Shown here: in pieces, positions 1-40,921 of the stretch | Layout: the number at the start of each line of letters is the position of its first letter | Numbering within the stretch: position 1 is the first letter of the stretch | From: Elainella saxicola E1 | GTDB taxonomy: Bacteria > Cyanobacteriota > Cyanobacteriia > Elainellales > Elainellaceae | DNA: 40,921 nucleotides | Direction of reading: 5' to 3' | NCBI GenBank assembly: GCA_002796835.1 | Contig: LUGL01000069.1 | Span: 1 to 40,921, forward strand | Notes under the pieces: model-generated | Told to the model about the DNA's origin: nothing | What the model saw: only the letters and a program-made list of their open reading frames with translations | Databases searched by the model: none | Made by a program: the position numbers and the translations under genes

Positions 1-560
1 TACATGATATAACCCTGCTAAATTGTTCAAATTCGATGCGGTGTTGGGATGGTCTAGTCCTAATTGCGATCGTCTGATGTCGAGGGCTTGGAGATAGAGT
101 GGTTCTGCTTCACTGTAGCGCCCTTGAGACTCGTACAATGCTGCCAAATTATTTAGACTCAATGCGGTGTTGGGATGCTCTGCTCCTAATTGCAATCGGG
201 TGATGTCGAGGGCTTGCAAATAAAGTGGTTCTGCTTCACTGTAGCGCCCTTGTGCACGATACAACCCTGCCAAATTGTTCAAACTTAATGCGGTGATAGG
301 ATGGTCTGATTCTAATTGCGATCGGGTGATGTTGAGGGCTTGCAAGTAGAGCGGTTCTGCCTCACCGTAGCGCCCTTGTGCACGATACAACCCTGCCAAA
401 TTGTTCAAACTTAATGCGGTGATGGGATAGTCTGGTCCTAATTGCGATCGAGTGATGTCGAGACTTTGCAGGTAGAGTGGTTCTGCTTCACCGTAACGCC
501 CTTGCGAAGAGTACAACAATGCCAAATTGTTCAAACTCGTGGCTGTGGCGAAATGTTTTT
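1..560 (-). repeat. Tandem 126-bp TPR-coding repeats
   Basis: The coding sequence is arranged in units of exactly 126 bp (42 aa). The shared word GCGGTG recurs at 38, 164, 290 and 416, and a more diverged fifth unit ends near 560. Neighbouring units are very similar at the DNA level. They encode 42-residue TPRs with the pattern LNNLA-LY-QGRY-EAEPLY-QAL-I. Such arrays can gain or lose units by recombination. Confidence 0.85.
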
Positions 561-1941
561 CTCCAAAGCGTTTGATCGTCATCTCTCGGCAAGCTTTCAA
601 CCAATGCTCTGCTTCTTGCCAGACACTTTGCCCTTGATAAAACCAGGCAACTCCAATATGTAACGAATCACAATCTTCACCACTGACCAAGTATGTGTAG
701 ACTGTGGCTGCTTCTAGGTGAGGAATCGCAGGTTTAACTCTGGCGATCACATCAAGCGTCACGGTCAGCGGAATGGTTTGGGCCACTTCCGTCATTGCCA
801 CTGCAAACCCCTGTCGCAGTCCATCGGCTTCCGGCTCCAGCTTGGCGGCAAAGAACTGACGCATCAGCGCATGCAGCAAATATTGCTCGCTTCCCACTCG
901 GCTCAACAAACTTAAGCTGACAAGTTGCCGTCTGGCTCGCTCTAATGTTCCAGGCTCCAGCAGCAAACACCATTGCACTGGTTCTACAGCTTTACTAAAC
1001 AACCTCTGCCAGAAATTGCGCGGAAGGAACAATTGCCGACAGTGCTCGACAGCCGCCTCCACCAGCTTCCAGGGAATCGGCACGAGGGCAAACAAGCCTA
1101 ACAGCTTCGCTAACTGCTGTTCTGCCGGGTTCAATTTGGCCCAGCTCAAGTTAAAGGCGGCTTCTACCGGCAGCAATGCCTCATTCTGGACGGTTTCAGC
1201 CTGCAGTCGCTGCTGCATCTCGGCGAACAATAAATCAGGTTCAGCATTCAAGAAGCTGCCCACCACTCGGATTGCTAGGGGCAAGTCGCCCAGCCATTTA
1301 CAGAGTGCTCCAGCCTCAGTTTGTTCGGCTAAAATCCGCCGATCGATCTCTGCCCTCTTGTCTCGGTTGAAATGAATCTGCTCATACAGCAGTTGATAAG
1401 CCGCCAGTGGCGGTAAGGTTTCCAGGGGAAGCTGCTGCACCTCTGGCAAGTTGGCTCTGGTCGTGATCAACAGCCGAAACCGATCGTCAGTTGGCAGAAA
1501 CGGCTGTAGGCATCGGTAAGCCTCCACATCGCCCACATCATCCCAGATGATCAGCCGCACGCCCTGAGGAATCGCCTCTGCCCATTTCTGATAGCACCAC
1601 TGCACCTTGGCCGCCTCATCAAACTGCTCCGGAGGTGGCGGTAGCTCCATCCGCAACGCATATTCCAACACCTTGACCACGAGCTGATCGACAGCAATCC
1701 ACCAGATGCCAGCCGCATAATCAGCCTGATATTGCTCGGCATAATGCCAAGCCAGGTCGGTTTTGCCAATGCCGCCCATGCCTGTTGCTGCGGTGATCGC
1801 CAATCGATCGCCCTGTTGCAGCAGCCGATGCAGATCGATCAAGTCTTGCGATCGACCCACAAAGTTGCGGGAACCCAAACCGGGAGCTAAAAAGTAACGC
1901 TCTTTCCTCTGATCAGTCCCATGCGCATCAGAGGAACCTAC
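1..1941 (-). CDS. NB-ARC ATPase with TPR repeats, -1-frame part of an NLR-like STAND protein (partial, runs off left edge)
   Basis: Read on the minus strand this stretch is open from about 2015 to base 1. It encodes an NB-ARC STAND ATPase followed by TPRs, the architecture of NLR-type sensors that oligomerise after ligand binding. Visible motifs are the Walker A GMGGIGKT (1759-1782), a Walker B-like VRLIIWDD, the sensor segment RLLITTRAN and GDLPLAIRVVG, a version of the plant NB-ARC GLPLAL motif. From about 560 down to 1 there are 42-aa TPR units of the NNLAGLYRAQGRYGEAEPLY type. The frame has no ATG before the Walker A motif and no GTG before the FVGRS segment; the only earlier near-start is a TTG. 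It therefore lacks a convincing start of its own. It lies in the -1 frame relative to the upstream 164-aa ORF, and is probably expressed by frameshifting or is a disrupted gene. The 3' end is outside the window. Confidence 0.85.
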
Positions 1942-1961
1942 TTTTTTACTGCACCTCTGAT
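1904..1961 (-). promoter_or_regulatory. Candidate -1 programmed ribosomal frameshift site (slippery heptamer plus hairpin)
   Basis: On the minus strand, zero-frame codons GTA AAA AAG TAG contain the heptamer A AAA AAG (1947-1941), the E. coli dnaX type. The TAG stop (1940-1938) follows at once. A perfect 10-bp stem comes next: TTCCTCTGAT (1936-1927) pairs with ATCAGAGGAA (1913-1904) around a 13-nt loop, leaving a 4-nt spacer (6 nt if the two outer T-A pairs are open). An SD-like AGAGG (1958-1954) lies 6 nt upstream of the heptamer, close to the dnaX spacing. A -1 slip here fuses the 164-aa module directly to the NB-ARC frame, giving the junction VKKVGSSDAH. All parts are read directly from the sequence; function is inferred. 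The alternative is a simple indel or assembly error in the homopolymer. Confidence 0.65.
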
Positions 1962-2432
1962 CAGCCCCGTGAAAGTAGGGAAATATTTTGCTAAGAAATT
2001 CTCGGTATCCAGTTCAGCCTCATAGGACAAACTCACAAACGGCGGCACTGAGGAAATTACGCCTTTCAATTTGGCCGCAGCAGGCGATCCGGGCTGATTC
2101 AGCTTGTCGCGGATCTCTGTCAGAATTTGCAGCATCTCCGCAGAATAGGCAGGCGTGGGATAGGCTTCAATCTGCGTCACCGCTTCTACGATCTCTCCAA
2201 CTGCCACCTCGGCCTCTGGCTCTGGAATGCTGAGCTGACTGGCCGATCGAGCAACAAGCTGCCAATACTCCTGATCGATCGGCTGCATTTCCTGCTTCAG
2301 TTTTCGGATCCGCTGTTCCAATAACGCTTTATCTTCCAGACGTGCCAGAATTTTGGCTTCTTCAACACCCGCAAGCTGCTCCTGCAACAACTCCAACTGA
2401 TTGGCAAGCTGGTTTAATCTATCGATCGACAT
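1938..2432 (-). CDS. Coiled-coil N-terminal module of the NLR-like gene (zero-frame product)
   Basis: This 164-aa ORF begins with a strongly helical, charged region (about residues 1-65, Leu/Glu/Gln rich, probable coiled coil). An acidic middle follows, then a conserved-looking tail, LSYEAELDTENFLAKYFPTF. From memory of cyanobacterial proteins, this kind of module occurs both alone and at the N-terminus of STAND or other multidomain proteins, which suits a role as adaptor or effector-associated domain. That assignment is inference. The ORF stops at a TAG directly after A AAA AAG. The NB-ARC-TPR frame opens in -1 at exactly this point, so the ORF is either the short product of a frameshift-decoded gene or the 5' half of a gene broken by an indel in the A6 run. 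It starts at ATG 2432, 143 bp downstream of the hslO stop on the same strand. Confidence 0.75.
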   Translation of the reverse strand: MSIDRLNQLANQLELLQEQLAGVEEAKILARLEDKALLEQRIRKLKQEMQPIDQEYWQLVARSASQLSIPEPEAEVAVGEIVEAVTQIEAYPTPAYSAEMLQILTEIRDKLNQPGSPAAAKLKGVISSVPPFVSLSYEAELDTENFLAKYFPTFTGLIRGAVKK

Positions 2433-2471
2433 ATCAACTTTTCGGCATGGGGGAGCACTGCCTCCGTTTTA

Positions 2472-2490
2472 ATCCAATTTTCGATTGGAT
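2472..2490. other. Short perfect hairpin between hslO and the NLR-like gene
   Basis: ATCCAAT and ATTGGAT form a 7-bp perfect stem around a 5-nt loop, in the 143-bp gap between the hslO stop and the NLR-like start. No U-run follows on the minus strand, so it is not a clear intrinsic terminator. It could be a 5'-leader structure or an operator. Confidence 0.3.
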
Positions 2491-2575
2491 GCCCAGAGAT
2501 ACAGAGAACTTGCTAGCAATGTCGCCGAAATCACTTGAAAATAATGCGATCGCCAGAGGGCTGTTCATTGAATTG

Positions 2576-3487
2576 CTAAAGCATCGACTCGGCTCGTTCA
2601 ACGCGCAGTTCTTCAATCAGCTGTTCCAGCTCGATCGCGCCAGCCTGGTAGATCGTGTTACAGAAGTGGCAGGTTGCCTCTGCACCGCCTTCTTTTTCGA
2701 TCATGTCATGCAGCTCATCCTCGCCCAGAATTTTGAGTGCACCCATGACGCGATCGAACGAGCAATCGCACTGGAAGTGAATTAGCTGGGTTTCTGGGAA
2801 GATGCGCAGCCCCATATCGCCGACCAGATCTTCGAAAATTTGCGGTAGTGACTTGCCTGCTTGCAGCAATGGCGTGAATCCAGCCAGGGTAGCCAGTCGA
2901 GATTCCAATTTTTCAACCAGTGCCTCATCCCGTGCCGCTTTAGGCAAGACCTGAACCAACAGACCGCCTGCTGCCGTTACGCCTTGCGCACCCACAAACA
3001 CGCCCAAAATTAAAGCAGAAGGGGTTTGCTCAGAACTTACTAGATAGTGGGTCAAATCATCGCCAATTTCACCCGACACTAATTCCACCGTGCTGGAGTA
3101 AGGGTAGCCATAGCCGACATCGCGCACGACATAAACATAACCGTCTTGACCGATCGCCCCACCCACATCCAGCTTGCCTTTCGCATTGGGGGGTAACTCA
3201 ACTTCCGGACGATCGACATAGCCCCGGACCGTCCCATCTACTCCAGCATCTACCATGACGCCACCCAGAGGACCGTTGCCTTTGACACGAATGTTAATTC
3301 TGGCATCCATGCGTTTCATGCTGGAAGCCAACAGCAAACCGCCTGCCATCGTGCGACCTAACGCTGCTGTGGCGACATAAGAGAGTTGATGCCGTTGCCG
3401 TGCTTCTTCTGTGAGACGAGTGGTAATTGCGCCGACAACCCGAATCCCTCCATCCGCAGCCGTTGCTCTCAATAACTGATCTGCCAT
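2576..3487 (-). CDS. hslO: Hsp33 redox-regulated chaperone
   Basis: The 303-aa product matches Hsp33 in length and layout. The N-terminal substrate-binding fold contains GNGPLGG and RGYVDRPEVELPP. The C-terminal zinc/redox switch carries Cys240-x-Cys242 (CDC) and Cys273-x-x-Cys276 (CHFC), the four cysteines that bind zinc when reduced and form disulfides under oxidative stress. Hsp33 is a cytosolic holdase that is activated by oxidation and unfolding and stops protein aggregation. The gene is divergent from the AhpD-like gene at 3654, with a 166-bp shared intergenic region that shows no obvious operator. The NLR-like gene follows on the same strand 143 bp downstream and is probably independent of it. 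Confidence 0.95.
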   Translation of the reverse strand: MADQLLRATAADGGIRVVGAITTRLTEEARQRHQLSYVATAALGRTMAGGLLLASSMKRMDARINIRVKGNGPLGGVMVDAGVDGTVRGYVDRPEVELPPNAKGKLDVGGAIGQDGYVYVVRDVGYGYPYSSTVELVSGEIGDDLTHYLVSSEQTPSALILGVFVGAQGVTAAGGLLVQVLPKAARDEALVEKLESRLATLAGFTPLLQAGKSLPQIFEDLVGDMGLRIFPETQLIHFQCDCSFDRVMGALKILGEDELHDMIEKEGGAEATCHFCNTIYQAGAIELEQLIEELRVERAESML

Positions 3488-3653
3488 GAAATTCCTATAC
3501 AGTTCTTAACAGTTGTCTCTCTCCATTCTAAGAGATTGGCCGAACAGTCGGTCTAACGGAGGAAATTCTTCTAAAGTCTATGAGCACTCAGTCCATTCTC
3601 AGTTACGATCGCTAGCTTGGATAAAGCTGAATCATGATTGAGGTTGAGCATCT

Positions 3654-3986
3654 ATGGCTGATTATTACCAACCAGAGCATCTTGCCCATTTTGGCCAGGT
3701 GAGTCAGGGCAATCCTGAACTGGCCGAGAAGTTTTTTGCTTACTATGGTGCAGTGTTTGCTGAAGGCGCTTTGTCGGTGCGAGAAAAGGCGCTGATTGCT
3801 CTAGCGGTGGCCCACACCGTGCAATGTCCCTACTGCATTGATGCTTACAGCAAAGAGTGCTTACAGCAAGGGTCTGATCTCGAACAAATGACAGAAGCGA
3901 TCCATGTTGCCACGGCGATTCGAGGTGGCGCGTCACTCGTTCACGGCATGCAAATGCTCGATCACGTTAAACAGTTGACCATGTAA
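3654..3986 (+). CDS. AhpD-like protein associated with arsenosugar biosynthesis
   Basis: This 110-aa protein belongs to the carboxymuconolactone decarboxylase/AhpD-like all-helical family. It has the redox pair Cys58-x-x-Cys61 in QCPYCIDAY, followed by an HVATAIRGGASLVHG helix. In bacteria a peroxidase-like protein of this kind is typically encoded beside arsS, and arsS follows here after only 21 bp, so the two are almost certainly co-transcribed. Its role in arsenosugar synthesis is inferred from this pairing; whether it acts as a peroxidase or a redox partner cannot be told from sequence. The start at 3654 gives the family's usual length. The upstream SD is weak (AGGTTGAG). Confidence 0.88.
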   Translation: MADYYQPEHLAHFGQVSQGNPELAEKFFAYYGAVFAEGALSVREKALIALAVAHTVQCPYCIDAYSKECLQQGSDLEQMTEAIHVATAIRGGASLVHGMQMLDHVKQLTM

Positions 3987-4007
3987 GGTTTTTCCAAGGC
4001 AGTTTGC

Positions 4008-5129
4008 ATGTTTGAAGCAACCTCTCCATTTGAATTGGACCTAGAGAGCGTCACAACCGGCCCGAAACCAACAACTTCGCTCCTAAGACGCCAATCCCTG
4101 TTGGCCTCACCTGACTACCAGCTAAAAACGCTGGCCAGTTTAGACCTCAGCCATACCCCTCAGCAAGGCCACTTTGCCGATCGCCTAACCGATCATGGCT
4201 GGCCGTCATTGCAACCTGCTCAGCTCGAAATTTTTCAGATCAACGTCGGCAAGCTTTGCAACATGACCTGCCGTCACTGCCATGTCGATGCCGGTCCCGA
4301 TCGCCGTGAGGTTATGGATCGGAACACGATCGAAGCCTGCCTTGCTGCCTTAGATCAAACCACGGCTCACACGGTGGATATTACGGGCGGTGCCCCTGAA
4401 CTCAATCCCCATTTTCGCTACTTGGTGGACCAATGCGTGGCGCGTGGCAAGCATGTGATCGATCGCTGCAATCTCACGGTTTTGCTGCTGCCGCCTCTAG
4501 AAGATTTACCAGGCTGGTTGGCAGAACGTGGGGTTGAAGTGGTTTGTTCGCTGCCTCACTACCGCAAGTTGAATACGGACAATCAGCGGGGAGATGGCAC
4601 CTTTGAAAAATCGATCGAAGCGTTGCGGCGGCTGAATGCAGCAGGCTACGGACAGGGTAATCCTGATCGCCAGCTCACTCTCATGTCCAATCCGGTTGGC
4701 GCATTTTTAGCCAGCGGTCAGGCCAAAATGGAGCAGGAATGGAAAGCAGGATTGCTGAAAAATCATGACATCAGGTTCGATCGCCTGATTACCCTCAACA
4801 ACATGCCTATTTCCCGCTTTCTGGAATGGCTAGAGGCATCGGGCAATTTGCAGCGCTATATGGAAGTGCTGGTTAATGCCTTCAATCCGGCCACGGTCGC
4901 AGGGCTAATGTGCCGCAATACCCTCTCAGTTTCCTGGGATGGGCGGCTGTTTGATTGCGACTTCAACCAAATGCTGGATCTAGAGATTCAGCTCCTGACT
5001 GGTCAGAGACCTCATATTCGCGACTTCGATCCTGAACTGCTGACTCAGCGACAAATTGTTACCGATCGCCATTGTTTCGGCTGTACGGCAGGTGCTGGCA
5101 GTTCTTGCGGTGGTGCGATCGAGCAGTAA
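4008..5129 (+). CDS. arsS: Arsenosugar biosynthesis radical SAM protein ArsS
   Basis: The 373-aa protein has the radical-SAM cluster motif Cys84-x3-Cys88-x2-Cys91 (CNMTCRHCHVDAGP), which binds the 4Fe-4S cluster used to cleave S-adenosylmethionine. The Cys-rich C-terminal tail HCFGCTAGAGSSCGG is typical of the ArsS family. Internal family segments are DITGGAPELNP, RCNLTVL, LNNMPISRFLEWL and FNPATVAGLMCRN. ArsS is thought to join a 5'-deoxyadenosyl group to dimethylated arsenic in arsenosugar synthesis. It lies 21 bp after the AhpD-like gene. No arsM arsenic methyltransferase is adjacent; the methyltransferase at 35748 is tocopherol-type and does not supply this step. Confidence 0.95.
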   Translation: MFEATSPFELDLESVTTGPKPTTSLLRRQSLLASPDYQLKTLASLDLSHTPQQGHFADRLTDHGWPSLQPAQLEIFQINVGKLCNMTCRHCHVDAGPDRREVMDRNTIEACLAALDQTTAHTVDITGGAPELNPHFRYLVDQCVARGKHVIDRCNLTVLLLPPLEDLPGWLAERGVEVVCSLPHYRKLNTDNQRGDGTFEKSIEALRRLNAAGYGQGNPDRQLTLMSNPVGAFLASGQAKMEQEWKAGLLKNHDIRFDRLITLNNMPISRFLEWLEASGNLQRYMEVLVNAFNPATVAGLMCRNTLSVSWDGRLFDCDFNQMLDLEIQLLTGQRPHIRDFDPELLTQRQIVTDRHCFGCTAGAGSSCGGAIEQ

Positions 5130-5240
5130 TATGTGAGCAAATTGTACGGGCGAGTTTAGCAGACCAACCTGCATTCTGAAATGGATTTAGCAGCAAAACC
5201 CGCCCCTAACCAAGATCGAACTTATTTAATCCCCACTCCC

Positions 5241-6125
5241 TTACTGCACTGACTCTCGATTAGAATTCACCACGGTCTGACTCTGGTTGAAATACATGGC
5301 TCGCAGCACTAAGGCCGGATCCACCCAGTTCTCGTTGTACTTCAGGCCCCAATGGAGGTGAGGTCCAGTGGTGCGACCCGTCATGCCGACTCGGCCAATC
5401 CGCGAACCAGCCTGCATTTGCTGACCTTCCCAGATTTGAATGCCGCCATCGCGATCGATCATGTAACGCTTGCCGTCTTCAGTTTCGACATGACCCTGCA
5501 TATGACAATAAATATGCATCCACGGACCAGATTCAATCACAACAGAAGTGCCGCAATTACTGTCATCCGAGACTTCTACCACTTTTCCAGTCCACCAACT
5601 GCGCACATAGCTACCCTCTGGAGAGGCCATATCCAGGCCATAGTGAAACTCTTGACTGTAGCCGCCATCGGGCGAGGACCGATAACCAAATGGCGAAGTG
5701 TAGGCCTGAAAATTCTCGACTGGGAAAGAAGCGCCTGTCCAGGTATTGGTCGCGACTTGAGTTGCAGTGAGTTGAGCAACATGGTTATCTGCTGCACCAG
5801 TATTAATTGCCAGTTTTTGTCGCTGAGGTTTGCTGCCCTGATTGGCAGGTTGAACTGATCGATCGATCGGTTGCAGTGATCCTTCTTTCGCTTGAGCCGG
5901 TTTCTCAACTTCTGAGAGCGGCGGCGGAGCCTGAGTCACCTGGGGCGGTTGAGTAGATGGCAGCAGATCAATCGCCTTCACCCTTTCTTGCCCTGCCTCG
6001 ATCGCAGCAATGCAAGCCAGACCGATGCTGGCCCAAAAACATAGCTTCGCGATACGCTTAATCGGTTTCTGCGGCTGGTTTTGCATCATATCGATCGACG
6101 AAGACCTGGGGTTAAAAGTGGGCAT
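5241..6125 (-). CDS. M23 (LytM-type) peptidoglycan endopeptidase, membrane-anchored or secreted
   Basis: The 294-aa protein starts with a basic segment and a hydrophobic helix (LCFWASIGLACIAA, about residues 28-42), so it is exported or membrane-anchored. A Pro/Gln-rich linker follows, then a C-terminal M23 metallopeptidase domain. Zinc ligands are visible: His161-x3-Asp165 in HYGLDMA, and His256-Leu-His258 in TGPHLHWGLKYN. The domain opens with the usual SPFGYR segment. All catalytic positions are present, so it is probably an active cell-wall hydrolase. Translation could start at Met1 or at Met13/Met14, which better matches a short cytoplasmic tail; neither has a strong SD. It is divergent from the aldo/keto reductase at 6346, with a 220-bp AT-rich gap between them. 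Confidence 0.9.
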   Translation of the reverse strand: MPTFNPRSSSIDMMQNQPQKPIKRIAKLCFWASIGLACIAAIEAGQERVKAIDLLPSTQPPQVTQAPPPLSEVEKPAQAKEGSLQPIDRSVQPANQGSKPQRQKLAINTGAADNHVAQLTATQVATNTWTGASFPVENFQAYTSPFGYRSSPDGGYSQEFHYGLDMASPEGSYVRSWWTGKVVEVSDDSNCGTSVVIESGPWMHIYCHMQGHVETEDGKRYMIDRDGGIQIWEGQQMQAGSRIGRVGMTGRTTGPHLHWGLKYNENWVDPALVLRAMYFNQSQTVVNSNRESVQ

Positions 6126-6345
6126 GGGTTCACAGACCCAAATTCAGTTTGAGGATGAAGGAGAATCAGCCAACCATCTTAGCAGTCGTCTCCTGAGAAA
6201 GGTAGATGATAGGGCGAACCGCCTTTATTCTCTACTCAAGATTTACTACTCATTCAGGATACTTAAAATCAAAGAAATCGATGCACTCCTTTATTCAGTC
6301 CTGTACAGTTAAGTATTGTTTAGTTAAAAATTATTAAAATCGTCT

Positions 6346-7365
6346 ATGAGTCTACCAGAATCTGCACGCCTTCAGTTGACGCCCGATCTCAATCTCTGCC
6401 GAATCTTAAACGGGATGTGGCAGGTTTCTGGGGCGCACGGTTCGATCGATCGCCAGAAAGCAATTCCAGCCATGTTCGCTTATTTGGATGCGGGATTTAC
6501 CACCTGGGATTTAGCTGATCACTATGGACCGGCTGAAGATTTTATCGGGGAGTTTCGTCGTCAGTGGGTGGCGCAGCGAGGGGAAGCCGCTCTCGCCCAA
6601 ATTCAAGCCTTCACCAAATGGGTGCCTCGCCCGGGCCGCATGACGCGCCAAATTGTGGAAGACAACATCAACATCTCGCTGCGGCGCATGGATGTTTCCA
6701 GTTTGGACATGATGCAGTTTCACTGGTGGGAGTATGGCGATTCTAACTACCTCGACGCCCTCAAATACATGGCGGAACTCCAGGCCGCAGGTAAAATCAA
6801 GCATCTAGCCCTGACGAACTTTGATACAGAACATTTGCAAATTATTCTGGAGCAGGGCATCCCCATCGTCTCTAATCAAGTACAGTTTTCGCTGATCGAT
6901 CGCAGACCCGAAGTAGCGATGGCTTCCTTTTGTGAGCAGCATGGGGTTAAGTTGCTCGCCTATGGCAGTCTTTGCGGGGGTTTACTGTCTGAGCGCTATC
7001 TGAAAAGTACAGAACCGGGCCGATGGGATTTGGACACTGCCTCCCTGCGGAAATACAAAAACATGATCGATGCCTGGGGGGGGTGGTCGCTGTTTCAAAC
7101 GTTATTGCAGACTTTGGACTCGATCGCCCAAAAGCATCAGGTCAGCATTGCGAACGTTGCTGTGCGGTTTGTGCTCGATCGGGCTGCGGTGGCAGGGGTA
7201 ATTATTGGCGCTCGATTGGGAATTAAGGAACATGTGGCCGATAATGCAGATGTGTTTGGGTTTTCCCTCGATAATCAGGACTATGAAGCGATCGAGGCTG
7301 TTTCCAGTCAATCTCGCAATCTCTTTCAATTGATTGGAGACTGCGGGGATGAATATCGTCGTTAA
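6346..7365 (+). CDS. Aldo/keto reductase
   Basis: The 339-aa protein has the AKR (beta/alpha)8 layout. Catalytic tetrad candidates are visible: Asp and Tyr in FTTWDLADHYG, Lys in AFTKWVP and His in MMQFHWWEY. A C-terminal NADPH-binding segment with IIGAR follows. It should be a cytosolic NAD(P)H-dependent oxidoreductase acting on a carbonyl substrate that sequence alone does not reveal. It stands alone, divergent from the M23 gene, and is followed by a weak hairpin and the cyclase promoter region. The start at 6346 has no strong SD but gives a normal N-terminus. Confidence 0.9.
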   Translation: MSLPESARLQLTPDLNLCRILNGMWQVSGAHGSIDRQKAIPAMFAYLDAGFTTWDLADHYGPAEDFIGEFRRQWVAQRGEAALAQIQAFTKWVPRPGRMTRQIVEDNINISLRRMDVSSLDMMQFHWWEYGDSNYLDALKYMAELQAAGKIKHLALTNFDTEHLQIILEQGIPIVSNQVQFSLIDRRPEVAMASFCEQHGVKLLAYGSLCGGLLSERYLKSTEPGRWDLDTASLRKYKNMIDAWGGWSLFQTLLQTLDSIAQKHQVSIANVAVRFVLDRAAVAGVIIGARLGIKEHVADNADVFGFSLDNQDYEAIEAVSSQSRNLFQLIGDCGDEYRR

Positions 7366-7423
7366 TGCCTTTCTCCTATCTGATGCGATTGTTTTGTGAT
7401 CTTGCTTGAAGTTACTGCTTGAG

Positions 7424-7441
7424 GAAGGGGTGACACCCTTC
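7424..7441. other. Weak hairpin after the aldo/keto reductase
   Basis: GAAGGG and CCCTTC form a 6-bp stem around GTGACA, 58 bp after the reductase stop. No T-run follows, so it is at best a weak or factor-dependent terminator. Confidence 0.3.
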
Positions 7442-7576
7442 AGTCAATCTAGTGACTAGACGTTTACTGTAATCACTTGACCAGATCATTGACTTAACCA
7501 GACAATTCCTTTAGACCAGACATTTCTACCTGATTTGCACTTCCTTGCCTAGACCCTTTGTTTCCTGGAGTCAGTC

Positions 7577-10012
7577 ATGGTTTCCGCCACTCCCAATGGC
7601 ACACTGGCAACTTTTTCGTTTTCAATCATTAATCGCAAAGGTGAATTGACCGATCGGGTCCGTGATTTACCCGTGGATCAGTTTCGCCAATTGCTGGAGC
7701 AGATCACTAAAGAGTTTGAACATTTTTTACGGGCGATCGATCTAATCAATAACAACGCTCTAGAGACTTTGCTGGAGCAAATTCTAGAAGCACTCACCTT
7801 CAAAATTGGCCAGATTTTAGAGGCCGATCGCACGACGATTTTCCTGGTCGATGCAGACAAAGGCCAACTCTGGTCGAAGATTGCCCAAACTGAAACCCAA
7901 CAGCCGCTAGAAATTCGGGTGCCGATTACGGTTGGTATTGCTGGACATGTGGCAACCACCGGCGAAGGCTTGAATATTCCCGATGCTTATAATCACCCTT
8001 TATTCAATCGGGAGATCGATCGACAAACGGGCTACCAGACTCGCAATATTCTCTGTATGCCAGTTTTTGATACGAAGCAGCAGGTTGTGGCAGTGGTGCA
8101 ATTGCTCAACAAGGCTGGTGATCTGGCGTTCGATCAGCAGGATGAGCGGCTATTCCAGGAGTTTGCTGACTCCATGGGGATCATTTTAGAAAGCTGTAAT
8201 TCCTTTTATATTGCGGCTCGTAACCAGCGAGGGGTGGCGGCACTGCTAAAAGCAACGACCTATTTAGGCCAAAGCTTGAATCTGGAGCGAACGTTACAAG
8301 CCGTGATGGATGAAGCTCGTGACCTGATGCAGGCCGATCGCAGCACCTTATTTCTGCTGGATCGCGAGCGACGGGAACTATGGTCCAAGGTGGCTACGTC
8401 TGACGGGCAGGAAATGATGGAAATTCGGATTTCTGCCGATCGGGGTATCGCCGGATTTGTTGCCTCTACGGGACAAACTTTGAATATTCCTAACGCTTAT
8501 GAAGATCCTCGCTTTGATCCAACAGTCGATCAACGAACAGGCTATCAGACGCGCACGATCCTCTGTATGCCAGTCTACAACTCGGCAGAAGTCCTGATTG
8601 GCGTAACGCAGTTAATTAATAAGCAGCAAGGTTGTTTTACCGCCTCAGATGAAGAATTTATGCGAGCATTCAACATTCAGGCTGGGATTGCCCTGGAAAA
8701 TGCCCAATTGTTTGAACGAGTGATGCTGGAGCAGCAATATCAAAAAGACGTGCTGCGTAGCCTCTCTGATGCGGTCATCTCAACAGATATGCAGGGCAAA
8801 ATTGTTACGATCAACGATGCGGCATTGCTGTTATTGGGCTGTTCCGATGCAAAGACTGATGAGCTGCGATCGCAGGAAATTACACAGCAGTTTATTGGCA
8901 GGTTCGTTTGGGAAGTCGCCCCAATTGATTTGTTGCAAATGCGGGTTGAAGATACGCTAAAGCACGCTACTCGGTGTTATGTTCCGGAGCAAAGCCTGAT
9001 ACTTGACATTCCAGATGAATCAGATAATTTGCAACAAATTGAACGCAGCATTAATTTAACGGTGACACCACTAACAAATCCTGCAGACAAGGTTCGAGGT
9101 GGATTGGTTGTATTGGAAGATATTAGCCAGGAAAAGCGGATGAAAACAACTTTATACCGCTATATGACCCCTGATGTAGCAGAACGAGTGATGGCGTTAG
9201 GTGAAGATGTGCTGATGATTGGCGAACGCAAGGATGTCTCGATCCTGTTTGCTGACATTCGTGGCTATACCTCCCTCACCGAAAGGATGGAAGCTGCTGA
9301 AGTTGTGGCGTTACTCAACAACTATTTTGAGACGATGGTGGAGGCCGTGTTCGATTTTGACGGCACCCTGGATAAGTTTATTGGTGATGCGCTCATGGCG
9401 GTTTTTGGGGCACCTCTGCCGATCGAAAATCATGCCTGGATGGCGGTTCAAGCGGCATTGGATATGCGCAGGCGGCTGGCGGAATTTAATCAGCAATATC
9501 GTCCAGAGACTGATCCGATTCGCGTTGGCATTGGCATTAGTTCTGGGGAAGTAGTTTCTGGCAATATTGGCTCCCAAAAACGCATGGACTATACTGTGAT
9601 TGGCGATGGTGTGGATATTAGCTCTCGTCTGGAAGGAACAACTAAGGAATATGGCTGTGATATTATCCTGAGCGAGTATACCTATCGCTATTGTCAAGAT
9701 CGGGTATGGGTGCGTGAACTCGATCGGATTTGCGTCAAAGGTAAAACTAAACCCATCTCAATTTATGAGTTAATTGACGATCGCAAGCAGGCTCTGAACT
9801 CAGAAACAGAGGAATTTATTACGATCTATCATGCTGGACGGGCCGCTTATCTGAAGCGGGAGTTTGAACATGCTATCCAGATCTTCCAGACTGCCCAACA
9901 AATGCGCCCGAATGACAAGGCGGTTGCTGTTCAGCTAAAACGAGCCAGCGAACATTATCTCAATCCACCTTCAAACAATTGGGACGGCGTGCATGTGTTG
10001 GAAAATAAATAG
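7577..10012 (+). CDS. GAF-GAF-PAS class III adenylate cyclase
   Basis: This 811-aa protein resembles cyanobacterial CyaB-type cyclases. Two tandem GAF domains (about residues 55-205 and 225-385, each with ADR-TLFL/IFL and TGYQTR-ILCMPV segments) are followed by a PAS-like region (about 395-520), the class III catalytic domain (about 550-730) and a short TPR-like tail. Metal-binding Asp560 (FADIRGYT) and Asp604 (FIGDALMAVFG) are present. Lys600 and Thr673 match the adenine-selecting pair of Anabaena CyaB1, so ATP is the expected substrate. The transition-state Asn is replaced by Asp680 (GVDISSR), while the partner Arg684 is kept. The protein is soluble and is likely controlled by cyclic nucleotide or another ligand at the GAF domains. 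CTGGAG lies 6 nt before the ATG. It converges with the DUF928 gene. Confidence 0.93.
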   Translation: MVSATPNGTLATFSFSIINRKGELTDRVRDLPVDQFRQLLEQITKEFEHFLRAIDLINNNALETLLEQILEALTFKIGQILEADRTTIFLVDADKGQLWSKIAQTETQQPLEIRVPITVGIAGHVATTGEGLNIPDAYNHPLFNREIDRQTGYQTRNILCMPVFDTKQQVVAVVQLLNKAGDLAFDQQDERLFQEFADSMGIILESCNSFYIAARNQRGVAALLKATTYLGQSLNLERTLQAVMDEARDLMQADRSTLFLLDRERRELWSKVATSDGQEMMEIRISADRGIAGFVASTGQTLNIPNAYEDPRFDPTVDQRTGYQTRTILCMPVYNSAEVLIGVTQLINKQQGCFTASDEEFMRAFNIQAGIALENAQLFERVMLEQQYQKDVLRSLSDAVISTDMQGKIVTINDAALLLLGCSDAKTDELRSQEITQQFIGRFVWEVAPIDLLQMRVEDTLKHATRCYVPEQSLILDIPDESDNLQQIERSINLTVTPLTNPADKVRGGLVVLEDISQEKRMKTTLYRYMTPDVAERVMALGEDVLMIGERKDVSILFADIRGYTSLTERMEAAEVVALLNNYFETMVEAVFDFDGTLDKFIGDALMAVFGAPLPIENHAWMAVQAALDMRRRLAEFNQQYRPETDPIRVGIGISSGEVVSGNIGSQKRMDYTVIGDGVDISSRLEGTTKEYGCDIILSEYTYRYCQDRVWVRELDRICVKGKTKPISIYELIDDRKQALNSETEEFITIYHAGRAAYLKREFEHAIQIFQTAQQMRPNDKAVAVQLKRASEHYLNPPSNNWDGVHVLENK

Positions 10013-10028
10013 ATAGATGACTACATCC

Positions 10029-10757
10029 TCAAGGGAGATAGGGTTTATCTGCAAAGGAGGCTAGATCCACAGAAGTCAGTAGGTTTGCCCAATTTGCCGC
10101 TACCGCCGATCGATCGACCTGTTGTAAATTCACCAAGGTTGCCAATGCATCATGCCAAATGCCCGCTTCAGCATAGAGGGTGGCCCGATCGATCTCGCTG
10201 GCTTGAGTCAACTGATTTTCTAATTCCGGATTCGGCTGGATTCGCTCGATCCAACCTTCCGTGAAGATATCGCCCGATCGATCTTGCGGATCACATACTA
10301 AAGAAAAATACCAGTGATAGCGCTGACCCGGTTCTAGAGAAATTTGTTCTGCTGAGGATAACTGCACCTTCAGCAGTCCCGCTTCCCCTGTAATTGGGAT
10401 TTGGTGAGTATAAATGACCGATTCCTGAGCATCACGCAACTCAAATTCAGCAATCTTGGCTGTTGAGGTTGGAATATACCAGAGCAAAGTTGGTTGAGCC
10501 TGTGTTGTTAATCCCAAGTTGGTTTGTGGCACGATCGCAGTGAGCGTTGGTTGCTCCTTGACACAACCCCCACGGGTCCCTCCTCCTTCTCGTCGTCCTG
10601 GCAAGCCGCGATCGGGCGGCACATAGGTTTGAGAAATGGCAGGAAGGGTTGCTAGACTCAAGTTAACAACCAAAGCAACAAGGACTGTCTTAGAAAGAAG
10701 GGCAGATAATTTCGTTATTCTAAAAATACTCATACGACAGCTCATTCTCTTGTCCAT
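10029..10757 (-). CDS. DUF928 secreted protein
   Basis: The 242-aa protein has an N-terminal signal peptide (hydrophobic LVALVVNLSLATLPAISQ, about residues 26-44). The hallmark DUF928 opening follows, PPDRGLPGRREGGGTRGGC, then a beta-rich sandwich with WYIPTSTAKIAEFELRD and a helical tail. The molecular function of the family is unknown. From memory, DUF928 genes sit near CHASE2, CHAT and ShlB genes in many cyanobacteria, as here. It lies 32 bp downstream of the CHASE2-cyclase gene on the same strand, so the two are probably one operon. The true start may be Met5 or Met9. The protein should be periplasmic or anchored in the envelope. Confidence 0.88.
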   Translation of the reverse strand: MDKRMSCRMSIFRITKLSALLSKTVLVALVVNLSLATLPAISQTYVPPDRGLPGRREGGGTRGGCVKEQPTLTAIVPQTNLGLTTQAQPTLLWYIPTSTAKIAEFELRDAQESVIYTHQIPITGEAGLLKVQLSSAEQISLEPGQRYHWYFSLVCDPQDRSGDIFTEGWIERIQPNPELENQLTQASEIDRATLYAEAGIWHDALATLVNLQQVDRSAVAANWANLLTSVDLASFADKPYLP

Positions 10758-10789
10758 TCAATTTCTTTTTAAATTACAAGCTCATATCT

Positions 10790-12775
10790 CTAGATGATGT
10801 CTAAATTCTCGGCTTGATTGAATTCTTTCTGTATGACACGATAAACATCGACACTGTTCTGTTTCCCTTTCATCGGCATAGGTCCCCAGGCTTCTAGCAT
10901 AAATTTACCCTGAACATGCTGAACCGTTTCCCCTGAAACTAAAATGCGGCAGAGATCTACCTGCCGGTCTTTCGCACAGCTTTCTAAGCGAGCGGCTGTA
11001 TTGACATGATCGCCAATCACTCCATATTCCATCCGATCTTTTCCACCCAAGCTGCCCACCACCACAGATCCAGTTGAGATACCCACCCGCATCTGAATCA
11101 CCGGCAGGCCTTGCTGCTGCCAACTCTGATTCAACTCCGCTAACCGATCGCCCATCGCTAGCGCACAGGCCACTGCATGATAAGCATCTCGATCAACTTC
11201 TGCTGGTGCAACCCTCGGAACTGGCACCCCAAACACCGCCAGTAAGCCATCTCCAGTAAACTTATTAATAATCCCCTGGTGGCGTTGAATTTCTTGGGCC
11301 ATTGCACCCAGATATTCATTCAGCCAATCTAGCAACGTTTCCGGGGAAATGGATTCGGAAATCGTACTGAAATTCTTAATGTCGGTAAACAGCATGGTGG
11401 CAGTTAATCGCTGTCCGGGTAATTTGCCTGAATTGAGCAACCGATCGCGGTTTTTCCACAGCGCGTCTGCAATCTCCTTAGAGGTGTTTTGCCCCAATAA
11501 CGTCATCACCATTTGTTGCTGCCGGTAAGATTGCTGTGCTTGATAAGCCACGATCGTTCCTGCGGTTAATAGTACAGTCAGAATAGGAGCCACCACTGGC
11601 ACCCAAACTGATGACAAAAACAACAGAAAGCTGGTTCCCGCCAAAGCGATCAGCAATCCACTGCCACTGAGGCCCAACCGAATGGGATGGCGCAGGCTGG
11701 CAGCAAGACTTCCTCCTGCAATCGCCCAACTCCATAACCACAGCCATTCTGCCCAATTTGGGAAAAACCCAAATAGCGATCGCTCTGCCACTGCCGCGCT
11801 AAGAATCTGGCTGACCATTTGAGCATGGACTTCGACTCCTGGCATTTGATGATTTGCGACTTCCCCGGCACTGTAGGGTGTGTAGAATAAATCGCGGCTG
11901 CTGGCTGCGGTGGTCCCGAACAAAACGATTTTGTCCTTCACCCATTCAGGCGACAGTTGACCACTCAATACCTGTTCTAAGGTGACTTGGCGAGCGGCGC
12001 GATGGCGGTTGCGATAATCCAACAACATCTGATAACCCTCAGGGTCATTGGTTTGATATCCGCCTGAATCCGCCTCTAACGGCACAAAAATTGCCTGACC
12101 CAACTGCATATTTTGGGGATTTGCTGGACTGGGTTTAGGCTGAATTCCGTGGGTCTGCAAATAATGCAAAGCAAGCTGTAGGGCAAAAGAGCGGTTCGTG
12201 CCACCAAATAGCAAGGCTCGTCGCACCACGCCATCTGGATCGATCGGAATATCATTAAATCCAATCCGCTCAGTCGGAATTCCAGGCGGCGGCGGCACTT
12301 GGGTAATATTATCGTCGCCAAGTTTCGTAATCGCTATCAAATTTGGTGCCTGCAACTGGGTCTGCAATGCTTCGTTCCCTGGCGGTTGGGGTAAATCACG
12401 GTAGATATCCAGCCCAATGACAGCAGGCCGATCGCTTTGCAAGATGGCCAACGCTTCAGCAATAGTTTGATCCGAAAGGGTCGATCGCTGTTGAATCCGC
12501 AGGTCATCTTCTGTTACTGCCACAAGCAGAAGTCGCGGATCGACCCCTTCATCTGGCCGCAACCGCATCATCTGGTCATAGGCTCTGAGTTCTAGCGCAT
12601 CTACCCCCCCAAGTTGTTTCACACCACCAACCAATAGCGTAGCGACGACGCTGACTAAGAGTACGGCTGAAGCCTGAGCAGGCAAATGGGAACCAAGACG
12701 TTTCAGCCGACTGGCCGATCGCCCATAGATTGCTTTGGGGCATCTATAAAGTAAACGAAGTGGTCTGACCTTCAC
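10790..12775 (-). CDS. CHASE2 sensor adenylate cyclase
   Basis: The 661-aa membrane protein has an N-terminal membrane helix, a periplasmic CHASE2 domain (about residues 55-320, with ELRAYDQMMRLRP and VIGLDIYRDLP), two or three membrane helices (about 340-415) and a cytoplasmic class III cyclase domain (about 455-645). Both metal aspartates are present (Asp465 in FTDIKNFS, Asp509 in FTGDGLLAVFG), as are Lys505 and the transition-state Asn592/Arg596 (HVNTAAR). The position that is Thr in CyaB1 is Gly585. Lys505 points to ATP as substrate. The layout implies that an extracytoplasmic signal controls cAMP output. DUF928 follows 32 bp downstream in the same operon. A small GGGGT/ACCCC hairpin lies just upstream of the start in the leader (12793-12808). 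Confidence 0.93.
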   Translation of the reverse strand: MKVRPLRLLYRCPKAIYGRSASRLKRLGSHLPAQASAVLLVSVVATLLVGGVKQLGGVDALELRAYDQMMRLRPDEGVDPRLLLVAVTEDDLRIQQRSTLSDQTIAEALAILQSDRPAVIGLDIYRDLPQPPGNEALQTQLQAPNLIAITKLGDDNITQVPPPPGIPTERIGFNDIPIDPDGVVRRALLFGGTNRSFALQLALHYLQTHGIQPKPSPANPQNMQLGQAIFVPLEADSGGYQTNDPEGYQMLLDYRNRHRAARQVTLEQVLSGQLSPEWVKDKIVLFGTTAASSRDLFYTPYSAGEVANHQMPGVEVHAQMVSQILSAAVAERSLFGFFPNWAEWLWLWSWAIAGGSLAASLRHPIRLGLSGSGLLIALAGTSFLLFLSSVWVPVVAPILTVLLTAGTIVAYQAQQSYRQQQMVMTLLGQNTSKEIADALWKNRDRLLNSGKLPGQRLTATMLFTDIKNFSTISESISPETLLDWLNEYLGAMAQEIQRHQGIINKFTGDGLLAVFGVPVPRVAPAEVDRDAYHAVACALAMGDRLAELNQSWQQQGLPVIQMRVGISTGSVVVGSLGGKDRMEYGVIGDHVNTAARLESCAKDRQVDLCRILVSGETVQHVQGKFMLEAWGPMPMKGKQNSVDVYRVIQKEFNQAENLDII

Positions 12776-13294
12776 GCTTGCTAAACCTGCATAGGGGTTT
12801 CACCCCTTTAGAATGCCCAGGGGATTGTCATTCATCCTAATTGAAGGATCGATCGTTCAGTATGGATCTGTCTAGATGTGCTGAGTGGATGGCAGATCAA
12901 CGCGGCATAGATCAACGCAACATGGATGAGTGACAAACCATTTCGTCGGGTCTTGAAATGGGAAAAATTAACTTCAATTACATACCTGGTTGATTGGATA
13001 ACCTGAGATACGCAACTCTAACCGTTTGAAGCACTATCTATGTATCACATGGATGGGATTTATACAATCTGTCTCAAGATGGTTTTTCCTCGTAACACAA
13101 ATTAACTATCTATTTTCAATCAATTATATTTATGATGATTAAAAAACTGTCGTTTAATACGTCTTTCAAATTATCAATCGAGACTTGATTGATCCAAAGC
13201 AAATTGGTTTTTGGATTAGTTTTAGCGGCTTTGCCTCTGAAGCTTGACGCGATCGAAAGACAGGAAAATTAGTGCCTGAGATTAGGAGAATGCA
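12776..13294. other. Divergent intergenic region between the CHASE2-cyclase and the Pro-rich secreted protein
   Basis: This 519-bp AT-rich stretch must contain promoters for both flanking genes; no coding region is supported. Visible features are the hairpin AGGGGT-TTC-ACCCCT near 12794-12808, a 15-bp tandem duplication of the AGATCAACGC(GG/AA)CAT type at 12894-12923, and an AGGAGA ribosome binding site just before 13295. Confidence 0.6.
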
Positions 13295-13816
13295 ATGATG
13301 CTTTTTAGCAACTCTAAGCGATTAGCAAGCGCGGTCGTTTTCTTGACAACTTATTTAGGCGTGCTTCAGCCTGGAATTGCGTTGCCGTTGAATCAACCAG
13401 GATCGGGAACAGCAATCAGCCAAATTAATCGCCCACCTGAAGAAGGGGTGCCTCGCGTTCTAACAGAGGTTGTACGCGGCACTGTGACCCGCGTTGGTGG
13501 CAACAGCGTTACGCTCGAACTAGAAAATGGCGATACCGAGACCTATCAAATTCCAGCCGAATTTGAGAATCGCAAAAGGTTAGAAGTGGGCGCGGAAGTG
13601 CTTTTGACGATCGAAAGAAACAATGTGGTAGCTATCTATAACCGAGCTGCAGTTGTGGAACCTGCTCCCGTTGTGCGTCGAGAAGTGCAGCGCCAAGAAG
13701 CAGTTCGTCCCGCTCCGGCTCCCACTCCGGCTCCGGCTCCCGTTGCTCCTCCTCCTCGTCCGGCTCCAGCTCCGGCAGCCCAACCTCAGCCTCAGCCTGT
13801 TCGAGGCATGTGGTAA
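13295..13816 (+). CDS. Small secreted protein with a beta-barrel-like core and Pro/Ala-rich tail
   Basis: The 173-aa protein has a clear signal peptide (LASAVVFLTTYLGVLQPGIA). A compact beta-rich segment follows (about residues 58-112), containing GTVTRVGGNSVTLELENGD and TYQIPAEF, like small OB- or SH3-type barrels. The tail (about 125-173) is low-complexity Pro/Ala/Gln. I do not recognise a named family. The start is supported by AGGAGA 5 nt before the ATG, and a strong terminator follows the stop. Position between the CHASE2-cyclase and the CHAT exoprotein, plus the export signal, suggests an envelope role. The Pro-rich tail could span or bind peptidoglycan, but that is inference. Confidence 0.75.
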   Translation: MMLFSNSKRLASAVVFLTTYLGVLQPGIALPLNQPGSGTAISQINRPPEEGVPRVLTEVVRGTVTRVGGNSVTLELENGDTETYQIPAEFENRKRLEVGAEVLLTIERNNVVAIYNRAAVVEPAPVVRREVQRQEAVRPAPAPTPAPAPVAPPPRPAPAPAAQPQPQPVRGMW

Positions 13817-13853
13817 GCCAGCTCGATTAAAAACTTAATCTGACACCTCCTCG

Positions 13854-13880
13854 ATCGCTTGCTGATTGCAGGCGATTTTT
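13854..13880. terminator. Intrinsic terminator after the Pro-rich protein
   Basis: A 9-bp stem (13854-13862 with 13868-13876, one T-G wobble) around loop TGATT is followed by a T-run to 13880. It ends the + strand gene at 13816 and lies just beyond the 3' end of the convergent exoprotein gene. Confidence 0.75.
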
Positions 13881-13908
13881 AATACCTGATTTGGCCAATT
13901 CATTTTGA

Positions 13909-16900
13909 TTACCAGGGATTGCCAACCATCGTGAAGGCTGCCCAGTAGTAAGGGTGAGTCAATTGGCGATCGCTAATGTTCAATGCATCCGCAGGCAGTT
14001 GCAGCGCATCCACCCCAGGAATACCTTTTAACTGATTGCCATCCAAATAAACCTGGCCCCGTAACAAGGCGATTTGGGCCTGCCGCAAAGCTTCTGCCTT
14101 AATCGGAGCGGCATTCAGTCCCTCATAGAACTGGCTCATCAAAGCAGCCGTTGCAGCATCACTCACATACCAGAGACTTGCCACGGCTGTCTTCACGCCT
14201 GTTTGAACGGCGAGTCCAGCAAACCCCAGCTCAGCTTCCTCGTCTCCTAAAGCAGTTCGGCAAGCGCTTAACACTAGCATTTCCACCGGCGGATCATTCC
14301 AGCCGAGTTGTCGCACCTGATCCATTTGGAGTTTTTCATCCCAGAGCTGAATGTAAGAATTGCTAATGACACCAGGCGCAAAGTCAGCATGGGTTGCCAG
14401 GTGAATAATGCCAAACGGACGCTCCTGCCGAATGGCCGCCAAATTCTCTAAGGTTGCTTTGGTGTTGAGCAACAGACTGCCACCTTTCCACAGATCAAAC
14501 ACAAGGGTCGAAAGTTCGATCGGCACAGCAGGCAGGGGAGCTTGTCCTTGAGTGCTTTCAGAAATGCCCATCGCCAGCATCTGGGAATCTCGAATATCGA
14601 CATAGCGTGTGTCCGTCAAGCTTAAGCTGGGCGTTAAACCAATGCTATATTGCTCCACCAGAAACTGCTGTCCATTATGTAGCGCTGCGAACGGCAACGA
14701 TCGCAATCCCGCATCTGGCAGAAACACTAGATTCGTAATAGCCTCAGCTTCCAAGGTTTGAGCGATCGGCGCAATTAACTCCTGATAGAGCTGCTGAGCT
14801 GAGGGCAAATAGCTCGTGGTTTGGGTTTTGCGCGGATTTGTAATTTCAGCCCGAAAGGTTTGAGCAGTTGCCAACACCTGCGATCGAGTCAGATTAGGCA
14901 TGCGCTGGCGAGTCACGCTTTTGGCAGTCACAACCAGTATCTCTAGCTGATCGTTATCTTGAGGAACGATCGGTTCTGTCAAAGACTGCACTTCACTGGG
15001 AATGAAATCCACATAAATAAAGGCGGGTTTCGCGCCAGTTGCTCGTTCAATCGCCTGCGCCAACTCCTTAGCCTGCTCTACCGTTGCTGTTGGTCGGGGG
15101 GCAATTCCCAAATATGTACTCACGTCGTTCGTAAATTGTTGCTCAATCCGGGCGATGTTTGTATCGATCGAAACTTCTGGAACGATTACACCCAGTTGGG
15201 GAACATCCGTAGGCGGCGGTAAATGATTGCGTGGATCTTCAAAGTTAGGTGGGAGTGCATTGGGTGGTTTTGTGGAGGGAGAGGGAGTAGGGGAAGGAGA
15301 GGGAGAGGGAGTAGGGGAAGGAGAGGGAGAGGGAGTAGGCGTGGGGTTTGGGGAAGGAATAGGCGTGGGGGTCGGCGTTGGAACAGGCGTGGGGGTCGGG
15401 GAAGGAATAGGGGCTGGAACAGGAGTCGGGATGGGAGTCGGGATAGGAGTTGGAACAGGGGTTGGCGTTGGTGTGACTGCAACGTTAACTTGAATCGGTA
15501 ATGGGGCGGAGGTCGCTAGAGCGGGTAGGCCGTTGTTGAGGTCAGCAGCTTCTACTGTAAAGGCATTGACCGTACCTGATGAATTAGCGGGTGGCGTGTA
15601 GACTAACACAGCCCCTAGTGTAATCACGGCTCCGGCTGTGACTGGCTCTCCGTTGACTATCAGTGTTCCACCGGGTGCGATCGATTGAATTCTCAATACG
15701 GTATTGTCGCGATCAGCATCGGCAATGTTGGCGGCTAGATCCGCATAAGTCAGCGTTACCGATTGACCTGCTGTCGTGTTAAAGAGAGAATTGGCTGAAA
15801 GTAATTGAGGTGGTGAGTTAACCGAAGTCAGCGTAATGCCCGGAGGCGTGGGTACTGTAGCACCATTGGGGGCCACCGGAAAGTTGCCCGTGGCCAAGGT
15901 GCCTGTTCCTGCGTCCAATGCTCCGACTGTCCCATTGTTACTGGGTGCACCAATTACAAAGGGCAAGTTATCCGGTCCACCTGCATGTTGAATAGTAATC
16001 GTTCCAGAGGTACCTGGCGAACCTCCTGCCGTGCTAATGCTGGGATTTCCTGGCAACGCTAAGCTTCCTGTCACCTGCACCCGATCGCCAGAAACTTTGA
16101 CATTGCCGCCTCGACCTGAAAGACTTCTGGCTGAGATTGACTGTACGCTGACATTGCCTAGAGCGCTAGAAATTGTGACATTGCCTGCTCCTGCTAAGAA
16201 GGTTGTGAGATCATCTGTAAGGAGTTCTCCGGCTTGAATATCGCCTTGAGCCGTTAGCGTCAAATTGCCCGATCGACCAGCACCAGAGCCCGTCGTGATC
16301 CGATTTGCTGTAATGCTAGCTCCAGAAATAATCAAATTTCGGCCATTGGTAGAAATGTAGCTAGCAGGACCCGCTAGAAAAGAACCAATCCCATTATTGT
16401 CAGCATCCGCCGTGAACCGGATGGTTGTTCCTGGCTCAAAGCTAAACGCAAAGGGAGCAGGCACTGAGTTGTCGATCACAATGTCGTTGGTGGCCTCCAA
16501 AATGATATTTCCGGTAAGACCTTGCAGCAGAGTGTAATCGATCGTGATGTCTTGAGCAGGAAAATCACCAGAGAGAATATCGGGTAGAGCACTGACGACT
16601 GTTCCAGGATTACTGGCATCACTTGAGATCAGGATATTTCTTGGATCGAGTAACAACGTGCCCCAATTGCCTGCAATGGCGCTCAAGTCTACCTGACCAT
16701 CAAAAGTCAACTGTTGGCGACCTGACACTTCCACAAAACCGCCATTCCCCCCGGTCGCACCACCGCGCGCACTGACATTGCCCCAGAAGCCGGTATACTC
16801 TTCCGCCCAGGTGATCGATCGTCCCCCATTGCCCTGCTCGATCGCATCCACATTGATCGTGGAATCAGGACTGACCACTGTTCGTGCTGCATTGGGAATC

Positions 16901-17964
16901 GTGCCGTGCCCGTGATAATCCCCCCCAATCCGTACCGTACCACCGCCGCCGCTGCCTGCCGCATTTAAGTTGGCTGATAACACCCCAATTCGATCGCCCA
17001 CGACCGCAATCGATCCACCCGTTTGTCCAGCAGCCGGATTGGCCGCACTCACTTGCCCAGAGACGATCGCCGTTCCTGCATCAGTAGGAATCGTCAGTCC
17101 TGACCCGGTGAGCTGTACAGTGCCATCTGGATTAACGGTTACCCCTGTGGCATTGCCGACTTCACCACCCGTCAACAAAGCAGGCAGAGAGGCCACGCTC
17201 CAGTCCGTAAGGCGTTCGGCACTGAGGGGCTCAAATTCTAGACTCAACAACTGTCCGGCCTGACTGAGGCGCACCAGATGCTCGCCAGGAACTGCCGCGA
17301 TCGTAATTTGCCCACCGGGAGCCGAAAGTTGACCCGTGTTTACCACCGTGCCGCCCAGCAGTGAAAGATTTTGGCCAGCCGCAACGCTCAAATCTCCAGC
17401 ATTTAAAATGGCTCCCGGCTGACTGAGGGCAAAAGCAAAACTGTTTGGATCGCCCACTAGCGCCGCATAGTCGGTTTGGCCGATCGCATCAAACCAGCCG
17501 CCTTCAAAGCCAATCCCGGTAGCCGTTGTGGCCGTAAAAGCAGCAGGCAAGTCAAGCCGAGCATGGGAGCCAAAAATAATTCCGGCAGGATTCACCAAAA
17601 ATAAGTTGGAGTGACCGCCCGTGACTTGCAGCAGGCCATTGATCACAGAAGGATTGCCGCCGACCACGCGAGTCAAAATATTGCGAATTTCAGGATTGGA
17701 GTGGAAATTGGCGATCTGGTCTCGGCTCAAACCAAATTCTTGCAAACTGTGAAATAAATTTCTGCCATCCCTGGAACGCTGTCCGCCATCGATCTCAAAC
17801 CGATTGCCGTTCCGAGTCACGTGAGTATGAGTGCCGTCTTGGGCGGGGACAACCCGTTGGGCCACGGCTGGTGCTGCAAAGAGAACCGATGCGATCGGCA
17901 CCAGTCCCAAAGCAATTTTTAGCATCTGTGCAGATAAAATTAGTCCAGCCATCTTTTCAGCCAT
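13909..17964 (-). CDS. Two-partner-secretion exoprotein (filamentous haemagglutinin type) with C-terminal CHAT protease domain
   Basis: Starting at 17964 (CGGAG upstream) the protein has 1351 aa; a start at 18033 would put a non-hydrophobic extension before the signal peptide. Order: signal peptide (1-36, ending APAVAQ), TPS secretion domain (about 40-155, with [13 protein letters not shown] and [12 protein letters not shown]), a long Gly/Ser/Thr-rich beta-helix-like region (to about 700), a cadherin-like domain (about 720-825), a Pro/Thr/Ser linker (829-899), and a CHAT domain (about 1000-1351). The CHAT catalytic dyad is visible as His1192 (HLATHADF) and Cys1235 ([10 protein letters not shown]), followed by GFAGLA and [13 protein letters not shown] is a caspase-like cysteine protease fold. 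The TpsB-type transporter is encoded divergently 208 bp away. Target and activation are unknown. Confidence 0.9.
15270..15480 (-). repeat. Low-complexity Pro/Thr/Ser linker repeat in the CHAT exoprotein
   Basis: Short purine-rich units (GGAGAGGGAGTAGG-like and GGNGTNGG-like on the + strand) encode PTPTP, PSPSP and PIPTP runs on the minus strand, residues about 829-899. The tract separates the secreted filament and cadherin-like part from the CHAT domain. It is prone to slippage and length variation. Confidence 0.85.
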
Positions 17965-18000
17965 AGTGATCTCCGTGCGGCATGGGCGGGAATCGTTAAC

Positions 18001-18120
18001 TTCACCCTGATTCCGGGCATCGGCCACTGGCATTGAAAATTGTCAGTGTAGCTCTGCTCTCCATCAAAATTCCCAGTTCGATGACTTATCTCAGCAACAA
18101 TCCCCCGATTTCACCCTGAT
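18001..18120. promoter_or_regulatory. Divergent promoter region of the TPS pair with an 11-bp direct repeat
   Basis: The 208 bp between the two TPS starts (17965-18172) carry TTCACCCTGAT twice, at 18001-18011 and 18110-18120, in the same orientation. One copy lies close to each gene. It may be a shared regulator site, but two copies alone are weak evidence. Confidence 0.3.
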
Positions 18121-18172
18121 GCATCGTCAAAATGTTCAATCTCCGTTAATCACTATTTCCAGGGAAGAATCT

Positions 18173-19975
18173 ATGCAACAGGATTTCAGCGGGAGAACAA
18201 ATCGGGAAGATCAGCGCACGATCGGCTGGTTCACGGCTGCTTTATTAGTCACTCATTTTTTAGTTGCCAGTCCGATCGGCTTTGCGGCCCCAGCCCCAGC
18301 CCCAGCTCCAGAAAGTCCTGAGGCGGTTCCGCCCGCAGAAAATCCACCGACTCCGAATCCCACCCCACTCCTCAACGCCGATCCCCTGCCGCCTGCGCGC
18401 GAGTCTCCTTTCCTGCAACCTGCTCCGTTACCGAATCCCTTACCTAGCGACACCACGCCACCGATCGCTCCAGAACCGGAACCCAGTCCGATTCCCCCTG
18501 CCCCTCCAATTCCGATCCCCGTCAGCCAAATTCAGGTTGTGGGCAGCACTGTCTTTCGCGATCGCGATTTCGAACCGCTCGTTGCCCCCTATGAAGGCCG
18601 ATCGGTGACGTTAGAAGAACTGCGACAGCTTGCCGATGCCATTACCCAGCTCTATCTCGATCGAGGCTACCTCACCTCCAGAGCGGTGTTGGTCGATCAA
18701 CAAATTGCGCAGGGCATGGTTCAAATTCGGGTGATCGAAGGATCGTTAGAACGCATCGATATTGAAGGCTTGCGGCGCGTCAATCCAGATTATGTGCGCA
18801 GTCGGATTGCCTTGGGCGGTAAAACGCCTGTGAGTCAAAACCGTTTGGAAGATCAACTCCGACTCTTGCGCCTCGATCCCTTATTTGAAAATGTGGAAGC
18901 GAGTTTGCGGCCCGGTAGTGCGATCGGTCAAAGCATTCTAGTTGTTCGCATCACGGAAGCCAATGCCTGGATTGCTGGATTGGGAGCTGATAACTATTCT
19001 CCGCCTAGCGTCGGCTCAGAACGAACGACTGCTGTGGTTGGTTCCCGCAACGTGACGGGTTTGGGCGATCAGCTTCTGGCTTCCTATGCCCGATCGACCA
19101 CAGGTGGATCAAATGTATTTGATTTCTCCTATCGTCTGCCGGTCAATCCGATGAATGGCACGATAGAACTGCGGGCTGCTCCTAGTTTTTATCGAATTAC
19201 GGATTCAGAATTTGCCGATCTGGATATCACGGGCGACACGGAACTTTATGAAGTCAGCTATCGACAGCCGTTGATCCGCACCCCGCGTGAAGAGCTTGCC
19301 CTGTCGATCGGCTTTACCTATGAAGATGGCAGAACCTTGATTTCTTCGTTGCTCACTGATGCCAGCACCACCAGCATCTTTCAATTCGGCCAGGACTATG
19401 TGCGGCGCGATCCGGCTGGAGCCTGGGCTTTGCGATCGCAGTTTAACCTTGGTACCGAACTATTAGACGCCACTCAAACGGATGACTTCTCGCCGGATAG
19501 CCAGTTTTGGAGCTGGATTGGCCAGGTACAGCGGGTACAAATTTTGAGTCCGGATCAGCTCTTGATCGCCCAGCTGGATATGCAGTTCACGCCCGATCCC
19601 CTGCTGCCCGTTCAGCAATTTGTGATTGGCGGTGGTCAATCTGTGCGGGGCTATCGCCAGAATGTCCGCATCGGAGATAATGGGTTCCGACTGTCGATCG
19701 AAGACCAAATTACGATTGCGCGGCGAGAGGATGGTAGCTCCATTTTTCAAGTTGCACCCTTTGTTGATCTGGGTGCGGTTTGGAATGCCTCAGATAACCC
19801 GAATCACTTACCCGATCAAACCTTTCTGGCTGGAATTGGGCTGGGACTACTCTGGGAACCATTACCCAATCTAAATCTGCGCACTGACTTTGCCTTGCCT
19901 TTGGTCAACTTGGACGATCGGGGGGAAAATGCGCAGGATCAGGGCATTTACTTCAGTGTGAGCTGGCAATACTAG
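18173..19975 (+). CDS. TpsB/ShlB-type outer-membrane transporter
   Basis: Starting at 18173 (AGGGAAG upstream) the protein has 600 aa; the longer frame from 18119 adds a non-signal N-terminus. It has a signal peptide (FTAALLVTHFLVASPIGFAA), a long Pro-rich linker (about 30-115), a POTRA-type domain (about 118-195, VSQIQVVGSTVF... to VIEG), a second POTRA (about 196-272, LERIDIEGLRRV) and a 16-strand-type beta-barrel. The barrel carries the Omp85/TpsB signature VRGY (residues 491-494), which sits on the pore-entering loop, and ends SVSWQY with an aromatic C-terminus as in outer-membrane proteins. It should recognise the TPS domain of the divergent exoprotein and export it. The Pro-rich linker before POTRA is typical of cyanobacterial members. 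Confidence 0.92.
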   Translation: MQQDFSGRTNREDQRTIGWFTAALLVTHFLVASPIGFAAPAPAPAPESPEAVPPAENPPTPNPTPLLNADPLPPARESPFLQPAPLPNPLPSDTTPPIAPEPEPSPIPPAPPIPIPVSQIQVVGSTVFRDRDFEPLVAPYEGRSVTLEELRQLADAITQLYLDRGYLTSRAVLVDQQIAQGMVQIRVIEGSLERIDIEGLRRVNPDYVRSRIALGGKTPVSQNRLEDQLRLLRLDPLFENVEASLRPGSAIGQSILVVRITEANAWIAGLGADNYSPPSVGSERTTAVVGSRNVTGLGDQLLASYARSTTGGSNVFDFSYRLPVNPMNGTIELRAAPSFYRITDSEFADLDITGDTELYEVSYRQPLIRTPREELALSIGFTYEDGRTLISSLLTDASTTSIFQFGQDYVRRDPAGAWALRSQFNLGTELLDATQTDDFSPDSQFWSWIGQVQRVQILSPDQLLIAQLDMQFTPDPLLPVQQFVIGGGQSVRGYRQNVRIGDNGFRLSIEDQITIARREDGSSIFQVAPFVDLGAVWNASDNPNHLPDQTFLAGIGLGLLWEPLPNLNLRTDFALPLVNLDDRGENAQDQGIYFSVSWQY

Positions 19976-20072
19976 CGCGAGCTGGCAATATTAAAATTGA
20001 CAATGCACCTGAGCGAGTCCGCTAAATTACGAGGTAGGATCTGGTTAGCCACAGCTGGGTTGAGGTTAAACA

Positions 20073-21080
20073 ATGAGTGGTAGCCACATCCGACTCAATC
20101 AAGCAACCCATGAATGGGTGATTTATGCGCCGAGCCGCCGCAAACGGCCCCAAGAGCTTCAATCGGCAACCGTAGAACTCCATGATCCGACCGAGTGTAA
20201 TCACTGTCCTTTCTGTCGATCGATCCCCGATCCAGACGATCCGATTCTCCTCGAAATCCCTGGCACTAACGGCAGCCAGTGGCAAACTCGGGTCGTGCAC
20301 AACAAATATCCGGCCCTGTCTGCAGATGTGACGCCTAAGCGGGCATTCAGCGGTATTTACCTCCAGCTCCCTGGTTATGGTCACCATGAAATTGTGATCG
20401 AGCATCCCGATCACTACCAAAATCCGGCTACCATGTCGCTTCAGGATGTCAGAGCGATCGTAGAAAGCTATCGCCAGCGCTACCTGGAATTGATGAAAAT
20501 TCCGGAGAACCTGTTCATCATTATTTTCCGCAATCATGGCAAAGGGGCTGGAGCTTCCCAGCGGCATCCCCATTCCCAAATTATTGCCACGCCGATCGTG
20601 CCTCGACATTACCGTTGGCGTGAAGATGAGGCCCAGCGATATTTTGATGAATGGGATCATTGCGCCTACTGCGACATGCTGGAATTTGAAATGGGCGATC
20701 GCCATCGGGTGGTAAGTGAAAATGAGGAATTCCTGGCCTTTGTGCCCTATGCCGCAGAGGTTCCCTTTGAAATTCTGATTTTGCCGAAAACCCACAATGC
20801 AGACTTTGGCTCAATTACGCCCCATCAAATGACTGCCTTTGCCAGCATCTTGAAAGCGGTGCTCGAAAAACTCTATCTCAAACTGGGTAATCCGGACTAT
20901 AACTACGCCATTTTAACCGCAGCGCGTTACCGGATTAATCAACCCCAATTGCACTGGTACTGCCAAATTCGGCCTCGCCTGACGACAGCCGCAGGGTTTG
21001 AAATGGGATCGGGAATTAGCATTAATCCATCCCTGCCAGAAGTAGATGCCGCATTTCTCAATGGCCTGTCAGGCGAGTAA
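20073..21080 (+). CDS. galT: Galactose-1-phosphate uridylyltransferase (GalT)
   Basis: The 335-aa protein belongs to the HIT-superfamily GalT family. The active-site motif His165-Pro-His167-Ser-Gln169 (RHPHSQ) supplies the nucleophilic histidine that carries UMP. CPFC near residue 47 and CAYC near 200 look like zinc-binding pairs. GalT exchanges uridylyl between UDP-glucose and galactose-1-phosphate in the Leloir pathway; some relatives act on other sugar or nucleoside phosphates, so substrate identity is likely rather than certain. GAGG lies about 10 nt before the ATG. No galK or galE is adjacent. Confidence 0.9.
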   Translation: MSGSHIRLNQATHEWVIYAPSRRKRPQELQSATVELHDPTECNHCPFCRSIPDPDDPILLEIPGTNGSQWQTRVVHNKYPALSADVTPKRAFSGIYLQLPGYGHHEIVIEHPDHYQNPATMSLQDVRAIVESYRQRYLELMKIPENLFIIIFRNHGKGAGASQRHPHSQIIATPIVPRHYRWREDEAQRYFDEWDHCAYCDMLEFEMGDRHRVVSENEEFLAFVPYAAEVPFEILILPKTHNADFGSITPHQMTAFASILKAVLEKLYLKLGNPDYNYAILTAARYRINQPQLHWYCQIRPRLTTAAGFEMGSGISINPSLPEVDAAFLNGLSGE

Positions 21081-21546
21081 GGTGTCCTAGATCCTTAACT
21101 ACCTCCTTAATTTTCCTCAACTTCTAGGCATCGTGCTGCCGGGAATTTGCACGTACAGTTAAAGACATCGAGGGAAAACAAAAGCCAAGCTTAAGTCAAT
21201 CCCTCAACCCAAGTTTGAAGTATCTGGTAAACCATCCTGCGGCAGATTCATTTCTGCACCAGTGACTGGACCTCCTACCGATCGATTTGCTCCCAAGGCA
21301 GCCCAGATTGGGTCGTTTGTCTTGCTGATTTTCTCGTGTGTATTCACCCCTGACCAGGAGAGAACGATGAAATTGTCACCGATCAGTCATCTGCCCTTTC
21401 TCAATGCGCCATCTTCTCCCATCTGCGGCTCCCTGAAATTGCTGCGGGCACCTCCCGATCGATCGCAACTTATTGACTGGATTCGCTAAAAACATCAGCT
21501 TTGCTAAAAACATCAACATTACCGGGGAAACGGAAGGATATATATC
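21081..21546. other. Intergenic region upstream of the first RTX gene
   Basis: This 466-bp region holds no well-supported gene. It contains a possible 40-aa ORF (21367-21489), a direct repeat GCTAAAAACATCA at 21485-21497 and 21503-21515 (18 bp apart, just before the RTX gene), and the SD GGAAGGAT upstream of 21547. Confidence 0.5.
21367..21489 (+). CDS. Possible 40-aa leader ORF
   Basis: An ATG preceded by AGGAGAG opens a 40-codon ORF (MKLSPISHLPFL...) that ends 57 bp before the RTX gene. I recognise no family. The good SD and position make a leader peptide possible, but so short an ORF may be chance. Confidence 0.25.
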   Translation: MKLSPISHLPFLNAPSSPICGSLKLLRAPPDRSQLIDWIR

Positions 21547-23241
21547 ATGGCTATCATCAACGGTGACAACGGAAATAACACCTTAATCGGTACAGATGGT
21601 GATGATCAAATCAATGGTTTTGGAGGTAACGATCTAATTGATGGTCGCTTTGGATTTGACCTCATGGATGGAGGAGATGGCAACGACACCACAACCTATG
21701 CATTCTACTTTGGTGGTATTAATGCGAATTTGCAAACAGGAGTAGTTAGCTTTCCGGGTAACTCGCCGGGAACAGATACCTTATTGAATATCGAGAATGT
21801 GATCGGCAGTGGTGGTAATGATGTGATCACAGGCGATGGATTTGATAACAATCTATTTGGCGGTGCAGGCGACGACCTCCTGGATGGCAGCTTTGGCTTT
21901 GACTACCTGGATGGTGGCGATGGCAATGACACTGCAACTTATGCATTCTACTCTGGCGGCATCAATGCCAATCTGCAAACAGGGGTGGTCAGCTTTCCGG
22001 GGAATGGGACTTTAACAGATACCTTAGTGAATATCGAGAATGTGATTGGTAGTAACGGCAATGATGTAATTACAGGTGATGGATTTGACAACAATCTGTT
22101 TGGCGGTGCAGGCGACGACCTTCTGGATGGTAGCTTTGGTTTTGATTACCTGGATGGAGGAGATGGTAACGACACTGCAACCTATGCATTCTACTTTGGC
22201 GGCATTAATGCCAATCTGCAAACGGGCGTGGTCAGCTTTCCGGGTACTGGGGATCGAACAGATACCTTGGTGAATATCGAGAATGTGATTGGCAGCAATG
22301 GTAACGACACTATCATTGGTGATGGCTTTGATAACAATCTGTTTGGCGGCGCAGGTGATGATCTCCTGGATGGTAGCTTTGGCTTCGATTACCTGGATGG
22401 TGGCGACGGCAATGATACTGTTACTTACAGTTTCTACTTTGGCGGCATTAATGCGAATTTGCAAACGGGTGTGGTGAGCTTTCCGGGTACTGGGGATCGA
22501 ACAGATTCCCTAGTGAATATCGAAAATCTGATCGGCAGTGGTGGCAATGATATCATTACCGGCACTCCAAATGGCAATACCCTCGAAGGTGGCCAAGGAA
22601 ATGACACAATCGATGGCAAAGCCGGAAATGATATATTAATCGGCGGATCGGGCGACGATGTTTATACGGTCAGTGATGCAGGAGATCAAGTCAGAGAAAT
22701 TCTCAATGAAGGTGTAGATACCATTGCAGCTTCTCTCAGCTTCACATTGCCGAATAATGTAGAACGTCTCGCACTGCTCGGAACAGCAAATATCAACGCG
22801 ACTGGTAATGCGATCGACAACGTCCTGCTTGGCAACACAGGAGCCAATGTACTCACTGGTGGAGCGGGTAATGATATTTTGATCGGCAATGCTGGACGGG
22901 ATGCCTTGAAAGGTGGCACGGGAGCCGATCGATTCACCTTCGTGAGTCCTCAAGATGGAATCGATCGCATTGCCGGTTTCTCCAGACCCCAAGGTGATAA
23001 AGTCGTCTTCCTCAGCAGTGGCTTTGGTAATTTGCCTGCTGGTGCTGTTCCTGCCGACCAATTTGTCGCAGGCACAAGAGCTAAGGATAGCAACGATCGC
23101 TTTATCTATGATGTAACAACCAGTTCTCTGTTCTATGATGCCGACGGTAGAGGTGGGGTTGGACAGGTGAAAATTGCCACATTTGACAATCAACCGACTC
23201 TAGCAGCAACGGATTTACTGATTGTGACAGCTGCCTTCTAA
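21547..23241 (+). CDS. RTX-type calcium-binding protein with 81-aa tandem repeats
   Basis: The 564-aa protein begins INGDNGNNTLIGTDGDDQI and is rich in GGxGxDxL nonapeptides that fold into calcium-binding beta-rolls. Its core is four repeats of exactly 81 aa (starting at bases 21670, 21913, 22156 and 22399), each with NDTATYAFY, GGINANLQTGVVSFPG and NIENVIGS. More RTX motifs follow (about 345-465). The C-terminal domain has DRFIYDVTTSSLFYDADG and ends LLIVTAAF, a tail common to cyanobacterial RTX proteins. There is no Sec signal peptide, consistent with type I secretion through a C-terminal signal, but no transporter genes are nearby. Likely a surface or extracellular protein. A good terminator follows. 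Confidence 0.88.
   Translation: MAIINGDNGNNTLIGTDGDDQINGFGGNDLIDGRFGFDLMDGGDGNDTTTYAFYFGGINANLQTGVVSFPGNSPGTDTLLNIENVIGSGGNDVITGDGFDNNLFGGAGDDLLDGSFGFDYLDGGDGNDTATYAFYSGGINANLQTGVVSFPGNGTLTDTLVNIENVIGSNGNDVITGDGFDNNLFGGAGDDLLDGSFGFDYLDGGDGNDTATYAFYFGGINANLQTGVVSFPGTGDRTDTLVNIENVIGSNGNDTIIGDGFDNNLFGGAGDDLLDGSFGFDYLDGGDGNDTVTYSFYFGGINANLQTGVVSFPGTGDRTDSLVNIENLIGSGGNDIITGTPNGNTLEGGQGNDTIDGKAGNDILIGGSGDDVYTVSDAGDQVREILNEGVDTIAASLSFTLPNNVERLALLGTANINATGNAIDNVLLGNTGANVLTGGAGNDILIGNAGRDALKGGTGADRFTFVSPQDGIDRIAGFSRPQGDKVVFLSSGFGNLPAGAVPADQFVAGTRAKDSNDRFIYDVTTSSLFYDADGRGGVGQVKIATFDNQPTLAATDLLIVTAAF
21670..22641 (+). repeat. Four tandem 243-bp coding repeats
   Basis: Units begin at 21670, 21913, 22156 and 22399 with an exact 243-bp spacing and no indels through the array, the fourth diverging near its end. 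Close DNA similarity indicates recent duplication or gene conversion. Confidence 0.9.
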
Positions 23242-23281
23242 CCTGTGTTATTCGCAAAAATGTTCTCCTGAATCCAAACCC

Positions 23282-23308
23282 AGAGGATCATCAAAGGATC
23301 CTCTATTT
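23282..23308 (+). terminator. Intrinsic terminator after the first RTX gene
   Basis: AGAGGATC (23282-23289) pairs perfectly with GATCCTCT (23297-23304) around a 7-nt loop and is followed by a T-rich tract. It lies 41 bp past the RTX stop. Confidence 0.75.
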
Positions 23309-23358
23309 CTTTTAGCACTAGACAATTATGGATGGAAAGAAGTTGCCATTTTTCCACG

Positions 23359-24003
23359 TTACGCTGCTCTGGCATGGGGCGGCAGCAAAATATGGCGGGA
23401 TGGATCGACGATTAGCCAGCCTTCTTCTTGTAGTTGGCTCAGCAATCTAGTCACTGTGACGCGCGTTGTGCCGATCGCATTGGCAAGCTGTTGATGCGTC
23501 AAACGAACCCCTAATCGAGTACCGCTCGGATGGGGCTGTCCCACTTCCTGTTTCAGCAGCAATAATAAATGCCGTAACCGATCTTCAACCCGACGATAGC
23601 CCACCATGGCTAACACCGCTTCGGTTTGTTGTAACCGACGGGTCAAGTGACGAAATAAACTTTGCGCTAACACAGGCGACTGCTCAATCTCGGCCATGGT
23701 CAGGCGCATCAGATCCACATCGGTTAAGGCAGAGGCTTGATAGGGACGAATGAACGCCAACGGTAAACCGAACGGCATCGAAGGACAGGCTAGGCCCAAC
23801 AGAGCCTCATCACCGCTGTCATACAGAGTGCCCAGCTGCACCACGCCCCGACAGACTACCCAAACCTCGTCCGGCAACATACGGATTACCTGACCACTCT
23901 TATAAGCTTGCAGCGTTCGACCTCTGTAAAGCTCCTCTAACAGTTGGCGTAGCTCAGGCTTAGAGTCTGCTTCCAGGATCGAAGAATGTAGCATGACGGT
24001 CAC
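23359..24003 (-). CDS. Crp/Fnr-family transcription regulator with NtcA-like DNA-binding helix
   Basis: The 214-aa protein has an N-terminal cyclic-nucleotide-binding-like beta-roll (about residues 25-115), a long dimerisation helix (about 118-148, SLFRHLTRRLQQTEAVLAM) and a C-terminal winged helix-turn-helix (about 160-205). The recognition segment AIGTTRVTVTRLL closely resembles NtcA, so the DNA site may resemble its GTA...TAC dyad. The ligand-binding roll is divergent from cAMP-binding Crp and lacks a clear phosphate-binding RExA motif, so the effector is unknown. It is not NtcA itself by overall sequence. The gene is downstream of trpE on the same strand, 102 bp away, with repeated GGTAA/TTACC words in the gap that may be its own operator. 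Confidence 0.88.
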   Translation of the reverse strand: MTVMLHSSILEADSKPELRQLLEELYRGRTLQAYKSGQVIRMLPDEVWVVCRGVVQLGTLYDSGDEALLGLACPSMPFGLPLAFIRPYQASALTDVDLMRLTMAEIEQSPVLAQSLFRHLTRRLQQTEAVLAMVGYRRVEDRLRHLLLLLKQEVGQPHPSGTRLGVRLTHQQLANAIGTTRVTVTRLLSQLQEEGWLIVDPSRHILLPPHARAA

Positions 24004-24049
24004 ACTGGTAATGTCTGACCTTCAGCATAGGAGGCCCATCTAAAGGAGA

Positions 24050-24076
24050 GGTAATCAAATCTTTACCAATCGGTAA
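24050..24076. promoter_or_regulatory. Candidate operator: overlapping GGTAA/TTACC dyads upstream of the Crp/Fnr gene
   Basis: GGTAA (24050-24054), TTACC (24063-24067) and GGTAA (24072-24076) form two overlapping inverted repeats, GGTAA-N8-TTACC and TTACC-N4-GGTAA. Another GGTAA is at 24007. They lie 47-73 bp upstream of the regulator start. On the minus strand a TTTAGAT sequence adjoins, which could be a -10 element. Confidence 0.4.
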
Positions 24077-24105
24077 TTAAAAGATTCAGATTTGGTTAAG
24101 GTTTG

Positions 24106-25641
24106 TTACTGCAAACAGCGGATCGCTTCCAGCATGCCTCTGGCCTTGTTGAGCGTTTCCTCATATTCCCGCTCTGGCTGAGAGTCTGCCACTAGACCTG
24201 CTCCGGCCTGCACCGCTACCAGATGCCCCCCTTCAGGTTGGCTACGAACGACCATGGTTCGAATGGCGATCGCGCTATTCAACTGCCCTTCGAAGTCGTA
24301 ATAGCCATAGACGCCGGAATAGACGCCCCGCCGACAGGGTTCCAAAGCGTGAATGATTTCCATGGCGCGAATTTTGGGCGCGCCGCTGACTGTGCCTGCG
24401 GGAAAACAGGCTTTCATTAGATCCCAGGCGGTTTTGTTGGCAGCTAACTCACCCACGACATTGCTGACGATGTGCATGACGTGCGAATAGCGCTCGATCA
24501 CCATCAACTCATCCACCTGCACGGTACCGCTAGCACAAACCCGTCCCAAGTCATTGCGGCCCAAATCCACCAGCATCACATGTTCAGCAATTTCTTTCGG
24601 GTCTTGCAGCAAATCTTCCGCATAGGCCAGATCTTCTTTGACGGTTTTGCCACGCGGTCGCGTTCCGGCGATCGGTCGCAGCACGGCACTCAACGGAGCC
24701 TGCGGATCGGCAGCTCGCTCGGCCTTCACCATCACCTCTGGACTGGAGCCAATAATTTGCCAATCGCGGAAGTGAAAATAGGCCATGTAGGGCGAAGGGT
24801 TGATTAACCTCAGCGATCGATACAGGGCAAATGGATCGCCCTGATATTCCGTCTCTAGCCGCTGCGAAATCACAACCTGGAAGATGTCGCCTGCTTTAAT
24901 GTGTGCCTTGGCTCGTTCAACTCGATCGCAAAATTCTGCCTGGGTAAAGTTGCTGCGATATTGCAACTCTGCGTTCGTGGTTCGCGCTTCCTTAGGCGTC
25001 CACTCCAACAAGGTATCTTTGCCAGTCAGCGGCAATTGCAGCTTTTCCACCATCTGCTGCACTTTGGCGGAAGCTTGCTGATAGGCTTGCGCTAAATCGA
25101 CGTTCGGATCGCGTAAATCGGCATAGGCGATCGCCCAAATTTTGCGCTTCACCTGATCGAAGATCATCAACTGATCGATCTGCATCCACAAGCCATCCGG
25201 TAAATCCTGCGGCCCAGGCTGGTAAATTGGCACGCGCGGCTCAATCCAATGGATCAGCTCATACCCCCAAAAGCCAAACAAGCCACCAATGCCGGGAGGA
25301 AGCTGCGGTAATTTGACCGGCTGGAATGGTTCTAAACAGGCGGCTAAAGTGCGAAATGGATCGCCCTCAAACACCTGTTCTGTACCGTCCCGATAGGTTT
25401 GAATCGTCCGATCGCCACGGGCTTCGAGCACCCAAAGCGGATCGCAGCCTAGAAAGCTGTATCGCCCAATCGTTTCGCCCCCTTCGATCGACTCCAGCAA
25501 AAAACTGTAGGGTTGACCTGCACAAACTTTGTACCACGCAGAGACTGGCGTATCGAGGTCAGCAACCCATTCCTGATAAACCGGAACAAAGTTTCCCTGA
25601 CGGGCCAACTGCGAAAACTGCTCAAAGTCTGGAAAAATCAT
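24106..25641 (-). CDS. trpE: Anthranilate synthase component I
   Basis: The 511-aa protein is a full-length TrpE. The N-terminal tryptophan feedback-site motif LLES is at residues 48-51. The C-terminal chorismate-binding domain carries IAGTRPRGKT, DLGRNDLGRVC, HIVSNVVGEL, FPAGTVSGAPK and GVYSGVYGYYDF. With a glutamine amidotransferase partner (TrpG, not in the window) it converts chorismate to anthranilate, the first step of tryptophan synthesis. No other trp gene is adjacent, as is usual in cyanobacteria. The segments that separate TrpE from PabB (LLES plus the overall length) favour TrpE. The promoter-proximal region has a 14-bp direct repeat. Confidence 0.95.
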   Translation of the reverse strand: MIFPDFEQFSQLARQGNFVPVYQEWVADLDTPVSAWYKVCAGQPYSFLLESIEGGETIGRYSFLGCDPLWVLEARGDRTIQTYRDGTEQVFEGDPFRTLAACLEPFQPVKLPQLPPGIGGLFGFWGYELIHWIEPRVPIYQPGPQDLPDGLWMQIDQLMIFDQVKRKIWAIAYADLRDPNVDLAQAYQQASAKVQQMVEKLQLPLTGKDTLLEWTPKEARTTNAELQYRSNFTQAEFCDRVERAKAHIKAGDIFQVVISQRLETEYQGDPFALYRSLRLINPSPYMAYFHFRDWQIIGSSPEVMVKAERAADPQAPLSAVLRPIAGTRPRGKTVKEDLAYAEDLLQDPKEIAEHVMLVDLGRNDLGRVCASGTVQVDELMVIERYSHVMHIVSNVVGELAANKTAWDLMKACFPAGTVSGAPKIRAMEIIHALEPCRRGVYSGVYGYYDFEGQLNSAIAIRTMVVRSQPEGGHLVAVQAGAGLVADSQPEREYEETLNKARGMLEAIRCLQ

Positions 25642-26111
25642 GGCTGGGACTCAACATGCTTCAGCGTGCATCCTAGTGTATCACTGGCAATTGTTTATCA
25701 CTGGCAATTACCCTCATCAGTTCACCTGAAAGCAGGATGCAATTAAATTCTGAAAATCAAAAAATAAAACATGTAAACTCTGAAATTTCGTCCTACACTG
25801 ACTAGGGATGCAGTACTACTGAATTTTACGGATTGGTCGATCGCGGCCTCTCTTCCTGTGAGGTAAAAATACTGTGGAGCTGTTTCGCCCTTCAGTTTAA
25901 GCTCAATCCAGTTAGAGTTCATGGCAGGTGAAATTGACTAAAAACCAATTAGCCTGAAACCACCCAGACCATTCCCCGGAAACGGTGCGATCGCAACTGG
26001 ATCTGTTATGTAGTCCAAAGATGTAGTCTAACTGCCTCCTCTGAAAAGCACTAACGCGCCTTGGGAAACCTCTTCACTAGCCCTCCGTACTAAACGGGAG
26101 AAACGAATTTC
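25642..26111. other. Divergent intergenic region between trpE and the 78-aa gene
   Basis: This 470-bp region carries a perfect 14-bp direct repeat, TATCACTGGCAATT (25679-25692 and 25696-25709), 38-68 bp upstream of trpE. The rest is AT-rich to mixed with a HIP1-like GCGATCGC near 25990. I see no gene, tRNA or recognisable riboswitch. GGGAG lies upstream of the 26112 start. Confidence 0.5.
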
Positions 26112-26348
26112 ATGAAAGATTTTGTTCTAGATGCACCGAATGCCAACCGCTACACCTACTTTGTGGCTTACTACGGTAAGGATTTTCAAAAGCAAACTGC
26201 GGTTCTGCACATCAAACATAACTTTGACGACACCATTCAATCGCTGCATATCCAGATTCGGCAACGGATCAATGAAGTTCTAGGCCAAGAAACCCCCTCT
26301 TGCTATCACATCTTGGCTTTGGCTGCACCGGAAGCAGTGCCCGTCTAA
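26112..26348 (+). CDS. Small protein of unknown function (78 aa)
   Basis: The 78-aa product contains YTYFVAYYGKDFQKQTAVLH and a helix IQSLHIQIRQRINEVLG, suggesting a small soluble alpha/beta protein without signal peptide or membrane segment. I do not recognise a family. Reality is supported by an SD-like GGGAG upstream, ordinary codon use and a textbook intrinsic terminator 33 bp after the stop. It is divergent from trpE across a 470-bp region and stands alone as a transcription unit. Confidence 0.7.
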   Translation: MKDFVLDAPNANRYTYFVAYYGKDFQKQTAVLHIKHNFDDTIQSLHIQIRQRINEVLGQETPSCYHILALAAPEAVPV

Positions 26349-26380
26349 ATCTATTCGGTTTGAGAGAATTCGACAATCGG

Positions 26381-26406
26381 GGAGTGTGACTTACACTCCT
26401 TTTTTT
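26381..26406 (+). terminator. Strong intrinsic terminator after the 78-aa gene
   Basis: GGAGTGT (26381-26387) pairs with ACACTCC (26393-26399) around GACTT and is followed directly by seven T. Confidence 0.9.
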
Positions 26407-26598
26407 ATTGCAATTTTTGCCTTCTTTGTGCCGTCAATGTCAGCGATCGATGAAATATTAGCTGAAAATCAGCTATGTCAACAATCCATGAAAAAACCGA
26501 ACCCTGGCTGCCTGGTTGAAGCAATCGAGTTCGGTTCAGTGAAGTTCGTAGTTTTTAGAGAGAATCGGGCAATCTCAGTCGATCACAAATCTTGTTGA

Positions 26599-26683
26599 GA
26601 TCCCCCCTAGCCCCCCTTTAATAAAGGGGGAACCGAGCCAAGCAATGTCTTAAAGTCCCTAATTAAGGGGATTTAGGGGGATC
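26599..26683. repeat. MITE-like palindromic cyanobacterial intergenic repeat
   Basis: An 85-bp element begins GATCCCCCCTA and ends TAGGGGGATC, imperfect terminal inverted repeats. It contains a perfect 8-bp hairpin CCCCCTTT-AAT-AAAGGGGG (26612-26630) and the segment ACCGAGCCAAGCAATGTCTT. I know very similar elements as dispersed intergenic repeats in cyanobacteria. It has no coding capacity. The rest of the 398-bp gap 26349-26746 shows only the terminator above and a loose ACCGAAC/GTTCGGT inverted pair. Confidence 0.75.
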
Positions 26684-26746
26684 GATCGCAGGAATTAACA
26701 TCAAAACGAACTCATTTTCGATCTACGTGAGTCTCACTTTCAATAG

Positions 26747-28777
26747 CTAACCACCATTTGAGTTGGCCTGGGCCAGCACTTTTTCAGCCACTTTCTCTGG
26801 AACTTCCTGCAAATGGTCGAATTGCCAGCGGAACGTGCCCACCCCCATTGTCAGAGAGCGTAATTCAACGATCAGGTTTTGCATTTCTGCCTGGGGCAAA
26901 TTTACCTGCACCTCATCCCAGCCTCGCCAGTTGGGTTTAGCTTCATAGCCCAGCACTTGACCGCGATGACCATTCACGAGCCGCAGCACATTAGCTGTGA
27001 ATTCTGTGGGAACAGAAATGACGATCGCCAAAACTGGTTCCAGCAAACTCGGTTCACATTTCAGCATGCCTTCCTGCATGGCAATCCGGGCTGCTTGCTT
27101 AAAGGCTTGTTCGGAGCTGTCTACCGAATGGTAGGAACCGTTGGTCAGCGTTACGGCTACGTCTACAACCGGGTATCCGAGCGGACCATGGGAGAGGTAT
27201 TCCCGCACCCCCATTTCAACCCCTGGAATATATTGTCGGGGCACAACGCCACCCACAATTTTTTCGTCGAAGTTGAATCCTGCTCCGCGTGGCATGGGTT
27301 GAATGTCGAGATAAACATCGCCAAATTGTCCATGCCCCCCCGTTTGCCGTTTATAGCGCCCGTGGATTGCATTGGCTGCTCGTCGAATGGTTTCCTTATA
27401 AGGCACCTGTGGCAAATGCGTTGTCATCGGCAGGCCATACTTCCGGCGTAGACGATCGAGCGCCACCTGGAGGTGGATTTCGCCCTGGCCCCAAAGAATC
27501 ACTTCATGGGTATCGCCATGTTGCTCCCAAATCAGGCCCGGATCTTCTTCCAGCAGCTTATTCAACGCACTGCTCAGCTTCACTTCATCGCTGCGTTTCT
27601 CCGGCATAATCGCTAATGCATATACCGGATCCAGCCGCTCTGTTTGAGGCAACGCTTTCACTGTACCCGTGCTCAATGTTTCACCAGTTTTAATGCCTTC
27701 CATCCGAGCTAGCGCCACAATTGAGCCTGCTGCGGCCTGCGTCAAGGCCATTTGTTGCTGACCCATCAGACGATAGATGCCACCTGTACGCACCCCATTC
27801 AGCACGATGCCGTCGGTGAGCGTGCCCTGCCAAACTCGCACCAGTGAAAGCTTGCCCCCTTGAGAGGTTGCATAGGTTTTCAGCACCTGAGCAACGGGTG
27901 TAGAGTTGGCTTCAGATAAGCCACGTCGCTCAGCTGTAGTTTGGGGTTCAGGCGTTTCACGCAGCAAGGCTTCTAAGAGGGGACGAATGCCGAAATCCTG
28001 TTCAGCGATGCCCACCATGACCGGCACAATTAAGTCTGCCCCCAACTCCATTTTCAGATCTTGCAAAATCTCTTCTTGGGGTGGATTGATGTCTTCCAGC
28101 AGTTCTTCCAGTAAGTGATCATCAAAATCGGCCAGGGTTTCCAGCATTTCGGTTCGAGCCGCCCGTTCTGCTTCTTTCAATTCTTCTGGCAATGGAATGG
28201 GGTCGGCTGGGGCACCGGGATGATATTGGAAGGCTTGTTCGCTGATCAGATCAATAAAACCCCGAATATTTTCGCCTTGTCCGATCGGATATTGATGCGG
28301 CACGAGCGGACGACTGGAGACAGATTTCAGGGCTTGCAGTAAGTCGCCAAAAGAGTCATGGGAACGATCCATCTTGTTCACAAAGACGAGATGCGGAATT
28401 TCCCAGTCATCTAAAAACTGAAACAGAGGTGCCAAGGTAAGCACACGGCTACAGTCGGGTTCACAAACCACAACCGCAGCATCAACTCCCATCAAGGCAT
28501 GATAGGTTTCTTGCGAAAATTCAACGGAACCGGGACAGTCTAGAAACGTAAAACAAATGCCGCCATATTCAGTACTAGCGGCATTCACTTCCACACTCAT
28601 TTGGCGATCGCGGGCTTCTGGCGAAGCATCTCCGACAGTGTTTTTATCGGCAATTTTACCTTTGCGCGAGGTTACCCCCGTAACAGATAAAATGCTTTCT
28701 AAAACAGTCGTTTTACCACTCAGATACGGACCCACAATCGCCACATTTCGTGAGCCGGAAACAACTTTATCGTTCAT
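26747..28777 (-). CDS. EF-G-like translational GTPase paralogue
   Basis: Starting at 28777 (GAG upstream; the longer frame from 28903 adds an unrelated Cys/Phe-rich extension) the protein has 676 aa and the EF-G domain order: G domain, domain II, then III, IV and V, with YKETIRRA and GHGQFGDVYLDIQP in domain IV. The P-loop is GPYLSGKT (16-23), not the usual GHxDxGKT. G3 is DCPGS (80-84), not DTPGH, so the catalytic His is Ser84. G4 NKMD (134-137) is intact. This matches a known EF-G-like paralogue group in bacteria, distinct from the housekeeping fusA product. It likely binds GTP and the ribosome, but hydrolysis and function may differ. It stands alone, with a very long upstream gap. Confidence 0.88.
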   Translation of the reverse strand: MNDKVVSGSRNVAIVGPYLSGKTTVLESILSVTGVTSRKGKIADKNTVGDASPEARDRQMSVEVNAASTEYGGICFTFLDCPGSVEFSQETYHALMGVDAAVVVCEPDCSRVLTLAPLFQFLDDWEIPHLVFVNKMDRSHDSFGDLLQALKSVSSRPLVPHQYPIGQGENIRGFIDLISEQAFQYHPGAPADPIPLPEELKEAERAARTEMLETLADFDDHLLEELLEDINPPQEEILQDLKMELGADLIVPVMVGIAEQDFGIRPLLEALLRETPEPQTTAERRGLSEANSTPVAQVLKTYATSQGGKLSLVRVWQGTLTDGIVLNGVRTGGIYRLMGQQQMALTQAAAGSIVALARMEGIKTGETLSTGTVKALPQTERLDPVYALAIMPEKRSDEVKLSSALNKLLEEDPGLIWEQHGDTHEVILWGQGEIHLQVALDRLRRKYGLPMTTHLPQVPYKETIRRAANAIHGRYKRQTGGHGQFGDVYLDIQPMPRGAGFNFDEKIVGGVVPRQYIPGVEMGVREYLSHGPLGYPVVDVAVTLTNGSYHSVDSSEQAFKQAARIAMQEGMLKCEPSLLEPVLAIVISVPTEFTANVLRLVNGHRGQVLGYEAKPNWRGWDEVQVNLPQAEMQNLIVELRSLTMGVGTFRWQFDHLQEVPEKVAEKVLAQANSNGG

Positions 28778-29757
28778 AGGACACTCACTTTCGACTGAAC
28801 TATGTTTGTAAATAAAAAGCAGCAAGCTTGAAACGATCGAATTACGATTCAATAGAAACCGATATACAGTTCCACAACAATCTAAAAAACGGCTGCATTC
28901 CAAACTGATGTGAAGCGATCAACATTCGCAAAGTGACAATTGGCCCAGGGAACACTAACGAATAGTGACGAATCAAAAGCGAACTTGTAGAGGTGGACAG
29001 TGCCAATTGCCGGAGGGAGAATGCAAATTGCTTAAATGTAAAGCAACCAAAAGCTTACTGCTTTAGTATTAGATTAACCTGTTGATAATCCACCTGAACC
29101 AATCGATTCGTGAAAATTTATAACGCTAAATTCGCATCATTTACAATTCATGGGTTGTGATCGTCAAATTTGCAATCTTCAATAAACTCCTTAACACAAT
29201 CAAGAGAGTTCGTTATAGTTCTCCATAAACTGGTGGATCGATCGCTGAAAATCACGCAGTCCCAAGAAATAACTTGTCATCATTGGATCAACAGCATTCG
29301 AGCAGCAAGAGGCAAATAACAATTAACCAGTCAAATAGAATTTCAATTGATTGGATTTGTGTAATTTGGATAAATCGATCGATAACCTTAGAAGGTGATA
29401 AGATTGAATCCCAAAGGATACAAATTTTCAGCCTCGATGTAATTGATTCATCAAATTCTCGATCGAACAGCTCGACTGCCATCCAGAATTTTTTAGCCCC
29501 TTTTTAGCTCCTGTGAAAATAGCTGCTAGTAAAAAATATTACTGTTTAATAACAGAAGGTGATGTTTACTACTATGCTGATCGTTCAAGTGTGTTTGCAC
29601 TATGACTTGCTGCCCCAATTCTAAACAGGCAAGGAATTTACAGAAACTTCTTAGTTCTACAAAAACTTTTAAAATCCGCATAAATACCCCTGTCGAAATT
29701 GCCCCAAATCAGCGAGATTAATCAACAGTCACTTTAGTTCTCGCTTGGTATCTATCC
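28778..29757. other. Long apparently empty intergenic region
   Basis: About 980 bp of AT-rich sequence lies between the divergent EF-G-like gene and the 81-aa gene. Short frames in it (for example near 29274-29507) have low-complexity Ser/Ile/Asn composition and no SD. I found no tRNA, clear terminator or strong repeat. It must contain at least two promoters and could hide a small RNA. Confidence 0.5.
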
Positions 29758-30003
29758 ATGGGTAGAAAAATCGATCGTCTTTCTCTCACGATTGTTGTCT
29801 GTAGTTTGATGGGAATTGTTTTAGGGGCAACGGCAAGTCAAGCCGAAATGAATCAATGTTTGGCTGAACCCAATCCAAGCAATGAATGCCTCACCCAAAA
29901 TCCAGTGCAGAAACGTCTGGAAGGCATGGGTATTGGTTTGTTTGCTGGAGCGGGTGCCGCAATTGGCGCAACCTGGCAGATGGGAAATTCCAGCAAGTCA
30001 TAA
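29758..30003 (+). CDS. Small exported protein of unknown function (81 aa)
   Basis: The 81-aa protein has an N-terminal signal peptide or membrane helix (LTIVVCSLMGIVLGATASQA), two cysteines in the mature N-terminus (NQCLAEPNPSNECL) that could form a disulfide, and a C-terminal glycine-rich hydrophobic helix GIGLFAGAGAAIGATWQM. I recall similar small cyanobacterial hypothetical proteins with this GAGAA-GATW helix, but no function is known. It converges with the amidase gene, whose stop lies 26 bp away. The SD is weak. Confidence 0.65.
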   Translation: MGRKIDRLSLTIVVCSLMGIVLGATASQAEMNQCLAEPNPSNECLTQNPVQKRLEGMGIGLFAGAGAAIGATWQMGNSSKS

Positions 30004-30029
30004 ATCCTAAACAGTCTGCTGTTCATCCC

Positions 30030-31421
30030 TTAGACGATCGGTGCCCTAATGATGCCTTGAGCTTCCAATACCGCTGCGGCTCGCAACACTAATGCTTCTT
30101 GATAAGGAGCCGCAATGATTTGTACCCCAAGGGGGAGCTGGCCCGGACGTTGGATTGGGACAGAAACGATCGGCAATCCAATCAATGAGAGCGGTTGGGT
30201 GTACAGTCCTAAATTAGGACGAACCAACACCTCAACCCCATCTAGCATCATCGTCTGTTGACCAATTTTGGGGGCAGGGCAAGGGGTTGCAGGAGCCAGG
30301 ATCAGATCAACCTGCTGAAAAATTTCTCGGACGCGATCGCGATACCAGCGGCGAAATCGTTGTGACTGTAGATACCAGGTGTTGGGAATCATCGTTCCGG
30401 CAATGAATCGATCGCGCGTGGCTGGATCAAAATCTTGAGCTCTCGTTTTGAGATGGTTTAAATGTAAGTTACTGCCCTCACTGGCGGTAATCACATAGGC
30501 TGCGGCTCTGGCTCGGTGCGCTTCTGGGATCGTCACATGTTGCGTGGCACCCAACGCCTGGGCGACTCGCTCAACCGCAGCAAACACTTCCGGCTCTCCT
30601 CCTTTGAGGAAATAGTTATCCGCAATGGCAATGCGCAGGCCCTCGATGCCGCGATCGAGCCAGGGAGTACAGGGTTCAGCCGGACGGGTGGTGCAGACAG
30701 GATCTTGCGGATCATGACCTTGCATCAGATCAAAAGCCAGCGCGAGATCTCGCACAGAGCGGGCAAATGGTCCGACATGGTCGAGACTACCCACAAACAA
30801 AGCGACCCCTGCGCGGGAGAGTCGGCCATAGGTCGGCTTTAAACCTAAAATGCCGCAAAACGCTGCGGGCACCCGAATTGAGCCATTCGTATCGGAACCC
30901 AACGTCAAGGGAACCAATCCAGCGGCAACTGCGGCAGAAGAACCGCCTGAAGAACCGCCAGCGACTCGGCTTAGATCGTGGGGGTTATGGCAAGGTCCAT
31001 AGTGGCTGTTTTCGGTGACAAAGCCATAGGCATATTCATCCATATTGAGTGCGCCCACCAATACCGCACCGGCCTGTTTGAGTCTGACAACGGCTGTCGC
31101 ATCCTGGGTCGCAGGCAGATTGTCCTGGTTGATTTTAGACCCCGCTACCGTGACTAACCCTGCCACATCAAACAAATTTTTGACTGCAAAGGGAACCCCG
31201 GCCAGCACGCCTGGATCTTCTCCCTGGGCAACTTTGCGATCGATCTGCACTGCCTGTTGAAGCGCCTGTTCTGTCAATACGGCAGTGAAACTGTTCAACT
31301 GGGGATCTTTCGCAGTAATTCGATCCAATGCAGCCCGTGCAACTGCCTCTGCGGTTACCTCGCCCGATCGAACTGCGGTTGCAGTAGCAATGGCATCTGC
31401 CTGTTCAAAGTTGAAGGTCAT
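30030..31421 (-). CDS. atzE: AtzE-type amidase (amidase signature family)
   Basis: The 463-aa protein has the amidase-signature core: catalytic Lys81 (FAVKNLFD), cis-Ser157 in GGSSGGS and nucleophile Ser181 in NGSIRVPA. It matches the AtzE subgroup, whose characterised member hydrolyses 1-carboxybiuret in cyanuric-acid breakdown and needs the small AtzG subunit. A DUF4089/AtzG-like protein is encoded immediately upstream (124 bp), which supports the AtzE assignment over a generic amidase. No cyanuric-acid or allophanate hydrolase is adjacent, so the real substrate here may differ. It should be cytosolic, forming a GatA/GatC-like heteromer. Confidence 0.88.
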   Translation of the reverse strand: MTFNFEQADAIATATAVRSGEVTAEAVARAALDRITAKDPQLNSFTAVLTEQALQQAVQIDRKVAQGEDPGVLAGVPFAVKNLFDVAGLVTVAGSKINQDNLPATQDATAVVRLKQAGAVLVGALNMDEYAYGFVTENSHYGPCHNPHDLSRVAGGSSGGSSAAVAAGLVPLTLGSDTNGSIRVPAAFCGILGLKPTYGRLSRAGVALFVGSLDHVGPFARSVRDLALAFDLMQGHDPQDPVCTTRPAEPCTPWLDRGIEGLRIAIADNYFLKGGEPEVFAAVERVAQALGATQHVTIPEAHRARAAAYVITASEGSNLHLNHLKTRAQDFDPATRDRFIAGTMIPNTWYLQSQRFRRWYRDRVREIFQQVDLILAPATPCPAPKIGQQTMMLDGVEVLVRPNLGLYTQPLSLIGLPIVSVPIQRPGQLPLGVQIIAAPYQEALVLRAAAVLEAQGIIRAPIV

Positions 31422-31545
31422 AGCATCACTTAGCCCTTACTCCCTGTGAATCAGTATAAAGCTGAGTGAGGTGAATCCTGAGCGGCGAGATTTGTATTTT
31501 GAATTGGAAATGTTGTGCGTGAAGCTGAAGCTCTAAACCGCTGTT

Positions 31546-31737
31546 TTAGGGTTCAAAGGTCGAAGCCACCTCAATTTCTTCGGGTAGTGGAAATTCCATC
31601 ACCAGTTCAGCAATTTCGGCAGTGCGCAAAAGATTGGCAATGACGCCCGGTTGATGATCGGGAGCAATGGAGAGTTGTAGCAGTTGTGCCATCAGGTTGA
31701 CAAGCTGGGCTGCATCTTCAGCGGAAAGTCGAGACAT
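31546..31737 (-). CDS. DUF4089 protein, AtzG-like partner of the amidase
   Basis: The 63-aa acidic, mostly helical protein contains LVNLMAQLLQLSIAPDHQPGVIANLL and ends VMEFPLPEEIEVASTFEP. This matches DUF4089, whose AtzG member wraps round AtzE in the way GatC wraps GatA; the PxP-rich tail resembles the GatC segment that threads into the amidase. It precedes the amidase gene on the same strand, so the two are likely co-expressed and form a complex. The length fits the family. Confidence 0.85.
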   Translation of the reverse strand: MSRLSAEDAAQLVNLMAQLLQLSIAPDHQPGVIANLLRTAEIAELVMEFPLPEEIEVASTFEP

Positions 31738-31780
31738 GGCAGAATTCCGGGGGCTGATTGAAAGAGAGTTTTATAGGGTT

Positions 31781-32254
31781 TCAGGAGTTTACATCAGGTT
31801 GACGCTCGATGATCGCTTCCATCGTGCTAGTTAAATAATGCCCTGCCATGATGCTGCTGGAAAGACAATACTTATTGATCCCAAACTGATGCAGGGTTTC
31901 AAAGCCAGTTCGGCGTTGACGATCGCCCAATACCCAATAGCGCTGCACGATCGACTCTGGTGCGATCCAGCCTTCTCCTTCTACCCGTCCCAACAGGCTG
32001 TGTTGCAGCACAAATGTGTACTGTCGCTCGCCAGCATTGAGGCGTCCACGATATTGCAACGAAATTTCTTCCCGCTCCGACCCTGGGAAAATCAGCTTGG
32101 TGACCATCGTAAACCAGTCATCGCGGTTCCAAGCCACGAGGATTCTTCCCTTGACTGGCGTAGGCATGGCATCCCGATCGAGCCAATTCCCTTGCAATGT
32201 CCAGCGCCCGGATTCTAGAAGAAAGTTGTGATCCACAGTGCGAGTCCTTGTCAT
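31781..32254 (-). CDS. Beta-rich protein of unknown function in the amidase operon
   Basis: From the ATG at 32254 the product has 157 aa (a GTG at 32272 would add six residues). It is dominated by amphipathic beta strands, beginning ESGRWTLQGNWLDRD and continuing VKGRILVAWNRDDWFTM, which recalls the GxW start of lipocalin-like barrels, though I cannot assign a family. There is no signal peptide. It lies 43 bp upstream of the DUF4089 gene on the same strand, and so is probably the first gene of the unit feeding the amidase pair. A link to that enzyme is inferred from position only. Confidence 0.7.
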   Translation of the reverse strand: MTRTRTVDHNFLLESGRWTLQGNWLDRDAMPTPVKGRILVAWNRDDWFTMVTKLIFPGSEREEISLQYRGRLNAGERQYTFVLQHSLLGRVEGEGWIAPESIVQRYWVLGDRQRRTGFETLHQFGINKYCLSSSIMAGHYLTSTMEAIIERQPDVNS

Positions 32255-32311
32255 TCTGCCCGCGCAATGCACATGCTAAATCTCAACAGCACCTCATGCT
32301 ATCACGCAGAA

Positions 32312-33466
32312 TTAGTGAGTCCCCTGGTGAATTTCCCCTAAGATAACAAGATGTTTTGCACCTGTTACATCCGGAAGATTACCAGGAATGCCTTGCCACC
32401 GCCAATAGGCCAGGACAGCAAAGGCGATCGCCTCTTTAAAGTCTGCACTCAGACCTAAGTCATCAGTCGTGCAAACTAAGACTGGATCCAGATTAGCCTG
32501 TAGCCGCTGTTTTAGGTAGAGATTCCGACTCCCTCCCCCAGCCAGCACAACCTGATCGGGTAACCGAGGCAAGAATTGGCGGTAGCTATCCGCGATCGAA
32601 GCTGCGGTCAATTCAGTCAGCGTGGCCAAAATGTCTGCATCGCTGAGATGATGGGCTACTGCATCCTGCAAGCACTGCTGCAAGTAATCCGGCCCAAACA
32701 ATTCCCGTCCTGTTGACTTTGGCGGCAGCTGTTGGAAAAAGTCCTGCTGCAACCATTGCTGGACTAAAGCTTGGCAGGGAGTGCCGGAAGCTGCCCAGGC
32801 CCCATCTTGATCGAAACTCTGTTGGCCATTGGAAAGTTGATGGACCGCCATATCCAGTAGCGCATTGCCCGGTCCGGTGTCCCAGCCGAGAATTTTTGGG
32901 GTAGACCGATCGCCAAGTTTGGACCGAGCCGGTAAATAAGCCACATTCCCAATCCCGCCGATGTTTTGAATACAGCGATCGAGCGTCTCATGCTGCAGCA
33001 AACATCGATCGACGGGTGGTACCAAGGGCGCGCCTTGCCCTCCAGCCGCAATATCCGCCGCCCGAAAATTGCTAACGGTCGTGATTCCGGTGAGATGGGC
33101 GATCAGATCTCCACGTCCGAGCTGCAGACTATAGCCCAGAGGTCCCAAAGCTGGAGAAGCAGGTCGATGGAAGACCGTCTGACCATGGGAGCCAATTAAA
33201 TGAGCAGCATCCAGGTCTTGCTGAATTTGCAGAGCAGCCTGAGCAAAGGTTTGAGCGATCGCGTCATCTAGCTCAGCCAACTCGGCCATAGATAAGGCCG
33301 CACCTGCACAAACTGACAGAATTTGCGATCGCAACTGTTTAGGATAGGGGTAGGTTGCACCCCGGATCAAATTAACCTGTAGATCTGCGGTTGCGCCTGA
33401 AATTTCAACCAGAGCAGCGTCGATCCCATCGACGGAGGTACCGCTGATTAACCCAATCACTCGCAT
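32312..33466 (-). CDS. anmK: Anhydro-N-acetylmuramic acid kinase
   Basis: From Met8 of the longest frame ([11 protein letters not shown]) the protein has 384 aa, normal for AnmK. The N-terminal phosphate loop [34 protein letters not shown] and VLAGGGSRN mark this sugar-kinase family. AnmK opens and phosphorylates 1,6-anhydro-MurNAc from cell-wall turnover to give MurNAc-6-phosphate, so it recycles peptidoglycan in the cytoplasm. It lies 46 bp downstream of the ktrA-side boundary on the same strand, and the beta-rich gene follows after 57 bp; co-transcription is possible. The M23 hydrolase at 5241 acts on the same polymer but is not linked. Confidence 0.93.
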
Positions 33467-33533
33467 GAAATTCGACTCATGATGCAAGATTCTTGATGTA
33501 GTTTTGGAATGAATGCGCTAGGTTAACCAGCTT

Positions 33534-34238
33534 CTAAACAGGCAAGCGATCGATGCATTTATTAGACCCAATCACCACCATCAGCCAGCCTTTTTGCAGC
33601 CTGGTAATCGGACTGGGATTGATCTCAAAATTGCCTTCCTGACAAACGGCGAGCAAATTGAGGCCATAGCGTTTCCGTAAGTCTAAATCGGCGATCGTTT
33701 TCCCATCAAATTCAGCCGGAACGACCACTTCCACAATGCTGTTATCGGGGTCTAGCTCAAACCGCTCTAATACACCTGGACGGGTTAGGGTTCGCGCCAA
33801 CTCGCAGCCCATTTCATGCTCAGGATAGACCACATGATCGGCCCCGACCCGCTTCAGCAGCTTGCCATGAATTTCAGAGGAGGCTTTGGCAACCACGTGG
33901 GGAATGCCGCCTTCTTTCAAATTCAAGGTTGTAATCACGCTTTCCTGGACGAAATTGCCGATCGCCACAATCACAGTATCAAATTCGAACAGTCCAGCTT
34001 CCTTGAGTGCAGCAGGATCGGTGGAGTCCAGCGTCAGAGCATGGGAGGCGATTTCGTCATTCAAGACCTGATTTACCCGACGTTCGTCTGTATCCACACC
34101 CAACACTTCATATCCCAGATGGTGCAGGGTCATACAGACTGCTCGCCCAAACCGGCCCAAGCCTACTACTGCAAATTGCCGATTATTCGAACGAAGACTC
34201 TTAAAAAAGCTAAGTGAAGAGAGAGAAGAAAGACTCAC
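33534..34238 (-). CDS. ktrA: KtrA-type potassium channel gating subunit (RCK/TrkA)
   Basis: The 234-aa protein has an RCK_N Rossmann domain with VVGLGRFGRAV (about residues 24-34) and the acidic ligand residue in VDTDERRVNQV, then an RCK_C domain (about 150-225, FDGKTIADLDLRKRYGLNLL). It forms a cytosolic ring that binds nucleotides and controls the KtrB pore. The start codon is GTG at 34238 and an ordinary Ser/Leu-rich stretch precedes the Rossmann fold. ktrB lies 104 bp upstream on the same strand, so the pair is likely one operon with ktrB first. Confidence 0.93.
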   Translation of the reverse strand: MSLSSLSSLSFFKSLRSNNRQFAVVGLGRFGRAVCMTLHHLGYEVLGVDTDERRVNQVLNDEIASHALTLDSTDPAALKEAGLFEFDTVIVAIGNFVQESVITTLNLKEGGIPHVVAKASSEIHGKLLKRVGADHVVYPEHEMGCELARTLTRPGVLERFELDPDNSIVEVVVPAEFDGKTIADLDLRKRYGLNLLAVCQEGNFEINPSPITRLQKGWLMVVIGSNKCIDRLPV

Positions 34239-34342
34239 AATGTGCAGCCTGTAACGTAGGGTAATTTATCGTAAAACCATGATCCTAAACTACCAGAAAC
34301 TTAACATGATCGGGTACACCGACACAGAAGACCGATCGCGGA

Positions 34343-35677
34343 TTAACCGACCAGTAAATTCTCTTCCGGATAGTTAATCGCTGTAGGTTCTGGATCACCC
34401 ACGATCGCCGACATCAACAGCAACACGCCAACCCGACCGATATACATGGTGGCCACTAAAACTAACTTGGAGAAAGTAGAAAGACCTGCCGTAATGCCGG
34501 TAGATAGGCCAACCGTGGCAAACCCCGAAACCACTTCAAACAGACTGCGAATCAGTTCAACTTGAGGATCAGCTATTTCAATCAGGGCTGTTGCAACAAT
34601 GACGGTGATGAGTGACCCAAAAACCACACCAACCGCTTTCAGGACCAACGACAAGGGAATTTGCCGCTGATAGCAAACGACTTCTGTCTTGCCTCGCAAA
34701 ACCGCTTTCATGCAATCAAATAACACCCGAAAGGTCGTGGTTTTGATGCCACCACCCGTGCCGCCGGGACTGGCTCCAATAAACATGAGGATGATCGTGA
34801 TAAACCAGCCTGATTCCGTCATCTTGGTATAGTCCGTGCTATTAAACCCGGCTGTGCGGGGCACAACTGCCTGAAACCAGGCTAGCTTCAGCTTGTCGCC
34901 AAAGTTGAAGGGACCAAACGTACCTGGATTGCTGTATTCCACCAACAAAAGGGAAATTGTGCCAGCGACCAACAACACAAACGTTGTACTGAGTGCAATC
35001 TTAAAATTGAGCGGCAGAATCAAACGAGACCGACGACGTTGTACTCGATCGCGCAACAGGAAATACATATCCATAATCACCCCATAGCCAATGCCGCCAA
35101 AAATAATCAGCAGCGGAATCACCAGGTTGATCGGAATTGAAGTGGCATAGCCGATCATGTTGTCGGGGAACAGGCCGAATCCAGCGTTGTTAAAGGCACT
35201 GACACTGTGAAATAGCGCTAGCCAAATGCCGTAATTCCAACCGTAGTCGGGAATGAAAACGGGCATCATGGCAAAGGCTCCCGTCAGCTCAAAAATTAGC
35301 GTGACAGCAATGATCGACTTAATCAGCTGGCCTGCGCCCGAAAGCCCTTCTTTATCCAGCGATTGCTGAATGGCAATCTTGTCTCGCAATCCTAACCTGC
35401 GTCCGATCAATATCAACAGAAACGTGGTGGCGGTCATGTAGCCCAAACCGCCCACCTGAACCAGTAGAGTGATAAAAAACTGACCGAACCAGGAAAAATA
35501 GGTGCCTGTGTCTACCACCACCAATCCAGTCACACAAACTGCCGAAGTAGAGGTGAACAGTGCCACCACCCAATCGCCCCAAGTGCCGCTGGAATGGGCG
35601 ATCGGCAACATCAGCAAAAGCGTACCGAAGGCAATCACAGCCAAAAATCCTAAACAAACTGTGCGAGCAACCGTCAT
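34343..35677 (-). CDS. ktrB: KtrB-type potassium (sodium-dependent) transporter, membrane subunit
   Basis: The 444-aa integral membrane protein has four M1-P-M2 repeats of the SKT family. Selectivity-filter glycines are visible in TGLVVVDTG, NNAGFGLFPD, RTAGFNSTD and ATVGLSTG. The flexible gating loop in the third repeat is represented by GASPGGTGGGIKTTT. In cyanobacteria KtrB with KtrA imports potassium with sodium and is needed for osmotic and salt shock. ktrA follows 104 bp downstream. Translation starts at ATG 35677, divergent from the tocopherol methyltransferase with a 70-bp gap. Confidence 0.93.
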   Translation of the reverse strand: MTVARTVCLGFLAVIAFGTLLLMLPIAHSSGTWGDWVVALFTSTSAVCVTGLVVVDTGTYFSWFGQFFITLLVQVGGLGYMTATTFLLILIGRRLGLRDKIAIQQSLDKEGLSGAGQLIKSIIAVTLIFELTGAFAMMPVFIPDYGWNYGIWLALFHSVSAFNNAGFGLFPDNMIGYATSIPINLVIPLLIIFGGIGYGVIMDMYFLLRDRVQRRRSRLILPLNFKIALSTTFVLLVAGTISLLLVEYSNPGTFGPFNFGDKLKLAWFQAVVPRTAGFNSTDYTKMTESGWFITIILMFIGASPGGTGGGIKTTTFRVLFDCMKAVLRGKTEVVCYQRQIPLSLVLKAVGVVFGSLITVIVATALIEIADPQVELIRSLFEVVSGFATVGLSTGITAGLSTFSKLVLVATMYIGRVGVLLLMSAIVGDPEPTAINYPEENLLVG

Positions 35678-35747
35678 GAGATAGTTACGATCGGTAAGGG
35701 TTTAGCGATACAACAATACAATCTTCTGTTTTGAGATTACTGCCAGC

Positions 35748-36590
35748 ATGACTTTTACGCTACAGCAACAAATTCAGCAGTTTTACGATGCCTCTTCGGG
35801 TTTGTGGGAACAGATCTGGGGCGAACATATGCACCACGGCTATTACGGCGCAGATGGTACTCAGGCCAAAGAACGGCGACAAGCCCAAATTGATTTGATC
35901 GAAGAATTGCTGAGTTGGGGCCATGTTACGCAGGCCAGCCAAATTTTGGATGTAGGTTGTGGCATTGGCGGCAGTTCCCTCTATTTAGCTGAGAAATTTC
36001 AGGCCCAGGCAACCGGCATCACCCTCAGTCCGGTGCAAGCCAATCGAGCGATCGAACGAGCTAAAGCGGCTGGATTGGGCGATCGAACTCAGTTTCAGGT
36101 GGCGGATGCGCTAGCCATGCCGTTTCCAGATGCTTCATTTGATTTTGTCTGGTCTCTGGAAAGCGGCGAACATATGCCCAATAAAACGAAATTTCTGCAA
36201 GAGTGCTATCGCGTGTTGAAACCGGGGGGCACTTTTTTAATGGCAACCTGGTGTCATCGGCCTACGCCACCTGCGCTCACGCCAGACGAACAGCAGCACC
36301 TCGAAAAAATTTACCGCGTTTATTGCCTGCCCCATGTGATCTCACTGCCGGAATATGAGGCGATCGCCCGTGATCTCGGTTTACAGGAGATCCAGACGGC
36401 AGATTGGTCCGCTGCTGTGGCTCCCTTTTGGAGTGTGGTGATCGATTCGGCCTTTACCCCTGCGGCAATTGTCGGATTACTGCGATCGGGTTGGACCACG
36501 ATTCAGGCAGCCCTATCGCTAAATCTCATGAGTGGCGGCTATCAGCGAGGTTTGGTGAAATTTGGTCTCTTGAGCGGTCGGAAAAGTTGA
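35748..36590 (+). CDS. SAM-dependent methyltransferase, probable gamma-tocopherol methyltransferase
   Basis: The 280-aa protein is a class I methyltransferase with the SAM-binding motif ILDVGCGIGGSS (about residues 64-75), the acidic loop FQVADALAMPFPDASFD, and WSLESGEHMPNK, typical of the tocopherol methyltransferase group. The N-terminus FYDASSGLWEQIWGEHMHHG and C-terminal WSAAVAPFW also fit. The enzyme would methylate gamma-tocopherol to alpha-tocopherol. The phytyltransferase gene of the same pathway lies 0.7 kb downstream, which supports this over other quinone or sarcosine methyltransferases. No export signal precedes the domain, unlike some plant forms. Confidence 0.85.
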   Translation: MTFTLQQQIQQFYDASSGLWEQIWGEHMHHGYYGADGTQAKERRQAQIDLIEELLSWGHVTQASQILDVGCGIGGSSLYLAEKFQAQATGITLSPVQANRAIERAKAAGLGDRTQFQVADALAMPFPDASFDFVWSLESGEHMPNKTKFLQECYRVLKPGGTFLMATWCHRPTPPALTPDEQQHLEKIYRVYCLPHVISLPEYEAIARDLGLQEIQTADWSAAVAPFWSVVIDSAFTPAAIVGLLRSGWTTIQAALSLNLMSGGYQRGLVKFGLLSGRKS

Positions 36591-36619
36591 GAGAATGCTT
36601 GAGGCCGATCGAGGCAATT

Positions 36620-36720
36620 AGAGATGCGGAGTGCGAACATCTTGTTCGCGTTGGCATAGCCTCTCTGTTAGGAGAAACAAGACATTTGGGCACAGCCCAC
36701 GTTTCGCGAACGCACTCTTA
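36620..36720. repeat. Dispersed-type palindromic repeat downstream of the methyltransferase
   Basis: About 100 bp between convergent genes carries outer arms GAGTGCG (36629-36635) and CGCACTC (36711-36717), a perfect hairpin GCGAACA-TCT-TGTTCGC (36633-36649) and the palindrome TTCGCGAA. The wording (GGCATAGCCTCTCTG, ACAGCCCACGTTTCGCGAACGC) resembles interspersed repeats I know from cyanobacterial genomes. It may also stop transcription between the two converging genes. Confidence 0.6.
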
Positions 36721-36762
36721 CCGATCGCGAATCATCCACCCGCTGAAACAGGACAAAGGTTC

Positions 36763-37170
36763 TCAAGCCTTCGCTGGATTGCGGATGCGCTCTTCGATAT
36801 CTTCTAAGGTTTTGAGCACCAGCCGTTTTGCTTCCAACTTCCAGCCCCATTTCTGAACTGTAATAGCCAGATATGTCCCAACGATCGTGGCTAGCAAATC
36901 CGCAGGCTGCATAAAGGAAATGCCCAGCAGCAAACCCAGCCCAGCAATGCCCCAAAAAGGTAAAGCCACGGTTTGTCGCTGTTCTTCGACGATCTTGGCA
37001 AGCCCACCCGTGGGCAATTCTGCCTGCAGCTGCTCCTTAATTTGCTTTTGCTCGGCGGCACTCACCGATAAGCCAATCTTTTGCCGCAGTTTCTCGATCT
37101 TGCGGGCATCTGTGCTGTATTGCGTCAGTTCGTCTTCCGCCATCAAAACCAAACGTTCATATTGACCCAC
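36763..37170 (-). CDS. Small membrane protein of unknown function with coiled-coil N-terminus
   Basis: A GTG at 37170 has a strong SD (AAGAGG, 7-nt spacing) and gives about 135 aa; the ATG at 37206 adds 12 residues without a better SD. The N-terminal half is charged and helical (KIEKLRQKIGLSVSAAEQK, likely coiled coil). Two hydrophobic helices follow (about LPFWGIAGLGLLLGISF and LLATIVGTYLAITV), then a basic C-terminus. I do not recognise a family with known function. It is divergent from the phytyltransferase gene, 76 bp away, and converges on the methyltransferase, so it sits inside the tocopherol pair but on the opposite strand. A role in that pathway is not shown. Confidence 0.75.
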   Translation of the reverse strand: MGQYERLVLMAEDELTQYSTDARKIEKLRQKIGLSVSAAEQKQIKEQLQAELPTGGLAKIVEEQRQTVALPFWGIAGLGLLLGISFMQPADLLATIVGTYLAITVQKWGWKLEAKRLVLKTLEDIEERIRNPAKA

Positions 37171-37246
37171 GATTCTACCTCTTGTCACTTGCGCTCTTCC
37201 TAGCATAAAGCTCTAAGATGTAGCCGAAAACCTCAAAGGATCCCCT

Positions 37247-38221
37247 ATGAGCCAAATTTCTCCCGAAAAGCCCCCGCTTACTTCTGCTTATGCCCCATCC
37301 CCCAACTTTGTACAACAACGCTTTCCACAGCTCTACGCATTCTGGAAATTTTCGCGCCCCCATACGATCATTGGCACCAGTTTGAGTGCGATCGGTCTAT
37401 TTCTGCTGGCCTGGGGAGAAAGCAGTCAGCCCAGTTTGAGTCATGGGGGTATGGTATTGCTCGGCGCGATTGCAGCTTGCCTCTGCGGCAATGTTTATAT
37501 TGTCGGTTTGAATCAGCTCGAAGATGTGGCGATCGATCGGGTCAACAAACCGCATCTACCGTTGGCATCCGGTGAATTTTCGCGACGGCAGGGTTGGGCG
37601 ATCGTTCTTACTACTGGACTGCTGGCGCTTGTTCTTTCTGCTGCCCAGGGTCCGTTTTTAATGGCAACCGTTTGGAGTAGTTTGTTGATTGGTACTGCCT
37701 ACTCATTGCCACCCATTCGGCTCAAGCAATTTCCGGTTTGGGCAGCGCTGTGTATCTTCTCTGTCAGGGGAGCGATTGTTAATCTGGGCTTGTTTCTCCA
37801 TTTCAACCAAAATTCTGGGAATGTCGTACGAGTTCCATCCGAAACATGGATGCTGACGTTATTTATTTTGGTTTTTACATTCGCGATTGCAATTCTCAAA
37901 GATATTCCTGACATGGAAGGCGATCGCCGCTACCACATCACGACTTTTACTATCCGCCTGGGTGCTGAAGCCGTATTTAATCTGGCCCGATCGGTGCTAA
38001 CGGTTTGCTATTTGGGCATGATTGTGGCAGGCCTATTTTTACCCAACGTGAATCCAGTGTTTTTAGCAGCAAGCCATTTGCTAGTTCTAATTGGACTCTG
38101 GCAACGCAGCCTTAAAGTTGACTTACAGCACAAAACCGAAGTTGCCCGATTCTATCAATTTGTCTGGAAACTCTTCTTTCTGGAATATCTCATGTTTCCG
38201 ATCGCCTGCCTATTGCAGTAG
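37247..38221 (+). CDS. Homogentisate phytyltransferase (UbiA family)
   Basis: The 324-aa membrane protein is a UbiA-type prenyltransferase with about nine helices. The first Asp-rich motif is NQLEDVAIDRVNKPHLPLASG and the second KDIPDMEGDRRYHITTF, both binding magnesium-diphosphate. The segments FWKFSRPHTIIGT and SVRGAIVNLG match the cyanobacterial homogentisate phytyltransferase group rather than chlorophyll synthase or ubiquinone prenyltransferase. It joins phytyl diphosphate to homogentisate, the committed step of tocopherol synthesis. AAAGGAT lies just before the ATG. The methyltransferase at 35748 acts later in the same pathway. Confidence 0.9.
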   Translation: MSQISPEKPPLTSAYAPSPNFVQQRFPQLYAFWKFSRPHTIIGTSLSAIGLFLLAWGESSQPSLSHGGMVLLGAIAACLCGNVYIVGLNQLEDVAIDRVNKPHLPLASGEFSRRQGWAIVLTTGLLALVLSAAQGPFLMATVWSSLLIGTAYSLPPIRLKQFPVWAALCIFSVRGAIVNLGLFLHFNQNSGNVVRVPSETWMLTLFILVFTFAIAILKDIPDMEGDRRYHITTFTIRLGAEAVFNLARSVLTVCYLGMIVAGLFLPNVNPVFLAASHLLVLIGLWQRSLKVDLQHKTEVARFYQFVWKLFFLEYLMFPIACLLQ

Positions 38222-39074
38222 TCCAAACTTCAGTAGCTCAAACAGCAGGTCTGACAAAAATGGATATCAACCTAAGAACTTGAGTAACGTTTTGCATCCT
38301 CACGCAGCAGGCACAGGTGCAAATCTGTCCTGCAATTACGCGAATGCTCCGTCCAATTGCATTGCTTTGCCAATGGAAAAGCAAATTGCAGCACAAAAAC
38401 ATTCTCGAGGAATATCAGGTTGATATCCAGTCGTGAACTAAGGATGTAAATCAATTCAGTTTGACAAAGGCAACGATTCTTCAGGTATGCCTTAATTGTA
38501 CAACAATGGGTGCGCAAGGCATGAAAAAGTCATGGTCATTCAATCGAACTAGCACCCTGATTGGTTTTGCAAGACCGATCGAATAGAAGCATTATCTTCC
38601 GTAAACTAGAATACCGATTGACCTCCTGAAATTCAAGTCTCTTGAGATGATCTCTTCAAAATTTAAGATTGACGAAATAAACAACATTTATGTTGATAAA
38701 GTCATTTATTCTTCTGAATCACTCAAAGCCAATATACGACCTAGCCTTTATCACCTGATTTATATGGATTATTCAATTTTTAAAATTCATTAATCGTTTC
38801 TCTTTAAAACTTTAAACAATAGGCATTGACCTTTACTGGCAATGATTTTATTCTTAAATAGTGGCAACCACCTAAGATAGACGATCGAATCTATTCACTA
38901 CATCGATCGAGTTTTTCAGAGTCACTGACTCATTGCTTGTAGAACCGAACATTGCGCGCACAACATCAGGGTGTTCGACTGCCGGAGGATGAACCTCTGT
39001 GCACTGCTATTCGCTTTTGCATCCAACTTAAACCATTTGTATTCTGCCTTGTTCAGGCAGGAGGAAGAAATATT
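38222..39074. other. Long intergenic region before the second RTX gene
   Basis: This 853-bp gap contains the structured inverted-repeat element at 38261-38429. Beyond it the sequence is AT-rich (38580-38880) with no supported gene, tRNA or clear terminator. The segment 38952-39074 is open in frame with the RTX gene but lacks RTX character; the strong SD AGGAGGAAG puts the real start at 39075. Confidence 0.55.
38261..38429. repeat. 169-bp inverted-repeat element with two internal hairpins
   Basis: Perfect 13-bp arms TGGATATCAACCT (38261-38273) and AGGTTGATATCCA (38417-38429) enclose two further hairpins: GCAGG-c-ACAG with CTGTCCTGC (38307-38333), and CAATT-(gcat)-TGCTTT with AAAGCAAATTG (38354-38388). 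The whole can fold as a closed multi-branch structure. It could be a MITE with terminal inverted repeats or a structured RNA made from readthrough of the phytyltransferase gene. I do not recognise the family. Confidence 0.55.
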
Positions 39075-40544
39075 ATGGCTAGAATTACAGGTACCCCGTT
39101 GAATGACTCCCTTGTCGGCACAATTCTCGATGACACGATTCGAGGGCTAGCAGGCAATGATTATCTGGTTGGTGGCGCTGGAAATGACACGATCGAGGGT
39201 GGTGATGGGGATGATACTCTGGAGGGTGGAGACGGCAATGACACCCTGAATGGCGGCAACGGAAACGACTCTCTTTATACTGGAGCAGGTAATAATTCAG
39301 TCTATGGTGGTGATGGAGATGACTTTGTCAGTATTGATAGTCCTGATGCAGCTTCCAGTAACCTAGTGGATGGTGGCGCTGGAACCGATCGATTACTGCT
39401 TTCCCTCTGGGGCAGCACTCAACCTATCACAATCACTTTTGCCAACGGCACATTCAGTCTCCCTGGCATCACAGCAACTAACTTTGAGACACTAAGCTTT
39501 ATGGGCGGCAGTGGTAATGCTGCGGTTTACGGTGGTAATGGCGATGATTTCTTAAATGGTGGTAGCGGAAATGACATTCTCTCTGGAGCAGGTGGTAACG
39601 ATAACCTCTCTGGCGGAGAAGGGGATGATACACTGTTGGGTGGAGCCGGAGACGATACCCTCTACGATTTTTACAACGGCAGCAACGTCCTGGATGGCGG
39701 CAGCGGAAACGATTCGTTAAGTACCACGATCAGCGACTTCTCTAACACAATCATTTCAGGGGGGACTGGGATTGATACTCTCTCCCTCTCTTGTGATACA
39801 GCATCACAAGGTATCACACTCAGTCTCATCAACAATTCCATTATGCTGCCAAATGTCCTGACGGCAACAGGTGTTGAACGCCTCGGATTCTCTGGCAGTT
39901 CCTATGCCGACACAGTGACAGGCGGTAACAGCAACGATGATCTGTCGGGGAACTCTGGTAATGACACCCTCAGCGGTGGTAACGGCAACGATAATTTATG
40001 GGGGAGCTCTGACAATGACACCCTCAGCGGTGGTAATGGTTATGACAAAATAGTCGGTGGTGACGGGGACGATGTCATTGATGGCGGTAATGGCATCGAT
40101 CAACTCTACGGTGACGATGAATATTCTTTTGGCTTGGGTGGCAATGATGTTCTAATTGGCGATCTAGGGGCCGATCAAATGACAGGTGGGGGTGGTGCAG
40201 ATCAGTTCAAGTTTGCAGCAGCATCTGGACCGGGTCGATTTGTGGCAGGGCGAGCCATTCTCGACTTTAGTCAGACTGAGGCCGATAAGATTGTTTTAGC
40301 GAAAACTATGTTCCCCGCTTTGCAAAGTGCGATCGGAGATGGATTCTCAATCCCCACTGAATTTGCCACCGTGCAGTCAGCTACTGCCGCTGCCGCTAGT
40401 AGCGCTTTGATTGTTTATAACATTAGAACCGGCATTCTTTTCTACAATGCCAATGGGATAGATGCTGGCTTTGGCGATGGTGGACAGTTCGTCACTCTTA
40501 CTACCAAACCTGCATTAACTACCGCAGACTTTATGATTCAATAA
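39075..40544 (+). CDS. RTX-type calcium-binding protein (second copy of the type)
   Basis: From the ATG at 39075 (SD AGGAGGAAG, 7-nt spacing) the protein has 489 aa. It begins MARITGTPLNDSLVGTILDD and holds several blocks of GGxGxDxL nonapeptides (about 20-90, 145-215, 285-380), which form calcium-filled beta-rolls. Spacers contain repeated LTFANGTFSLPGITATN-like and NNSIMLPNVLTATGVE-like units that occur twice. The C-terminus resembles the RTX protein at 21547 (ILFYNANGIDAGFGDGGQFV, ending TTADFMIQ), so both probably share a type I secretion signal. No Sec signal or transporter gene is present. Probably extracellular. Confidence 0.88.
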   Translation: MARITGTPLNDSLVGTILDDTIRGLAGNDYLVGGAGNDTIEGGDGDDTLEGGDGNDTLNGGNGNDSLYTGAGNNSVYGGDGDDFVSIDSPDAASSNLVDGGAGTDRLLLSLWGSTQPITITFANGTFSLPGITATNFETLSFMGGSGNAAVYGGNGDDFLNGGSGNDILSGAGGNDNLSGGEGDDTLLGGAGDDTLYDFYNGSNVLDGGSGNDSLSTTISDFSNTIISGGTGIDTLSLSCDTASQGITLSLINNSIMLPNVLTATGVERLGFSGSSYADTVTGGNSNDDLSGNSGNDTLSGGNGNDNLWGSSDNDTLSGGNGYDKIVGGDGDDVIDGGNGIDQLYGDDEYSFGLGGNDVLIGDLGADQMTGGGGADQFKFAAASGPGRFVAGRAILDFSQTEADKIVLAKTMFPALQSAIGDGFSIPTEFATVQSATAAAASSALIVYNIRTGILFYNANGIDAGFGDGGQFVTLTTKPALTTADFMIQ

Positions 40545-40642
40545 GGCTCAAGGTAGCTGTCTATTTTCCCCGAGGTGAAAGTTGTTCAAAAGTATGCTAA
40601 GTTTCAGAGCAATTGCTCTTAAGTTGCTCGGTCAAAGCTGTG

Positions 40643-40921
40643 ATGCCTGATGAATCTAGCACTATTCTAGCAAGGCTAAGCGATGAGATTAATCGCCTGA
40701 CAAAGCGCGTGGCAGAGCTAGAGCAGCGTAATCAAGAACTGGAAACCGAAAACAAACATCTGAAAGACCTTTTGCATCGGCAGGGTGCATCCAAGGACGC
40801 AAAAGCACCTCAGTTCAAAGAGAACTATAGCGTTGACCAACAAAAAGGCAAAGGGAAACGGGGACGCCAATCAACGGGACGACGGGCGCAAGATGAAAAG
40901 CTTGACTTCGTAAGCTACGAC
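40643..40921 (+). CDS. N-terminal part of a probable transposase (partial, runs off right edge)
   Basis: An open frame of 93 codons starts at ATG 40643 (a GTG lies one codon earlier) and continues past the window. It has a Leu-zipper-like coiled coil (ILARLSDEINRLTKRVAELE) followed by a Lys/Arg-rich segment (QQKGKGKRGRQSTGRR). Coiled coil plus basic GRR linker is typical of the N-terminus of IS66-like and related transposases in cyanobacteria. The catalytic domain is outside the window, so the family is uncertain. No terminal inverted repeat could be confirmed in the 98 bp before it. Confidence 0.6.
   Translation, partial: MPDESSTILARLSDEINRLTKRVAELEQRNQELETENKHLKDLLHRQGASKDAKAPQFKENYSVDQQKGKGKRGRQSTGRRAQDEKLDFVSYD

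Follow-up and report, generated by a model that had tools for sequence, protein, structure and literature searches.

The window analysed here is the whole 40,921-nt stretch of contig LUGL01000069.1 from the cyanobacterium Elainella saxicola E1, and its first base is also the first base of the contig, one of 284 in an 8.7-Mb draft genome. At this end, on the minus strand, a small open reading frame (ORF) meets a long one in the -1 frame, and the joint between them has the following features.

1941-2432 without the stop (2432-1938 with it), minus strand: small zero-frame ORF of 164 aa encoding domain A, with homologues
1941-1947, minus strand: zero-frame heptamer of the slip site, A AAA AAG, seen in the sequence and at homologous junctions
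1938-1940, minus strand: zero-frame stop codon TAG, directly 3' of the heptamer, seen in the sequence
1904-1936, minus strand: perfect 10-bp hairpin with a 13-nt loop, beginning 4 nt 3' of the heptamer (5' arm TTCCTCTGAT, 1936-1927; 3' arm ATCAGAGGAA, 1913-1904)
1954-1958, minus strand: AGAGG, Shine-Dalgarno (SD)-like, 6 nt 5' of the heptamer, its conservation not established
1-1941, minus strand: -1 frame body after the slip, NB-ARC plus TPRs, 647 codons to the contig end

The 164-aa ORF closes with GCA GTA AAA AAG TAG. An earlier reading of this DNA, made from the sequence only, had described the heptamer, the adjoining TAG and a perfect 10-bp hairpin 4-6 nt further on, and all three are present, the hairpin at 4 nt. 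Read in the -1 frame, the sequence has no stop between 2013 and the window end, a stretch of 671 aa; since the window stops where the contig does, the TPR array at the C-terminus of the receptor is incomplete. The predicted junction of the fused product reads ..GAVKKVGSSDAHGTDQR. The body matches Pfam NB-ARC with 41.1 bits, above the curated cut-off of 23.5, and TPR families as well, and its P-loop (Walker A) lies at codon 53 after the slip. With a nucleotide-binding domain, a Walker A motif and a repeat sensor, it has the composition of an NLR-like NB-ARC/TPR protein; PADLOC assigns it a general TPR model only. The sequence-only reading had also held that the -1 frame runs open through Walker A, NB-ARC and TPRs with neither ATG nor GTG ahead of NB-ARC. 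The open frame and the lack of an ATG before the NB-ARC match both stand, but a GTG is present at codon 27 after the slip, along with a TTG at 1878. No SD-like sequence was found ahead of this GTG.

The stem score of the window was matched at none of 507 control positions in the same gene (p = 0.002), although the folding z-score of the site, taken by itself, is modest (-1.19). No Rfam family reached its gathering score in the window or at eight further loci. The segment from 1961 to 1904 on the minus strand contains ATCAGAGG twice, one copy lying ahead of the heptamer and the other forming the hairpin's 3' arm. Both copies are potential pairing partners of CCTCTGAT, and the rival hairpin would place the heptamer in its loop; inspection by eye of the paralogue on contig C30 of the same genome did not reveal this rival pairing.

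That paralogue has the same arrangement as the window, and its small protein is 73% identical. Among AAAAAAGTAR sites in the genome (58 listed, 56 examined), only the window and the C30 paralogue link a zero-frame ORF of at least 80 aa to a -1 frame of at least 80 aa.

The AlphaFold2 model of domain A is all-helical, with eight helices, a pLDDT of 91.2 and a pTM of 0.83. The window copy matched no Pfam or PADLOC family at an E-value of 0.001, and across 23 members no family matched more than two at an E-value of 0.1. A fold search of the model against the PDB and viral models likewise returned no match at an E-value of 0.001. The small protein had no match in phage records and two in plasmids. 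Domain A also occurs at the C-terminus of an SNF2-type helicase in Symplocastrum (L108, 2302-4977, plus strand) and of a protein without a Pfam match in Kastovskya (L110, 2971-4977, plus strand). These two proteins are possible partners of the frameshifted receptors.

A search of 60 relatives for the small protein gave matches in eight besides the source genome, and its alignment was then run against 388 genomes of the class, 42 of which matched (40 of 388 in a repeat with 16 rows). From the resulting class-draw table 44 of 61 rows were taken, leaving out 17 partial or weak ones, and scanning the contigs of named genomes gave 24 loci. Removing two loci at contig ends (L102, L119), nine duplicates and a second contig copy (L076) from these 68 records left 56 distinct homologous junctions, with one locus (L074) read in the frame of its C-terminus and the two plasmid loci kept outside the count.

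A zero-frame slip heptamer lies within 13 codons of the stop at 47 of the 56 junctions: A_AAA_AAG at 37, A_AAA_AAA at 8 and G_GGA_AAG at 2. In the A_AAA_AAG group the stop follows 0 or 1 codon after the heptamer at 34 of 37 sites and 9-12 codons after it at the other three; over all 47 slip sites the stop is TAG in 29, TAA in 17 and TGA in one. The A run is exactly six long at 32 sites, the window included, seven at 5, eight at 1 and nine at 7, the remaining two sites being G_GGA_AAG. The heptamer goes together with a long -1 frame, of at least 150 aa or open to the contig end, which is found at 44 of 47 junctions with a heptamer and 1 of 9 without (both 44, heptamer only 3, long frame only 1, neither 8; Fisher p = 1e-6). 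By hand tally, 27 genomes from 11 families of the class draw carry the cassette together with a long -1 frame, and the slip site is also present in Microcoleus vaginatus HSN003 and on the Crinalium epipsammum plasmid pCRI9333.05.

Elsewhere in the same genes, 107 Lys-Lys pairs include a single A_AAA_AAG, against 37 of the 56 junctions (a Fisher comparison of 37/37 with 1/107 is circular and was set aside). Substitutions in the heptamer lead to other slip heptamers, G_GGA_AAG and A_AAA_AAA, rather than to free drift. By this codon choice, it is evidently the nucleotides, and not just the Lys-Lys pair, that are kept at the joint. The sequence-only reading had named a run of five or seven A as a sign of assembly error; the recurrence of A_AAA_AAG at 37 of 56 junctions means that the six-A run is no assembly slip. 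It had likewise pointed to homologues in one continuous frame as evidence against it, and among the 56 junctions none has the whole small domain continuous in one frame with such a body. The nearest approach is L208, where a partial match, covering about the first third of domain A, is fused in frame to an NB-ARC body.

The exceptions fall into a few kinds. At three junctions the heptamer is present but the -1 frame is short: L064, L069 (708-710 aa in the close relatives L113 and L123) and L122. The sole long -1 frame without a heptamer (L090) has an ATGA overlap, as in an ordinary coupled gene, and in three other loci without a heptamer (L075, L078, L081) the body has its own start codon shortly after the stop. 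Where domain A is C-terminal (L057/L110 and L108), the Lys-Lys pair is kept but coded GCG AAA AAG, with no heptamer; these count as one case because they are sister sequences. Two further loci are irregular. In the low-coverage metagenome-assembled genome casp40-mb.69 (L055/L106), where error is possible, a nine-A run is followed by a body in the +1 rather than the -1 frame, and in a congener of the source organism (L079, G002:C63) the match to the small ORF is split over two frames, and what remains of a related receptor gene lies behind it.

Downstream structure was scored by taking the best unbroken helix that had its outer base 2-9 nt past the heptamer, in comparison with other positions of the gene; loops longer than 22 nt were disallowed, which hides a 12-bp stem in L068. 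Among clusters with A_AAA_AAG or G_GGA_AAG sites, a strong stem is found at p < 0.05 in 16 of 31 and at p < 0.01 in 12 of 31 (Fisher 1.6e-17), while the 15 clusters without a significant stem include two with G_GGA_AAG sites. Only one of eight A_AAA_AAA clusters has a significant stem. Dinucleotide shuffles of 39 A_AAA_AAG and G_GGA_AAG sites gave a mean z of -1.62, with 22 sites below -1.5. In 18 related stems, the spacer is 2-7 nt and the arm sequences differ while pairing is kept; at least two pair types (for example G-C, A-U and C-G) occur at most offsets, a count that is conditional on a stem having been found. An SD-like match precedes the heptamer at 12 of 39 sites, a share to be compared with 18.9% for control positions (p = 0.05); such an upstream stimulator, known from dnaX and some insertion sequences, is not required for frameshifting. 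The AGAGG that the sequence-only reading placed 6 nt upstream is thus present in the window, but as a part of the cassette it is not clearly conserved. Of the elements whose conservation this reading proposed to check in homologues, the heptamer and the stop recur and the stem is significant in about half of the clusters.

The bodies behind the cassette are diverse. By Pfam they include NB-ARC with TPRs, NB-ARC with DUF7779, NACHT, nSTAND1 (one with pentapeptide repeats), nSTAND_NTPase4, AAA_35, VMAP-C, CHASE2, GUN4 and dynamin, and those on plasmids are NACHT (Crinalium) and FGE-sulfatase (Nostoc). One body (L089) has no Pfam match, and in another (L065) the only hits are weak models that fall short of their cut-offs. 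A tree of 55 rows, midpoint-rooted and with weak deep forks, shows the body types mixed; genes without a heptamer adjoin VMAP-C genes (L090, L075, L078, L081) or sit among NACHT and NB-ARC genes (L057, L108). This mixing, and the nesting of heptamer-less genes in heptamer groups, indicate that the domain with its cassette has moved between bodies and has sometimes lost the cassette.

Close-relative pairs, which are not independent of one another, were used to count changes by codon position. The first 60 codons after the slip show 49, 47 and 107 changes at positions 1, 2 and 3 (660 codons), and the sequence further downstream shows 352, 302 and 595. Judged by this pattern, the -1 frame is coding immediately after the slip. 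In 39 of 43 bodies, no SD-like sequence precedes any of the first four ATG or GTG codons; the other four (L067, L070, L087, L088) have an ATG or GTG with such a sequence. SD sequences are not universally used for starts in cyanobacteria, which makes this start-codon argument a soft one. In the Crinalium plasmid record, PGAP-type annotation gives two genes, one for a hypothetical protein and one for a NACHT protein. On plasmid p057_E of Nostoc sp. C057 (L215, 3989-5379, plus strand), domain A ends in a nine-A run with AAG and a stop, the FGE-sulfatase protein follows in the -1 frame, and the record again lists two genes.

The joint thus combines a zero-frame heptamer of the X_XXY_YYZ form, a coding -1 frame, a downstream structure and a site conserved among homologues. 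It is very probably a programmed -1 ribosomal frameshift cassette that travels with domain A in front of many STAND and other signalling bodies. In the mechanism proposed here, most ribosomes would stop at the TAG and release a free 164-aa helical domain. The hairpin would hold the ribosome, and a fraction would re-pair at A_AAA_AAG, enter the -1 frame and produce the domain joined to the NB-ARC/TPR receptor. The free domain would then be in excess and the fused receptor scarcer, at a ratio set by the frameshift, and the free domain may act as an adaptor or threshold partner of the fused receptor through contacts between like domains. The sequences show the heptamer, stop, stem, -1 coding, conservation and exchange of bodies; from these we infer that both proteins would be made, that the frameshift would set their ratio, and that the adaptor role may belong to a conflict or stress system.

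The A run could instead act at the level of transcription, with RNA polymerase slipping on it in a programmed manner and edited transcripts encoding the fusion in one frame. A_n runs with n > 7 are given in PMC3711429 as the range of transcriptional slippage, and seven of the 47 slip sites have nine A. Six of these (L067, L071, L077, L109, L111, L116) have related bodies and no significant stem, the bodies of the tested members (L067, L077, L109) matching nSTAND_NTPase4; the +1 body after the nine A of L055/L106 also favours realignment. The window itself, however, has six A, as do 32 of 47 sites in all, below that range, with eight or nine reached in only 8 of 47 relatives, and two sites read G_GGA_AAG. 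A stem at a fixed distance is moreover the mark of ribosomal rather than transcriptional slippage. As an account of the family, transcriptional realignment is therefore improbable, although the nine-A members may slip in this way. Slightly less probable again are two separate genes, with the body translated from its own GTG or TTG start or coupled after the TAG. The TTG at 1878, the GTG at codon 27, the two-gene annotation of the Crinalium plasmid and the four bodies with an SD-like sequence are compatible with it, but it leaves the kept heptamer, the stem and the immediate -1 coding pattern unexplained, and those relatives that do consist of two genes have no heptamer.

An assembly error or a decayed gene might be suspected in a draft of 284 contigs with the gene at a contig end. 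The same layout recurs, however, in the C30 paralogue and in homologues over 11 families, single-contig genomes among them, which makes this explanation of the locus scarcely credible; for the family as a whole, conservation of the arrangement rules out assembly error and pseudogenes. The six-A and G_GGA_AAG sites are best explained by ribosomal -1 frameshifting.

A second candidate recoding signal lies in sister genes. Contigs C144 and C3 of the source genome carry the nearest NB-ARC bodies without the cassette, with 56 and 57% identity, and a congener carries another on C85. In all three genes, a different domain, domain B, is N-terminal and in the same frame as the body, with one TGA between them, and the stretches read contain no ATG from the TGA up to the NB-ARC region. 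The candidate elements are as follows.

L206 (G000:C144), 479-537, plus strand: candidate readthrough element with stop, 8 nt and stem
L216 (G000:C3), 1451-1509, minus strand: candidate readthrough element with stop, 8 nt and stem
L185 (G001:C85), 2342-2400, minus strand: candidate readthrough element with stop, 8 nt and stem

The layout comprises an in-frame TGA or TAG, 8 nt, a 5-bp stem, a loop and AAAG, which we take to resemble the gammaretroviral readthrough signal; no Rfam family matched it. Domain B is present in 58 of 388 genomes. A pattern search placed the element after the stop in 22 of 30 domain B loci fetched, and the same frame continues for at least 150 aa or to the stretch end in 20 of these 22 (all except L220 and L240). 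Over 24 sequences, 96.7% of cells in the 5-bp stem are paired, and three of the five pairs show two-sided changes. The covariation score of the structure that includes a second helix is 0.230, compared with 0.077 in shuffles, none of 500 scoring as high. This second helix, between the loop and a downstream C-run, is only 62.5% paired in a fixed register, and its swap test, run on 39 pattern matches of which three or more are fortuitous, gave 45 of 2000; these two results make a pseudoknot probable but do not prove it. With a covariance model, the element was located at 56 places in 41 of 242 genomes, three of them in the source genome, including one about 50 bases 5' of an NB-ARC match on contig C141. 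Among 30 loci, the pattern search placed the element in 27, with one (L265, TAA) put in the wrong place, and 23 of the 27 combine an upstream ORF of 80 aa with a same-frame downstream ORF of at least 150 aa. These features make it a candidate for stop-codon readthrough where domain B meets an NB-ARC or other body. At one locus (L060, G088:C168, 2-838, plus strand), a domain B-like region and domain A share a single ORF that ends A_AAA_AAG TAA, and an NB-ARC body comes next in the -1 frame.

The closest known signal is that of E. coli dnaX, in which A_AAA_AAG and a downstream stem yield two proteins with a common N-terminus from one mRNA (PMC3711429). The sequence-only reading drew this parallel, and it holds for the heptamer, the downstream stem and, by prediction, the two proteins from one mRNA. 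It does not extend to the length of the frameshift product, short in dnaX (PMC3711429) and predicted to be long here, or to the upstream SD, which is not clearly conserved here, and the genes are unrelated. A short zero-frame ORF followed by a long -1 product is also the arrangement of IS1- and IS3-type transposase genes, but no mobile element is involved here and the bodies are STAND NTPases and signalling proteins. Stimulatory structures generally begin 5-8 nt after the heptamer in the account of PMC4066793, compared with 2-7 nt for the 18 stems described above. The predicted frameshift clusters of GeneTack (PMC3711429) likewise contain bacterial genes with conserved A_AAA_AAG -1 transitions, and reporter-confirmed cases among them include Mg-chelatase, DUF111, DUF772 and spore germination genes. 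NB-ARC, NACHT, TPR and WD40 are absent from the main text of that paper, and its supplement may list an unnamed cluster of this family.

Domain A is also employed in the manner of the effector-associated domains (EADs) of bacterial conflict systems (PMC7159879, PMC8195603), small non-catalytic domains that are N-terminal in STAND and VMAP proteins and beside varied effectors; it too is small and is coupled to a range of STAND, VMAP and effector parts, the SNF2 helicase of L108 included. GUN4 and FGS are both named as cyanobacterial effectors in these papers, and the word frameshift is absent from their main texts. In the Pfam search, domain A matched no described EAD family. No description of recoding in bacterial NLR-like genes was recognised among titles and abstract beginnings of an open-licence literature. 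The type of signal is known; its role as a movable link that connects an adaptor-like domain with interchangeable STAND bodies is, to our knowledge, new.

The breadth of the cassette in front of many unrelated bodies, and the second recoding signal in sister genes, go beyond the sequence-only reading. Recoding could be a general rule for cyanobacterial NLR-like and conflict proteins, with frameshifting (domain A) or readthrough (domain B) at the joint keeping the free N-terminal domain in excess and setting the threshold of an immune switch, a generalization that may equally well hold or fail. If the frameshift reading is true, this one family, with its six-A sites with a stem, nine-A sites without a significant stem and G_GGA_AAG sites, would let the requirements of a frameshift signal be compared in natural variants. 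In that case annotation splits these receptors in two, and their N-terminal part may be missed in studies. Recoding would then be linked to immunity genes, giving a testable route to how such a receptor is kept quiet, and the stoichiometry of bacterial NLR-like receptors would be written into their mRNA.

Follow-up and report, generated by a model that had tools for sequence, protein, structure and literature searches.

Do a CHASE2 receptor-cyclase, a DUF928 protein, and a secreted filament that ends in a caspase-family protease domain belong to one system when their genes lie side by side, and if so, what would that system do? The question is raised by an island in the window analysed here, a stretch of 40,921 nucleotides that constitutes contig 222 of the 8.7 Mb genome of the cyanobacterium Elainella saxicola E1. 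The island looks like one case of a recurring, so far undescribed surface-signalling module. Through it one can also approach two broader questions: which cues CHASE2 receptors respond to, and why exported caspase-family proteins are so numerous in multicellular cyanobacteria.

Organization of the island

The island and the gene that abuts it comprise the following features, with positions counted from the first nucleotide of the window:

7577-10012: second cyclase (GAF-GAF-PAS), unrelated to the CHASE2-cyclase, abutting the island
10029-10757, minus strand: DUF928 protein, 242 aa (PF06051, E=6e-62, full length)
10790-12775, minus strand: CHASE2 receptor with class III nucleotide cyclase (PF05226, E=1e-67; PF00211, E=8e-27)
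13295-13816, plus strand: small secreted protein with a Pro-rich tail (weak DUF1344 match, under the cut-off)
13909-18033, minus strand: TpsA-type exoprotein, 1374 aa (Pfam; TIGR01901)
13918-14805, minus strand: CHAT caspase-family protease domain of the exoprotein, aa 1077-1372 (PF12770, E=2.5e-68)
15230-15490, minus strand: Pro-rich (PTPTPSP) stretch of the exoprotein, ~aa 848-935 (read from the translation)
17221-17835, minus strand: TPS secretion domain of the exoprotein, aa 67-271 (PF05860, E=2e-41)
18119-19975, plus strand: TpsB outer-membrane transporter, POTRA_2 plus ShlB barrel (PF08479, E=3e-25; PF03865, E=2e-34)

The CHASE2-cyclase gene lies 32 bp upstream of the DUF928 gene on the same strand and both are intact; the initial annotation of this stretch had placed them in one operon. 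Pfam likewise recovers a TPS domain and an intact C-terminal CHAT domain in what had been called a TpsA-type filament with a caspase-like end, and the divergent TpsB that had been placed beside it indeed carries POTRA_2 and ShlB. An exoprotein with a signal and a TPS domain and a transporter with POTRA and an Omp85-type barrel are the two halves of a two-partner (type Vb) secretion system. The exoprotein probably starts at Met24, judging from its signal-peptide pattern, in which case the intergenic region between the divergent genes is ~150 bp, and its Pro-rich stretch sits between the filament body and CHAT.

TpsA-CHAT is unlikely to share an operon with CHASE2-DUF928, because an opposite-strand gene stands between them. 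The small secreted Pro-rich protein that this gene encodes is present as first described, but the idea that it belongs to the system had to be given up: within the same genus and family, its relatives are encoded apart from the island (in one genome, G154, on contig 76, with the island on contig 2). The neighbouring GAF-cyclase was also rejected as a component, being absent from orthologous loci. An Rfam search gave no match, and scans for promoters and terminators gave hits at chance level.

Gene neighbourhoods in cyanobacteria

The survey drew on 33 genomes, from which I took 100 DUF928 neighbourhoods, each at most 20 kb long; with the window added, this makes 101 loci. These loci represent the better-scoring DUF928 matches, the other families were detected by profiles grown from the window's own domains, and expectations were derived from genome-wide counts. 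CHASE2 occurs within 10 kb of DUF928 at 69/101 loci (3.1 expected), CHAT at 43/101 (7.0 expected), TPS at 36/101 (3.3 expected), and TpsB at 19/101 (1.3 expected). When one random locus is taken per genome, the corresponding values are 68, 39, 36 and 25%, against expectations of 2.6, 5.9, 2.6 and 1.3%, respectively. CHASE2 is within 2 kb at 66 loci and on the same strand as DUF928 at 61 of the 69; the 62 pairs less than 500 bp apart have a median gap of 51 bp, and 57 of them share a strand. Unbiased clustering of neighbouring ORFs places the same families at the top, with CHASE2 at 80 loci (cyclases and other proteins fall into the same cluster), TPS/TpsB at 42 and CHAT at 38, the next best cluster reaching 17. 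The statement in the initial annotation that these families recur together in cyanobacteria is thus upheld, far beyond chance. The association of DUF928, CHASE2, CHAT and TPS is solid and, as far as gene order and sequence can tell, the counts show that DUF928 and CHASE2 are an inherited pair to which exported CHAT and TPS genes have been added far above chance.

Orthologues of the CHASE2-cyclase are 50-69% identical, and DUF928 adjoins the gene at 13 of the 18 orthologous loci, CHAT, TPS or TpsB being found at 6/18. Three loci (L176, L183, L186) resemble the window in that a TPS-CHAT protein is encoded directly alongside, or almost so. The genome with the closest orthologue (69% identical) keeps the sensor pair with DUF928 and has no CHAT or TPS nearby; its TpsA-CHAT orthologue lies elsewhere in the genome and contains internal stop codons. 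The sensor pair is thus the core of the island, with the filament part added or lost. Paralogous clusters in the genome of E. saxicola itself are built from the same kit, one with TPS, TPS, CHAT, DUF928 and a CHASE2-kinase in a row, and another with DUF928, CHASE2-EACC2, CHAT and TPS. Separate exported TPR-CHAT genes also occur in DUF928 neighbourhoods.

Could the island simply be two independent neighbours, a CHASE2-cyclase/DUF928 sensor and a TpsA-CHAT/TpsB pair, both favoured in variable envelope-gene regions but with no functional link? The opposite-strand gene that separates them in the window would fit, as would several CHASE2-cyclase/DUF928 orthologues with no TPS or CHAT nearby, and another locus (L169) at which the same divergent TpsA-CHAT/TpsB pair, with an exoprotein 76% identical, has neither CHASE2 nor DUF928 within the available flanks. 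However, all five families come together at ten loci in nine genomes, where 0.00013 such loci were expected, the TPS-CHAT gene again adjoins the CHASE2-cyclase orthologue in three genomes (G154, G178 and G174), and the genes form a co-directional string in Sphingobium (see below). Furthermore, CHAT and TPS are also present at 7 of the 32 DUF928 loci that lack CHASE2 within 10 kb. I consider two unlinked units an unlikely explanation.

The CHASE2 receptor and its outputs

The receptor consists of an extracytoplasmic CHASE2 domain (aa 45-355) and a cytoplasmic class III cyclase (aa 459-641). The cyclase retains the metal-binding Asp pair and the catalytic Asn and Arg; of the two positions that select adenine in class III cyclases, one is an intact Lys and the second is Gly. 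Because the Lys is present but its partner position is Gly, specificity for ATP, with cAMP as the product, is only likely.

Approximately ten kinds of output are found on CHASE2 proteins beside DUF928: class III cyclase, hybrid histidine kinase, GGDEF, GGDEF-EAL, SpoIIE phosphatase, Ser/Thr kinase, three TIR domains, AAA_35, trypsin plus cyclase, and an N-terminal EACC2-caspase module. Given this variety, the constant pair is DUF928 and the CHASE2 sensor, the output being interchangeable. Pairwise distances among DUF928 proteins and among CHASE2 domains correlate with r=0.65 (64 pairs) in a mirror-tree comparison, which shows co-inheritance and not contact, neighbour co-inheritance alone being enough to raise such scores. 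None of 1000 within-genome partner shuffles reached this value (the largest was 0.33); among cyclase-type pairs alone, a weaker test, 9/1000 shuffles equalled the observed r.

The EACC2-caspase output leads to a second explanation. Kaur et al. (2021; PMC8195603), who name neither DUF928 nor two-partner secretion, predicted an EACC2-caspase-CHASE2 conflict system with DUF1822 and an ECF sigma factor. That system shares with the island the use of CHASE2 as a variable sensor and a pairing with DUF928 (19 proteins), and it is one subtype of DUF928-linked receptors. The island might then be a relative that serves envelope-triggered immunity or cell death, sensing envelope damage or phage, with the cyclase making the signal nucleotide. 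Such a role would suit the 19 DUF928-linked CHASE2 proteins with an EACC2-caspase N-terminus (DUF1822 at 14/18 such loci, a sigma-like gene at 8/18), the existence of TIR and trypsin outputs on DUF928-linked CHASE2, and the structural relationship of the CHAT domain to SAVED-CHAT and Csx29. However, EACC2, DUF1822 and a sigma gene are all missing from the window, where the CHASE2 domain begins at aa 45 and the output is a cyclase; DUF1822 is found at 1/51 other (non-EACC2) CHASE2 loci, and CHAT is here exported rather than cytosolic. An immune function therefore seems doubtful.

DUF928 and its resemblance to MtxA

DUF928 is a common envelope family of large-genome cyanobacteria, present in 49 of the 146 genomes sampled with up to 20 copies per genome, and it is named in a single paper of the open-access literature searched. 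A CHASE2/DUF928 cluster in Nostoc has been mentioned (PMC5587647). The island's protein matches the DUF928 profile with 209 bits (curated cut-off 26) over positions 1-183 of 184, and has an N-terminal export signal. A signal-peptide-like hydrophobic N-terminal segment is found in 95/98 DUF928s, and Cys65 and Cys155 are jointly kept in 94/98 relatives; from this conservation, sequence comparison suggests that DUF928 is an exported protein with a disulfide. Together with the swapped outputs, these features support the earlier assignment of CHASE2 and DUF928 to the envelope-sensing side of the system.

The AlphaFold2 model of DUF928 (pLDDT mostly >95 from aa 71) predicts an Ig/Fn3-like beta-sandwich at aa 71-175, followed by TPR-like helices at aa 177-228. 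Profile searches of PDB sequences returned nothing significant, so that no solved chain was found by sequence, and a Foldseek search of viral models returned mainly common Fn3/Ig-like sandwiches. The best solved structural match is the C-terminal part of MtxA from Magnetospirillum (PDB 4z29), which aligns with Z 10.1 and 4.0 Å over 146 residues with both domains in order, the next match having Z 7.4. In the published passages on it (PMC4439547), MtxA is an exported Ig-TPR protein, and the next gene encodes a CHASE2-adenylate cyclase. Export, an Ig-like domain followed by a TPR-like domain, and a CHASE2-adenylate cyclase as neighbour are thus shared with DUF928, insofar as the predicted fold of the latter is correct, whereas an additional beta-rich region at the N-terminus and an Ig-like domain without a disulfide set MtxA apart. 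The same passages report a deletion mutant with no phenotype and leave TPS or CHAT genes unmentioned. If the model holds, the fold and the gene partner of DUF928 agree independently with MtxA, although sequence similarity is undetectable. Because outputs vary while DUF928 is constant, and because the two families share a history within genomes, DUF928 is probably the periplasmic partner of the CHASE2 input side. A predicted fold, partner and place make the function of DUF928 testable.

An exported CHAT domain

Orthologues of the exoprotein are 47-78% identical over their full length. The CHAT domain at its C-terminus contains a His in the motif HLATHADF (aa 1215) and a Cys in LSACRTA (aa 1258), and among exported CHAT domains that could be scored the His is kept in 41/41 and the Cys in 40/40. 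A sequence search of the PDB with the CHAT domain gave no match, its relatives being found by fold only: the AlphaFold model (pLDDT 90, pTM 0.92) is matched by Foldseek to Csx29/TPR-CHAT of Craspase (E=1e-12), separase, DdvA and SAVED-CHAT. CHAT is thus modelled as a separase/Csx29-like cysteine protease with its His/Cys pair intact. Csx29/TPR-CHAT, separase and DdvA share both the fold and the intact pair with the island's domain. However, Csx29 and separase are intracellular and DdvA has been labelled a transmembrane anti-sigma factor, whereas CHAT in the island is the tail of a secreted filament.

The island could also be read as contact-dependent antagonism of the CDI or polymorphic-toxin kind, in which the filament presents CHAT to neighbours as a toxic protease and CHASE2-DUF928 times its deployment. 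In favour of this reading, the TpsA ends in an enzymatic domain and has a dedicated TpsB, the genome has 15 TPS and 38 CHAT places, and some DUF928-linked CHASE2 proteins carry death-type outputs (EACC2-caspase, TIR). Antagonism is the least probable of the alternatives, since no immunity gene was found beside the toxin end of tpsA (the next gene downstream is an opposite-strand bystander), the full-length orthologues seen end in the same conserved CHAT with no swapped toxins, and CHAT recurs in other TPS proteins and, encoded near TPS genes, as an exported TPR protein in its own right, both in DUF928 neighbourhoods and in Sphingobium. With CHAT a conserved module rather than a swapped toxin in the orthologues seen, the killing or kin-recognition role first suggested for this island is so far unsupported, and controlled maturation or release of the filament is the better fit.

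Distribution outside Cyanobacteria

Evidence from beyond Cyanobacteria rests on plasmid records. In Gemmatirosa kalamazoonensis, a single ORF runs from CHASE2 through a cyclase and one additional membrane segment to DUF928 (Pfam, 30.6 bits against a cut-off of 26), and it is flanked on both sides by nearby TPR-CHAT or CHAT ORFs. In Sphingobium herbicidovorans, one strand encodes, in order, CHAT, a CHASE2-cyclase, a secreted 239-aa protein, a ShlB-type TpsB, and a repetitive exoprotein of 2092 aa, with a Crp/Fnr regulator ahead of the string; the same gene order is found on two further Sphingobium plasmids. The exoprotein reads like a divergent TpsA, with no Pfam domain called in its first 1325 residues. 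Niveispirillum has TPR-CHAT, a related secreted protein, and a CHASE2-cyclase, separated by gaps of 3 and 6 bp. For the small secreted protein of Sphingobium, Niveispirillum and Azospirillum, profile-profile comparison gave no match to DUF928 (E 0.66), so I treat it as a positional counterpart only.

Taking these records together with the cyanobacterial loci, I regard as possible, though short of probable, a five-component envelope system present in at least Cyanobacteriota and Alphaproteobacteria, with its CHASE2-cyclase/DUF928/CHAT part also in Gemmatimonadota. An Ig-TPR adaptor of the DUF928/MtxA type would gate CHASE2 with interchangeable outputs and control a TPS filament via an exported separase-like CHAT, the protease having been fused onto the filament in some cyanobacteria.

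A tentative model for the island

How might the parts work in E. saxicola? DUF928, as a periplasmic Ig-plus-TPR adaptor, would bind the CHASE2 sensor domain or bring it a ligand or the state of the envelope, and CHASE2 would keep its cytoplasmic output, here the class III cyclase, inactive in the absence of a signal from the adaptor. Such restraint is suggested by Sinorhizobium meliloti, in which CyaD1 without CHASE2 makes cAMP constitutively (PMC5498481). TpsB would export the exoprotein, with the Pro-rich stretch and CHAT last out, and these may stay periplasmic. CHAT, a predicted cysteine protease that would be well placed to cleave the filament or an anchor, would then control maturation, retention or release of the filament. 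Control of the filament by cAMP is plausible, but CRP-like sites are fewer than chance and absent from the intergenic regions of the island.

The closest parallel is by analogy only. Under the control of c-di-GMP, the periplasmic cysteine protease LapG releases the TPS adhesin CdrA, and the genes of maturation proteases seem to lie outside TPS operons (review, PMC5422565). What the proposal shares with LapG-CdrA is the action of a periplasmic cysteine protease, governed by a second messenger, on a TPS adhesin, and its logic would resemble that of LapD/LapG, but the protease is of the CHAT family and is built into the adhesin (or, at other loci, encoded beside it), and the membrane partner is a cyclase. 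An envelope-sensing cyclase coupled in this manner to CHAT-regulated maturation or release of a surface filament is a tentative reading, somewhat less than an even bet. Counting against it are the 32/101 DUF928 loci with no CHASE2 within 10 kb, the closest CHASE2-cyclase orthologue with neither CHAT nor TPS nearby, the mere 6/18 orthologous loci with CHAT, TPS or TpsB, and the lack of CRP-type site enrichment. If true, it would add a new form of surface-adhesion control, in which a TPS filament carries a cysteine protease of its own at the C-terminus. In the open-access literature searched, I found no paper linking DUF928, exported CHAT and TPS.

Finally, a periplasmic accessory protein beside a CHASE2 receptor is also found in the BiofilmReg operon of Burkholderia (response regulator, LysM-FecR, CHASE2 kinase, DUF4136), in which disruption of the response regulator abolishes biofilm (PMC5192318). 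That operon has FecR/LysM instead of DUF928 and a kinase as its output, and CHAT goes unmentioned in its description. In Methylocystis and Sinorhizobium a FecR-domain protein adjoins the CHASE2-cyclase, as in the Burkholderia biofilm operon.

Variant architectures of the exoprotein and receptor

A GT2 glycosyltransferase domain, a signal-peptide-like segment, a TPS domain and a CHAT domain follow one another within a single ORF in three genomes, at the following gene neighbourhoods:

L176:1385-6298, GT2-TPS-CHAT ORF (GT2 assigned by Pfam)
L091:4208-9673, GT2-TPS-CHAT ORF (GT2 assigned by Pfam)
L098:4374-9239, GT2-TPS-CHAT ORF (GT2 from my reading of the sequence)

These ORFs appear to encode an exported filament with a cytoplasmic enzyme fused in front. 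Elsewhere the TPS exoprotein and its ShlB transporter occupy one open frame (L117:2796-7118, and contig C1 of two genomes, G002:C1:1805008-1809201 and G060:C1:1706149-1710339), apparently a two-partner system merged into one protein.

The nearest full-length TPS-CHAT relative of the window exoprotein among the genomes searched (78%; G159:C66:10801-14823) lies apart from the CHASE2-cyclase of the same genome. Its two in-frame stops probably reflect either decay of the gene or an error in the assembly.

CHASE2 receptors with three TIR domains have DUF928 nearby at L115:3946-7092 and on Kovacikia minuta plasmid pB (L199:4555-7704), and may represent an envelope-sensing TIR system. A single protein with trypsin-like, cyclase and CHASE2 domains (L123:7037-9550) adjoins both DUF928 and a TPS-CHAT gene.

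Outside Cyanobacteria, a single ORF of Gemmatirosa kalamazoonensis (L200:4893-7664) encodes CHASE2, cyclase, an additional membrane segment and DUF928, and three CHAT ORFs lie near it. In Azospirillum ramasamyi, a CHASE2-cyclase gene is directly followed by the gene for a protein that appears to be exported and combines a Peptidase_C14 caspase domain with Ig-like, SH3 and FGE-sulfatase domains (L201:6194-8908). A caspase-family protein again stands next to CHASE2, although here it is Peptidase_C14 rather than CHAT.

Other genes in the window

7577-10012, second class III cyclase (GAF-GAF-PAS-cyclase), convergent with DUF928
21547-23241, RTX calcium-binding repeat protein
38952-40544, RTX calcium-binding repeat protein

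No GAF-GAF-PAS-cyclase neighbour was seen in the loci orthologous for the CHASE2-cyclase; in the window this gene and DUF928 are separated end to end by 17 bp.
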